64,000 bases of DNA from Malachius bipustulatus (taxonomy: Eukaryota; Arthropoda; Insecta; Coleoptera; Melyridae). The DNA lies in NCBI GenBank assembly GCA_910589415.1, contig OU342630.1, positions 28,863,867 to 28,927,866 of the forward strand. Direction: 5' to 3'. Shown here piece by piece: positions 1 through 64,000 of this stretch; the first letter of the stretch is position 1, and every line of letters starts with the position of its first letter. The notes under the pieces were generated by a model. The model was not told the origin of the DNA, made no database searches, and saw nothing but the letters and a program-made list of their open reading frames with translations. The position numbers and the translations under genes were made by a program.

Positions 1-1014
1 CTTTTTCGTTTAAATTGTTAATGTATATCGTATTGTTTGGTCGAATATCCATTTTCGAGACTAATATAACGCAATTTATCTTTAAGGCAACAACTGTACA
101 CAAACAACAAACAACGATTGCCGGTGAACCGGTATGAAAATGAGGTTAATTCTTAGGTTATGTTATGTCACGAATGTACGAATACTACGAATGACTTATG
201 TAAGTGAGTAGTGTGAGTGAACAGTGAAGTTGAAGTGTGCGTCGGTCTTCTTTTTCTTTACAACAGTTACAGCCGTGAGATAATTACACAAGGTATGTCA
301 GCTTGAGCTTGAGACTGAAAAGTGAAAACTCGTCCGGGCTGCGCATGACGTCACTGTGGTGATTGTAGTCCAAGCTCCAAATTAATTGAAAATATTTTAA
401 GGTAAAAGTCAACATTTGTGGAGTGTAATGAAAAGTGCTGGTGCTTACTGTGATCCATCTCTTTGCCTTTCGTTTTTCTTGCATGATTCTCACACCCGCA
501 CAATAAACCATTTTTGCTATCATACAGTCAGGTACTGAAGTCAAACTTATTAAAATTACTGAAACATCTTCAAAAGTCGAAATAAGCTACTAAGTCGCGA
601 CTTCACGTCATTATTATGCCGAGTCGCATGTAGCCTGTGACGTCAGTGTGGTGATCCTGATGTCACAAAAGTTGCGCGCTGACAATACCTTGTTTATTTG
701 TATCATGGTTACATCTTGATAGTAGCTAGCAGTGCACCGCCTGAACGGTAAATCATCACAGTGTCACAGCAATAAAGCCACGCTAGAAAAACAAACAAAA
801 TAAAAAATGTCGCTAAATATTTACCTACATCTGCGTCTGCGTGTCCTACGTTCCATCAATTTTTTCGGGACCGAGGAGTGAAATAGGAGTGCTGGGTGGG
901 TAAGAAGCTAAAAACAGCTATTGCAAACTAGTATTAAGGTCACAACTAAGGCCTATTTGGCACTACGGTCGAATTGCTATTTTTTCTTCACTTTCAGGGC
1001 AAGGAATATCTTCG
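1..1014. other. Intergenic DNA, no gene seen
   Basis: I see no coding region here; the short open frames have no recognisable motifs. Two stretches, 347-363 and 639-655, share the sequence gacgtca(c/g)tgtggtgat, which may be remnants of an old duplicated repeat. The stretch ends at the left target duplication of the LTR element that follows. Confidence 0.5.
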
Positions 1015-1018
1015 AGAT
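1015..1018. repeat. Target-site duplication AGAT, left copy
   Basis: AGAT lies directly before the LTR start and is repeated directly after the second LTR at 5450-5453. A 4-bp duplication is usual for LTR retrotransposon integrases of the Ty3/gypsy type. Confidence 0.85.
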
Positions 1019-1487
1019 TGTGACGTCTCTCCTTTTTTGGAGAGGACGTCTTAATTATTGGGTTAATTTATTTCTTAACCCATGCCTTCAGACGGGATAT
1101 TTGGGTGGATTTACACAAATGATACACGACATTTTTTTGAAAAATAACGTAAATTTATTATTTCCTTAAAATGGTAAACGTAAAATAATCATTCAATGCT
1201 TGGTGAACGCCCGGTATATCTTCCAGGCCCAGCGCCCGGTAAAAACGGTGTCCCGGCTGCCGCTCGACGGTCGGACTACGCCAGTAGGTCGAGGAGGACA
1301 AGTTTTTCTGCGGAGTTCAGTCAACTGGAAAATAAAATGTTAGTGGTGCAATATGAGACGAGAACGGAATGATTTTACTATTATTTTTATCGCGTCGATA
1401 AAAGAATGAGAAATGAACTGAATAAAACTCTTGATTAATATTATTTACATGAAATTTATTATGGTCTCAATTCATGAAAAATTCCCT

Positions 1488-1493
1488 TTTATT
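1488..1493 (-). terminator. Candidate poly(A) signal in LTR
   Basis: AATAAA on the minus strand, about 530 nt downstream of the predicted transcription start; the second LTR has the same site at 4563-4568. Another AATAAA lies near 1455-1460. Which one is used cannot be told from the sequence. Confidence 0.35.
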
Positions 1494-1589
1494 TAAATGA
1501 ATAATTTAATTAATAAATTAGGCCGGGGGAAAATTCTATTTACATGAAATGACCACGGGTTTTATCATTTGATGAGTGATTGGGCTCGT

Positions 1590-2018
1590 CTTCGATTGCG
1601 TAACGGTCAATTCTCGTTCGCAATCGAAGGTTGACCTTCTACGTGCCTGGCTAACTCGTCGAGTCAATTCTTCGACTCGTTAGGAAGTCACTGGGGGAAT
1701 TATACGCTTTCTCAGTAATTAGACCAGGGACGCGAATCAATTCTTCGCTTCACCTGGGTCCACGTTCGAGACTGATAAGCTTTAGGGGGTGACGAAAGAG
1801 TATCAATTCTACTCTCTCGTGATATCCCAACTTGACTCCTGGTCAGTACCCAGGCTTCGCATTGGGGTAGGTTAAGGTGTGAGCTTGGAAGAGTCAATTC
1901 TTCTTCTTCGCTCTAGGAGAAGTCCCGATCAGTACTCGGGCCTCTGGGCAAGGGGGTGAGCTATAGATGGCGGACCGGCTATCCTAGATCAGTTCTCTAG
2001 GAAGGCCAGCTGCCATCT
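1590..2018 (-). promoter_or_regulatory. Array of eight hairpins with a shared 7-nt loop
   Basis: Plus-strand coordinates of hairpin and loop: 1590-1629 (loop 1607-1613), 1651-1683 (1664-1670), 1724-1757 (1737-1743), 1792-1820 (1803-1809), 1838-1854 (1843-1849), 1881-1913 (1894-1900), 1924-1940 (1929-1935), 1965-2018 (1989-1995). Five loops read TCAATTC, two TCAGTAC and one TCAGTTC on the plus strand. In the minus-strand sense RNA these are GAAUUGA, GUACUGA and GAACUGA. The stems have unrelated sequences but pair over 5 to about 15 bp, some with internal mismatches. The array begins about 27-35 nt after the TATA box, so it would form the 5' leader. The role is unknown; a binding platform for Gag or another protein (packaging, dimerisation or translation control) is inference. 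Confidence 0.75.
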
Positions 2019-2044
2019 GCTACCGTTCCTTCCATCTCGGTCCC

Positions 2045-2052
2045 TTTATATA
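2045..2052 (-). promoter_or_regulatory. TATA box of the LTR promoter
   Basis: TATATAAA on the minus strand in the 3' LTR; the copy that would drive the element is at 5120-5127. The predicted start is near 2020, at the base of the outer stem of the first sense hairpin. Confidence 0.6.
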
Positions 2053-2374
2053 GGTACCGGACGTAAACAACAACAACTTCTTATCTTGTTTTCCTATCGG
2101 CTTCGCATTTATTCGCTTGGATTTAATATTTTAATATTTCCCGCTGAATTAAATGTTGTTTCTGTTCCTTCCTAGAGGCACATTCTGTAAACAACAACTG
2201 ATACCAATATAAAAAACCTCCCTTATCTTGTTGTCGCCGATTTATCTGCTTGGATTTTAATAATTTACTACTTGAATAATTCCTACATGATTTCTTCTTG
2301 CCTTTCGTGGGAATAATATTTTGTTCAAATTATGGCGTCGCTTTCCAGCGTCGCGACGTTACTGTAACGTCACA

Positions 2375-2384
2375 CCCCCCACAC
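2375..2384 (-). other. Polypurine tract next to 3' LTR
   Basis: GTGTGGGGGG on the minus strand touches the LTR boundary with no gap. A purine-rich run here primes plus-strand DNA synthesis in LTR elements. It fixes the orientation of the element. Confidence 0.6.
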
Positions 2385-2522
2385 GTCGGTAAAAAAAAAT
2401 CTGAAGCATGAGGATTTTTTTCTCTTCCGTCCTCGGAAGTAAAATTGACAACGAACGCTAACTTACAACTATCAATAATTTACAAACCAATAATAATAAA
2501 ATAATGAACCTTCCAAAAACGC

Positions 2523-2930
2523 TTAAAAACTAATCCGAGATCTTAAGAGATCCATCCTACGGCGGACGGGTATTGAACTTCCATCGTCGCTGCGTAGATT
2601 CCGCGTTATCCCTGGAAGCTTCAACGTTTGTGGCTGTACTGTAGCTGTAGCTGCTGTTGCGCTGAGCCTGACGTTGCTTGTCTGCTTGCTCGCGTCTTGT
2701 ATATACGCCGTGCGTAATTTTCCCCTGTAATTCGCCTGTGGGGCTAGCTCGCTTATTCGAGGCGGGTTTGTATCCTGCTGCACTCGTGGCGGGCTCTGCT
2801 GCATCGTCGGTAGGTTCGCAGGCGTATCCAGTCGTGTAACCTTCGTCGTGATCAGCGACGTTTGGTTTCCATTGAGGAGGCTGTTTTTCGAGGTACTTAA
2901 CCTCAGCCTGCTCTTTGCAGCACTCATCAT
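2523..2930 (-). other. Second open frame overlapping the gag C-terminus
   Basis: A 135-codon frame, shifted relative to gag, stays open across the last 370 bp of gag and runs 34 bp past the gag stop. I recognise no protease or other domain in it; it is rich in S, T, Q, P and R. It could be a leftover of a gag-pro frameshift overlap from a full-length parent, or chance openness in a low-complexity tail. Confidence 0.25.
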
Positions 2931-4011
2931 CGGTCATCATCTCTATTACATTCAGAGTGTCCATGATGTCGATCTTGGGGCCTATGTCAGTAGGTCGCTG
3001 CCTATCTTGGCGACTTTCGTGCCGATTGCCCTGTTGCTGCTGCCTATGTGACGGCGCGTAATAAGGCCTCTCTGGGCGGTCGTCCCTGTCATTGTTTCCC
3101 GTGACTGGGGTTCGTTGGAAGCGTTCTTCTTTACATTTAGCTATTTCGCTTTGGATTTGTTCGAAGTTTTGCATTAGCTGCTGCAAACCCGAAAGCGTCG
3201 TAAAATCGCTTCTACGGACATAAATTTTATACTGGGGGAGCATGTTTTTATAAACCCTTTCGAGAGTCTGGATCTCGTTCAGGTTTCCTTCCCTGCGTAT
3301 GAGGGTAAGGATATCATTAATATATGATCCCGGTGCTTCGTTGTGCTTCTGTTTTCGGTTTCTTATTACTTCTTCGAGCCTTTCGACATAGTTGGCTGGG
3401 AAGAAGTCCGTTGCAAAAATGTTTTTGAAACCTTCCCACGAGTGCCACTTGTGGGAATTGTTTCTGTGCCATAATAGCGCATCGTTTCGCAGACAGATTA
3501 TTAATGCTTGTAGCATGTGCTCCTGTGGGATGCCGAACGTTGCTCGAAGTTCCTCGAGGCGTTCTATAAATTCAGGAGCTTCAGATGACCTACCGCTGAA
3601 ATATACATTTCCTTTCTGGATAATGTTTATGGATTCCAGTGGGTAGGAGGGCCCCATGATTGTCTGTCTTTGCGTCACGTCGCTGTTGTTTTGTGGCATT
3701 GATGCAGTATGTGCGGTTGCACGCTGCATTTTTTGTATGGTTTCTTGCGCTTCTCTTAACTGTCGTTTTAACAGCTCGGTTTCGCTTACGCCTTTCTGGC
3801 TCTGCTCTTTTGGGCGAGCCCCTTGAGCTCCTTGGACAATTGACTTTAATGCGAAATGTCCTCGCAAGCGGGCTCTTAGCTCATCTAATTTTCCAGTGCT
3901 GTCGAGACCTAATTTGGTGGTCTCTTCAATAGCTTGCTCTTTAGTGAGCTGGTGTATCCACGCGCTTGTCGTAGTTTGTGCTGTCGCACCCTCCTCGTCT
4001 GAATTTGGCAT
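2557..4011 (-). CDS. gag: Gag-like protein of LTR retrotransposon
   Basis: 484 codons, uninterrupted. Residues about 17-55 resemble a SAP-type helix-turn-helix (LTKEQAIEETTKLGL, then a lysine/leucine-rich second helix). Residues about 150-310 look like a retrotransposon Gag core, with the typical tryptophan-containing helices (ALLWHRN, WHSWEGFKNIF) and a series of helices with RR and LxxL patterns. The last 170 residues are polar and disordered (QQQQGNR, RPTDIG). I see no CCHC zinc knuckle and no protease motif. Gag would assemble the particle that packages the element RNA. The start is the only in-frame methionine near the leader and lies about 60 nt after the primer-binding site, which fits. 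The reading frame being intact while pol is missing suggests Gag is kept for a reason or the insertion is recent. Confidence 0.8.
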   Translation of the reverse strand: MPNSDEEGATAQTTTSAWIHQLTKEQAIEETTKLGLDSTGKLDELRARLRGHFALKSIVQGAQGARPKEQSQKGVSETELLKRQLREAQETIQKMQRATAHTASMPQNNSDVTQRQTIMGPSYPLESINIIQKGNVYFSGRSSEAPEFIERLEELRATFGIPQEHMLQALIICLRNDALLWHRNNSHKWHSWEGFKNIFATDFFPANYVERLEEVIRNRKQKHNEAPGSYINDILTLIRREGNLNEIQTLERVYKNMLPQYKIYVRRSDFTTLSGLQQLMQNFEQIQSEIAKCKEERFQRTPVTGNNDRDDRPERPYYAPSHRQQQQGNRHESRQDRQRPTDIGPKIDIMDTLNVIEMMTDDECCKEQAEVKYLEKQPPQWKPNVADHDEGYTTGYACEPTDDAAEPATSAAGYKPASNKRASPTGELQGKITHGVYTRREQADKQRQAQRNSSYSYSTATNVEASRDNAESTQRRWKFNTRPP

Positions 4012-4073
4012 TATTATAAATTTTTAATTAGCTAAGGGTGCTAATTTTTAGGGAAAATCCCTGTATTTATTTT

Positions 4074-4091
4074 CTTTTTGCTCGGGCGCCA
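4074..4091 (-). other. Primer-binding site, possibly tRNA-Lys type
   Basis: TGGCGCCCGAGCAAAAAG on the minus strand, two nucleotides after the 5' LTR. The first ten bases match the 3' end of tRNA-Lys as used by some retroelements; the rest diverges, so the tRNA assignment is uncertain. Confidence 0.6.
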
Positions 4092-4664
4092 GTTGTGACG
4101 TCTCTCCTTTTTTGGAGAGGACGTCTTAATTATTGGGTTAATTTATTTCTTAACCCATGCCTTCAGACGGGATATTTGGGTGGATTTACACAAATGATAC
4201 ACGACATTTTTTTGAAAAATAACGTAAATTTATTATTTCCTTAAAATGGTAAACGTAAAATAATCATTCAATGCTTGGTGAACGCCCGGTATATCTTCCA
4301 GGCCCAGCGCCCGGTAAAAACGGTGTCCCGGCTGCCGCTCGACGGTCGGACTACGCCAGTAGGTCGAGGAGGACAAGTTTTTCTGCGGAGTTCAGTCAAC
4401 TGGAAAATAAAATGTTAGTGGTGCAATATGAGACGAGAACGGAATGATTTTACTATTATTTTTATCGCGTCGATAAAAGAATGAGAAATGAACTGAATAA
4501 AACTCTTGATTAATATTATTTACATGAAATTTATTATGGTCTCAATTCATGAAAAATTCCCTTTTATTTAAATGAATAATTTAATTAATAAATTAGGCCG
4601 GGGGAAAATTCTATTTACATGAAATGACCACGGGTTTTATCATTTGATGAGTGATTGGGCTCGT

Positions 4665-5093
4665 CTTCGATTGCGTAACGGTCAATTCTCGTTCGCAATC
4701 GAAGGTTGACCTTCTACGTGCCTGGCTAACTCGTCGAGTCAATTCTTCGACTCGTTAGGAAGTCACTGGGGGAATTATACGCTTTCTCAGTAATTAGACC
4801 AGGGACGCGAATCAATTCTTCGCTTCACCTGGGTCCACGTTCGAGACTGATAAGCTTTAGGGGGTGACGAAAGAGTATCAATTCTACTCTCTCGTGATAT
4901 CCCAACTTGACTCCTGGTCAGTACCCAGGCTTCGCATTGGGGTAGGTTAAGGTGTGAGCTTGGAAGAGTCAATTCTTCTTCTTCGCTCTAGGAGAAGTCC
5001 CGATCAGTACTCGGGCCTCTGGGCAAGGGGGTGAGCTATAGATGGCGGACCGGCTATCCTAGATCAGTTCTCTAGGAAGGCCAGCTGCCATCT
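4665..5093 (-). promoter_or_regulatory. Hairpin array, second copy in 5' LTR
   Basis: The same eight hairpins as 1590-2018, shifted by 3,075 bp. In a full transcript the array would occur at both ends if it lies in R, which the TATA position suggests. Confidence 0.75.
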
Positions 5094-5119
5094 GCTACCG
5101 TTCCTTCCATCTCGGTCCC

Positions 5120-5127
5120 TTTATATA
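5120..5127 (-). promoter_or_regulatory. TATA box of the active LTR
   Basis: TATATAAA on the minus strand. Transcription would start near 5095 and run through the hairpin array toward the gag gene. Confidence 0.6.
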
Positions 5128-5665
5128 GGTACCGGACGTAAACAACAACAACTTCTTATCTTGTTTTCCTATCGGCTTCGCATTTATTCGCTTGGATTTA
5201 ATATTTTAATATTTCCCGCTGAATTAAATGTTGTTTCTGTTCCTTCCTAGAGGCACATTCTGTAAACAACAACTGATACCAATATAAAAAACCTCCCTTA
5301 TCTTGTTGTCGCCGATTTATCTGCTTGGATTTTAATAATTTACTACTTGAATAATTCCTACATGATTTCTTCTTGCCTTTCGTGGGAATAATATTTTGTT
5401 CAAATTATGGCGTCGCTTTCCAGCGTCGCGACGTTACTGTAACGTCACAAGATTAACAGTAGCACGATTTTTATTTGCATTTATTTTGTATTTGCATTTT
5501 GAAAAACGTGACATCGATCACTGTTATATTCCGGATACGTTACGAGTTAGCTTGGAGCCTGAATATCCTGAATCGGGCGATAGCTATGCATAATAAGGCA
5601 TAACTTCGATTTCTAATAGAATTTTAAATACCTACCTAAGTACTTACTATTTTACGTTTTTTATA

Positions 5666-6615
5666 CAGGGTGATTCAGGTTTTACCTACTTAACTCTAGG
5701 GTACGATAGAGAATCGAAAAATAATATGAGTTTGCTTCATGAATTATATTCGTGAAATGATTCGTTAAGAAAATACAGGGTGTTGAAGTTTTAAGAAAAA
5801 ATTCGTATTTTTGAAATATAAAAAAAGGCTGATTGAAATAATTTGAAATTTTGAACAGTAGTTGTGCTAATTGAAGTACATGGTTTAATGCTTCCGATGA
5901 AAAATTCTTCACTCCAGTGGCAGAGATCTGGGTGTGTTGTTATCTTTTTTATTAAATAATTTCTGACTTTAATGCAAATGGTTATTTATGGTAGAGATAC
6001 CTTGTTTTGTTTAGAAGAGAAAAGTCATCTTACGTTTTTGTTGTAGAGCGCACTGTTTTCAAGATATTCCACAATGTTGGCACTCATGCAAGCTTTTTGT
6101 AATGCAATACGGTTCAATAACGATCACAAAAATGATTAACTTCTGGAAAAACTCAATAGCATTGATTTTTATGATATTTTACCTCGTACGGGTTCCTACA
6201 TTGTGAAGTATCTCGGAAACAGTGCATCGTAGGACAAAAACGTACGATGACTTTTCTTCTCTAAACAACATGAGGTATCTAACTAAAATTACAAATTTGC
6301 ATTAAAGTCAGTGGCGTGCTAATTATTCATTAGAAAAGGTAAGAACAAGCCCAGATCTCCGCCACTGGATTGAAGAATTTTTCATCGGAAGTATCAAATC
6401 ATGTAAAATTAGCACAGCTTCTGTTCAAAATTTCAAATTATTTCAATCAGCCAATTTTTTTATATTTCAAAAATACGAATTTTTTCTTAAAACTTTAACA
6501 CCCTGTATTTTCTTAACGAAGCATTTCACGAATATAGTTCATGAAGAAAACTCATATTATTTTTCGATTCTCTATCGTTCCCTAGAGTTAACAAGGTAAA
6601 ACCTGAATCACCCTG
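5666..6615. mobile_element. Palindromic foldback MITE, 950 bp
   Basis: The ends are CAGGGTGATTCAGGTTTTAC and its inverse, each flanked by TA, the usual IS630/Tc1/mariner target. The arms pair over most of the length; the halves around 5900-6000 and 6300-6370 also match inverted. The 76-aa open frame at 5682-5912 is part of an arm, not a gene. A diverged relative lies at 59450-60010. Confidence 0.85.
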
Positions 6616-6911
6616 TATAACAAGTTTAATAATGCAGACGCAAAACAGTAAAATCGAAAAGTTTATCTGACGTTTTCGAAATATTAATTTCAATTAAAGC
6701 ACACATTCACATTGTTGCCAATCTTATATTGTTATCCTCGATATACCTACCTACATTTTATACCATAATGTAGGTAAAAAATATAATAATATAATATAAT
6801 CTATGACCTACTTTCAATTTCTACAATTCTCAATTGTTGTTATTTGTAAGTTTTTCTAATTCAATCATTAGTTTTCTTTGTAAAGTTTTCAAATAAATAA
6901 AAGTAGTAAAT

Positions 6912-7769
6912 ATCCTTAAAAAACCGAAAAATCGAGATTTGTTATTTTCGTCATACCTTATACCTATTTTTTTATTATTGAAAATTAATAAATCATTTTT
7001 TGTAGACTAACATAAGTCAACAGGAGCTACCCATCTGACGTTTCGGAAATTATCAAAGCCGACTAGATCCCAGAGTTTTCATAGTAAACTTTTGGTTTTC
7101 TTATGACCGCCATATTGTTTTTTTATGTCGTTCGGTACGAAAAAAATAATAGAAACCAAAAATAAATAAACTTAAAAAATAAATTTCAAAAGTTTTTGTT
7201 CTTTTTTTAAAAAAAATACAACTTTTTAGACCGAATATCATAGAGAAATTAAAAAACCATAAGGCAAGCAGTATAACTTCATATATTGACGTATTTAGAA
7301 TTTTTTTGTTTTGCTTTGAAAAAAGAATAAAAATTTTGGAATTTTTTTTCGAAGTTGATTAATTTTTAGTTTCCATTATTTTTTTATATCGGACGACATA
7401 AAAAAATAATATGACGGCCATCAGAAAAACAAAAGTTGATTATGAAAACTCTGGGATCTAGTCAGCTTTGAAAATTTTTTGAAACGTCAGATGCATGGGT
7501 ATTATAGCTCTTGCCATGTTAGCCTGTTAGCCTACAAAAAATTGTTTATTGATTTCCAATAATAAGAAAGAAATGGCAAAAATAAGAAATCTAGATTTTT
7601 CAGGTTTTTCAGGATATTTCAGCACCGACTAAAAATATCCTAAAATTTTCTCCAGATTCTTATTAATCATCAAATTGCGAATCTTTTCCTCTAATGTAAC
7701 CGACCCTGCATCTTTGCGTTTACGACATAGCAATATATGTAGAGAAAGATATTATATGATGCACCCTGC
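6912..7769. mobile_element. Foldback element, left end truncated
   Basis: The arms around 6990-7120 and 7400-7560 are inverted copies, centred near 7260. The right arm runs to a terminal GCACCCTG near 7769. The left arm stops at about 6912, so its terminal part is lost. It is the same family as the complete copy at 54384-55391. Confidence 0.75.
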
Positions 7770-8488
7770 ACAGTACCTAGTTCGTATTTTTTTTATTTTA
7801 TTTCACATATTTTTTCAAAGTTTATTCTTCAGTACCTAGGTATACAGTTACCATTAAATACGTGTAGTAAGTACCCTACTGCTGCAGACTTCCTCATACT
7901 GACTCCAAGATCATAATTAAATATACAGGCGGGTGTCCAGGAAAATGTGGGAAATCTCTCGGAATCAGATAGAACATTAAAAAAAGACAAGTTCTCATTT
8001 TTTTTTCCTAGCGGCCTTCCCGACGGAGATACGGCCTCCCAAAGGACGCCATTGGAAATCAATTTTTATCTACTCCTATTAGATAACAAATCAATTATTA
8101 GTCTAATTTTAACGAAGTAATGGCATGCATTTACTATTGCCCTATCGAATAATAGTGTCAGGTCGATTGAACAATGAGCTCATTATTCAATCGTTATTGT
8201 CAATTGTTTAACTTTACCACCCTATTCTGTCGTACGTTTGGCAGATTCAAACTACTGACTACTGTCAATGGTCCACTGACGTGAAAGTAGAGTCCCTAAA
8301 CGTTTATTTTACGTTTAATAAAATGTTATCAAAATATGAAAGTCGCAGAATATTAGGATGATTTTGATCTTTCAACTACTATAGCATACGAAGGTACTTA
8401 TCGCATAATACTAAAATGAACATGTTTTAGTATCCGTGCGTAGTTATAAAGCCCTGGTCAACCGTTATGATATGAAAGCAGCTGATGC
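7770..8488. other. No gene seen
   Basis: AT-rich DNA. A short hairpin at 8162-8190 (gattgaa...ttcaatc around a central gagctc) is the only structure I noted. Confidence 0.4.
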
Positions 8489-8496
8489 CTTGGAAC

Positions 8497-9229
8497 CATA
8501 GAGATAGAAAAGGAAGGAGCCGCTATGATCACCTAATATTACATTAAAAAACGGCATCACTGGGTGGAGCTTATAGGAGTAATAATATGGCGACTCGACA
8601 GGGTCAGACTTAATTTTTATTTGCAAAATTTTCATAAATACAAATATTTCTCACATTTCATACATATTTTTAACACGTCTTCAAATGGATATTGCAGGCC
8701 TTTTCTGTTTTTTAAATCAATAAAAATAATATAAAAATAGGTCTAGGCGTATCACTATTTAAAGACTCGACACATTGCTCACAGACAATCTTCTTCTTTA
8801 AGTAGTACCTACACAATAAGTATACCCTGTAATATAAGAAATAATACTTTTAGAATACTCTGACAATGGGTCAGGCAAATAAAATAATCATGGTCATTTT
8901 CAATTTTAGATTTTTGGTGTACTATTCAAGTAGGTACGGTCCTGTATATTGTTGACACTTACCTTTGGAATGTTATTCCGGAGGATTTTTTTTTATCAAC
9001 GCAGTCTCTACTACAGCAGGTACGAACTGCACAAGAAAGCAAGAAATCATCTATGTTTTTTCAATTTAACACCAAAAATCTTAAAGACAGTCCTTAAATC
9101 AAATGAAACATCACAAAAAGCCTTCACTCAAGACAATGGCATAAGTTTGACATAAAAGTCGTATCAATATGGCGGACCTGATCCCATCTGTGTCACGTCA
9201 TGTCGTCTCCTCTCTATTCTATCTCTATG
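8497..9229. mobile_element. MITE with 8-bp target duplication CTTGGAAC
   Basis: The ends are CATAGAGATAG and CTATCTCTATG, extending as an imperfect inverted repeat of about 25 bp. CTTGGAAC flanks both sides (8489-8496 and 9230-9237). An 8-bp duplication fits hAT, although the TIR alone does not prove the superfamily. There is no transposase inside. Confidence 0.8.
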
Positions 9230-9237
9230 CTTGGAAC

Positions 9238-9762
9238 GCTGCCAATAGAGGTTTAGTCGACTGACAGTAGTGACAGCTAATCACGATAACCTAACATTCA
9301 CATTTGTTTATGTTTAGTTTCTATTTTACAATACAAATTATTGTATTTAAAAATTAAACTTAAAATTATTATAAACAGAATTATACAGGATGTTCTTCGA
9401 AGAAATAACATCTTGAATAATACGCCGACTTGATATAAATATGGGGAAAAGCAACAAATGCATCAATTAATGGTTTACTGCCTGCAGAATCAAAAGTGAA
9501 ATACGATGCGCGACGAAATCTTTCACCCTGATTTTGTAATTTTTCACCTTTTAAAGTTATTTCACAACTTTTCAGTCGACAGTGAAGTATCTGATATTTT
9601 CTGTACTTTTGCAATATTTCAATAACCAAATTATTTACTTAAAGAGAACCATATTTTTTGATAAATAAAACTGCAATCCATAAAACTTTTTTACATAAAA
9701 ATTTGATTCTACCGTAAGTAAAATTATTTTTATTCTAGTAGTATACTCGTAGATAAAGTATA
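9238..9762. other. No gene seen
   Basis: AT-rich. The only open frame (9381-9629, minus) has no recognisable domain or composition signal. Confidence 0.4.
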
Positions 9763-9880
9763 GTATTCCACTCGCGCATAATGGCTATTATCCACTTAGA
9801 TGTTACAGCACTCGCCAGAGGCTCGTGCTGCAATTTTCATCTTCGTGGATAATAGCTATCATTATGCGCTTGTTGAATAA
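9763..9880. repeat. Short hairpin element, about 118 bp
   Basis: Outer arms (attccactcgcgcataatgg and inverse) enclose an inner stem CAGCACTCG/CGTGCTG. The whole unit folds as one long hairpin. The same layout occurs at 17350-17455, 27822-27945 and 60693-60810. Confidence 0.65.
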
Positions 9881-10145
9881 TATACCTACTATTATTGAAT
9901 AACTTTAAACTAATTATAATAAAATTTAATGAAAATTTACAGTCTTCTGCTTTTGGTTTTCCTCTTTTGTCAATTGCTTTTCCTTATTTGTCAAATGATT
10001 TTCTTATTTTTCTATCTATCATCGATAGTAGTCATTGATTTAGAAATCAATTTCCTTTTATGTCAAATCAGTTTCACTTTATGTCAATTGCTTTTCCCAT
10101 TTACGTACAATGACAGTAATATAAACATTGGAAAAGCATTTAATA

Positions 10146-10601
10146 CAGGGTGTTCTACAAGCTCTATGACAAACTTTGACAGATGGTAGGTTGCTTGATT
10201 TTAAACATATTTTTTTTAATAAACATGGGTCCGATTCGTTTTTGTTTAGAAGTTACAAGCATTTAACCTTTATTAACAATCAACAATAAAAATGTAAATT
10301 AAATGATAATCACAAAACTTAAGACTATAAAAATTGTTCGAAATGTCCACCCTCAGCTTGAATGCAAGCCTCACATCGACGAACTAAAGATTCGGTCACT
10401 CGAAGAATGAGATTTGGATCGTTTCTTATTTGGTTAGCTGCATCTTGAATTCTTTCAAGTAACTGCTGATGGGTAGCGATTTCAACATGGTAGACCAGCT
10501 GCTTCATGTGTCCCCATAAATAAAAATCCAGAGGATTCAGATCGGGAGAACGAGGTGGCCATGATATTGGAAGTTTGTCATAGAGCTTGTAGAACACCCT
10601 G
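10146..10601 (-). mobile_element. Deleted IS630/Tc1/mariner-like transposon
   Basis: It is flanked by TA. The inverted ends CAGGGTGTTCTACAAGCTC and inverse extend about 30 bp. It contains only the C-terminal part of a transposase (10325-10567), so most of the element has been deleted. Confidence 0.8.
10325..10567 (-). pseudogene. Transposase C-terminal fragment (Tc1/mariner-like)
   Basis: The translated piece starts with SWPPRSPDLNPLDFYLWGHM, the hallmark third-carboxylate region of Tc1/mariner-type DDE/D transposases. It ends with RCEACIQAEGGHFEQFL, the usual C-terminus. The first two catalytic regions are absent. The upstream part of the open frame (to 10723) is repeat sequence from the host foldback read through by chance. 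Non-functional. Confidence 0.8.
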
Positions 10602-10883
10602 TATAAAAGGAATCTCATTTGACAAAAGAGGAATTTGAATTGAAAAATCAAACTGACGTTTAATAAATAGGGAAAACTCATTTGACAAATAAGGAAAAGC
10701 AATTGACAAAAGAGGAAAACCAATAGAAAAAGACTGTAATATGATTAGCAGTAGTACGGACCTCTTAAAATACTGCCCCTAAAACGTAGATTAGCTTGTT
10801 TAGTTTACCAGGGGCGGACTAGATTGTACAGGATGGGCAAATTTGGATGTTTCTATAGGAGATCTCGGTAACTATAACCTATA

Positions 10884-11649
10884 CAGTGTGTCGCATTTAA
10901 GATGAATACACCCCTGGATTTTCGTTATTTGAAGGAGTCGGGGTTTGAAATTTTGTACAGTCATACAGACTGATGAGCCACACTTTTTACGATATCAAAC
11001 TGAAATTTGACCTTTAAAACCAGCCTACTACGTCTTCGCATAGAGGGTGAATTTTCGACATTTTGCTTCGCGTTAAAGATACCGAAAAAAGTTACTAATA
11101 AAAGTCGTTCTAAATTGTATTCTAAGCCTGGATAAAGAGTTTCAGGACAAAATTCGCATTTGAATTTTACAATTTTTTGGTCCTTCATAAAATTATTGAA
11201 AATTGTATTTCTTAATTTGGCAAATTAGAGTGCCATGGAGAGTAATAATCGGACAGTAGTGTCAAATTATTACTTGTGTCAAATCATTACTTTCCCTGAC
11301 GCTCTAATCACCAAATTAAGAAATACAAATTTTAATAAATTTTATGAGAGACCAAAATATTGGTAGAATTCAAATGCGAATTTTGTCCTGAAACTCTTTA
11401 TCCAGGCTTAGAATACAATTTAGAACGACTTTTTTTAGTAACTTTTTTCGGTATCTTTAACGCAAGGCAAAATGTCGAAAATTCACCCTCTATGCGAAGA
11501 CGTAGTAGGCTGGTTTTAAAGGTCAAATTTCGGTTAGATATCGTAAAAAGTGTGGCTCATCAGTCTGTATGACTATACCAAATTTCGACCCCCGACTTCT
11601 TCGAATAACGAAAATCCAGGGGTGTATTCATCTTAAATGCGACACACTG
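10884..11649. mobile_element. Palindromic foldback MITE, 766 bp
   Basis: The ends are CAGTGTGTCGCATTTAAGAT and inverse, flanked by TA. Two arms of about 330 bp are nearly identical inverted copies around a centre near 11265. The similar open frames at 10961-11188 (minus) and 11360-11572 (plus) are the same arm read in opposite directions, so they are not genes. Confidence 0.9.
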
Positions 11650-11999
11650 TATAAGAGCTATGGAAAAATGAATGCCACATTCTCGATCGCTTTTTTTGGG
11701 AGGAACTCAATGGTTAAAATCGGAACTCGCAATCTTTTTTTGTTTTCGAGCTATAATGAAAAGTATGATGTATCACGATATCGATAAATGCCGATATGTT
11801 TCTTGGTTTTCAAGTTAGAGAAAAGATATTTTGCACATTCTTCAGGCACTTTTTTGAGTAGAATGGAATGGCCTCAACAGATTTTGAATATCTTTTTTTC
11901 ATTTTTCGGTTATAACATAAAGTTGTATTTTTTTAAATGGAAGTCATAGTGGACCATGAACTAATTAAATAGAGTTTTTTTTCTCTTTGCAACGATATA

Positions 12000-12520
12000 C
12001 AGGGTGGGCCATCGAAGAGGTAACAAGCCTAATAATTTGGAAAGTGAAGATGTATGCGAAAAACGCCGAAACAAGTCGATTTTGTTATCTGGGGGGGACA
12101 TATTTTTGTGACCAATTTAACTACCCAAGTTCACCCCCTTAGGAGGGGTAGCTACCCCTTTGCTTATCATCATAGGGAACATATATCTAGTGATACATTA
12201 TTTGAAATCTACTTGAATTCTCTTTTCAACGATATCCAACATTTTGGGTTTTGCTTATATACAGGGTGGCCCAACGAAAACGTAACTCGCCCTAATAACT
12301 TTGAAACTGAAGATGTACGCGAAAAACGCCGAAACAGGTCGATTTTGTTATCAAAGTAGGCATATTTTCGTGACTAATTTAACTACTCAAGTTGACCCCC
12401 TTGGCAGGGGCTACTTGAAGTCTCTTTATAACGATATCCAACATTTTTGGTTTCGCTTACATACAGAGTGGCCTACATACAAGTGATTAAGGCGAGTTAC
12501 GTTTTCGTTGGGCCACCCTG
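12000..12520. mobile_element. Tandem MITE array of about 262-bp units
   Basis: Unit 1 starts CAGGGTGGGCC at 12000, unit 2 starts CAGGGTGGCCC at 12262, and a shortened third start lies near 12463. The right end is the inverse (GGGCCACCCTG at 12520). Each unit repeats the same landmarks: gatgtacgcgaaaaacgccg, aaatttaact-type stretch, gtagctacccctttgc and cgatatccaacatttt. The same unit builds the palindrome at 46212-47428. Open frames inside are artefacts. Confidence 0.8.
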
Positions 12521-12589
12521 TATGTAAGCGAAACCCAAAAAAAGCCAAAATGCCCAAAAGTGGAAAAAAATAATAAAAGAATTAATGTT

Positions 12590-12700
12590 TTATTTCATAA
12601 TAAATTAAAAATTTCTTAAGTGGGTTCAATAAGGGCTCCGTGAACTCTGATACACTCGCAGGCACGTCGAATATAGGACTCAATTAATGTTTTAATATTT
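12590..12700 (-). pseudogene. Possible transposase C-terminal scrap
   Basis: The minus-strand translation reads ESYIRRACECIRVHGALIEPT, followed by a stop. It resembles the C-terminal RR..C...GG/GA..E pattern of Tc1/mariner-like transposases. An inverted-repeat-like CACCCTG lies at about 12760. The match is short and may be chance. Confidence 0.35.
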
Positions 12701-12765
12701 TAATGTTTTTAGCCGTATTCATTTTTTCAGGTATCTATCGGGTTTGTCAAAAAGTTCACCCTGTA

Positions 12766-13269
12766 TGTATTTTCTTCGTACCATTTTCTAAAACTACATG
12801 AAAAATGCTACAATTGCGGTAAAAAAATTACTCGGCACCATTAAACTGAATCGAGAAGAAAATAAAAACTTTCAGTTTTTCAGAATTTTAATTCGTGGTT
12901 GTTAATAATAATTATTTTCGAAAAATCATAAAAACTTGTGTATTTGGAGTTATTTCAAACAAATTTGCCGTGAGGCGGTTGCTGGTCGCAGTATTCAATT
13001 TAGGGGGCTGATTTTTTTTTGTGAGAGTAAAATATAGGTACAGATCTGGTATTGCATTTGAGCAAAATCTGTCAAGCCGTTCCAAAATGGCGGCCTTTTG
13101 AATTCTAGGGAAAAGGGCTACTACTGTTAGAACCACTGTATAATCAAAATAGAAAAAAACTTTTTATCCAAATTAACAGTATTGGAAGAAAATTATTTCA
13201 AATTTGAGCTAATGCAATAATATTTGCATTATTTCCATTAATAAGCCAGTTTATAATGGCCATTTATAA
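12766..13269. other. No gene seen
   Basis: AT-rich sequence without repeats I can place. Its minus-strand 74-codon frame shows no domain. Confidence 0.4.
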
Positions 13270-14025
13270 TGGCTAAGTTTCTAACACCTCCACTGTGACC
13301 GTAGGTCTATTGTGGCTCACATCTAGTCGTACTACATTAACCCCATGCAGGTCAACCTCTTTAATGAAGCTGACCATCTTGACTGATGCTAATGTATCCA
13401 GGTTCTCCGGTGTGAGAAAGTCTCTCCTGATAGATTGTACCCTGGTTATTCGTCTTCCTCTTTCTCAACGGAGATTTGTTTCTCCTCCTGGTCCAGCGGA
13501 ATCGCACTGTTTCTTGGAGTCGGATTAGAACCGATCTCCACAGCTTCTTGCAGTTGCCTGGAGATCGAGATTTTGGCTCTCCTAGTCAGAGCATATTTGT
13601 TTTAGACACTCCATCGATGTCCCAGGAGTGGCTGGGAAAGCGCTCAATACCTTGAGATTAGGGAGGTTTTTATAGTGGTGCCTCATCCACATAGTCCGGA
13701 CGCTTAAGTCAAGACCCCCATATCTTTCTGTGCGCGAGACATGCTAACGACACAGAGTGATATATGGTTTGACGGAGAGCCCATATTCGATCATTCTCCG
13801 GCGCCGTTGCCCCTAGTGCAGACCTTTAGTCACGACACGGCAACTAGGTTGGGGGAGGTGGTCCGTGGCAGGGCTTTTTGCGTTGCCTGTCTGGAGTTTT
13901 AAGTCCGACGAGATCTATCACCGCTGCTAACCTTACTCACTGTCGCTCATTGTAAGGCCTTCCCATATTCGCCACCTGAGTCGCGCCTGATGGGTACCTC
14001 AACCGCACGGGACTGACGTGGGTAG
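13270..14025 (-). pseudogene. 5' region of a LINE, minus strand
   Basis: GC-richer than its surroundings. On the minus strand, 14011 to 13911 aligns with plus-strand 31509-31595: both share GTACCCATCAGGCGCG, then GGCCTTACA, then GGTTAGCAGCGGTGA in the same order and spacing. Farther along (13450-13275) a minus-strand frame reads like protein (SFIKEVDLHGVNVVRLDVSH) but is not in one unbroken frame with the rest. I infer an untranslated leader plus the start of an ORF1 in a decayed copy. The domain is not identified. Confidence 0.5.
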
Positions 14026-14030
14026 GAAAA

Positions 14031-15137
14031 GGGTGAAAATGTCTAAATTCATATAACTGTTTATGAGTATATTTTTGAAGCTATAACTCTCAAAAATTTC
14101 ACGAAGCAAATAAGAAAAATGACGGAGATATTCGCATTTTTTAAATGATGTTTATTTCTCTAAAATTTCAAATTTTCATTTTTCATGTCATTTTTTCAAG
14201 TTTGTTAAAGGTAGTATAAAAATAGGATTTTTTAAAGTAAAGTTAGCCAGCAGCGGGCATAGGAAAAGGAAAACAATTGCCAAATTTTTTTGTTTTGTTA
14301 AATTAAAAAATATATTTTATGACACGTTTTCAACGAAATGAAATGAAATTTTCACAGTAAACCACTATGCTAATATGATCTGACTACGGAAAGTTTCAGT
14401 ACTTAGTCCAATTTAAAAAGCTGTAAAAATTATTCATAATTGAATCGCATAAAAATACACTATTTATGCGATTGATGCGCAAGAAGGTTTATTTTTATTT
14501 ATGATCTCATATTTTTGATGCCATTCGTGATCATCCCTTTTCATAATTATTTTGTTATTGTTTGTGATTTGGAAAGAAAATTAACAAAATGGTAAATAAT
14601 TATGTTACTAAAAAACTCAAACTCTGAACTGAAACGTCAAATGAGAAAGTAATTAAATAATCATTATCTATTACATACTCTATCTAAGGTACTTTCAACT
14701 TGCGCACACGTTAGAGCGCCAGCCTTCGCGGGTGGCGAACCTAACTTTTTGTTACCAATTTTCCCTATTCAATTAACCCCTCTCTTATTGGTCACCAATT
14801 CTTGACTGAATATGTTAAATAATTAGTTGGTTATTGGGAGCGCAGTCGAAAAAGGAGAAAATCATAAAATTGTTTCTATTTTGCTAGCTTTCGAGGGTTT
14901 TATTCACCTCTTCATCAGGCAATGAAACAGTTGATTACAAGTCATGAATTTTCCTTAAAATTAACATTACAAAATCCAACATCCACGTGGGAAAAATCTT
15001 TTTCATTCTCTTGCAGTTTTCCATTTGAAGTAAAATGACTAGACAAAACTCAAAAAGAGGGATCACAGATAGAAATTGCACAATATTAATCACAGCAAGA
15101 GCAGTCTTATTTAATTTAATTATGTAGGAGAATTTTC
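14031..15137. other. No gene seen
   Basis: AT-rich. The 84-codon minus frame at 14935-15189 runs into the palindrome at 15138 and has no recognisable domain. Confidence 0.4.
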
Positions 15138-15304
15138 TCATTCCTATTATACTAATAATAATTTTTCTTTTCGAGTAAGGGAGCAACACAATCCATTTTG
15201 TAAAAAAAAAAAAAAAAAATTAGACATCTAATCTACCTTTACAAAATGGATTGTGTTGCTCCCTTACTCGAAAAGAAAAATTATTATTAGTATAATAGGA
15301 ATGA
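15138..15304. repeat. Perfect 67-bp inverted repeat with poly(A) loop
   Basis: Positions 15138-15204 and 15238-15304 are exact inverse copies as far as I can check. The 33-nt loop starts with a run of A and contains ttagacatctaa, itself a small palindrome. It abuts a truncated LINE at 15330. It could be a snap-back duplication, a foldback insertion or an assembly artefact. Confidence 0.8.
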
Positions 15305-15329
15305 AGAATAAAGAAAAGGAAAACAGACC

Positions 15330-16290
15330 AGATTCGAAACAATCTATACTATAATCTACAAAATTAACCAGAGCATCATCAGTACCGCGGTTCTTACGGA
15401 AGCCATACTGGCTGGAACTAAAAAAAAAGGTTCAAAATAATCGGTTAATTGCTTACTCAGTAGTTTTTCAATAATTTTTCCAATAACAGGTATTAAGAAA
15501 ATTGGTCTATAGTTCGAAATGATATCTCTACTTCCCTTCTTGTACAAAGGTATGACTTTGGATACCTTACAGCAGTCTAGGAAAATGCCATTCTCAATGC
15601 AAGCATTCACAAGCTCAGTCAAAGGAGCAGTAAGAGAATTAATTCTCTTTTTGACTAGATGAGATTTATGGGAAAACCCATAAATATTAGTAGACTTAAG
15701 TGAGGGCATTACACCCTCGACTTCTTCAGGAGGTACACTTCTGAAGGAAAAACCACCATTAAGGCCAATAGAAACATCAGAAGACGAATCACAATCTACA
15801 GACAAAGACTCAGTAAGCTGTTTGGGAAAAGAAACAAAATAATCATTAAAATAATCAGCTGTTATAGTTTCTGAAATTTGTCTTGCATTTATGAAATTCC
15901 ACATTGTTCTCGACACATTCTTATTAGAGTTAATAATTACGTCACTATATGAGCCTTTTTTGGCCTTCCGTAATTTAAAACGATAAAGACTTCTCAAATT
16001 ATTTCTATAATAAGCCTGAGCTGTTCACTTTCATGCATATTGAATAGTTTGCTAAAAAATACCAACCTGTCACGAAGCTCTCTCAAATCACTTGTAAACC
16101 AGATGACTCCTGCATCTCTCCTAACGCTTTTATAAGTCTTCTCAGAAAAAGCAGTTACAAAACCAGAGCTCAGCTCATTCATAAAATGATCAAACCTCCT
16201 GCGTACATCAACTCCCATCTCCCTCACCAAAGTCCACGGTCGCTGCGATAAAATATCATTGAATGTACATAAAGCCTATGATGTTTATAA
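15330..16290 (-). pseudogene. LINE reverse transcriptase fragment (jockey/CR1-like)
   Basis: Two minus frames join in order. The first (16230-15994) carries the linker after the endonuclease (RFDHFMNELSSGF, VIWFTSDLREL). The second (15997-15356) holds the start of the reverse transcriptase (KVSKVIPLYKKGSRD, then NYRPIFLIPVIGKIIEKLL). Near 15415 a one-base shift moves the reading into QYGFRKNRGTDDALVNFV, the next RT motif. The sequence stops before the YADD box, at the palindrome. There is no endonuclease and no C-terminus, so it is a dead 5'- and 3'-truncated copy. Confidence 0.8.
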
Positions 16291-16299
16291 CTCGTCAAT

Positions 16300-17345
16300 A
16301 GATTTTCTTGATACATGGTCAGGTCAGGTCAGGCCAGGTTAGGTCAGCGATTACAATAATTATTGTTGGCAGTAATTTTGAAATGATAATGTCATATCAA
16401 AATGTCGAATGCAATTAATGTAATTTTCCGTCGACCGTTTACTAATGTATTAATGAATTAATTTTGCATGATTAATGCGTGATTTTCTATTAATGAATGC
16501 TTTTAATTAGTAGAGGCTTGACAATTGAAATCGTATACCTACATGTACAATTTTTTAGGCTTCAACTCCCAACACTTCTTCATAATAAATGCCCTAAGGT
16601 TCTCGCGTCTATGTATATTCTGCAGTTACGTTTATCACTTCAATTCATCGTTAACCACGTATTTATATACACGACCATATGTTATTATTGAAATTTTTTT
16701 TCGATAAAAACTTTTCCATTTGGCAAATCAAAATAAATGATATTCTATAATATAATTTTTAGCAAACACCAGCCCATACATCTTCAGACTGAAATGCCTT
16801 TCTTATCAGAGTTGTGTCGTGTTTGTTTAATATCATCGACAGAATAAATACATCGGCTCCGGTATTGACTTAAGAAAAGAGTAAACCAATCAGAGATATT
16901 TGCTTACATGTGTAAATGGCATTAGACATTTGTACAGATAAAGTGGCGCAACCGTTCGTTATCTTTTAATTCCGCGCCACTGAAGTAGTATTAGGTTCTG
17001 ATACTCGAATCAGAATAATAATTCAAAATAAACAGAGAATCGATTAAAATATGCATGAATGTACTTATTGTATTTATCGAGTAGAGATTTCCATGTTCGT
17101 AAGCTGGTTAAACATTGCTGACATATTTCTTTATCTTGAATGCGATATTAAAAATTCAACACTATTTATTACAAAAGGAGCCTTTATTTTTTTTATCAAG
17201 ACTAAATACCTATGCTTGAAGGATTTATGAGATATAATTTGATTTTTGCAAATACCTAGGTACCTACTCCAAAATTATTCTGAAAATAAGGCATCTTGTT
17301 GTAGTATGTCTGTTTTTTGACTTCTTACCAAATAATTATTTATGG
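16300..17345. other. No gene seen
   Basis: AT-rich. A short ggtca-type simple repeat lies at 16319-16346. The short plus-strand frames at 16497-16707 overlap in two frames and look random. Confidence 0.4.
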
Positions 17346-17349
17346 AACA

Positions 17350-17455
17350 AGGTATAAAGTGGTACTTTTTTCACGACTGAAATTTGACCGCACGATCTAA
17401 GTGCATCAATTCCAGAAGTGAAAAAAAGCACTTTATGCATAGGTATATTGCATAA
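17350..17455. repeat. Short hairpin element
   Basis: The outer arms (gtataaagtg, cttttttcac and their inverses gtgaaaaaaag, cactttatgc) enclose a CG-containing core (gaccgcacgatc). It has the same architecture as 9763-9880. Confidence 0.5.
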
Positions 17456-17735
17456 CATTTTTTATATACGAGTGACTGCAATTAGAACGAAAAGTTAATA
17501 TTAAAATAATAATTAAATAATTAAATAATAATTAATGTACTCATATAAGTTAAAGGCTTATGGAAGAAATCAACAAACTTTATACTTACACATTATTTAG
17601 CGCTGTGATATTGAATGTACTTTTGTTGGGGTTATTAATATGAAATTTTGATCCCAACCCAACATTTCACTTTTTAGTAGGTACCGAAATGCTTAAACAT
17701 TTTAATTTTCTGTTCCATTTCCGAAGCAAAATGCT

Positions 17736-19042
17736 TGCCTTGCTACGAAGGCGTAGAAGCGCCACACCAGTTTTATTTTTAAAATTTCGAGTTTAAACTC
17801 GGAATTCCGACTTTAACTCGGAATTCCGAGATCAAACTAAGAATTCCGACTTTAAACTCGGAATTCCGTGCAGAGCCGGGCCTAGACTATTTGTCGCCTT
17901 CATGCCGATACAAAAATTGCCCCCTCCCTCGCAAGAAGAAATGTCTATCTAAGGGAGGGCAAAAAGAAATTTCTTGTGGGTCAAAATAAACACCAATCGA
18001 AATGGGCATTATTTATTACATTGGGTAAATTCTGCTGCGCTGGACGGTTTGGGGGATACCGAATGTATCCTACAAGAATGAGGGGGGATCGAGAGAAAAT
18101 TTTGTAAAAAAACAAGTGCGGAAATGCGGAAATTAATCACACTAAGCAATAACTACATTTATACTGGTATACATTTTTACGTTACGTTTGAAGGACCCCA
18201 CGGGCCGCCGGACAATACCTATACAGGGTGTTTTGTAATTGAATGTCAATATTTAAGGGGGTGATTTTTGAGTCCATTTTAAGAAGAAAACTTCATAAGA
18301 ATGAAAACTTCATAAGAACGTATGTCCTAAAAGTCTTAACTTTTGAGATACAGAATTAGAAAACTACTTGTATTATCCAACTAGCTGAATCGGGTTCGGC
18401 GTTCCGCGGGTAGTCCGTATAGGCCATAGTCGTCCTGAGATATTCGGCGCCCGAGGGCCACTGAAAATAATGCGCCCTTTTTCATAAGAAAATACATAGG
18501 TTGGCTAACGCCGCCGGGAACAAGTCAGTGACGACTGATGGATTACAAAGTTAGTGCGGTATGGATTCTTAACTTAATAATACTACCTAGTAGGTAATAT
18601 TTGTCAGACTTCAAAGAAAATGCGCCGCAGGCGAAATTATTTTCAATGTTCATATATCACACTAATTAAAAATTTACTCGGATATGAAAACTATAACTAA
18701 ATAAATGACTAATAAATAACAAAAAAAAAATACTTTGATAAAGAATTGTGCCCCAAAAGGCTTGAGCCCCTGGGCTATACAGCCCTATTTAGCCCTTTGG
18801 TTACAAAGGCCCTGATCTGAATACATATTATGAAAAAATGCCCAGGATGCTGCACGCGCCCCCCGCTTCCTTGGGTATACTAATTACTAAATCTTCATGA
18901 TATTTGCCGCCGCCCCTATGAATTTGCCGCATGCGTGCTGGCACGCACGGCAGACCTGCTAGGCCCGGCCCTGATTCCGAGTTTAAACTCGGAATTTTAA
19001 AAATAAAACTGGTGTGGCGCTTCTACGCCTTCGTACCTTGCA
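17736..19042. mobile_element. Foldback element interrupted by a hAT-like insertion
   Basis: The arms at 17736-17815 and 18974-19042 are inverse copies (tacgaaggcgtagaagcgcc, then accagttttatttttaaaat). The left arm has extra copies of a unit like gagtttaaactcggaattcc. The centre has been replaced by a 1.1-kb element at 17871-18973. Confidence 0.75.
17871..18973. mobile_element. Non-autonomous hAT-like transposon
   Basis: The ends are CAGAGCCGGGCCTAG and CTAGGCCCGGCCCTG, a TIR style common in hAT elements. The flanks ATTCCGTG and ATTCCGAG form an imperfect 8-bp duplication, although ATTCCG also repeats in the surrounding arm. There is no transposase inside. A lone CAGGGTGTT MITE end lies at about 18223. 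Confidence 0.65.
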
Positions 19043-19079
19043 AATATAATATTTCATTTATTAAATAATCTTCAATATA

Positions 19080-19908
19080 CAGGGTGAGTCATTTTAATCT
19101 TAAAACCCGAATCTCTCTGTTGGTAAGCCAGATACAAAAAAAAATTGTGCAGACAAAAGTTGTTCAGGACAATGGGGGTCATCTGACTGTATTAATGACT
19201 TTGACCTTGTAGACCAATTTCAAGGCCATTTGAAAGTCAAGATAATTTTTTAAATAGAACACCCTGTATATTATTGTTTTTTTTTAAATTTCTTGAGAAA
19301 ATCCAATAAGAATAGTTTTTACAGTTGCAGTCTAAAATGAGTAGGTTATGAGTTATAAACAAGTGAAAATCGCAGTTTTTCACTTTGAAAGCAGTGTTCA
19401 TCAGAAATGGCACCAAATATCGAAAAACGGCTTACATGTTCCTATCTTAACTTTTCATGGGTTACCTTACAGTGTACTTGAAATTTTTATACAGGGTGAT
19501 TAAAAATCTGGTAATTTCCTTCACCCTGTATTACAATTTATACCACATAGCAGTATACTTTATATGTGAAAAGTTAAGATAGGAACATGTAAGCAGTTTT
19601 CTGATATTTGGGGTTGTTTCCGATGTACACTGCTTTCAAAATGAAAAACTTCAATTTTCAGTTGTTTATAACTCACAACCTACTCACTTTACACTGCAGG
19701 TGTAAAAACCTTTCTTATTGAATATACAGACTGTCCTATTTAAAAAATAATCTTCACCTTCAAATGTACTTGAAATTGGCCCACAAGGTCAAAGTCATCA
19801 GTGCAGTCAGATGACCCCCATTGTCCTGAACAAATTTTATCTGCACATTTTTTTGTATCTGGCTTACCAACAGAGAAATTCGGGTTTGAAGATTGAAATG
19901 ACTCACCC
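19080..19908. mobile_element. Palindromic foldback MITE, about 830 bp
   Basis: The left end is CAGGGTGAGTCATTTTAATC after TA; the right arm ends ATGACTCACCC, with the last bases replaced. The arms match across 19080-19450 and 19560-19908. At the centre a miniature inverted unit (CAGGGTGATT...CACCCTG, about 19493-19530) sits near the axis. Decayed relatives lie at 53110-54320. Confidence 0.85.
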
Positions 19909-20685
19909 ATTTTAGCTAGCTAAACGCCACAATTACACATTAATTTAAAAAACATGCGTCGGACGGTTTGTCGCGACTCATTAACTTATAGATTTACCTA
20001 CTTATTGAGTTTTTTATTGGGAAATAATTATTGACTTGACTGTTTAAAATGCGAATATTCAAAAATCAATAAAAAAATTTAATTATTAGTACCGCAAATA
20101 CAGATATAAAATTAGTAAGTTTCTAGACACAGAATTATTTATCAAAGATAAACTTCTGCAGTCAACAATAGGCAATAATAATACACTTATATGGTAATAA
20201 AGCTCAACCCTTAGTTCAACCCTGTACTTCATTGTTGTGTATTTCTTATTTGCAAAAATCATATCATTGTGTCCTATGTAAAAAAGTCATTGTCGTTTAT
20301 GATCGATTTAGTTTACGATCTCCGAACATAAATTATGTTGTAAGTTCTGCGTTTTCTTTGATTTTCAAAGCTAATTAAAGAGATAATTTATTTATTTTTT
20401 TAAATATTGTTTATTTTTCATGACACATGTTTTGATCGCGCAAAAACCAAGAAGTTCAAGAAATTACCGAACACGAAAATTATTAAGGCTTCGTGACGCT
20501 AATTAACTATACTTTCAAACCGAGGGAGCTCATCAATTTGAAACTCTACATTTTCTTAAAATTTCAAATTAATATCTTTGTAATTAGTTGTCATTTTGGG
20601 GGTGGACACTAAGTTGGGGCATTTTTAGTTTATTTTTAATTAAAAATGCATATCACTTCAGGGAAGTCCCTATGACGATCTGGGA
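19909..20685. other. No gene seen
   Basis: AT-rich intergenic DNA between a foldback and LINE remnants. Confidence 0.4.
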
Positions 20686-20689
20686 GCTT

Positions 20690-20840
20690 CAATGAAGGGA
20701 ATATACTTAGCTTCAATGAAGGGAATGTAGCTTCAATGAAGGGAATAGACTCCAAAGAAGCAGAGCAGAGGGAGCACAATAGATCTGTAATAGGTCGCAG
20801 CGCATCTGACACCCTCAATATCAATATCAATATCAATATC
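20690..20840 (+). pseudogene. LINE 3' end with tandem copies and AATATC tail
   Basis: The unit gcttcaatgaagggaat occurs three times (about 20687-20750). It is followed by a 3' UTR with ACAATAGATCT and AGGTCGCAG and a tail of repeated aatatc. The same UTR landmarks occur on the opposite strand at 39194-39395, where the ORF end is visible. This is a 5'-truncated LINE copy. Confidence 0.6.
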
Positions 20841-20849
20841 GACGCTCTG

Positions 20850-21800
20850 GGAGCGGTGCATGAGCGGTGATGTCGATTCATGTTGGCCTTGAATCGCTGC
20901 AGGTTGTATACTTCGTCGAACACGCCCTTTGGAATCCAAAGTGATGCGGCTCTATACATAAAAAAAGTCTGAAATGGGGTGGTACGAGGTGTAAAGAACT
21001 GGACCTGATACGGATGAGCGTCCTGCGCCTCGACGTGTATTTCTGCCCGGTCTTGTTCTAGGTGGGATCAAGCGGGCCACGTCTTTTGAACACTTTCAGA
21101 CTCAGGTCAATTTCTTCGATGTTCGAGAGTGTCTAAATTTCTTGTCAAATCTGGGTCCCCAATCAAGTGGATGGCTCTTTTCTGGAGTCAAGTAATCTCA
21201 GCGCATGTTTAGCTCCAAACTTGTGAGCAGTACTCCAAGGATGGCGTTGGATTTGAGCCTTGTATAAGAGGAGAAGCTGTTGTGGTGTATAAAGTTTCTT
21301 CGTGCGGAAGAGTGTTCCAAGTTTTTGAGAAGTACTCTTTGCCAGACCTGCAACATGATCATGCCAAGACATGTTCGCTCCGAGACTCATTCCAAGTAAA
21401 CGAAGAGATGCCGATGGAGTAAGAGAGTGTCCCGCCATCACCATATCTGGTTCCACCGTTCCAAAACGTTGGCCTTTTTGGAGAAGATGACTGCTTGGGT
21501 TTTTCCAGCATTAAATTGAACTTGGTTTCTATTGCCTCAAGCTAGAATGTTTTGTATGTCATTGTTAAGTATGACAACTGCTAGTCTGTGCGTCGATGGC
21601 AGATGTTCGCGCATCTAAGGTATAAGAAGAAGATATGAGTGTACTGTCATATCGGCAAAACTGTAGGCATATTGGATTTTTTATTGTTTCAAGCAAGTTG
21701 TTAGTTGATAAATATTGGAAAGAGAGTCGGAGATAAAATGGATCCCTGAGGCACACCGACATCAGACATCCTGTATATACTCTTTGGTTAGGATAATCCA
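20850..21800 (-). pseudogene. CR1/jockey-like LINE, C-terminal half of RT
   Basis: Minus-strand pieces read in the correct order for a reverse transcriptase. First, 21801-21565 contains NNLLETIKNPI and DSTLISSSYTLD, in the region of the YADD box. Next, 21456-21163 contains LRLLGMSLGANMSWHDHVAG and QKLGTLFRTKKLYTPQQLLL, the thumb/connection typical of CR1-like elements. Last, 20960-20860 contains SLWIPKGVFDEVYNLQRFKA, the usual C-terminus. Frames change between pieces and stops occur, so it is dead. The upstream RT palm and endonuclease are absent. Confidence 0.8.
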
Positions 21801-23973
21801 AGGATATTCCATTTCACTTTGACTTTTCGTAGTCGCCACCGTGGACGCGCAAGCTTCCTTTTCATGAAATGTAGTGATGGGCGATATCTATCTAATTGCG
21901 ATTTTAGTCACTGATATTTTCTCAGTCAAATCTTAGGCGATCGATAGATATCGGTAACGGTAACTAAATCACTAGTTCTATAAAATAAATATCTCCCGTC
22001 ACTTGTGACAACTGATTGCCTTTATACCTATATAGGTTTTCTCGGTAGACGAAGCGCCAATTTGTCTGCAAATCTGGACCTGCAAAATAACAAGAAACCT
22101 GATTAAACCCAGAGGGGTTAAAGATTATCCACTGCTACATTTCGCTTGATGATGCAAATTAAATGCTATTCCTGGAAAGTAAAAGATCCTCTGGTGTAAT
22201 ACAAAATAACTGAATAAAATGCAAAAACAATAATACTTAAGTCTTGATAACCTTTGAGACTCCAATTTGAGATCACGACGATAAAAATTTGCAAGACGTA
22301 AACTATCAACTTATCTATTATATTCGTTACTCCTTAGAGCAAATAATATTAGATTGCACGATGCAGATCTGACAATTTAGGTGAATTTTTATTGGTCCAC
22401 TAAATAGGTAGGTACCTACCTACTTAAAAAAATTAACAGGGCAGGAGCATACTGTTAGTAAAAAAGTCAGTTCTTCAAAGAAGATATAATTCAGCAATTG
22501 TTTAGGTAGGTACTTATTTGAGAAAATAATTTGCGATAAAAAATAATTATCTTCGAGGGACTCTCGTATGATCATTTGCGTTTTAGCTCTAGATTAAAAA
22601 GCAACCTGCCTCGGGTATTGTTTTATTTAAATGTGAAAAATTTTAGGCCCTCCAAGTTAGAATTATTATTTTTCCTATTATATAGTGTGAGCGAGTATTA
22701 ACGTAATAGCTTTAGGAAAAAATCGTGTCTGAGATTGAATCTGGAAACTGTAAAATAAAACATTTCTGATAGCTTACAGTTTTGCAGATTGAATCTTAGA
22801 CATAGAATCATATTATTTCAATGCATACGTTTTCTGCTCGTAGGATAGATGCATCTTCTAAGATCTAGCCAGGAAATGAAGTAGCTGTTTTCTTTTTTAT
22901 TATTCCATATAAATTGGGGACAGTTAATGATCAATGAATGATATGATTTATTTGAGAATTTTTACGTTGAGGTGTTTTTTTTTTCAAAGAGTTTTCTTAA
23001 TCTCTCTTATCGTTTTCTAGAGATCATTCTTTGACCTATGATCCATTTCTAATTAATTGCCGCCTATTCATACAATTTTAATTAAGACTTATTTATAAGC
23101 AATAGACATAAAACCTAATTCATATGGGATTATTTATTTTTTATAGGTATATTTATTTGTGTTATTATAGTCACTACAAAGAGCCCCTCTACGTGAGTGG
23201 GCTCAGAAATGGGAATTGGCTTGATTTTTGGGGGCTCTACATTATGACAATAATCATCCTCCGCTGCTATTGTCGCTCTGTTATTAACAGTTCTTTACGT
23301 TAAATCTTTACAATAACTTATTGAAAACAGGCATACCTTTAAGTTCCTTAAACCTTGCTCTGACGTCAGCAGTCTTTAAAAATTCGAATGTATCGATTAC
23401 AAGCAACATTTTTTTTTTTTTAACACGATCGCTGCTGATGATTCTGCTGCTTTTGTCGCTCAATTATTGACATAGGTATAGTCCGGATGTTAGCAGCTAT
23501 TAGTGACATCCACCTTGCAAATCCTGATAGTTGTGAAATCCTGATGAAATTCCTCTGTGAGGACCCAGGAACGGAAGTTTACTTAGAGCAACACTCTGAA
23601 AATGATTATCTGTGGGTGATTGTTCTGTGACTTTTGCTCGCTCCAGAGCCGCCATTTTTTATCCTGGGACTCCTGGGAAGTTGAAATTTGGCTCCTTTTG
23701 AACAGAGTGCAAACCCACAATATTGTAAATGAGCAGAATCCGTTTCCAGGTAGTATTATTTTTCTCCTGGAATAGAGGAATAGTTCAGGAAGAACCTATA
23801 AGAAACACTCCAATTGTCTGAAAGTTGCACCGAACGGTTTTAGCAAAGGTACCTTGCTAACTTTAAGCTCCCCCCTCGAATTTTTTTATACGGTACCATC
23901 TATCTGGAATTTTCTTAATAACGGGAAGACCAGCATTTTTGGACAGAAAAGTTTTATAGGGGAAGCATAACAA
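21801..23973. other. No gene seen
   Basis: About 2.2 kb of AT-rich DNA. I note short palindromic text around 21885-21960 (gatatctatc / gatagatatc) and many tacctac-type simple stretches, but no ORF with a domain. Confidence 0.4.
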
Positions 23974-25157
23974 TGTAAAGTGAGGACGTTTATTTATAGT
24001 CCTCCCCTGGCCTTAATTTTTGATCCGAATCAGATAAAACTTTGTTGCAAAAACTAGATCAAATGTCTTGGATTTTACTATACTTACTTTTTTTACATAA
24101 AACTCATCTGTCAAATGTCAAAGATGACTTCACAGTGGCTGTCAACTTAAAAATTTTCAGGGACATTGTTATATGGTAAGATTAAGTTTACAAAGTCATA
24201 TGTGACGTCATACTAACCGTCCGAATTAAGATTTTTCATTTCACAAGAAAATGTCAAACAGTTAAATTTCGAGCGTAAATTATCAAAGGAATCATTCAAA
24301 CAATAAATTGAACTGTGTAAGTTAGTTTGCCAGCCACTGACAACTACATAAAATTTATTCACGTAATGACAGTTTATCCTTTGTTCTGTATATACTTATT
24401 TATGCGGGATGGAGTGTTTAGACAAACTTGACGGTTTCTATGAGAACCACGCAAATGAAACAAAATAAATCGAACTATCAGAAGGATGTGTATTCTTAAT
24501 CGATACATATGACTTTTTAAACTTAATCGTAGGTACTATAAGACCATTTTAAAGGCATTTTAATTATCTATACAAAAATTATGTTAGTAGTAATTTTTTA
24601 CTATTCAGCTCAGAATTTAAAGAGGATGTGGAGACTATCAACGTCGTCGACTAAATAAATACCAAAATTAAAAACTAACATAATTTTTATGTAGATAATT
24701 GAAATATGTACCTTCAAAATAAGGTATCACAAGACCCTCCCTCCATGCTCCTGCAAAATTTTAAGGCTGACAGCCGGCTGTAACGTAATCTTTGACATTT
24801 GCCAAATTGGTTTTATGTAAAAAAGTAGTGAAATTCATGACATTTAATGTTGTTTCTATCTCATTCGGATGAAAAATTAAGGGGGAGGGGCACTATAAAC
24901 GTCCTGACTGACATAAAAACTGTCAAAATTGACAACTAGCATAATTTTGTTGAGGATAATTGAAATACTTTTATTCCATTTCCAAAATTGAAGTTGACTT
25001 GACAGCGACTGCAACGTCATCTTTGACATTTGACAGATCAGTTTTACGTCAAAAAGTAGTAAAGATCTTGACATTTGATTTAGTTTTTGTTTTAAAGTTC
25101 CATCACATTCGATTAAAAATTTAAGGTCAGGCGGGGACAATAAACGTCCTCACTGTA
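23974..25157. mobile_element. Foldback element with duplicated right arm
   Basis: The ends GTGAGGACGTTTATT and AATAAACGTCCTCAC are inverse. The left arm (23974-24160) matches two successive right-arm copies (about 24770-24905 and 25000-25157). All contain a ttgacatttg-type stretch and a run like ttttatgtaaaaaagtagt. Confidence 0.7.
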
Positions 25158-25423
25158 TAAACTTTATAAAAAATAGTTTCTTGAAAAAATGTTCTTGAAA
25201 AAAACTCTTTCTAGATGTTTTCGGAGAAAAAAGTTTTTGGACAAAATTAATTTTGTCTCGAAATTTCCGAAACATGACGTAAAAGCAGCGGAAGATTGTC
25301 ATAGAGACGTCCATCGTCTACAATAAAGGTAAATACGGTTTTTACGCGTGCAAGGTGGGAAAAGCTGGCTATTTCATCGATGGCTATTTGTAAGTATTTG
25401 AAATAGTTTCTCGTAAAGTTCGA

Positions 25424-25659
25424 GATGTAGTGGACGGTAGCGTGGCGGTTTAGGTTGCTGACTGTTAAGCCGTTGAAGCTGCCACCATCTGGGTTCGAAT
25501 CCCAGATCATCATGGTTGCTTATGTTCGTCAATTTAACTAATTATAAATTAAAAAAATTGTATCTGGCTAAATGAGCTAGTTCTCGAAGCCAAATTACCA
25601 GAGTGGAGAGCGACAATGTCTTATCTACACAGTTAAGACCGATGCTCCCTCTTTAAAAA
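25424..25659 (+). mobile_element. tRNA-derived SINE with 10-bp target duplication
   Basis: The 5' part has RNA polymerase III-like boxes: an A box near 25440-25462 (GTGGCGGTTTAGGTTG region) and a B box GGTTCGAATCC (about 25492-25502). A tRNA-unrelated body follows, then an A-rich tail. AAAGTTCGAG flanks it at 25414-25423 and 25660-25669. The two-part structure, tail and duplication mark a retroposed SINE, not a functional tRNA gene. Confidence 0.8.
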
Positions 25660-26228
25660 AAAGTTCGAGGTGTTTTCGATATTTTAAAAATAAGATGAAG
25701 GCAACCAGACCCAATATTTTAGGGATTTCAGCAACACTGCCTATACAGCGTATCCATTTTTACGATCGATGGGTATCTCATAAACGCTTAGAGATATAGA
25801 GTTGATTAAATTACAGAAAAGATGTGATTTTTTTGTGGCCATCTCATATGCGTAAAGACATACAGATATCTGGGACCGTTTCTGAAATATCCAGAAAAAA
25901 AAAACTGAAAAACTACATTTTTTTATTTTCTCAATAAAGAGCCCTTTTATTAATTATTTGAACTTTCAATTTGAAAGTTGATCTAAATACCTAGTTGAAT
26001 TGCAATAATTGACGTAGGTAGTAAATTTGAAAATTGAAAATTTAACATTCTGATGCATTTATTTTATTGGTGTTTCTTGATTGTCTTTGTCTTCACGCCT
26101 ATACTAATTTCGAAAATATTATGGTTTATGTACGCCATCTTGGATTTTTCTTTGAAAAGTATTGAAAACTATTCTGTGTACAACCTTACACTTAACACTT
26201 ATAATTTTATTTTAATAATTAATGTTAG

Positions 26229-27065
26229 GGTCGTTTTTTACTGATGCAGCGTGTTTAACCAGCTGCGTTCTGGTTTTAAACGTTGCATTTTTGTGATAAA
26301 ACAATGACGTCACGAACTAAAACGCTTAAAGCAGTTTGATTATGGTTTGAACCAATCTTCGAGACCGGTTAGTAGCGTTTTGAGGCGTTTTGAAGGGTTT
26401 GACAACTCAGCATGGAGAGCTAACCCAAATATATTAAAGTTACTTTTGTTTACGAATTAGTACCTATACGATGTACATTCATTCCGTAGGCGACATAAAA
26501 ATGATAAGTCTCGTCAAGATCCTTATCTAAGGTAGGCTTTTTAATAACTGTTATGTATTAATAGTAATTATTATAGCTCAAATATTATTCTGCGGGATGG
26601 CGGTATATTATCCCCTTATTTTAAATATTTTAAGAAAAATGTAGATGAAGACTTCCAACAACAAGAAAATCATGCCAATGAAAATTTTCTATAATATGAA
26701 TGCGGAATGCTGTGTAAACGAACTAATCAACGGTGTTATACTTAAGTGTGGCTTTGAATCTAGAACATTGCAGAATGTCCAGCGAGTACGCCAACCAAAG
26801 AAGCAATATCAGAATATTTCTTAAATTGAAATTGAAAAGGGGCATGTGGCATATCTCAACCTCCTGAGTCTTTGACATTTAATTTTATTGTTAGGTTTAG
26901 AACTTGGTTGGGTTCAGAATCTTTGAATTTGGAAACTTATAGATATGACATGACTGATGACAGCGGTTTGAAAATATTTATTTTCCTGAATATCAAACTA
27001 GTGACGTCATCCTTTAATACGCTTCAAACCAGTGGTTAAACTCGCTGCATCAGTAAAAAACGACC
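26229..27065. mobile_element. MITE with GGTCGTTTTTTACTGATGC ends
   Basis: The inverted ends match for about 23 bp, then continue imperfectly (GTTTAACCA). The flanks are TAG on both sides (26226-26228 and 27066-27068), a possible 3-bp duplication. 837 bp, no coding capacity. The superfamily is not decided; a Harbinger-like element is one option. Confidence 0.7.
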
Positions 27066-27227
27066 TAGATGTTTTTAAACAGTTTTACTATTCAAAACGT
27101 CAGATATAAGTGACAAATTTCATTTCAATGACATACAATATGGCAGCAAGCACGGAATTTTGGATTTATTTAATTATGGTGACGTCACATCGGTCACTTA
27201 TTTTTGTCACGTTTATCATCTACATAT

Positions 27228-27784
27228 TGAAACGTTCCACCTCTTTATTGTTTCAAACTAAAAGTCTTCCAATTCAAATCAGTCACAACACAAATATAAC
27301 AATAGCGTCCAAAGTCCAAACAATCAGTTCATCTTATTTACATTTATACTACTAAACACAACCATGCTTTATTCAGTAATTTCACTGACTAATACAGAAT
27401 ATTTTCAATATCGACTTATTCTGTCACAGCTCACAATCACTGAATAACATTCTTGCTTATTCTTCACCACTGTTCTTCATTCTGTAGTACTTCAATCTAA
27501 ACCGACTGTGGCCACTGCCACGGCGCTCTTATATACACGCCGGACGTGGATCTCGACAATTCTAGGAGCTTCATTGGTGTTCTAACGTGACTCTAGATGA
27601 AGAATGTTCTGTCACGTCAACAACCATACACTTTCGAACATACGCGGAAATATTCTGACATTCTGGATTAGAATATGATATTCATGTCCCGTCAGCTAGA
27701 ATTTCGGGAACTGCTGACTATCAATTATCAGGGAATGTAAACAAACATGAATCCAGAATAATTCATCTGTGTTCTTTCGTTACA
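27228..27784 (-). repeat. Solo LTR, 557 bp
   Basis: On the minus strand it begins TGTAACG and ends CGTTTCA. ATAT flanks both sides (27224-27227 and 27785-27788). A TATA box TATATAAG is at 27528-27535, an initiator-like CACAGTCGG lies about 25 nt on, and AATAAA is at 27244-27249, close to the LTR end. No internal region is next to it, so it is probably the product of LTR-LTR recombination. It differs from the LTRs at 1019 and 4094. Confidence 0.7.
27528..27535 (-). promoter_or_regulatory. TATA box of solo LTR
   Basis: TATATAAG on the minus strand, followed by GC-richer sequence and an initiator-like CACAGT about 25 nt downstream. Confidence 0.5.
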
Positions 27785-27821
27785 ATATTATTTGAAGAAA
27801 AAATAGTTATTTATTATACAA

Positions 27822-27945
27822 GAGAAAAAAGTGATAGATTTTAGCTCGAGATGTGATTTCGTCCCCGACGCGTTTAGCGGAGGGGACAAACACATCGAGA
27901 GCTAACATCGCACTTTTTTCTTGTGTGTAATATACAATTTTTTTC
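27822..27945. repeat. Short hairpin element with CG-rich core
   Basis: The outer arms gagaaaaaagtg/cacttttttctt enclose gctcgagatgtg/cacatcgagagc and a core of TCGTCCCC/GGGGAC. It is about 120 bp and folds as one hairpin. Confidence 0.65.
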
Positions 27946-28781
27946 TGCGAGAAGAAATATCAGTGTTAGAATGTCGAAAAACGTAGTTAGATAACTGAAA
28001 ATTATGTCGGAAAAATGATTTATGTTAAACTTGAATTTTCAAACTGTCTTTTATCGTAATCGACGTTGCCTGGTAACGAAACGATTTAATTATTACATAA
28101 ACGTCATATTAATGTAATTAAAATTGAAGACAGTTTTGCAAAGATTCTTGTTAGTTTTCGATGAGTGAATTTAATAATATGGATAGTGATTAATATGAAA
28201 ATTCCCTTAATAATTATTGTCATTTGGATAATAAGGTAACTTTCCTTTACGTATATTTGATATAAATTTAATGATATCTGAGTGTTAATAGTAGCTATAC
28301 CTAAGCCGCCATTTCGGGGAAATAAGTACTCGTTTATTTCCCTGCTAATTCATTTATTTCCCCGATAAGATGCAGCTCATATAATGAGGCATTTTTCTAC
28401 CTGTCAACGGGGAAAAAAGGTCAAACTTATAGCCCGTCGCAGAAAAAAGATCATTAGTACCGCGTTGCACATAGAATAATTTTCTGTAATTTTTCTAAAG
28501 AAAGTCCTATGTGGCATTCGGATGGGAAACAGAATTTTACCAATTGTCACCAATAAATGCAGAATGTCGATCAAAATCAATACATCAACTTTCAAATTGA
28601 AACTTCAAATAGTGAGCGTGCTATCGATATAAAACAAGACATAAGAAATATTTCAGATTCTTGAGGATATTTCAGGAACGGTCACAGATATATCATACGG
28701 CTTCACGCGAGATGGCCACAAAATAGCGCATCTTTTCTGTACTTTAGTCAACCCTGTATCTCTTAGCGTTTACAAGATACC

Positions 28782-31485
28782 TAATATAGTGAGCTCTAAA
28801 ACAAGGGACAATGCAAAATATCGCATGAAAAACCTGCCCAAAATGTCAAATTTAGGCCAAAACTAAATTAAATATCTAACTTCAAGATCGCAAGCGTGCC
28901 AGTACTAACTAATGACACAGTTACTGTGATTCCGCTTCTCTTATTGCTCTATAAGTGACCTCATTAATTTACAGTGTAATTGACAATAATTATTAATGAA
29001 TTTGTAATATCTATTATTGAAGAAATTAAATTATTGCACCACGGTATTAATACACAAAGGGGCCTTTAAAAAATGTTTAAAACAAACTACATAATTTTTT
29101 GTTTTTCACGTAAACTACTCACTCAGTTAATGAATAATCTAAGCCCGATGATGATGTAACATACCGAAAAGCTAGAACGTTATAATAAATAATCATTTCC
29201 GATTTTCTCGTCCATTTTTTGGCATATAGGGTAAGGAATAAATTATCTTGCCCAAGGTTTTCCTTGTAACACGCTCAATATCACATCAACAGTTTATCTA
29301 AAATCTGTTACAAGGCATTAACGTCTGTAAAGCTGTTCAAACACGAGAAGTGCACATTCTATCCGATCTAAAAACAAACATCTAGCCGAGTTTTAACTGC
29401 AAGGCGTGACAGCCGCACTAGACATTGGATTTGCGGGATTTTCCATGTCCATTGAACCATTTTAGTAATTTTGCACGTTCTGGTATTTGTCTAGGGTTTT
29501 CACAGGAGTATGTGGTTTAAAGGAGCATTTCAGACAGCTCCAGTTTCCATTACATACTTTTTGTTCAAGTGGAAAAAAAATTGCTAATTATTTGTTAAAT
29601 ATTCATAGTGCATGTAGAACTATCTACCTATACGAGGTACTAGGAGGTAATACGCGTCCCAGAACTAGACGCTCATCCACCAGAGCTTATGATGAAATAC
29701 AGACATTATAACGATATTCCGCTTCGCGTCTTGCCTTAATTTCGGAGCTTTCTAATAGCAGAGCAATAATTATTCAGCATTAAGTTGAAGTTGCAAACTA
29801 TTTCCTCGAGCGTAAAGCGATATTCCAAGCCGGAAGTTGAGACATGTTGCTAATTCCTACGGGAGGCGGAGAAGCATCTCCGCATCCATATTCAAGCACC
29901 AGCTCTCTAATCATCCGTTCCCGCATAGGAGAAGCCCGGGAGCTTTGGGAGGAAACAGTTTAGCGTGGCCATCCATTTATTACGGGGTAGGTGTCAAACT
30001 GAGTCGACGCGAATGACGTACTTGTTCTTATGAGTGAGTAGGAAGTTCCACCAGAGAGATTCCATGCTGATTTAAATTGTAAATTATGAAGGGTCAGTAA
30101 TTGTCACTTAGATCTTAGACCTACTGATTTTCAATCAGAATAAATATCTTTTTTACATTCAGTTACAAGGCTAAATGGAGTAGGTAGTAATAGAAATGGA
30201 AGGCTTCTAGAGGTTTTAGATTTAGATAGGGATGACTCATGTAGGTACGTGATCTAAGCTTGCAGACCAATCACTAAGTTGGGAACGGGGGGAACCGAAA
30301 TACTAAGAATAGGAGAGAATTCAGAGCTTTTTGCTTACCTAGTTTCAAGAAACAAAAATACTTAGCTTAAAAAGTTTAAGAGGGGTGACTTCATGTCGTT
30401 CTCGTTCAAGGGAACCAAAAATAATTATCCCGACTGATGAGAGCATAGAGCAAATTGGAGAAAATTCGCGTACCACACTTTGATATTCTACATCGAAGGT
30501 TGGACTAAACCAACCGAAATGGTCTGAATCTGCCAAGGATGAAAAAAGGAAATAAGGCTATCCAACATTCAAATTTAAATATGGTGCGTCGCTTATTTCA
30601 ATACCGCGAACAAATCTATTAAGCATCCATGCAGAAATTGTTCCGGGGGTGTTGCATTGAGGAATATTTTGTGAACAAGAAGTGATAAACGATTGTCCGC
30701 ACCGCGCGCAGCCTTAAAAAAAATACTGGGACTTCATCCCAGATGAGAAGTAATATGAAGGAGCGGAAATCAACTAACTCTGCTGTTGTTCTCCGTTCAT
30801 ATTCCCAAAAAGAATCGAATGTCTTTATTGAGTTCAAGATAACAAGGCAAAATATTGGAAAGAAAGCTAGCAGCATCCAGTGGTCCGTCATGTCGTCACT
30901 CATCCATAGTAGATTTGCGACACTCAGGTCCCAGCACTTACACCGTTTTAAATAACATTGGCTTTTGATAACACTGGTAAAATTTTTGTCAAATTGAGCT
31001 TTGTGAACCGTCACTATCCTAGATGATTTTATATTCATGTTCCTGATGAATAAAGTTGAAATAACCTTACTTTAATTACAACAAATTTGAAGGAGATGTG
31101 TCCTACGAAAACTGATTCATCAAAAAACTTTTCATCAGAATATTCAAGTCAAAGCAGGTATCGGACAGCACATACGGTCATAATTCCAGCAATGAAAATT
31201 TATAAGTCTTCCTCAAAGCATATAGATAGTAAACTTGAGATAATGAGGAAGTCGAAGAAGACTTCGGAGTTCTCAAAAGGAAGCTCAAATCAAAGCTTAT
31301 GTATGAGAGATTCTGATTACCGAGAACTGAGACGTGGCATAATCCAGTTGTGCTTGGGACTTATCGAAACCTTTGGACTTGTTAAAATATATCTCCTCCC
31401 AAAACTTTCGATTAGCTACATTGATATATTGATTTCGACAGAATGGAGGGAAAGCAGTTTGGTAGTGATAGCAGTTTTTTATAGT
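28782..31485. other. No recognised gene; two open frames of unknown meaning
   Basis: The longest frames are 30619-31038 (minus, 139 codons, hydrophobic stretches near LLAFFPIFCLVIL) and 31087-31587 (plus, 166 codons, serine/lysine-rich N-terminal half). Neither shows a domain I recognise. The second runs into a LINE leader near 31490, so it is unlikely to be one gene. I would not call either a gene without transcript evidence. Confidence 0.35.
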
Positions 31486-32518
31486 AGTAGCATTTTATTA
31501 TACCTATGTGGTTGTGGTACCCATCAGGCGCGTCCCAGGTGGCGGATAGGGCACGGCCTTACAGTGATGAATAGTGAGAGAGGTTAGCAGCGGTGACCTA
31601 ATTCAAAAAGGGAAGAGGATTCTGAAAAGAAAGACCCACCCAAAAACCTCTCAGGAGCCGCTCGCAGGAAACTGAGAAAAGAGTAGAAACTACAAAACCA
31701 GGGGGAAATTAGAGAACCTAGAAAGCTAGGGTTGAAGGTGAGCCCTGTGCAACAAAACCCGGGACCAGCAAGGAACCGGAACAACGTAAAAGAAGGAGAA
31801 CCTGCACCAAGGTTCTCAGGAATGCAGCTTAGAGGGGACTTTCTCATGGCTTCCTGCGCTGACCAGGCCACAAAGTACTGGTTGGTGTGGTTGGTCAGGG
31901 AAATGGAACCCTGATTAGGAGCGAAACTCGGCACCAAAGACGTTCCGAACGACTGGAAATTCAAAACTCGGGATTAAAAACCAGAAACGTGGATTCTAGT
32001 GGACAGGAAACCTGACACCAAAGGCCAACAACTAATTTTCCTCATGGGAGAAAACCTATGGGAGAAAATAGAGCAACTTCAATATAGACCTTACCTAAAC
32101 CTAACTGGGGTGCTGTTCAAGCGACTAGATGGGTAAAGGGAAGAGGGAGCAGAGAAGAGGTAACTGAAAAAGCTGTGTAAACACCAGCTTATATGGGCAA
32201 TTGGACTTCTAACAGGACACTGCTCACTAATGAAATACCTCTCAATAATAGGAGTGAAAAATAGCCCCGCAGGAGATGCGGGGAGGGGGAGGAAACCCCA
32301 TACCACCTAATGTGTGAATGCCCAGCACTAGAGGGAATTAGTATTTGGGACCGAAATGGCAGAACAATAAGAAATAGAACAAGCACCCATTGGACTCATA
32401 CTGAAATACTTTCGGGAGACGGGACTGATGAGATAATAATTATTATCCAAAGGGATACAATAAGCGCAAGCTTCAGTACAAGGGCTTTGAATCTACCCTA
32501 GAAGTAATAATAATAATA
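31486..32518 (+). pseudogene. Internally deleted LINE with ORF1 and RNase H C-terminus remnants
   Basis: 31509-31595 matches the leader at 14011-13911. Around 31785-31905 the frame reads APRFSGMQLRGDFLMASC, then DQATKYWLVWLV. This resembles the DUF4780-like ORF1 proteins of jockey-type elements. Around 32165-32330 the pieces read WAIGLLTGHCSLMKYLSIIG, then EEETPYHLMCECPAL with a frame change. That is the CCHC-like zinc region usually found after RNase H. The copy ends in a (TAA)n tail at about 32502-32516. The whole RT is missing. Confidence 0.65.
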
Positions 32519-33741
32519 GCATTTTATATATTTTCTCCTAAGCGGGGTAGCTACCCCAACTCCACAATTTCCCTTACGTTATAACCCTTACCATGCGATA
32601 CTTCAATTTACAGGTCTTTGTATACATCCACAAAAAAGTATTTGTGATGAACTGATGAACCACTTCAATTTTTCGAAAAGTAATGGAACGTTTTGTCTCC
32701 TAGAATACCAGCCCAGACATTTATTTTTTTAATAATATTGAGTCATCTCATACAATACGATGATTTTCAACATGCTGTTTTTGTACAAGAATTTCTAAAT
32801 TGAGGTACCATATTATAGGGGTTGTTGCAATTTGAAATCCTGGAGGAGGCTATTAAGAAAACTGCTGCCTCTGCGAAACGGCCTTCCTTCCATTCTGCCG
32901 AAACGGTTGTATCAGTGGGACTTTACAAAAAATATTTAGAGACAAAGGCAACAAAATTTTCCTTGTCACCAGGGGATAGTAGGGATCAATAATTTCTCGT
33001 AAATTTTAACCTTCTATGACACTTTTCTCAGGAGTGGTTTTTGTAGTTTCCATTGTAATGATATGGTAAGAGACAGTGCCAAATTGAAAATTTCCAAGAT
33101 TCTCTAACCTGAATTCATCTTAATCGATATCAACAAGTCATGATTCATGATGACTTACTTGAAAGGTTTCTCCAATTTAATTAATACACATATATGATAT
33201 ACAAGGTGGACCAATGAAAACAAAACAGCTGAATTTTGAAGCAAACGGAAGACATTTTATGATAAATTGAACTTTCTGACATGCAGCATCCTCTAAAAAG
33301 GGGTGCTAACCCTCTTTCCTATCATCATAGGTAATATGGGTCGGCTGATATCCGTTTCAAAGGTAATAGTTATTATCAAAATTATTTATATAACCGGGGT
33401 TTAAACCAGATCGACGGAATGGACGGCAAGGTGGAATATCACACGACTTAATCACTGAGAGAATACGGGCGTTTCGCAAACTACCTACCTACCTCAAACG
33501 CAATGACAGGCTATACACTCTAATCAATTCTGGTTCTGGTATTCTGAAGAAGATAGATTTAGACCTAAAGGGCTTGTCCAGGCATAGCTGACTTAACCAT
33601 GATAATCTTCATCGATCTTGCCAAGCACGGAGAGTGTCACGATTAAATAATTACGTACGAGATAAAATTATGCATATGCAGCGGAAAGAACAAAGTGGAA
33701 ACAAATGATACCTGTCCCCACGTATAAAAGGATTCGATATA
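32519..33741. other. No gene; one diverged MITE monomer
   Basis: 33198-33400 is a diverged single copy of the unit seen at 12000-12520 and 46212-47428 (ggtggaccaatgaaaac, then ctatcatcataggtaat). The rest holds nothing I recognise. Confidence 0.5.
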
Positions 33742-34212
33742 CAGGGTGTCTCTGAAAGGTGCGGAAAAAAAGCTACCACAAATTCCTGAGGCCTAAATAA
33801 GCCGATCTAACCCAACTTATCTCCGTCCAAAAGTGGATGATTTCGGAGATACAGGGTGTCAAAAGTTCAATTTGGTTTCCGTTTTTCTTAAATAACTTTT
33901 TTAATAATTGGTATATTTTCACAATATTCGGCTGAAGGAGCTTTTGTGGGGTGAAAAATTAAAAACTGCAATCGTTTTTATTGTAAAATTTAGAGGGCGC
34001 CACCTGCGGTACCTTGAACACATTCAAAACGAACTATCTTTTTTGGGCCACTCTGTATTTAACTTTTAAATAAAAATTCTTATTCTCCAACGTCTTTTAC
34101 CAAAAAAAAGCATACGTGGTAAGAGTTGATTTGAGCAGCCGTTTCTGAGATATCTGGATTTAAGAAAATCACTACGTGCATGGCCAGGCCTAAGTAAGTA
34201 GTTATTAGTAAT
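33742..34212 (+). repeat. Left terminal inverted repeat, 471 bp
   Basis: It matches 39636-40105 inverted, with few differences (for example gggtg for gagtg in one inner motif). It contains an inner pair of ends, CAGGGTGTCAAAAG at 33852 and GGCCACTCTG ending at 34055, each next to TA. This looks like a 204-bp MITE trapped inside the arm. Confidence 0.85.
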
Positions 34213-34312
34213 ACATTATTTATTATTATTTAATGTCAAACTGACATTGATCACATATAAAAATAAAACTCTCCTAAATATTTACTTTTTTCAAAGAAAT
34301 TAGTGAATAATA

Positions 34313-37300
34313 TTGATGGCAGACGATAGCTTGAATACTAGAGCCCATCATGGATTAAACAACAACAAAATCCACAAAGATCGTCACTGTGAAGACTGGA
34401 CCGATTCCTTGGAATACTCCCAGTCATGCAGCTCTAAAGAATTGACACTTGGCTCGAATTTGACCATATTACAACTAAACATTGAAGGAATATCTAAAGA
34501 TAAGTGCCACTTTTTATCTAAAATTTGCAATGATAAAAATGTAGATATAATACTTCTTCAAGAAACGCACACAAATTCTAATGAACAAATTTTATCTCGA
34601 GGTGTTATTCCAAGTTATACACTTGTTGAATCATTAAACAGTGCAATACACGGATGTGCTACTTATGTTAAGGAAAATATTCACAATCCTGAAATCATAT
34701 ATAATAATATTTATGAAGGTATATTTATAATTGTCATAAAAGTTTCAGATACTTTCATTTGTAATTTATATAAACCTCCAAAAGTTCAATGGCCAGAAGA
34801 TTTTCCTATAGTTTATGGACACCCAGTTATTTATGCAGGAGATTTTAATTGTCATCATAATTCTTGGGGTTATGATCTCAACGACCGAAATGGCATTGCT
34901 TTGTCCAACTGGATTGAGAGAAATAATTATCATTTGAAATATAATCCGAAAGATAAAAAAAGTTTTTATTCTTCTAGATGGCGTAAAAATTATAACCCAG
35001 ATTTATGCATAATATCTAAAGACAATGATGATATACCATTACCTATTATCAAGGAAGTATTACAACACTTTCCACATAGCCAACACAAGCCGACGTTAAT
35101 TAGGACAGGAATTCGTATTGAATATATTAATTCATTACAAAAACCAAGATGGAATTTTGGCAAAGCAAACTGGAAAGAATTTAGAACTCAAATAGACAAT
35201 AACATAAGATGGATTAAGCCCACTTATAATAACTATTCTAGATTTGTAGGTATCATAAAAGCAACAGCTAAAAGAACAATACCTAGAGGATTTCGACAAC
35301 AATATATTCCTTGTTGGACCAAAGAAACTCAGGAAATCTATGAATCATATAAAAAAGCGCCCACTACAGAAGCAGCAAATACAATTTTGAATTCTCTGAA
35401 CAATTCACGGAAAGAAAAATGGAATACTTTAATGGAAAACATGAATTTCACTCATTCTAGTAGAAGCAGTTGGAACCTACTTAGCAAATTAGGAACTACT
35501 AATCAAATAAAACAGCAAAAATATAATATTTCACCTAATTCTATTTCTTCTAGAATAGTGAAAGTTTCTAATTCTGTTTTAGTATCCAAAGAAGAACAGA
35601 AAAACATTAAAAATAAATTAAGAAAACAAAGAAAAAATGCCATTAATTCTGACACATTGTCTAAACCATTTGAATTAAAAGAACTTAAAGCAGCAATAAA
35701 TTCCATGAAAAATCGAAAATCACCTGGTTTCGATGGTATTTTAACTGAATTCTTAAAAAATCTGGGGAGTTGTTCATTAAAATGGCTACTTTCTTTTTTT
35801 AATAACATTCTGGTTTCAGGTCGACTACCTGAAGATTTCAAAAAAGCAAAAATTAGCGCAATTCTAAAGCCTGGGAAACCAAATGATGACTCTTCAAGCT
35901 ACAGACCTATTGCTTTGCTTAGTATCACTTATAAAGTACTGGAAAAACTTTTATACAATCGTCTATTACCAATTGTTGATGAAAAATTACTTATTGAACA
36001 AGGAGGATTTCGGCCAAACAGAAATACATGTGACCAAGTTTTGGCGTTGACAACCCACATTGAATGTGGCTTTCAAAGAAAATTAAAAACAGGAGCAGTC
36101 TTCCTAGATCTATCTGCAGCATACGACACTGTGTGGAAAGAAGGTCTCTTACATAAATTATATAAAACCATTGGTTGTAAGACGATTATGAATCTATTGG
36201 AAAATATGCTATCAGACCGAAAAATAAAAGTTTTCGTAAACGAAAAGAGCAGTAAATACAGAATCTTAAATAATGGTCTCCCACAAGGTTCTGTTTTATC
36301 TCCACTGCTATTCAATATTTACATTAGTGATTTGCCTGCAACCAAATCTAGAAAATTCATATATGCCGATGACATTATTTTAACTTACCAAAACAGCGAA
36401 TTTAATTTATTAGAAGAAACGCTGTGCTCTGATTTGAAAATCATGAATGATTACTTTAAGAAATGGCGTCTTTGCTTAAACTCTTCAAAAACAGAAGTTA
36501 CATGTTTCCATCTCAATAACCACCAAAAATCTAAAAAGCTAAATATAACTTTCAACGGATCGTCACTGAATCATAATTTCAATCCAAAATATCTTGGTGT
36601 GACTTTGGATATATCTTTAACCTATAATCAACACTTAGAAAAAGTGAAACAAAAATTAAAAACAAGAAATAATATTCTATACAAACTTGCTGGAACAACT
36701 TGGGGAGCCAATGCAAAAACAATTCGCACATCAGCTCTTGCACTTGTTTATTCAACAGCGGAATATTGTGCACCCGTATGGCTCAACAGTGTACATCAAT
36801 CAAAAGTGGATATTCAACTGAACCAAACATTACGAATTATTACTGGAACAATTTCCTCAACTCCGATCCCTTGGTTACCTGTTTTGTCAAATATTGCTCC
36901 ATCTAATCTCCGAAGACAACAAGCAACACATAAAATCATGAATAAATACCGAACATTTCCAGATGATTTTTCAATAACATCGGACCTGAATAATCTTCCA
37001 ACAACGAGATTAAAATCAAGAAGACCTGTGTGGCTAGAAACATACCTGGATCGACCATTTAAAATTGAAGATGAATGGAGAAATGATTGGCGAAATAAAA
37101 GTGTTTCTTTATTCAACAATACTTTAATCGAAGATCCTTCATCATTAGTCAACGGTTTTGAAATCAGAAGGAAAGTCTGGGTACAAGTAAATCGCTTAAG
37201 AACAGGACACGGTAGATGTAATTCAATGTTACATAAATGGAATTTAATACCAAGCGCTTCCTGTATTTGCGGACATCCTGAAGAATCCATCAATCACATT

Positions 37301-37402
37301 GTCAATGAATGTCCTTTAACCAAATTTTCTGGAGGTTTTCAAGCAATTCATGAAATTTCCACCGAAACAATAGACTGGTTACAGAATTTGAAGCTCTTGT
37401 AA
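34313..37402 (+). CDS. LINE ORF2: endonuclease and reverse transcriptase
   Basis: 1,029 uninterrupted codons. Residues 49-270 are an apurinic-type endonuclease: LQLNIEG (N56), LLQETH (E84), GDFN (D177) and a final H258 in HSQHKP, where many LINEs have SDH. The reverse transcriptase follows, with YRPIALLSITYKVLEKLL, GGFRPNRNTCDQ, LDLSAAYDTVW (D599), GLPQGSVLSP and YADD at 684-687. A zinc-knuckle-like tail at 964-1002 has TGHGRC, then CICGH and HIVNECPL. The protein nicks target DNA and copies LINE RNA onto it. It resembles jockey-superfamily proteins of the BS/X-element kind; I cannot fix the clade. No ORF1 precedes it: only 100 bp separate it from the TIR. It is the longest intact gene in the window. 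Confidence 0.9.
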   Translation: MMADDSLNTRAHHGLNNNKIHKDRHCEDWTDSLEYSQSCSSKELTLGSNLTILQLNIEGISKDKCHFLSKICNDKNVDIILLQETHTNSNEQILSRGVIPSYTLVESLNSAIHGCATYVKENIHNPEIIYNNIYEGIFIIVIKVSDTFICNLYKPPKVQWPEDFPIVYGHPVIYAGDFNCHHNSWGYDLNDRNGIALSNWIERNNYHLKYNPKDKKSFYSSRWRKNYNPDLCIISKDNDDIPLPIIKEVLQHFPHSQHKPTLIRTGIRIEYINSLQKPRWNFGKANWKEFRTQIDNNIRWIKPTYNNYSRFVGIIKATAKRTIPRGFRQQYIPCWTKETQEIYESYKKAPTTEAANTILNSLNNSRKEKWNTLMENMNFTHSSRSSWNLLSKLGTTNQIKQQKYNISPNSISSRIVKVSNSVLVSKEEQKNIKNKLRKQRKNAINSDTLSKPFELKELKAAINSMKNRKSPGFDGILTEFLKNLGSCSLKWLLSFFNNILVSGRLPEDFKKAKISAILKPGKPNDDSSSYRPIALLSITYKVLEKLLYNRLLPIVDEKLLIEQGGFRPNRNTCDQVLALTTHIECGFQRKLKTGAVFLDLSAAYDTVWKEGLLHKLYKTIGCKTIMNLLENMLSDRKIKVFVNEKSSKYRILNNGLPQGSVLSPLLFNIYISDLPATKSRKFIYADDIILTYQNSEFNLLEETLCSDLKIMNDYFKKWRLCLNSSKTEVTCFHLNNHQKSKKLNITFNGSSLNHNFNPKYLGVTLDISLTYNQHLEKVKQKLKTRNNILYKLAGTTWGANAKTIRTSALALVYSTAEYCAPVWLNSVHQSKVDIQLNQTLRIITGTISSTPIPWLPVLSNIAPSNLRRQQATHKIMNKYRTFPDDFSITSDLNNLPTTRLKSRRPVWLETYLDRPFKIEDEWRNDWRNKSVSLFNNTLIEDPSSLVNGFEIRRKVWVQVNRLRTGHGRCNSMLHKWNLIPSASCICGHPEESINHIVNECPLTKFSGGFQAIHEISTETIDWLQNLKLL

Positions 37403-37755
37403 ACAAAATCTACATTAACAGCCAGATAACCTCAGAAGGGCAAAATGATTGGAATACTTCAAACCAATCTCAACAGGATGGTGTGTCTAGGTTTTTTAAT
37501 GGGGTTTTCCCTAGACTATATCTCTCAAAGCAAATGCTTCACCATGATGTCAACATCGCATCAGAATATCCTACAGATCGTTCTTTTCCCCATGATCGAC
37601 GAAACCAATCATATGTAATTTAATAAACTAAACAACATGTAACGTAAGACTGCAATTTGTAATTTCAAACGAATATATATATAGTAATTATTGTAAATTG
37701 TAATAATTAAACACAATTTGAAGCGAAGGCATTGAATTAAAATTATTTTACTTAA

Positions 37756-38045
37756 AGGCCATACCAGGTTTCAGGTGTGAGCTACCTCTCACATATGCCT
37801 GTGGTGCGCGTACTGTTGAAGTTCACTCTTTTGGGGCCACCCTTTTTATCGGAAGAGTCCGGAAGGCACTATTTGAGAAGTATTACGAGGCAGAGTACTA
37901 TGCGGTGCTTTTCCATTGCCTTCCACAAGGTGCATCCCGATTTTGGCTCGAGTAGCACAACAAATACTTTTCGGCTGCTGGAGAGTTTCGAACCAAGGTT
38001 TACCGGCTGGTGGACGAACGCTCTATCCACTATACCACGGGACCC
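37756..38045 (-). mobile_element. tRNA-derived SINE-like element
   Basis: The minus strand starts GGTCCCGTGGTATAGTGGAT (A-box region) and has GGTTCGAAACTC (B box) about 50 nt on. It therefore resembles a tRNA head, but without proper arm pairing. A GC-richer body follows. ACTTAA occurs on both sides (37750-37755 and 38046-38051), a possible short target duplication. It lies between the LINE and the transposase of the host transposon. Confidence 0.55.
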
Positions 38046-38143
38046 ACTTAACGAATTTACATCAACGAGATCACTGTCACTGTAAAGCAAGTAAGTAATA
38101 ATTGGTGTCAAATCGAATCTAAAAAAACAAATTTACTTTAGTA

Positions 38144-39088
38144 ATGGCCGTACAGTATACTAATGAAGAAATGAACGATATGTTATTGGTTTTTGGATAT
38201 TGCCAAGGAAATGGTTTAGAATCTTGCAGATTATCAGTGAACGATTTCCGAATCGTCGTTTACCAAACCATAAAACATTTAATGAAAAACGTCTTCGTGA
38301 AACAAGGTAGGTTTACGCCTGTTTCTATTAATTAAGGTCGTGCACGTACGATAAGAACTCCAGAGGTTGAGGAAGATATTTTAAATAGGATTGAAGAAAA
38401 TCCTAAACTCAGCACCAGACGATTGCGCTTAGAGCTAGGTGTATGCAAAGATACTGTTAACAGGGTGACCAGAGAACAATTACTGCACCCATTTCATGTT
38501 GAACGGGTATAAGACCTTTTACCCCGTGATTATGAACCACGTCTAGCTTTCTGCCGGTTCATTTCCAAGAAGAATCAGGATAGGAACTTTACACAAGGAA
38601 TTTTATTCACAGATGAAGCCTGTTTCACGCGGATTGGCATAACTAATTTGCACAATGTACATGTCTATGCTGGAGAAAATCCTCATGCGATTAAAGTAAG
38701 CCATTACTTATCAAAAGTAAGCCATTATCAGCATGAGTTTAAGATCAATGTGTGGGCAGGAATCATAGACACTTTCATAATTGGTCCTGTCATTTTACCA
38801 CCTCGACTTAATGGCGAAAATTATTTGGAACATCTGCAAAACGAATTACCACACTTGTTTGATCCCCTGCCCTTGGAACTTCAAAGATGAATGTGGTTTA
38901 TGCATGACGGTGCTCCTCCACATTTTTCGATAAATGTACGTAATTATTTGAGCGAACAGTATCCAAATAGATGGATAGGTAGAGCCAATGATGCACCCAC
39001 AAGTTGGCCAGCTCGATCGCCTGCTATGACACCGATGGATTACTTTTTATGGGGAACTTTGAAAACCCTTGTGTCTTCTAGGCCATAG
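38144..39088 (+). pseudogene. IS630-like transposase with DUF4817-type N-terminus, three in-frame stops
   Basis: One frame runs through the whole region, broken by stops at 38333-38335, near 38510 and at 38888-38890. The N-terminus (YTNEEMNDMLLVFGYCQGNG) matches the DNA-binding helix-turn-helix found in this insect family. Catalytic landmarks follow: FTDEACF with the first aspartate, WFMHDGAPPHF with the second, and WPARSPAMTPMDYFLWGTLK with the third. I count 43 residues between the second and third, longer than the 34 of mariner. Where relatives have SPDLTPLD this copy has SPAMTPMD. It would cut and paste elements ending in CAGGGTG; this copy cannot. The C-terminus was further split by the insertion at 39194. 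Confidence 0.85.
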
Positions 39089-39193
39089 TAAATACAGAAG
39101 GTTAATTAAGGAGACGTATTGAAACCGGAATGGACGTTTTAAAAATGATCACGAAATGCTCCAAAGAGTTCAATTTAATTTTTTAAAACGTAT

Positions 39194-39395
39194 TGTATTG
39201 TATTGTATTGTATTTTTGAGGGTGAATTAGTTACTGCGACCTAAAAGATCTATTGTATCCCCTCTACTGTGCTTCGCCTGGTGTGGAATCCCTTTAGTGA
39301 AGCACCCTCTCCAAGTCCGTTTCCTTGAGAAACTTCAGGATTTTGAGAGGATCAAGGTCGGGTAAGTTCCCTGCCTCTAGCTGGTGATGGCCCAG
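39194..39395 (-). mobile_element. 5'-truncated LINE 3' end, 12-bp target duplication
   Basis: It is flanked by TTTAAAACGTAT (39182-39193 and 39396-39407). On the minus strand it encodes the end of an ORF (DLDPLKILKFLKETDLERVL, then H and stop) and a short 3' UTR with ACAATAGATCT and AGGTCGCAG. The tail is a run of TACAA-type repeats. The UTR is shared with the plus-strand copy at 20690-20840. The insertion interrupts the 3' part of the transposase region. Confidence 0.85.
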
Positions 39396-39635
39396 TTTAA
39401 AACGTATAAATCTTTGTATACACGAAAATGGAAATCATTTTGAACATTTGATAGAAGCATTTTTTTTATTAAATTAAACTAAATTTTTGTTGTTGATAAT
39501 CTCTTATTGACTGTTTTAACTAAAGTACCTATAAAGTTAAATCCACATTTATGTACCTAGTCGTTTTTTTGTAGCTTTCAGTGACAGTTATTTTAATTCA
39601 ACGCCTTTGCTTCAAATTGTGTTCAATTATTACAA

Positions 39636-40105
39636 TTACTAATAACTACTTACTTAGGCCTGGCCATGCACGTAGTGATTTTCTTAAATCCAGATATCTC
39701 AGAAACGGCTGCTCAAATCAACTCTTACCACGTATGCCTTTTTTTGGTAAAAGACGTTGGAGAATAAGAATTTTTATTTAAAAGTTAAATACAGAGTGGC
39801 CCAAAAAAGATAGTTCGTTTTGAATGTGTTCAAGGTACCGCAGGTGGCGCCCTCTAAATTTTACAATAAAAACGATTGCAGTTTTTAATTTTTCACCTCA
39901 CAAAAGCTCCTTCAGGCGAATATTGTGAAAATATACCAATTATTAAAAAAGTTATTTAAGAAAAACGGAAACCAAATTGAACTTTTGACACTCTGTATCT
40001 CCGAAATCATCCACTTTTGGACGGAGATAAGTTGGGTTAGATCGGCTTATTTAGGCCTCAGGAATTTGTGGTAGCTTTTTTTCCGCACCTTTCAGAGACA
40101 CCCTG
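39636..40105 (-). repeat. Right terminal inverted repeat, 470 bp
   Basis: Inverse of 33742-34212. It also carries the inner MITE ends (CAGAGTGGCCC at 39792; TTGACACTCTG ending near 39994), so the inner insertion is shared by both arms. Confidence 0.85.
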
Positions 40106-42256
40106 TATAACAAAATCCTTATAAGTCGAAATAAAAACATAACAGAAAACTAAATCGAACCCAATTATTTTTCAATACTCGTTATAACCCCTCAGAATGA
40201 CCCGAAATATCTTATCAGTAAATGCATGTTACATACTCCGCCTCTGCTCCTAATGGGATCTATTGTATATCCGGATCAACCAAACATCTATCATCCCAGA
40301 CACAGGCAAGCACTCACTGGATCAAGCCTGGCATACAACACGGGTATGAGGACAGGGGAGGACTTCGACTAGTTGCACACACGGCCTAGGCGATAGCGCT
40401 TCCATGTGACTCGCCCCGTTCAATCACCGCACCTCATTACCCCTTCATCGCCACATACTGGCGCCGGGTAGGAGGGTTGGGGGATTTGCTGGCTGGGATG
40501 GATATCAGTCGGGTGTCGGTGCTTTCAGGGTTGTCATATTTATTAACCGACTTAGTAATGCCATGAAAACTCTCCCATCATCATACCACAACGTTTTGAT
40601 TGTTTCGCCTGTGATAATAATCATCTACCTTCATCTATTTAATATTTTACCAAAAATATAAATTTGTTATCGGGATAGTGTTCTTACGGAATAATATCTA
40701 AACTAAAACGTCTAATGGTATGTTAAGTAAGGGTTGCAGTAGATCCTGACGACACAGAGGTTTGTCTTAACTTAACTCACGCAACTGACTGATCTGGATT
40801 TTGTTAGGTCAGGCCTATAATAAATATTCTCAAAACATTAACCAAGCAACTAGGCAACGACGATAATTTCCAATAGTGGCCACAAGTGAACTTCCATTTC
40901 ATATCCTATCAGTGTTTTGAACCCAAAACCCTAAGCATGGTGTTGCTGTAAGTAGACCTTGCACACCCTTCATAATTAAATTAATGACAGACTGAGTTTC
41001 TCTTATCCCCCACATGTTATCGTCACTATTAAGTATGTATGAACCATAAGAATCCTAATAAAAAAATAATGATATCTACCGCTAGCAGGTGACTTCATTG
41101 GTCCACTTGTCTTTGCTAAGTGCTTGATCTGCCTACAGACTGCAATAATTGACCTTCAGTATTTCTTCAGACAAGTGGTTATAGTCCACGCAATCGTAAC
41201 TTTTTTAGGGAAGTCTTTATACAATGCTAAGCAAAGTATATAATACACAGGATGATCAGTTAAGGGTACGCAGCGGCGATTTCTTAGGAACTATTCGTTC
41301 TTGAAGTTCAAAATATATATTTTTTAAACACTGACCATGAGAAATTCAATTAAATAATTTTCAAGATAACCTCAATTTGGGTAATACCGGAAGTTGACAC
41401 CTACTTTAAGATTTTAATGAGAACACCCTATAGGGTTTTCCAGATCATTCGTGTCGGTCTCTGTGGGTCAAAAAATTGATTTTTTTCAAAAAATACAGAA
41501 ACGTACATCGGCACCTCAGCCAGTTCGGGTGTTTTGAAGTCATTTCGATAGACTTGAGTTCATCGTCCTGGAATTCTTACTGAGAGTCTTATCATTATTT
41601 CAGTTTCTGGTTGATAGCCTTCGCTTTTGGAATTAACTGGAAACCATAGTTGCTAATTCCTTTTGTTTACTTCATGGACGTTTTTTGGTGAGATTAAATC
41701 TACAGAAGATACTGCCCTGCTACTTAGAATTTGCTGAAACGTCCCGGCTATTTCACAGAATAGATAAAATCAGAAGCTGAACTCGCCGGCGGCGGCTTTG
41801 ATCTTCTAGAGACAAGCCACGCCTCTAGCGGCCATTGCTTCAGAGTAGAAATGCAGGCCCGCCACAGACTAGGTACAATTCTATTCTGTGGGCCCGCATT
41901 CAAAACTAATGAAAGCTCATCTCAAATCATGGCGGATCTCTATGCGCCGAGTAGATGCGCGAACTCGGTATTTTTATTGAAGTTTATATTCTGATTGTAC
42001 CTATTCTGTGGCTATTCTGTGACATTTATCAAAGACGTCGCGGCAAATCTATCAAACACTTCGCGAAGCTGAGACATTACAACAAGATGAGTGCAAGTTG
42101 GAGGTGATATTCCAGAATGAGGAGATATTTTCTTTCGAAATACAATTTCTGGATGATATTACTGCTTATATCATAATCAGGTAAATGAAGCAAACCATTT
42201 TGAAAAAAGTCAGTGCAAAAAAACGTATCCTCGAAAGAATTTCAGTTGTTTAAATA
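40106..42256. other. No gene seen
   Basis: A GC-richer stretch at 40230-40520 may be a piece of a LINE leader or other retroelement, but I find no frame or shared motif to support it. Around 41250-41430 is a weak MITE-like end (acaggatgatcagttaag). The rest is unassigned. Confidence 0.35.
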
Positions 42257-43391
42257 CTGGGTGTCCAAAATTTACTTTGTCAAGGGGTATCCGCGTTATC
42301 TCAAAACTAAAACAAATGGAATTTCAAATACAACCCTTACGTATTTTTGGCTGTACCCCAATACAACTTTACGCCTTTCAACTCCCAAGTAACCATCCCC
42401 TAATTGTGTTTTTAGTGTATTTTTTTTAAATTACATCCCTAGTTAATTATTTTGCTTAACAATTTTACTGACTTCGTTCTGAATACAATGGGTACGTTCA
42501 CCTGACGTCAACTGTTGAATAGCAGCGCAAAACGGTTGAGTGTTAGTTGTTGCAACATGTTGGAAATAGTTTGAACGCATTGTTGATCGAGAGATATGTA
42601 ACATGTTTCTGAATACGATTCAAGTTCATAGAAATAATTATTATCATTTCTTTGTCGCTGATTGCATCAGGAGCATTCTTGCTCGCAACTTTTACTTCCC
42701 ACTTTGCGCATGTTCGCAACATACACGTTGACTGTGCTGAGCTTGAAATATTTCCGCTCACAAAAATACTCAACAGTTTAGCAACGGTTGTAAGTGAGCG
42801 GGTATGTCTGAACGCAAGCGCTACTCAACAACTGAATAGTTGACATCAGGTGAACGTATTCAATGACATACGATTTTTTTTTAAATATGAGCATTCTATG
42901 CACTAAGTTGGATATGGATTAATTTTGATAAACTCTTTCGCGACTATTCTTTCAACCCGCATTTTGACTTGGGCATTGTTATGTTATGATTCGTTACGCA
43001 TATAAGTTACGCTTTATTGTCGTCAAGTGAACCCATGAAAATAAAAGTTTGCCGAGAGCATAATTTCATGTTAGAAAACATCTCTGGTCTGTTCATTGTT
43101 ATTCCTCGGCAACGTTTGTTTGTTACGATAGTTTATTATTTTTTTACAAGCCAAATGTGCTTAGATTTTTAAAAATCCATAAATCGCATGTCATTGTATT
43201 CAGAACAAAGTCAGCAAACCTGTTGAGCAAAAAAGGAGGGTAGGATTATTTGGGGGTTGAAAGGCATAAATTTGTATTGAGGGTGCAGCCGCAAAGCCTT
43301 AGGGGTATATTTGAAATTTCCAAAATATAATAATTGTTTCCGTTTTGAAATAACGTGGATAATCCTTGATAATGAAAATTTGGGACACCTG
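42257..43391. mobile_element. Palindromic foldback element, about 1.13 kb
   Basis: The ends CTGGGTGTCC and GGGACACCTG lie within near-TATA flanks. The arms match throughout, for example gcctttcaac near 42374 and the inverse near 43257. The left arm has been split by a MITE (42491-42860); the right arm keeps the unsplit sequence near 43185-43205. Confidence 0.8.
42491..42860. mobile_element. 370-bp MITE with 5-bp target duplication CAATG
   Basis: Inverted ends: TACGTTCACCTGACGTCAAC on the left and its near-inverse on the right. CAATG lies at 42486-42490 and 42861-42865. The opposite arm of the host palindrome reads the same flanks with a single CAATG, which confirms both boundaries. Confidence 0.85.
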
Positions 43392-44593
43392 TATACATGT
43401 TAAATAATTCATAAGTAGCTTTTAAAAGTGATATTTCACGATTCCAAAGACTTGGAAAGATCAGCAACGATAACGAGATCATCGGAAAAGCTTAGATATA
43501 TCAGAATGACCAAGGACTGAGAATGGTAAAATAAGAATGACATTCGAAATGAGTTCACAGGATTAATAAGAAGAAAACCTTTCTTCCTTATTTATGTATA
43601 AAGGGATTTACTATCTTTGCGATTAATCAGAACAATTTATTCGTTTGACAACTGAATAAAGTTCACACATACTAAAGCGTCATTCATAACACTACACACA
43701 CGCATCCGTTTATTTCCTCAAATATTCTTTTTCTTTTCGAAGTGCTTAAGGAGTCTTGAATCATGTTCAAAACTTAGTCAGTTACGTGCAAAGTGCTTAG
43801 GGATAAAAGCACTATACTGGCAACCCTTGTAAGATCACCCCTTTCTAGCGAAATTGAACGGTGTCAACTCTACTAATCCGGGACAGCTGATACATTTGCT
43901 TTCGACGGACAGTATAATAATATGGTTTCCATGCTCATTATTATTCACACCTCCTGTTTCAGTGTTCCGTTGCAGGATTTCACAGAAATTCTCATTGATT
44001 TCAGGCAGGTTGATTTCAAAATGAAAAGAAAATATTCATTTATTATATTTGTATAAGATGGGTAGTTAGAAGCACATATTGGTAATTACTTTGAGTTCAC
44101 TAGCATAATGACTGACCCAGTTTCTAGTCTTTAAAAACCATCATCAGAACTATGAGTAGGTATAGTAGGTACTTTAATTGCTATCTTCTAAAATTATTGT
44201 TACTATGGGATCTTTTCGCAGTCAATTTTTTTATACCTTGTACCTTTATACCTTTATACCTTGCTCATGTCCCAACTTAGTTATTTTCTTTATGTTTTTT
44301 AATTTGATATTTTCAGGAGTATTTGGCCAAATAACGAGTCTTGAGGAAAACTGATACTTCCAAATATCATCAAGGCTCCTGCAGAATAATAAGGAGATCG
44401 GATGCGACTCAGCATCATTCTAATTTATAATACAAATGTATTGTTAATTTTAGATTTATTCTTACAATATCGGTAATATAATACACGTCGATGGATCAGA
44501 GCAGAAATATTGTAAGAATCAGTCGGAAATAATAATCTTTCCCCGCTACAGGCTACTAATTCAGTTTTTACTCCAAAATTATATTATACTATC
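43392..44593. other. No gene seen
   Basis: AT-rich DNA with no ORF or repeat I can place. Confidence 0.4.
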
Positions 44594-44741
44594 GCCCGTA
44601 TTCAAAAACGATAATTTCCTAAATAATTACGTAATCAATTATACCCATCTCACTCTAACGAATAAAAACTGCATATCTCCATCCCATTTATTTAATTATT
44701 TTCGACATATTACAGGGAAGGAAAGCTTTGTGAATACGGGC
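44594..44741. mobile_element. Small MITE, 148 bp
   Basis: The ends GCCCGTATTCA and TGAATACGGGC are exact inverses. The flanks share CTAT, which may be a target duplication. There is no coding content. Confidence 0.65.
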
Positions 44742-45741
44742 CTATATCTACCTGCGATATTCTTATGGTAATTGATATCCCTAAACGTTGCGATTGTGTC
44801 TAAGTCCAAAGGGGCAGATGACAGACAGATTCCAGGTATACATTATTTCACATTACATTACATACATTATCTTTACATTTCAAAAACCTGTGGAACTTGG
44901 GCGAAAAACTATTGAAGAAACGATATTTTGGAAACCTGCATGGGATTTGGCAAAGCACTTGTGAAACTGCTGGACCTGGTAAAGTTGGCTGAGATTAGTT
45001 TGATGAAGAGATCAGACTTTACATTTTTGGAACTGGGCCACTCTTCAATGAGATGCGAAAATGAGCTCATCAAATGACGACTTTGTTATGAAAATAGATG
45101 AATTGGTTTTAGTTGGGGCAGAATATAACTAGATCCCAGGCAGCAAGGAATGTTCACTGAATGTTCCCTAAATGTTCACCGAACATTAAACATTGCTCTA
45201 ATGTTAAACAGACTTTCCGAATATTCAGGCAACGTTCAGATTCTAATGTTCGTTTTCAGACGTTGAATAAAAATTCACTGAACATTAGATACTGAACGAC
45301 ATTGAAAATGCAATGTTTAATTAACATTCATACAATGTTTTAGATGAAATGTTTATTGCACGCAATTACATACAGGTACACTGACATCAGGTAAATAACA
45401 TATACCAAAAAAAAAATTGGAAAATTACATGCTGAAACGAAAATATTTGGCTTAAAAATTGATAAAAACCATAATTATATTTATTATAATTATTACAACA
45501 AGGTGTTGCGCGCGCAGCTCTCTTGTCTATTTCATTCCCAGTATTCTCTTGTCTTGTGTCCAATATGTCCGCTATTCTTGGCATTTCATTTTGTTTTTCT
45601 AAACTATGAATATACCTATGTATAGGTATAAAAGTCACAATAAATTATCAGCAAGCTAAGTATTTTATGCTTGTCTGGTCGGAGAGAGAAGGTGCAGAGA
45701 GTGATGCAAACTAATCTAATTCTTCATCCCAGGTATTATAG

Positions 45742-47730
45742 CAGTGTGTCCCCAGATGGACCTAACTATACTTATAACCTTATTTTGCATCTTAGGAAAA
45801 AAAGTCATTCTTTAGAAAAAGTTTTGCTTTATCTAGAATATCTTCAGCCGCTGTCAAAATTTCGAAATAATATACAGGATGGATACAATTCATTTATTAC
45901 AGTTTTTACCATGTACAAAAGTTTATACAAAACTTATTCCACATGTTGCCCTCCTAACGTTACACATTTTTCAACAAGTGATCTAAACTAAGTATGAAAC
46001 TTAAAAAAAAAGAGTGAAAACACAGGTACATCCTACTTGAAAGAAAAGTGATATTAACTGAAATTTCAACAGAAAGTCAGTGATAACTAATTAGAAGTTT
46101 TATCTCTAAGTAGATTTGTTTATCTTTATTAGGATAAATAAGTAATACAATGGATACATTTTGCCAAAACAAATGATTTACTCAAATTTATATCGATTGG
46201 TGTCTACTATACAGGGTGGCTCAGCGAAAAGGTACCAGGCCTAATAACTTGAAAACTGAAGATGTACGCGAAAAACGCCAAAACAGGTCGATTTTGTTAG
46301 CGAGGGGGGCATATTTTCGTGACAAATTTAACTACCCAAGTTCACCCCCTTGGTAGGGGTAGCTACCCCTTTGCGTATCATCATAGGGAACAGATATCGG
46401 GTGATACATCATTTGAAAGCCACTCGAATTCTCTTTACAACGATATCCAAAATTTTGGGTTTCGCTCACATATAGGGTGGCCCAACGAAAACGCAACTCG
46501 CCTTAATAACTTGGAAACTGAAGATGTACGCGAAAAACGCCGAAACAGGTCGATTTTGTTATCGAGGGGGACATATTTTCGTAACAAATTTACTTACCCA
46601 AGTTCACCCCCTTGGTAGGGGTAGCTACCCCTTTGCTTATCATCATAGGGAACAGCTATTGAGTGAGACATCATTTGACAGCCACTTGAATTCTCTTTAC
46701 AACGATATCTAACATTTTGTGTTTCACTTACATACAGGGTGGCTCAAAAAAATGTTATTGTTGGGCCAACCTGTATGTAAGCGAAACCAACCACATACAT
46801 CATTTGAAAGCTACTTGAATTCTCCTAACGATATTCAACATTTTGGGTTTCACTTACATACAGGGTGGCTCAAAAAAATGTTTTCGTTGGGCCAACCTGT
46901 ATGTAAGCGAAACCCAAAATGTTAGATATCGTTGTAAAGAGAATTCAAGTGGCTTTCAAATGATGTCTCACTCAATAGCTGTTCCCTATGATGATAAGCA
47001 AAGGGGTAGCTACTAGCTACCCCTACCAAGGGGGTGAACTTGGGTAAGTAAATTTGTTACGAAAATATGTCCCCCTCGATAACAAAATCGACCTGTTTCG
47101 GCGTTTTTCGCGTACATCTTCAGTTTCCAAGTTATTAAGGCGAGTTGCGTTTTCGTTGGGCCACCCTATATGTGAGCGAAACCCAAAATTTTGGATATCG
47201 TTGTAAAGAGAATTCGAGTGGCTTTCAAATGATGTATCACCCGATATCTGTTCCCTATGATGATACGCAAAGGGGTAGCTACCCCTACCAAGGGAGTGAA
47301 CTTGGGTAGTTAAATTTGTCACGAAAATATGTCCCCTCGCTAACAAAATCGACCTGTTTTGGCGTTTTTCGCGTACATCTTCAGTTTTCAAGTTATTAGG
47401 CCTGGTACCTTTTCGCTGGGCCACCCTGTGTATTCAATATTCAATATTAAATTGAAATTATGTTGTCTCTAGCAAAGAATTTATTTAGTTAAGTGCTACG
47501 GTATTGGTGAAGTGCTATATCGATATGCAATTGAACTTTTTAGTAGGAAATATCCTTGATAAAAACTGTTATAAATGAATTGTATCCACCCTGTATATTA
47601 TTTCGAAATTTTGACAGCGGCTTAAGATATTCTAGATAAAGCAAAACTTTTTCTAAAGAATGACTTTTTTTCCTAAGATGCAAAATAAGGAAATTTATAA
47701 GTATAGTTAGGTCCATCCGGGGACACACTG
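45742..47730. mobile_element. Middle foldback (level 2 of the nest)
   Basis: The ends are CAGTGTGTCCCCAGATGGAC and a near-inverse, within TATA-like flanks. The arms at 45742-45910 and 47570-47730 carry the same open stretch read in opposite directions, so the 106- and 62-codon frames there are not genes. Confidence 0.8.
46212..47428. mobile_element. Inner palindrome, 1.2 kb (level 3 of the nest)
   Basis: Two arms of about 540 bp are almost exact inverses around a centre near 46830. Each arm holds two copies of the 262-bp unit seen at 12000-12520. The ends are CAGGGTGGCTC and the inverse; the left flank is TA, while the right flank is TG (probably mutated). No gene. Confidence 0.85.
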
Positions 47731-47799
47731 TATAAGGTAGTCATTATGATGTAGACAGGAAGAAGAAAAACAACACGAAAGAGCAAATGTGACCTTATA

Positions 47800-47816
47800 A
47801 TAATAATAATAATTTA
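47800..47816. repeat. (TAA)n microsatellite
   Basis: A short run of taa units within the nested region. Confidence 0.6.
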
Positions 47817-48183
47817 TTGTTCACTGATGGATTGATAAATGGAATACACCTACATAATAAGTATTATTTTTTTCAGCTTTTCAGCTCCATAGGTAATACA
47901 ATTCTTAGTGATGATCAGTTTGATAAAAAAAAAAAACATTCACTCAACATTTAAAACTAATATTCATTGAATGTTTACAAATCTGTCGTTTTTCACATTG
48001 GCTAAATGTTCATTTTCAAATGTTCAGTAAACATTCATTCATAAATGTTCACTAAAGCTTAAATCTGAACATTCACTGAACATTTAAAACTAATATTCAT
48101 TGAATGTTTACGAATCTGTCGTTTCTAACATATGGCTGAATGTTCATTTTTAACATTCAGTGAATGTTCGATTGCTGCCTGGG

Positions 48184-49460
48184 GATAATGGTCAGAGATC
48201 GTGCTGAAACGGAGTCTGGATTGATTAATCGTGCAGATAAAACTATTTGGATATAAATTATATTTTTGCATTGAATTAATTAAAGTTACAACATTCCTTC
48301 TTTTAATATATTTTTTTGTTGTAGCTCTAGAATTTTATTGTGTTTTATTTGATTTTCTTATTTTAATTACTTTTGGCATTTGTTTTACCTAAACAACTTT
48401 ATACTACTAACTTTATGCCTAAACAAATGATCCGGTAAACTGTGTCACCGAATATTTATGTGTAGTCACTACAGAAGGGTACATCCTCTAGGGAAATGTT
48501 AATTTACTGTCACTAAACCAATAGGTAGATTTAAGACGGCATAATCTGTAGGGAGGGTCATTCACGATGTTGTAGAATTTTGGAGTAAGTTGCTACAGCT
48601 ATCTGAATACTGTCTCAGTAAGATAATATACGAAATTGTCAAGAAATATCAAATCTTGGGGCTGCATCAATGATTAACAGGATCGCCTAGTGTTTTCAAG
48701 AAGATGCAATGACTTAACCCGGTTAAGATTGCAGACATTGAATAAGTCTCGACTTTAAAAAATATTCAGAAGGCTTTCTGGTAAAAACAATTCCTAACCA
48801 ACTCATCACACAATAGATTTACCGGTTGAATTTTCACTTCCTGCAAGGAGCATTTTACATAGCTGGAGTTTGCAAGTTTACCGATGAATGATGACTGTTT
48901 CTCTTGTATGTGAACATCTTCGCACTAAAGATTCGCTCTTGTTGGAGAGAAACAGTCCACTAAAAGGCGCAAAACTTCTTAGTTCTCTGTATAGATGTCA
49001 ACTGGCATAAGTAGTTCATGTCGAGTCAGTACCAACTGGTGTTTTTTGCGCTGATGATCCACTAATTAGGTACCTATGTCTATTAAAGTGGCGTAGGAAA
49101 AAAACGATAGCAATGTTTCACTGAACTATGGTTCAACCGTCTTAAAAATGTTTACTTTTTAAGTAAAAATTGTCTACAGAGCTGTCAAACTTTACTTCCC
49201 GAAAATCAAAATTATTTTCCGTTATCCAAGAATAGCTACACCAAAATACACCAAAAACCATACTACAGTTTGTGTCTATTCGATATTGGGTAGATTGAAT
49301 AAATAGAATAGTTTTGTCATTATTTTTTCGAAGCACTAACTGATCTACAGTGATCTACAGTGTGATCAATTCGTTCGTGAGCCACCCTGTAAATTTTCAT
49401 TTACTGTACGATTTTACCGGGATTGTTTTTTATAGTTTCTAAACCAATCCTAACCTTGTT
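48184..49460. other. No gene seen
   Basis: AT-rich. A tandem gatctacagt pair at about 49342-49361 and a lone MITE-type end CCACCCTGTA near 49383 are the only features noted. Confidence 0.4.
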
Positions 49461-49461
49461 T

Positions 49462-50690
49462 GACCCCTCAAGACCGACCATTTTATACACGGATGCAAGT
49501 CGACTTGGTATTGCCGGCATGTTGGTCCAAATTGTTGATGGACGCGAAGTGGTCATTGGATAATATCACAGTAAACACAACCCACCAGCATTACAACGCT
49601 ATCATTCTTTTGAGCTAGAGACCTTGGCTATAGTTATTTCGGTGAAGCGTTTTCGATGCTACTTAGCAGTACGAGTACGAGACGGTATAAACGTACGAAT
49701 CTAGGTCCGAAAGGTCTAGTCCTCAAAACCTGCAGGTGGCAACTCCTTCGTTTCAACCATGATGATATTGGGCATTTCTCGGAGGAAGAAACTTTCGAAA
49801 AAATTGCAGCCAGATTCTGCTTTCCTCGAATGCGTGATTTTGTTAAGAAGTATGTGAAGTGCTGTATGCCAGCCGGAAGAAAGCCGGGATACCTTCAACC
49901 CAATTAATAGTGTTTGTGGATGCTCACACGAAATTTTGTTCCATAACGGCAGTTAAGAATACAAAATTCCGACATGTCATTCGTGAGCTAGCTAGCATCA
50001 ACAAAACATTCGGAGCCCCGAAACGAATCATCTGTGACCAGGGAAGGTTATTTGCTTCCAAAGCCTTTAAAACCTACTGCGCAGAGAAAAAGATTATGGT
50101 TCATGCTGTGGGCATGCCCAGGGGGAATGGACAAGTCGAAAGTTATAACCGCACCATCACAGAATCACTAGCCACAATTGGTGCAGATCAGGGTGACTCA
50201 GCTTGGGATGAAAATGTAGCAAACATTCAACTGGGTCTCAATAATACTGTAAACAAGTTTCTTGGGGTGACGCCTTCCGAAGTGCTTTTGGGATACCGTT
50301 CAGGTCCAGATAATCACACTGATCTTAATGATGATTTGGAGACGACCGTGGACGTAACAGCTATCCGTAAAAGCATTTTTGAAAATTGCTTACAAGCTCA
50401 AAATACTCAGAAAGCACATTTTGATGTCCACAGTAGATCATCTAAATATTATCAGGTCGGAGATCTTGTGCTGGTGAAAATTTCATATATCGCGGGTCAA
50501 GGCAGCAGCAAGAAATTGTTGCCCAGATGGAAAAGATGGAAAGGGACTTTCCGAATCACGAAAATCCTAAAGAATCACCGTTACGAAGTCGCTGAAATTC
50601 CGGGGACTGTGAGATCAAGAATATCCTAAAAAGGAGTATATGCGGCGGATCATATCAAGAAGTTTTTGACACCCCTTCAGTACAGGTCAG
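49462..50690 (+). pseudogene. pol: Ty3/gypsy-like pol remnant: RNase H and integrase
   Basis: RNase H piece about 49485-49640: PTILYTDASRLGIAGMLVQ, then YHSFELETLAIV, with one stop between. The tether and the rest of RNase H are missing. The integrase starts near 49735 with an HHCC-like zinc region (FNHDDIGHFSEEET, then KKYVKCC). The catalytic core is in a 256-codon frame (49859-50629): FVDAHTKF (D21 of that frame), CDQGRLF (D60), GNGQVESYNRT (E94). I count 33 residues between the last two, two fewer than the usual D,D35E. A chromatin-tether-like C-terminal stretch (LPRWKRWKGTFRITKIL) follows. A frame shift separates the zinc region and core. No RT, gag or LTRs could be assigned. Confidence 0.85.
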
Positions 50691-50734
50691 TGGGTTCATC
50701 AGATCAGCACTTTCTGTTCTCCTATTCGTGAGTA

Positions 50735-50930
50735 GTCGAGGAGGCAGACCATGGTTTCTCAGTGATCATGTGGGAGCCGTCGAGAAAATGGTGCTGTGGC
50801 TTCTCTGTACTCCCAGTCATGAGTCGTCGAGGAGGCAGACCATGGTTTTTCTATGCTCATGTAGGAGCCGTCGAGAAAATGGTGCTCTGGCCTCTCTGTA
50901 CTCCGGTTCTGAGTCGACAAGAATATAGAT
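50735..50930 (+). repeat. Tandem repeat, period about 91 bp
   Basis: Two full units and a decayed third start with gtcgaggaggcagaccatgg at 50735 and 50826 and a gtcgac remnant at 50913. Each contains gagaaaatggtgct and ctctgtactcc. It sits just after the integrase end, so it may be the 3' untranslated part of the same retroelement. Confidence 0.7.
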
Positions 50931-53105
50931 CAGGGCTGCTCTGTGCTCTTGTAGAGGTACACTTCAAAAAGAGGAAAAAGTTTTTATTTTGCTCTTTAAC
51001 AAGTCACGAAACTCCCTGAGCTTTTCTTGGGCATTTTCTTACTTGAGTTTTTGTTATAGTAACCCCATGGAATGCATCCGCGTAGTCAGGATGGCCGTGT
51101 GAGCAAGAAAAGGGCCAGAATGACCACGGCCTCTCAGTTCTGGCATCCAGCATAGCGTTGTCATTGACATCGACAACACCGGCTGCCGCTGGGCGATGAT
51201 GATTTACTACGGGAAATTGGAAAAGAGACCCAGTCTCTGGAGAATACCAATACCTACAGACAGTAACAGTAACCTTGTAGCTCTTGTGGGAATAATATTA
51301 AATGCGTTCTAGGCTGACTCCGCGCAATATTATTTAATACACATATTCCTTATCCTTCCTCCCTACACTATGATTTAAAGTTCAAATTAAATAATAATTT
51401 TGCCGTTCACATTTGGATGTGCCTCAACTGTACCTTTCTTAGCTATTGATGGCTCATGGCTGCAGTGGAAATAAACTCGTCTGTGATTTAAAAGTTCAAA
51501 ACAGTTCATAGATAGTTATCATGCATTACAAAAACAACGTTCCAATTAATCAAGAAAGAAGTAGCATGTACCTACATTTTATTTGAACTCATACTCATGT
51601 AGGAAAATATTTTTCAACGCCTATTCGAAGAGTGTTTCCATTTACCTTTCTTAACTAGCGCTTGATTTAAGTACCTACAGTGAATAATAATTGTAATAAC
51701 GCAGTGCACTAAACAGCAACATAAGATCATAACTCCTCCACCTTCACTTGCAAAATATTCCCCTGTAAGTAGGTATGTATTAAATTGCCTGGTACGTGAC
51801 TAAAAAAGCAAAACCTAGTACCACCTACTTGGTGTACAATTGGCGTGGAATTTAAACCGCTGTTCCTGTTTCCTCCGCAGCAGCATATGTTATGTGTTTT
51901 CTTTGAATACATAACATGGAAGAATATCGTGTTTCAATTTCATTTAAAGCTTTTATCGAGTCGAACCAGAAGGTAATTAAAATATGTATAACAGACCCGA
52001 GCTGTAACCATTTAACTGCTTGATTTTCCTTGAACTTAACTTTATTGTATGTAACTGGTACGAATTCCAGCTAGGATTATTATGGTTCTCATGAGCTCTG
52101 TAGTAATATTTTTATATATTATAGTATGATAAAAAATAGAACACGAAATATACATGTGGAAAAACAAATCGGCTGGATGATGCATGGTCTGATAGAAGAC
52201 TGATTATTTTCTTTATTTCACACCCATAGTATTGTATGCCATGTAAAAGAGGGTCTAGCGAAAAAGTAATTATTTTTATGTGGTAAAAAATTGCTAGCGA
52301 GGTGACATTAATAATATCCGAGTTATCATGTTTTGTTTTTCTGGATTTATATACGTCAAATGAGTGGTTATCTTTATTCCTCAACATATCAGGTTTCCCT
52401 TAAATGTACACATAGCTGTTAAGTGGAGATCCAGTAGTTGACCGATCGTCGAAGATGGGTTTAGTTGAGCTCAGTATGATGTGTAGGTGAGGTGGTGTAA
52501 ATCTACATCGTTCTCGTTGTGATCCACTGACTTGCGACACGCATAGTGAGAAGGTTTTGTTGCGCTCGGCGAAACGTGGTTGTGGTGAGCGAAATATCCC
52601 TGTAGATACCATGGTATGTATGTGAAGTGATTTTGACGGCTGGCAACTGTACGAAGCAGGAGCATAGTCTCGTATAGACATAATATCTGCTTTCCACTTG
52701 GCACCCATGAGGGAAAACCGCTACATGACGTCGCAGAATTGCTGCATTGCTAGATTGGTGGGCTCATGCACCCCAGATACATGATTATTATGCGGGCTGG
52801 TTTTGGGTAGTAACAGAATGCTTTCATGAGCAGACACACTTGCTCTATAGTGTGTGGTGGTTATGGTGGCCTCTTTGGAAGAGCCGCATTCAGGCGAGGG
52901 GCACGGCCTCAACGGTGCCATAGGGTGCCTTTTCAAGAACCTGTATAGTGTTTATTTTTGTTCCTTAAATGCCTCGTACCGTCCCAATCCTTTCAATTTG
53001 TCTAACCATTCTCTTAGTTACGTTTCAGCGCTCACAAGGTTATTCCACAGAAACAGATAAGTAATGTGTAGCCCGGTGCCAGCGTGAAATTAAAATTAGA
53101 TTGGT
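50931..53105. other. No recognised gene
   Basis: 51050-51330 is GC-richer and may hold retroelement LTR or UTR sequence, but I could not find a second copy or boundaries. 52400-52940 has several overlapping open frames on the minus strand in different frames; none shows a domain. The rest is AT-rich. Confidence 0.35.
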
Positions 53106-53109
53106 TTTC

Positions 53110-54320
53110 TACAGTTGGTGTTTAAATTGAGTTGTTTGAGAGTTATAAACAAGTGAAAATAGCAATTTTCGAAGTTCAAGGCCCTTTCCAACGAAAACGG
53201 CTCAAGATAGAAGAAAACGGCTTACATTTCCCTATGCTTTAAAAAATCTGAGAATTCTCAACGTGTCGCCAAAAAAAAACAAAGATAGTACAAATGTTTC
53301 TGTACCATGGAATAGAACATAACAAGTGAAAATAGGGAAATGTAAACCGTTTTCCTCTATCTTGAGCCATTTTCGTTGTACAGGGCCTTGAACTTAAAAA
53401 CTGCGAGTTTCACTTGTTTATAACTCACACACTTCTCAATTTAAACACTAACTGTAAAATACAATTTCGTTTTTCTTTCTCATGCAATATAAAAATGCAA
53501 TAACATAAGAGCATTCCAATAAAAAAGAAAACAACTTTGATATGACCCTCTCATAGGGGATATTCTGAAAAGTCCAAAATAATTTTAACTTCTAGGCACT
53601 AAGACACTGTATAAAACCCAGTTTCAATTTTTTTTTAATCGCGCACGGTTTAGGGATAGACAGACCAAGGCGGTAGCGGCGCCCTCCCCCCACTTACAGA
53701 CAAAAATTATAAGTGTCAGCGATGCTGTGTTCCTACGCCACTGACACTGAGAGCAGTGGGGGTAAAAATTCAAATTGAGGCTTAAAAGTGAATTGAGAAG
53801 TTTGTGAATTATAAACAAGTGAAAATCGCAGTTTCTTAAGTTCAAGCCGTTGAACAACGAAAACGGCTCAAGATATGGTACAGAAAAATTTTATGGAAAT
53901 CTTATGGTGAAAACGACGTTCAAAAACGTCAAATAAAAACTTATTCGTGGGGCTTGAAATTTGAGCTATTTTTTGCTGAAGATCCGTAATAAATTCGAAA
54001 AAATAAGTCGGCGACTCATTATTATCGACCATACATTATCGTATTTGTATTTTTCAGTAGTTTTAGAAACTTTAAAAATATACAGGTTGATTCATTTTAA
54101 TCTCACCAGGGAAATATTTCGGAAAAAAATTGTGTTGTAGGAAAAAAAATTTCAGACAAAAGTTGTATGGTTATGTTTACAATCTTAAAATGCTATAACA
54201 TAGGAGAATTCCATAAAAAAAAAAAACAGAACTTTGATATGCTACTCTCAAATGGTCTGTATACCTAGCTCAAAATAATTTTAAATTATGGCAATTGTGA
54301 TCCTGTACTTTAATTATTGT
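53110..54320. mobile_element. Decayed members of the 19080-19908 foldback family
   Basis: Inverted copies at about 53130-53230 and 53330-53450 share tataaacaagtgaaaat and the inverse; a third half-copy is at 53800-53880. 54085-54320 matches the end arm (ttgattcattttaatct, then cagacaaaagttgt). There is no intact pair of ends. Confidence 0.55.
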
Positions 54321-54383
54321 ACCTACTTGCTTATTTTTTTTTGATAAAATCCATCGTTTGAGTTGAATTTTTTTCAACTTATA

Positions 54384-55391
54384 CAGGGTGCACCATGTAT
54401 CCTTCTCTATATTGCTATCTCCTTAACGCTAAGAGATACAGGGTGGGTTAAATTAGAGAAAAGATGTGCAGTTTTGTGGTCATCTCGAATTCGTCAAAAC
54501 ATGCAAGATATCTGTGACCGTTCCTGAAATATCCTGAAAAAACTGAAAAATCGAGATTTCTTGTTTTCGTCATATCTTTTTTATTATTGGAAATTAATAA
54601 ATAATTTTTTGCAGGCTTACATAAGCCGTTAAGAGCTATCCATCTGATATTTCAAAAATTTTCAAGGCCTACTAGATCCAAGAGTTTTCACAGTCAACTT
54701 TCGTTTTTCTTATGGCCGCCATATTATTTTTTTATGTCGTTTGATATGAAAAAAATAATGGAAACCAAAAATCAATAAACTAAAAAAAAAAAAAAAATTA
54801 AATTTTTATTCTTCTTTTTTCAAAGAAAAATCTAAAAAAAATCGTAGAAAAACGTCAACATTCGTAAAATACGCCGTAATAGTGCTTGCCTTATGGTTTT
54901 TTTAATTTATCTATGAAATTCGGTCTAAAAATGTGTCTTTTTTGTAAAGAAAAAAGAAGAATAAAAAATTTTTAATTTTATTTTTTGAAGTTTAACAATT
55001 TTTAGTTTTTATGATTTTTTTTTATATCGAACAACGTAAAAAAAACAATATGCATGGTGGCTATAAGAAAAACGAAAGTTGACTATGAAAATTCTGAGAT
55101 CTAGTCGGCTTTGACAATTTTTGAAATGTCAGATGGGTAGCTCTTGCCGACTGATGTAAGCACACAAAAAATTATTCATTAATCTCCAATAATAAAAAAG
55201 ATATGGCAAAAATAAGAAATCTCGATTTTTCAGTTTTTCAGGATATTTCAGGAACGGTCACAGATATCTTGTATGTCTCGACGGAATCGAGATGGCCACA
55301 AAATTGCGCTCCTTTGGACTTGTTTAACCGACCCTGTATCTGTTAGCGTTAGGAGATAGAGAATATAGAGAAGGATACATGGTGCACCCTG
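54384..55391. mobile_element. Complete palindromic foldback MITE, 1,008 bp
   Basis: It is flanked by TA. The ends CAGGGTGCACCATGTATCC and the inverse extend into arms of about 450 bp that match throughout. It is the reference copy for the truncated element at 6912-7769 and the split arms of 25746-28781. Confidence 0.9.
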
Positions 55392-56191
55392 TATTTATGA
55401 TAGGAACTAACCCTTTGAATTTGGCCCGATATCTCTGAAACACCCTGTAGAAGCGCACACTACACCTATACTTACATTCAAAATTTACTGTTTAGCATAC
55501 AGTCTTCACACTCCTAATAGTTGAAAAAATACTTCTGTCACGTATTTAACGTCTCAAATAGGGGAATGCCCTAGTTTTACAATAAGTAATTTTTTTAATA
55601 AACTGAACTATAAAATAAAACAAAACCGATGGAAGGCATTCTAATATTTATTTTCGAACTTCACAATCTACAGACTTTGTTTGCGTGCATATAATCAACA
55701 TACTGTTCTCTATATTTGGTCTTTCATGACTTCTGTGTTTGTTTACAGGTCATGACTCTCGACTTCTATGAACCGGTATGTATTATACCATATTGTTTCC
55801 ATTATTGCTCAAGCCGAGCACAAAAGGAGAAGGAAACATTTAAAGATAAAACCTAGGTGCCTACTACCATTTTCTTTACCTATCACTCCTATCAGAGATG
55901 TTTATTGCAGGTGCAATATAATTTTACAAACTTATTTGTAATTTAGGTATAAGAACTGATTCGGAAACTTTTTTCGGAAGGTTTTCCGAGAGGTAATCTA
56001 ATGAAAACCTTTGATTTACCAGATAAAATTATATACACGGTGTCCCAGAATAAAGGGGACAAACTTCAGCGGTAAAATATTTACCTAATTTTAAGACAAA
56101 AAGCCTTCCTTAATGAACCCATCAGTCTTTAATAAATTGGATATTAACGAAGTTACAGAATGTAGAATGTTCCAAAAATAACCCTTTTTGT
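55392..56191. other. No gene seen
   Basis: AT-rich. Lone MITE-like ends occur at about 55439 (aacaccctgta) and 56037 (cacggtgtccc). Confidence 0.4.
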
Positions 56192-56199
56192 ATAGCTCC

Positions 56200-57013
56200 T
56201 AGGGATTCACGGCTTGACTTGATAATCAAGCTACTTGACTTGACTTGACTAGAAAGCAAGTCAATTTCAAGTCAAGTGATAAAAATCGAATATCAAGTCA
56301 AGTCAAGTAATAATATTTCAAGTACTTGAAAAATCAAGCATTTTTTAATACTACTTGATTCATCCTTATTTTTCATCTTATCAAATCAACTAATCAAAAA
56401 GTACAAAATTGCGAGTAAGTTTTATAATTTCATTTAACAATCAGTACAAAAACGTAACACTTTTGCTTTAAAAAACCGTAAAATATTTCTTGCACAAGTA
56501 GGCAGATTAAAAAATAAGTACAAAGTACGTACATTTTCAATAAAATAAAAATAAACAAACGAACACTTATTTTTTAAAAGATAAAAATTAAAAGTATAGT
56601 TCTTAATGTCATTATTTGTCAAAGGGGCTCTGACAGAGTTGTCACTTAATCTGTTACAGAGTTCTGTAACAGCTAGAGCAGCTCTGGAAAACTTCCTTTC
56701 AACAGGAGCTGAAGCCGCTGGCGTTGATAAAAAATCTTTGGACATAGTTGCTAAGTTTGGAAAAATGCTTAATAATATTAAGACTAATAGATATTAAGAC
56801 TAATATCTATCATATGCATAAGTTTTCACGATTGAAAAATAAGTTTTTGTACAAACAGGTCACTTATCAAGCAATTTCAAGTAGTTTGAAATTGCTTGAT
56901 ATCAAGTCAAGTCAAGTAGTAAGTGTACGAAAAGCTTGACTTTCAAGTCAAGCTTTTCATCGCAGTCAATCTATTGATAAAACTGTCAAGCTACTTGACT
57001 TGATGAATCCCTA
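56200..57013 (-). mobile_element. hAT deletion derivative with perfect 8-bp target duplication
   Basis: The TIR is TAGGGATTCA/TGAATCCCTA. ATAGCTCC flanks both sides (56192-56199 and 57014-57021), the 8-bp duplication expected for hAT. Both subterminal regions are crowded with tcaagtcaag and the inverse. Inside is only the transposase C-terminus. Confidence 0.9.
56600..56775 (-). pseudogene. hAT transposase dimerisation-domain fragment
   Basis: The minus strand reads FPNLATMSKDFLSTPAASAP, then VERKFSRAALAVTELCNRLS and a terminal leucine/asparagine tail. This is the conserved hAT C-terminal block (SxPxERxFSxAxxxxxxxRxxLS). The catalytic DDE residues of the N-terminal part are absent, so the fragment cannot transpose DNA. 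It confirms the superfamily of the element around it. Confidence 0.85.
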
Positions 57014-57409
57014 ATAGCTCCCAAATGGCTTTATATTTTTTAAAGATACCTATGACGTTTTTTACTAATTATTAGTTTAATTATATTCCAACAATAATTA
57101 CTTTTTTTTATTTTTTATTTTTTTTATTTTAATTATCAATGAAAATAAATAAATCATAATATCCTAGTAATAGGAAAAAGTGTTTTTTTTTCTTTCTTTT
57201 CTTTCTAATGATGTCAAAACCAACAACTACGCCACTGCATTCCTTTTAAAAAAGTGTCTCAGGAATGTGTAAATTAGCTCCTTTCGATTCAATTAGTAAA
57301 TGAGACAGAATGGAAAAACGAAAAATCGAGTTTTTGCAATTATCTCGAAAACAAAATACGATAGCTTATTTTGGTTTTCACCATTGACGTTTTCTCAAAA
57401 ATAAAAAAT

Positions 57410-58199
57410 CGAGGGTGTTCGGTCCATTTTTCTATAAACTTTTATAGCTATGGAGATTCCCTATTAAAATATCTATTTTTTTTTGTTTTTGAGGCATAGC
57501 TAGGGCATTATTTAATATTTTAATTTCATACCGAGAAGTTATTTATTATAATTTCGAGCACACAAAACGAATAAAAACACGGGTGAAAAAAATCATCAGT
57601 GGCGTAGATACAGGGTATATGACCCCTTTTTCGCTCAACAACTTTTACGCCCATAGACTTACAAGATCTTACTTATCATCGTTGAATTCCCTGTAGATTT
57701 CTTAAAAAATAAGGTGTCCTTATGAATATACGAAATCCCCGATATTTAAAAAAAAAATTGAGTTTAAACAACCACATTTTTTCATACCATTTATTTAGCT
57801 ATACAAGATCACAGAATTTTTAAATTATTATTTTATATCAAAAAATTACAATTAATTAATATCGAAAAAATGAGTTTATTTTTGCTGTATGATGAAACTT
57901 AGACTCAAATTACTTAAAAAATATGAGGAATTTCGAATATTCATAAGTATACCTTTTTTTGTAAGAAATCTCCACGCTGATAAGTAGTATGGTCTTCTAA
58001 GTCCATCGGCGTAGAAGTTTTTGAGCGAAAAACGGGTCAGATACCCTATATCTTTGTCACCGATAAATTTTTTCACCCATATTTTTCTTCGTTTTTTGTG
58101 CTCTAAATTATAATATGCAACATCTTTGTATAAAATAAAAATATTGAGAAATGCCAAAGTTATGCCGCGAAAACTAAAAAAAATTCTTCCGACACCCTG
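57410..58199. mobile_element. Palindromic foldback element, about 790 bp
   Basis: The ends GAGGGTGTTCGG and CCGACACCCTG are near-inverse. The arms match over 57500-57730 and 57930-58130 (for example tttcgctcaa, then the inverse ttgagcgaaaaac). The centre is AT-rich near 57800. The 93-codon minus frame at 57876-58157 is one arm, not a gene. Confidence 0.75.
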
Positions 58200-58595
58200 T
58201 ATCTTTTTTTCTAAGCTTTTCCGGCCATATGTTTATGGTAACATTTTATTCCTTAAAACATTTTTTCTATGAACTGGTGAAGTCTTGCCTACAAAAAAAT
58301 GACTCACCGTGTATAGAGACTCAATATTCGCACAGTATAAAAATAATTCACTGGTGAATAAGCCATCTCGTGGGAAAGCTCCAAATACCTCTAGCCGAAA
58401 TTCTCGTGGTCAGGGGGTTTAGGGTAGAAAAAGTCTCAAGTCTGTAAGACTCAAAAAATCTGTAAATTTTTCCAAAAGTTGAAAGACATTGACTGAAGAC
58501 AGGTATGTATAACTTTTTGTTCTTCTCTAATATCTTAGACATTTTTGTACCAGAAAGGTCTGGATTTGGGAAAAATTTGCCAAAACCATATTTTT

Positions 58596-59400
58596 TCAGA
58601 GACGTAAAAATTGGGGATAAACAAGTTGCACACATTTTTGCTGCAATATTAGAGTAATTAAGAGAAAAACAAAGCAAAAATTACAATAAAAAAAATTAAG
58701 CCGTTTATAGAAAATATTGTTATTTTTTGATAACTCTGCTTGATGAGATCTTCTTCGTTGGCTTCCTGTTTTTCGCAATAAAGCCCAACTGCTACGACTG
58801 GAATGAATTAAATTCATACCTTTCATTTAACGTATTCCACTTATCATTGCGTTGTTTAAAGATGTGTATTCAAACTTGCATTTTCATGAGATGGATTGTT
58901 TGAATATTGTTGAAAGAAATCGTTAGCTTCAGGAGACCAGCCTGGGTTGTAATTTTTGCGAAAACGTCTCGGAATACTTTTCTTGGCGCAGATCCCTTTA
59001 AAACACCAACAAATTTGTAACTTGATGACACTGGTGATATCCAATGAAGAGTACTGTCCACTAATTTACTGGATTTCGTCCAGTTTGCTTTTTGAAAATT
59101 CCACCTCGGTTTTGGTATTGATATAATACAAGAGGAATTTGAACATAAATATTGAGGATACTCGGAAGATGTTGACTATGTGTAAGCAAACCTTTTAAGC
59201 ACTTTCCTGGAAGTCTGTAATGGTTTGTAATCAGTATCCATGAAGGCGATACAGATGCCTGGGTTGTAGTCTTTATTCCATCTTACCCAATAAAACGTTT
59301 TATTGTATTTTGCATCAAAAACGAGATGTAAATAAGAATTGTTGATCTTCATCCGTTCCTGTAGTATGAGATCCCATTTTGGTTTGAACTGCAAAAATGG
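58596..59400 (-). pseudogene. Decayed LINE related to the one at 34313
   Basis: Minus-strand pieces, in order, match the intact ORF. 59394-59176 has VRWNKDYNPGICIAFMDTD against RWRKNYNPDLCIISKDND. 59060-58860 has LHWISPVSSSYKFVGVLKGS and FRKNYNPGW against IRWIKPTYNNYSRFVGIIKA. 58826-58740 has MNLIHSSRSSWALLRKTG against MNFTHSSRSSWNLLSKLG. So it covers the end of the endonuclease and the linker before RT. Frames shift between pieces. It represents a second, older subfamily copy. Confidence 0.8.
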
Positions 59401-59449
59401 GAGAAAAATTTCCTACAGACATGCGTCGTTGGAGCTTTAGATTTCGAGA

Positions 59450-60010
59450 TACGAGGTGTTAAAGTTCTTCGAAAAATTTAATATTTTTTGAATTTCTAAA
59501 AATTGGCTGATCAGAATAACTCGAAATTTTTGAAAGTTATTATCGTACTAATAAAATTGAAGTACATAATGTGATATTTTCAACGATCCAATGCAAAATT
59601 CTTCAATCCATTGGCAGAGATCTGGGTGTGTTCTTGCCTTCTTTATTAAATAATTTCTGCACCACTGACTTTATCGCACATTTTTTGTTATTTTTGGTAG
59701 ATACCTCATGTTTTTTAGAGTCATTGTACGTTTTTGTTGTAGGACGCTAGGACGCACTGTTTCCGAGATACTTCACAATGTACGGAGCAGTACGAGGTAA
59801 AATATCATAAAAAACAATGCTAAGGACAACGAGGTATCTATCAAAAATAACAAATTTTGCATTAAAGTCAGTGGCTTAGAAATTATTTAATGAAAAAAGT
59901 TAAGAACACACCCAGGTCTCCGCCACTGGATCGAATAATTTTTCATTGGAACTATCAGCTGATCATGTATTTCAATTAGTATAACAACTGCCAAAATTTC
60001 GGGCTATTCT
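59450..60010. mobile_element. Diverged copy of the 5666-6615 foldback
   Basis: It shares aatccattggcagagatctg, ttaaataatttctg and tttttgttgtagga with the arms of 5666-6615 and keeps their inverted layout (59610-59770 against 59860-59960). The ends are not intact. Confidence 0.65.
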
Positions 60011-60692
60011 CATTCATTTTTTAGATATTTTTTTAGTGTTGCTTCCAAGGAATATTTTTTGAGAGATCTATTTTAGGTATTTTTAGAACATTTAGCATAC
60101 CTAAATCCGAGATAAATTTTCTACAGTTGTGGGACACTTATTTATTCGTATACCTATATCCTCAAAGCATCGGCCGTACTTTCAAATCTGCGTCGGTTGA
60201 ATAATTAGAACTAACAGTTTTAGTACTATTTCTCACTTTTATGACACACCCAAAGCCATTTGATTAACCTTGTGATATTTTCGACTCCCACTATCCGTAT
60301 ATGGGAGATGAAAGCCAAATTTAAGCTGAAGTAGCGTATCATCATTAAGATTTCTCACGGATAATGGCTAGAAGCCACGGAGGCTATTCATCATTTATAA
60401 TACACACATAGTTTACCTGTTTCGTCTAGTATAGAAAAACAATATGTACATGAAGTAGGCGTTCACGCTTCAATGATGGCACATACTTACTAGAGATAAC
60501 TCTTGTAGCAGTAGTTTCCCTTCCCTTATTTAGATGAGAATAGACATTATTGGAACTTGCTTTGCTATAGAGAAAGCTGATGGAAGAAGTGTATCCGATT
60601 TTGACTAGATAAATCATTATTGATGTGCGATCTTTAATTTCCACTTGTTTATACTGATGATAATTTGGTAATTTTTAATAGTTATTTATGTA
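60011..60692. other. No gene seen
   Basis: AT-rich. The 72-codon minus frame at 60426-60644 has no recognisable feature. Confidence 0.4.
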
Positions 60693-60810
60693 TCAAGGGA
60701 GTTATGAGGATGTTAATCCTACAGAGGGCAACATATTGCAATCCCGAGGGACGTAAGTCCCGAGGGATTGTTAAGTTGCTCGAGGTTATTAACATCCAAT
60801 AACTCACGTG
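60693..60810. repeat. Short hairpin element with CCCGAGGGA core
   Basis: The outer arms gggagttatgaggatgttaa and the inverse (ttaacatccaataactc) enclose two direct copies of tcccgaggga separated by cgtaag. It has the same general architecture as 9763-9880. Confidence 0.6.
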
Positions 60811-61740
60811 ATAGATAAATAATTTTATTTCATACAAAATTAAAATATAAAAACCAAATCTGTTGGTTTTTAAAATAAACGAATGTTTTTAATAATTGAG
60901 TAAGCATGATTACTATGCGATATATCAATTGAAAAGTTTATAGAAAATGACATATGAAATCCAAATATTGTCGGTTTATTTTTGTTAATTCATTAGAGGG
61001 AGTTAAGGAGTAATAACAGCCCAGTATAACTTCCAAGGGAGTTAGGAATATGTTTATAGTTACGGTAACCAAGGGTTTATCTAGTTATAATGTATTAGTA
61101 TGAAATTAAACTTATTAATCCCCCTATCTTCAAGACGCTTTGTAATGGTTTTAAAAATGTGTTTTTTACCAAATATAGATCTATGCGATGATGTTAATCC
61201 ATCTCTATGGATATAATACCTATACATAATATAATATATAATTTAAATTATAATATTAAACTATAACTTTATTAATAAAAAATGGTACTTTTTATTGTTA
61301 AGTACACCTCAGACATTGGCTCACTGAGCTACATAGTGTTGGAGTGTAGGAAAAATACGAGCCACTCAAAATCTACTCCAGGCGATACACTCAAAAGTTG
61401 ATATCACGCCTCAGTTCCTCACTGATGATATTCTTGCCGTAACAGATCTTGATATTTATGAAGCAATAGTAACTTTTTTATTTCAATTCAAATAACTCTT
61501 TAATTCTCTATTATTACACTTAAAACTTCTTTTTCCATGTATTATCCTCCTTTTCCGTCTGATGAAACGTTCTGGAAATGTTCTGTGGCTAATGAACAAT
61601 GTTCGAGGCCAACCAACCCAACCTTTCACACACATACACACACCCACACATATTTTTAAGTACCAAACTATTTTTTTTCCAAAAAAGTATTGTAAAATGT
61701 ACCTAAAAAAGGAAATAAATGTAATTATTATTATTAATTT
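60811..61740. other. No gene seen; small CA-rich repeat
   Basis: AT-rich. The region around 61627-61650 is a short CA-type simple repeat. Confidence 0.4.
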
Positions 61741-61744
61741 AATT

Positions 61745-62595
61745 AATTGATAAACATAATATAAATTTTATTTTTACATTTACAGTAGGGCTAACTTTAT
61801 ACATTTCCAGTGTTTTGATGAGCCAGCTGTGAGGTACTGAGTCGAACGCCTTCCTGTAGTCTATGTAAGTTGTGTACAAATTACGAAATTTTGTTTTAGC
61901 TTGATGGGTCACCACTGTATCAATGATAATTTGTTCCTTACAACCACGGCTGTTTCTTCTGCATCCTTTCTGCTCCTCTGTAAGAATGGAGTGAGTGTTG
62001 ATGTGGTGTTCTAGTTTCTGTGTGATAATAGAATTGTAGGTAGGCATGTTATGGGTCTGTAATTCGCTGGGTCATCGGTTTGCTGACTTTTGGGTATAGG
62101 TATGTGATGTCTGTGGTTAGGAAGTGTGGTAGTTTTTCTGGGTTATGTAGTATTTTCGTTATTTGCTGCGCTATTTTTTCATGTGCTGATGTGGGTTTCC
62201 TAAGCCAGAAGTTTTGTACTCTATCAATGCCTGCTGCCTTCTAGTTTAGAGTTATCTTCGTTGCCTCTGTTATATCTTGTTTTGTTATGGTAAGGTTTTT
62301 ATCTGGCTGTATCTGCTCGTAATATTTCTGTTCATGGGAGAAGTCATTGTTCATCGTCTACAAGCTGTGTGGGGTTTGTCCACAAATGTTTTATTTGTTC
62401 TTCTATTGGCGGGTTGGTAACTATATTTGCTGGTTGGTTATTTAAGCTTCTGTAGAACTCTTTTCACTGTGAGAAAACTGCGCGTTCTGTTTTCTCCTTT
62501 GTTCTCATATCTTCGTAGTCTTGCAGCTTGTACGGCTAATGTTTGTTTGAGAGTGTCTAGATGTGTTGTGACTTGCTGCTGTGGGGGTTTGCTGT
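61745..62595 (-). pseudogene. R2/R4-type LINE reverse transcriptase fragment
   Basis: Minus-strand pieces in order: QAARLRRYENKG (about 62520), FYRSLNNQPANIVTNPPIEE (about 62440), WLRKPTSAHEKIAQQITKI, then TDITYLYPK, NYRPITCLPT, ILTEEQKGCRRNSRGCKEQ and YIDYRKAFDSVPHSWLIKTL (about 61860). The order and motifs fit the pre-RT and first RT motifs of elements in the R2/R4 group, which use a restriction-like endonuclease. Stops and frame changes occur near 62045 and 62250. The YADD box and endonuclease are absent. Confidence 0.75.
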
Positions 62596-62689
62596 TGTGT
62601 GTAATGTTCTGGGCTTGTTTTATTATACTCAAACTTGAAAAACTCAAAAAATGAAGAGACATGTGGGAGGACAACAGATATGAACTCCT

Positions 62690-63415
62690 GACAGCATATT
62701 TCAGATGGTTCACCGATAGATTTAAGACATCCACAGGAACTGGAGCTGGAGTGTCTAGCGCTGACTCGAAGAATAAGAAAATCTTCTCGAGCCTGGACCT
62801 TCAAGCAACAACTTTTCAGGCCGAAATCAATGCCAGAGAGCTCTGAAAAGATACACTGCCGACGTAGATAAATAAAAATATATTCAGACAGCCAAGTGGC
62901 TCTAAAATCCCTTAGTTTTAGCCACTGCAGGTCTAATTTGGTCTGAACTGTTAGTTAACTCTGAATGCCGAAGGAGCAACGCAGTAACTCTCATCTGGAT
63001 TCCGGACCACACTGGACATGGAGAGAAGGAACTCGCCGACTATCTGGCCAGGAAAGGTGCCGAATTCGATTTTTTCGGACCAGGACCGGCATTTGGCATA
63101 TCACCGAATATTGTGAAAACAACAATACGTAACAGGGCTGAGAGGGAATCTTCCACCACTGGGCCGAAAAAAAGAATAAGAAAAAGAAGACAAAAAAAAG
63201 AAAAGAACTATTGGAGTTTAACAGGAAAAAACCGAAACCCTTAATATGCCTATATGCAGGGCACTGCAAGCTGAACTATCATCTGCACAGGATGGGTTTA
63301 GCGATCAGCGCTGAATTCCGCCTATGCTTGGAGGACGACGAAACAGCAAACCACATCCTGTGCGAGTGTTTTGCTTTGGTAAGAACCAGACTGCAAACCT
63401 TGGGGTAACCTTCTT
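62690..63415 (+). pseudogene. Jockey/I-type LINE RNase H and C-terminus
   Basis: Pieces in order: RWFTDRFKTSTGTGAGVSSA, then TFQAEINA (start of RNase H; relatives have TDGSK, here TDRFK). Next comes VTLIWIPDHTGHGEKELADY (C-terminal RNase H motif), with ADYLARKGAEFDFFG following. Last is GHCKLNYHLHRMGL, then CLEDDETANHILCECFALV (the zinc-like tail). Several stops and shifts separate them. No RT is visible. It sits back-to-back with the minus-strand R2/R4-type piece. Confidence 0.8.
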
Positions 63416-63564
63416 ACATCGTCGGACATGGATATATTACCAATAGCAATAGCCAAGATAGTCTAGTCAGCTTCCTCAAATAGGCTGACCTAATGGGGTT
63501 AATATAGCACGACTAGATGTAAACTCTCAAACATTGGGTGGCCGAGTAAAAACGCGGTCGTGTT

Positions 63565-64000
63565 ACTATTTTTTATGATGAACGTTTTTTTGGCGACCAA
63601 AAACTGTTGCAACTACTGAAGACGGCGATTTAGTGCATGGAACTCTGATTGAATATAGACGATTGACACTTATGGGAATTGCTGAGTCTTGTGGACCATC
63701 AGATGAACGGGTACACAAGATTTTAAAGAAGACTTGGGTATGAGAAAATTATTCGCGCGTTGAGTGGCGCGTTTGTTGACAATCGACCAAAAGCGGGTAC
63801 GGTTGACATGTTGCACGAGTGTCTTGAGCTGTATAAAAAAAATCCAGCTGAATTTTTGGGACGTTTAATTACTGTCAATCAAACCTGGGTTCATCAGCAT
63901 ACTCCCCAGACCAAACATCAGTCAATGCAGTGGTATTCACCAGTGGATTGACGTGGCAGAGCCAACTCCTAAGAAGGTGAAGGTCGTTCTTTATGCGGGA
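63565..64000 (+). pseudogene. Mariner transposase, cut by window end
   Basis: The early part reads RRLTLMGIAESCGPSDERVH (helix-turn-helix linker). The later part reads CLELYKKNPAEFLGRLITVN, then QTWVHQHTPQTKHQSMQWYS. In mariners the first catalytic aspartate lies in a DETW-type motif; here NQTW, so it is lost. Stop codons also occur near 63740 and 63950. It continues beyond 64000, so its far end is unknown. Confidence 0.8.

What the first reader, a model, noticed from the sequence alone, without database searches (positions are those of the whole stretch)
1590..2018. Eight consecutive hairpins with unrelated stems but one shared 7-nt loop, in the leader of a gag-only retrotransposon
Loops at 1607, 1664, 1737, 1803, 1843, 1894, 1929 and 1989 (7 nt each) read TCAATTC five times, TCAGTAC twice and TCAGTTC once on the plus strand. 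Stems differ in sequence yet pair, which is what selection on RNA shape with a fixed loop looks like. The sense (minus) RNA would start near 2020, about 27-35 nt after the TATA box, so the array would open the transcript with GAAUUGA or GWACUGA loops. A complication: in three hairpins (starting 1590, 1651, 1881) the loop-closing pair is G-T on the plus strand, allowed in plus RNA but A-C in the sense RNA, so an antisense transcript cannot be excluded. I know of no described LTR family with such an array. A multivalent binding site for Gag (packaging or dimerisation) is my inference.
Basis: partly seen in the sequence, partly recalled or inferred. Interest (0 to 1): 0.88.

Follow-up and report, generated by a model that had tools for sequence, protein, structure and literature searches.

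The report
Shared-loop RNA hairpins in retrotransposon leaders
The RNA of an insect jumping gene starts with eight hairpins whose stems differ but whose seven-letter loops are nearly the same, and related jumping-gene families in the same genome carry their own versions, so this looks like a working RNA signal, perhaps one used to get the RNA packaged.

Summary
The eight hairpins are real, at the stated coordinates, and repeated in the second, identical LTR. Chance is excluded: 3,000 shuffles gave at most 3 such hairpins. Several results favour the sense (minus) RNA: its best fold holds all eight inner stems (z -8.0), and relatives have bulges and U-G closing pairs that fit the sense strand. 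The host genome (544 Mb) gave the main evidence. Other LTR families of the same Gag lineage carry arrays with unrelated stems but the same loop class, G-N-R-N-U-G-A: B (gag-only, 5-6 hairpins), D (codes Gag with zinc knuckles and reverse transcriptase, 8) and K (10 loop sites). None lay antisense in 19 stretches. In D copies stems show 6 compensatory double changes, against 0-1 with slid partners. Loops vary in two or more sequences only at positions 2 and 4, and inner stems not at all. Family C, whose Gag is close to this one's, lacks the array. Best mechanism: a multivalent protein-binding array at the RNA's 5' end, most likely a Gag packaging or assembly signal. A host RNA-binding protein is the main rival. 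Structure shown; ligand inferred.

The parts
1590..2018 (-). hairpin array in the 3' LTR (sense strand is minus)
1982..2002 (-). hairpin h1, sense loop GAACUGA, 7 bp
1924..1940 (-). hairpin h2, sense loop GUACUGA, 5 bp
1887..1907 (-). hairpin h3, sense loop GAAUUGA, A-C closing position in sense RNA
   Evidence: stem probability 0.84 in the array alone, 0.02 in one longer context
1838..1854 (-). hairpin h4, sense loop GUACUGA, 5 bp
   Evidence: stem probability 0.54-0.59
1797..1815 (-). hairpin h5, sense loop GAAUUGA (GUAUUGA in many copies), 6 bp, 11 with G-U in sense
1732..1748 (-). hairpin h6, sense loop GAAUUGA, 5 bp
1658..1676 (-). hairpin h7, sense loop GAAUUGA (GUAUUGA in many copies), A-C closing position in sense RNA
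   Evidence: stem probability 0.42-0.46
1602..1618 (-). hairpin h8, sense loop GAAUUGA, A-C closing position, 3'-side bulge, long outer stem
4665..5093 (-). identical array in the 5' LTR, first part of the sense transcript
1019..2374 (-). 3' LTR
4094..5449 (-). 5' LTR
2045..2052 (-). TATATAAA box in the 3' LTR (5120-5127 in the 5' LTR)
   Evidence: start site near 2020 inferred
4080..4091 (-). presumed primer binding site, TGGCGCCCGAGC
   Evidence: sequence after the 5' LTR; tRNA-Lys type is recalled, not tested
2557..4011 (-). gag ORF, 484 aa, no zinc knuckle
1015..1018 (.). target-site duplication AGAT, left copy
5450..5453 (.). target-site duplication AGAT, right copy

Best explanation
The array is a selected, sense-strand RNA element at the 5' end of the transcribed LTR part of this Ty3/Gypsy-type element and of sister families. 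It shows many copies of one hairpin type: a short perfect inner stem carrying the heptaloop G-N-R-N-U-G-A, often with a purine mismatch or a 3'-side bulge below it (shown by computation). It most likely binds a protein several times over, and that protein is most likely the Gag of this lineage, which would gather on the RNA, mark it for packaging and seed particle assembly (inferred). This element codes no reverse transcriptase or integrase, so it must use a coding relative's machinery. Having the same loop class as the coding family D, on unrelated stems, is what a shared packaging label would look like (inferred).
For: RNA element. Conservation in family A (25 distinct sequences): variants shared by two or more at 1 of 128 core sites (loop without position 2, closing pair, inner stem) against 25 of 293 other array sites, p 0.0014; with loop position 2 included 3 of 136, p 0.012. 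Families B, D and K have arrays of the same loop class, none antisense in 19 stretches; the family A leader has no blastn match to any of the 14 other leaders compared. D: 6 compensatory pair changes against 0-1 with slid partners, 89% of cells paired against 30-42%; 0 of 40 fixed loop sites and 0 of 64 inner-stem sites vary in two or more of 12 distinct sequences, against 21 of 140 spacer sites. First loops lie 57, 68 and 44 nt after a TATA-like box in A, B and D. D codes Gag with a zinc knuckle and an RT/RNase H matching Ty3. Analogue: STNV coat protein prefers AXXA loops whatever the stem (PMC3593212 passages).
Against: Family C, whose Gag is 61-63% identical to this one over about residues 1-326 (closer than B or D), has no array: 8 of 8 copies over 1.5 kb and 2 of 2 over 3 kb upstream of gag. 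The Gags of A and B lack the zinc knuckle. All families compared live in one genome, so a host protein explains the common loop equally well. LTR 5' ends differ between A/B/C and D, so D need not be the helper. No binding, packaging or expression data. The D count also has 15 one-sided changes that break a pair and 3 double changes that do not pair.
Confidence: 0.5

Rival explanations
1. The array binds a host RNA-binding protein many times over (export, localisation to the germ line, translation, stability, or escape from or entry into small-RNA silencing), and Gag is not involved.
For: All arrays found lie in one host genome and share one loop class although Gags of A and D are only about 37% identical. 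Family C, with a Gag close to A's, lacks the array. A and B Gags lack the zinc knuckle.
Against: The array was found only in leaders of this Gag lineage, but few unrelated elements were looked at: the rest of the window gives 2 isolated hits. No known binder of a GNRNUGA heptaloop comes to mind (recall, not searched).
Confidence: 0.35
2. RNA-only role: kissing loops between array hairpins drive dimerisation of two genomic RNAs.
For: 7 of 8 loops of this element hold a 4-nt palindrome; Ty1 dimerisation uses kissing hairpins (PMC5454406 abstract).
Against: The palindromes are in different registers, and by inspection the B loops and most D and K loops have none; GNRNUGA is not complementary to itself.
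Confidence: 0.05
3. The plus strand is the functional one: an antisense RNA, or the single-stranded reverse transcript (which has the plus sequence).
For: Three closing pairs are G-T on plus and A-C in sense. Local hairpins are equally stable on both strands: sums of -159.9 (plus) and -158.7 (sense) kcal/mol.
Against: Whole-array folding favours sense (z -8.0 against -6.1; mean stem probability 0.86 against 0.52). Natural spacers favour the sense hairpins more than any of 120 shuffles, the plus hairpins in 102 of 120. Mismatches below the stems are 7 G-A and 0 C-U in sense, p 0.002, noticed after the fact. D has U-G closing in 6 of 8 hairpins and 3'-side bulges in sense.
Confidence: 0.05
4. 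DNA-level element: inverted repeats around a site for a DNA-binding protein, or cruciforms.
For: Inner pairs 2-5 are Watson-Crick in 32 of 32 cells of this element, with no G-U on either strand.
Against: Sense-specific features in relatives (bulges, U-G closing); the position right after the TATA box, in transcribed sequence.
Confidence: 0.04
5. Chance, or decayed tandem duplications with no function.
For: K shows two similar hairpin pairs that look duplicated.
Against: Arm identity between the eight hairpins is at the random level, 0.25 and 0.29.
Confidence: 0.01

Closest known systems
Multiple dispersed packaging signals of small RNA viruses (STNV AXXA loops; enterovirus purine loops)
   Same: Many hairpins per RNA with a fixed loop motif and free stems; STNV assembly is indifferent to stem sequence (PMC3593212 passages; PMC7793301 passages; PMC6281560 start of abstract in a listing)
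   Different: Those are spread through a viral genome and have smaller loop motifs. Here 5-10 heptaloop hairpins are clustered at the 5' end of an LTR retrotransposon RNA and the binder is unknown
Retroviral packaging signal (Psi) in the 5' leader
   Same: 5' end of the genomic RNA, several stem-loops, Gag as reader (PMC8876502 passages)
   Different: In what I read Psi is a set of different stem-loops with a dimerisation site, not an array of one repeated hairpin class
5' cis-acting domains of Ty1 and Ty3
   Same: LTR retrotransposon RNA; dimerisation, packaging and priming signals in a structured 5' end (PMC5454406 abstract; PMC11381356 abstract and one section)
   Different: They use palindromes, kissing loops or a pseudoknot; no shared-loop array in the parts I read
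TR-GAG non-autonomous LTR elements of plants
   Same: LTRs and a gag ORF only (name seen in the listing; definition recalled)
   Different: Known from plants; hairpin arrays not known to me (recalled, not searched for that group)
Drosophila gypsy insulator, an array of su(Hw) sites (recalled)
   Same: Array of repeated protein sites near the start of an LTR element's transcript
   Different: It works as double-stranded DNA; here covariation and bulges point to RNA

Membership tests
Ty3/Gypsy-type LTR retrotransposon, non-autonomous | Two LTRs with TG...CA ends and a short target duplication | tested here: met
   identical 1,356-bp LTRs, AGAT duplication
Ty3/Gypsy-type LTR retrotransposon, non-autonomous | Gag of the Ty3/Gypsy kind; relatives with Ty3-like RT | tested here: met
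   Retrotrans_gag E 1.1e-5; family D Gag 36-38% identical; an RT piece of one D copy matches Ty3 at E 9.7e-57
Ty3/Gypsy-type LTR retrotransposon, non-autonomous | No pol in the element | tested here: met
   between the LTRs the sense-strand ORFs of 80 aa or more are gag and one shorter overlapping ORF
Multivalent packaging-signal array | Several hairpins share a loop motif while stems are free | tested here: met
Multivalent packaging-signal array | Loop bound by the element's shell protein | not testable with these tools
   needs a binding assay or crosslinking
Multivalent packaging-signal array | Array present wherever a close Gag is present | tested here: not met
   family C lacks it
Kissing-loop dimerisation signal | Self-complementary loops kept by selection | tested here: not met
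   palindromes in 7 of 8 loops here; absent from B and most D/K loops, by inspection
Described RNA family (Rfam 15) | Score above the gathering threshold | tested here: not met
   window 1000-2400: one chance-level hit, 21.7 bits against a threshold of 130

The most novel reading that the evidence does not exclude
GNRNUGA hairpin arrays are a portable RNA passport. LTR families with unrelated leaders keep, or re-evolve on new stems, the same heptaloop class at the 5' end of their RNA, so that gag-only elements are recognised by the packaging machinery of coding relatives; the number of hairpins sets the strength.
Probability: 0.3. Interest if true: 0.9.

Novelty: new variant of a known kind. 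Interest (0 to 1): 0.8.

Why it matters
How LTR retrotransposon RNAs are picked for packaging, and how non-autonomous elements borrow the machinery of others, is poorly known outside yeast. Here one compact RNA code recurs in at least four families of one genome with unrelated stems, including a gag-only element with identical LTRs and a family that codes its own reverse transcriptase. The code gives a short, cheap binding target. A 20-nt hairpin and its loop mutant, tested against Gag and against host extract, would tell packaging label from host factor. It would also give a sequence rule for finding such elements elsewhere.

Tried and rejected
Searches that gave nothing: Gag and Gag alignment against viral contigs and prokaryote genome contigs; an LTR-end/PBS pattern in viral contigs; Rfam; the Gag C-terminal 155 residues in the protein database; paper searches for such arrays, which cover open-licence PubMed Central only.

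Considered and rejected: T-loop or anticodon-arm likeness (5 bp + 7 nt, but loop letters do not fit; recalled consensus); kissing loops (see rivals); tandem duplication of one hairpin (stems at random identity). A possible long-range match of the h1 loop to TCAGTTC at 1421 on the sense strand was not followed.

Results that weaken parts of the case: the invariance of loop positions is partly by construction (sites were picked with G.A.TGA); one search is the count without that selection, and its p for any variant is 0.030, for variants in two or more sequences 0.005. Outer stems in D vary as much as spacers (18 of 80 against 21 of 140). By the strict pairing rule only 4-5 of the 10 K loops pass; local folds put the heptamer in the loop for 10 of 10 in L072 and 9 of 10 in L071. 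Two of 18 A-type Gag copies have no array within 1,500 nt upstream (L037, L042). No TATA box of the pattern used was found upstream of the K array. The 3,000 shuffles concern 7-nt loops; outside the arrays one window of the real sequence (near 47774) reached a family of 5.

Rows dropped: identical sequences were collapsed; the 47 A extracts include some places twice; K copies and L077 were left out, K copies out; L085 lacks loop H4 and L077 lacks H1 and H2 in the fetched stretch; two motif matches overlapping H4 and H5 were set aside. One search is the same script stopped by its own check before that.

Full report
What is there. The finding lies in the 3' LTR of an LTR retrotransposon on the minus strand: LTRs 1019-2374 and 4094-5449, 1,356 bp and identical, target duplication AGAT. 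Identical LTRs mean a recent insertion. Between the LTRs the sense strand holds a 484-aa gag ORF with a Retrotrans_gag domain, one shorter overlapping ORF and no pol. Of 9 database relatives of this Gag, 7 show zinc knuckles in the alignment; this Gag shows none. The host is taken to be an insect because named relatives of Gag and of a LINE in the window come from insects (Gonioctena; Tuta, Diaphorina, Cyamophila). The species is unknown.

The observation. All eight loops and stems are as described. The true pairing of arms is the only one of 40,320 that pairs 40 of 40 positions. No shuffle of 3,000 came above 3 hairpins of one loop family, against 8. A covariance model from the eight finds 16 hits in the window, the two arrays, and the next has E 1.2; the model was built from these hairpins, so only the lack of others is informative.

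Which strand. The whole 429 nt folds with z -8.0 in sense and -6.1 on plus. All eight inner stems are in the sense best fold, in three cases with a widened or altered loop closure; mean stem probability is 0.86 in sense and 0.52 on plus. In 150-nt windows from 1525 to 2124 sense z-scores run from -2.1 to -4.1, while plus is 0.0 and 1.2 at 1750-1974 (25 shuffles each). With hairpins held and spacers shuffled, 0 of 120 shuffles reach the sense value and 18 of 120 the plus value; the difference is reached by 3 of 120. Below the stems sense RNA has 7 G-A mismatches and no C-U (p 0.002, noticed after the fact). Against: local hairpin energies are equal on the two strands, and three closing pairs are A-C in sense. 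One hairpin (h3) falls to probability 0.02 in one longer context.

Copies in the genome. The genome search answered. Of 212 candidate places the best 40 were scored, 96-100% identical. From loci around array and Gag hits 47 array extracts gave 25 distinct sequences. Variants shared by at least two distinct sequences: loops 2 of 56 sites (both at loop position 2, A to U), closing pairs 0 of 16, inner stems 1 of 64 (G-C to G-U), rest of the array 25 of 293. The core without loop position 2 against the rest: p 0.0014; with it, p 0.012. Sixteen of 18 A-type Gag copies have 6-8 of the hairpins within 1,500 nt upstream; two have none.

Sister families. The Gag search (91 matches, 88 of 1,234 candidates scored) showed more families. 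B: Gag 53-54% identical over its full length, gag-only in what was seen, no knuckle. C: Gag 61-63% identical over about residues 1-326, fused to a protease. D and K: Gag 36-38% identical; a D copy codes Gag with a zinc knuckle in a 1,410-aa frame and an RT/RNase H like Ty3's. D arrays sit in pairs about 5.86 kb apart, so in both LTRs (40 of 952 candidates scored). Family A's leader has no blastn match to the 14 other leaders compared. Yet B leaders hold 5-6 hairpins with loops GAGUUGA, GAGAUGA and GCGUUGA. D leaders hold 8 (7 in subfamily D2, 6 in D3) with loops GAACUGA, GUACUGA, GCAUUGA, GAAUUGA, GUAGUGA and GUAUUGA or GUAAUGA. K leaders hold 10 loop sites, of which 4-5 pass the strict rule. 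Not one was found antisense in 19 stretches (local folds). All fit G-N-R-N-U-G-A. In D and K a 4-bp stem is often followed by a single 3'-side bulge, mostly A, and an outer stem.

Covariation in D. Among 15 D-type sequences in three subfamilies, stems show 6 compensatory double changes (H4 three, H5 two, H7 one), 7 one-sided changes that keep pairing, 15 that break it and 3 double changes that do not pair. With partners slid by 1-3 places there are 0-1 compensatory changes, and 30-42% of cells pair instead of 89%. In an alignment of 14 sequences (12 distinct) not chosen column by column, sites variable in two or more sequences are: loop positions 1, 3, 5, 6, 7, 0 of 40; positions 2 and 4, 4 of 16; inner stem 0 of 64; outer stem 18 of 80; spacer 21 of 140. 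So the RNA shape, not the stem sequence, is kept, and two loop letters are free.

Place in the transcript. A TATA-like box lies 57, 68 and 44 nt before the first loop in A, B and D, so the array opens the RNA, in R. In A the sense AATAAA signals of the LTR at 1154, 1455 and 1488 lie beyond the array, so an RNA ending there would carry it at both ends (inferred). The leader to the gag start is about 1,081 nt from the assumed start, with 9 short upstream ORFs, the longest 17 aa.

Mechanism. A fixed loop with two free letters, stems free but paired, many copies, extreme 5' end, kept in coding and non-coding relatives: this is what a multivalent site for a protein looks like. Fixed pairing to another RNA is unlikely, since two of seven loop letters vary (inference). 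Gag is the best guess, because packaging signals of retroelements sit there and because elements with no pol need to be recognised by others' machinery. The gap in the case is family C: close Gag, no array. I put Gag at about one half and a host protein at about one third. GNRNUGA could fold like a GNRA loop with three letters pushed out (recalled structural knowledge, untested).

Novelty. No Rfam match and no paper found. As a mode of action it resembles dispersed packaging signals; as an RNA element in LTR retrotransposons I found no precedent.

Noticed in passing
window 1022-1050 and 4097-4125: The LTR end beside the primer binding site forms its own strong hairpin in sense RNA (GACGTCCTCTCC, A6 loop, GGAGAGACGTC); one of the lowest fold z-scores in the element is here (-6.1 at 4000-4149).
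   Followed up: no
G000 family C copies, L053-L062: A Gag-protease family with LTRs starting TGTGACGTTAC like A's and a similar Gag but no hairpin array: a natural control, unexplained.
   Followed up: partly
window 2557-3000 (minus): The last 155 residues of this Gag have no database relative and replace the zinc-knuckle region; family B has a similar knuckle-free tail.
   Followed up: partly
window 2037-2198: A 124-bp-spaced diverged repeat in U3 covers the TATA region; the upstream copy has lost the TATA box.
   Followed up: no
window 5658-6623: Just beyond the element lies a large inverted repeat (169-nt arms, 95% complementary, with further arms inside), like a foldback or MITE-type element.
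   Followed up: no
window 34313-37402: Intact 1,029-aa LINE ORF (endonuclease and RT), 64% identical to its best database match.
   Followed up: no
window 49859-50629: A 256-aa ORF that reads like a retroelement integrase (my reading, not tested).
   Followed up: no
window 46209-48100: Tandem repeats with periods 262, 126 and 25 bp; one window near 47774 has 5 similar 7-nt-loop hairpins, probably from repeats.
   Followed up: no
G000 C16:13550951-13563334: Several family A copies lie close together within 12 kb, some in opposite orientation, as if nested or clustered.
   Followed up: no
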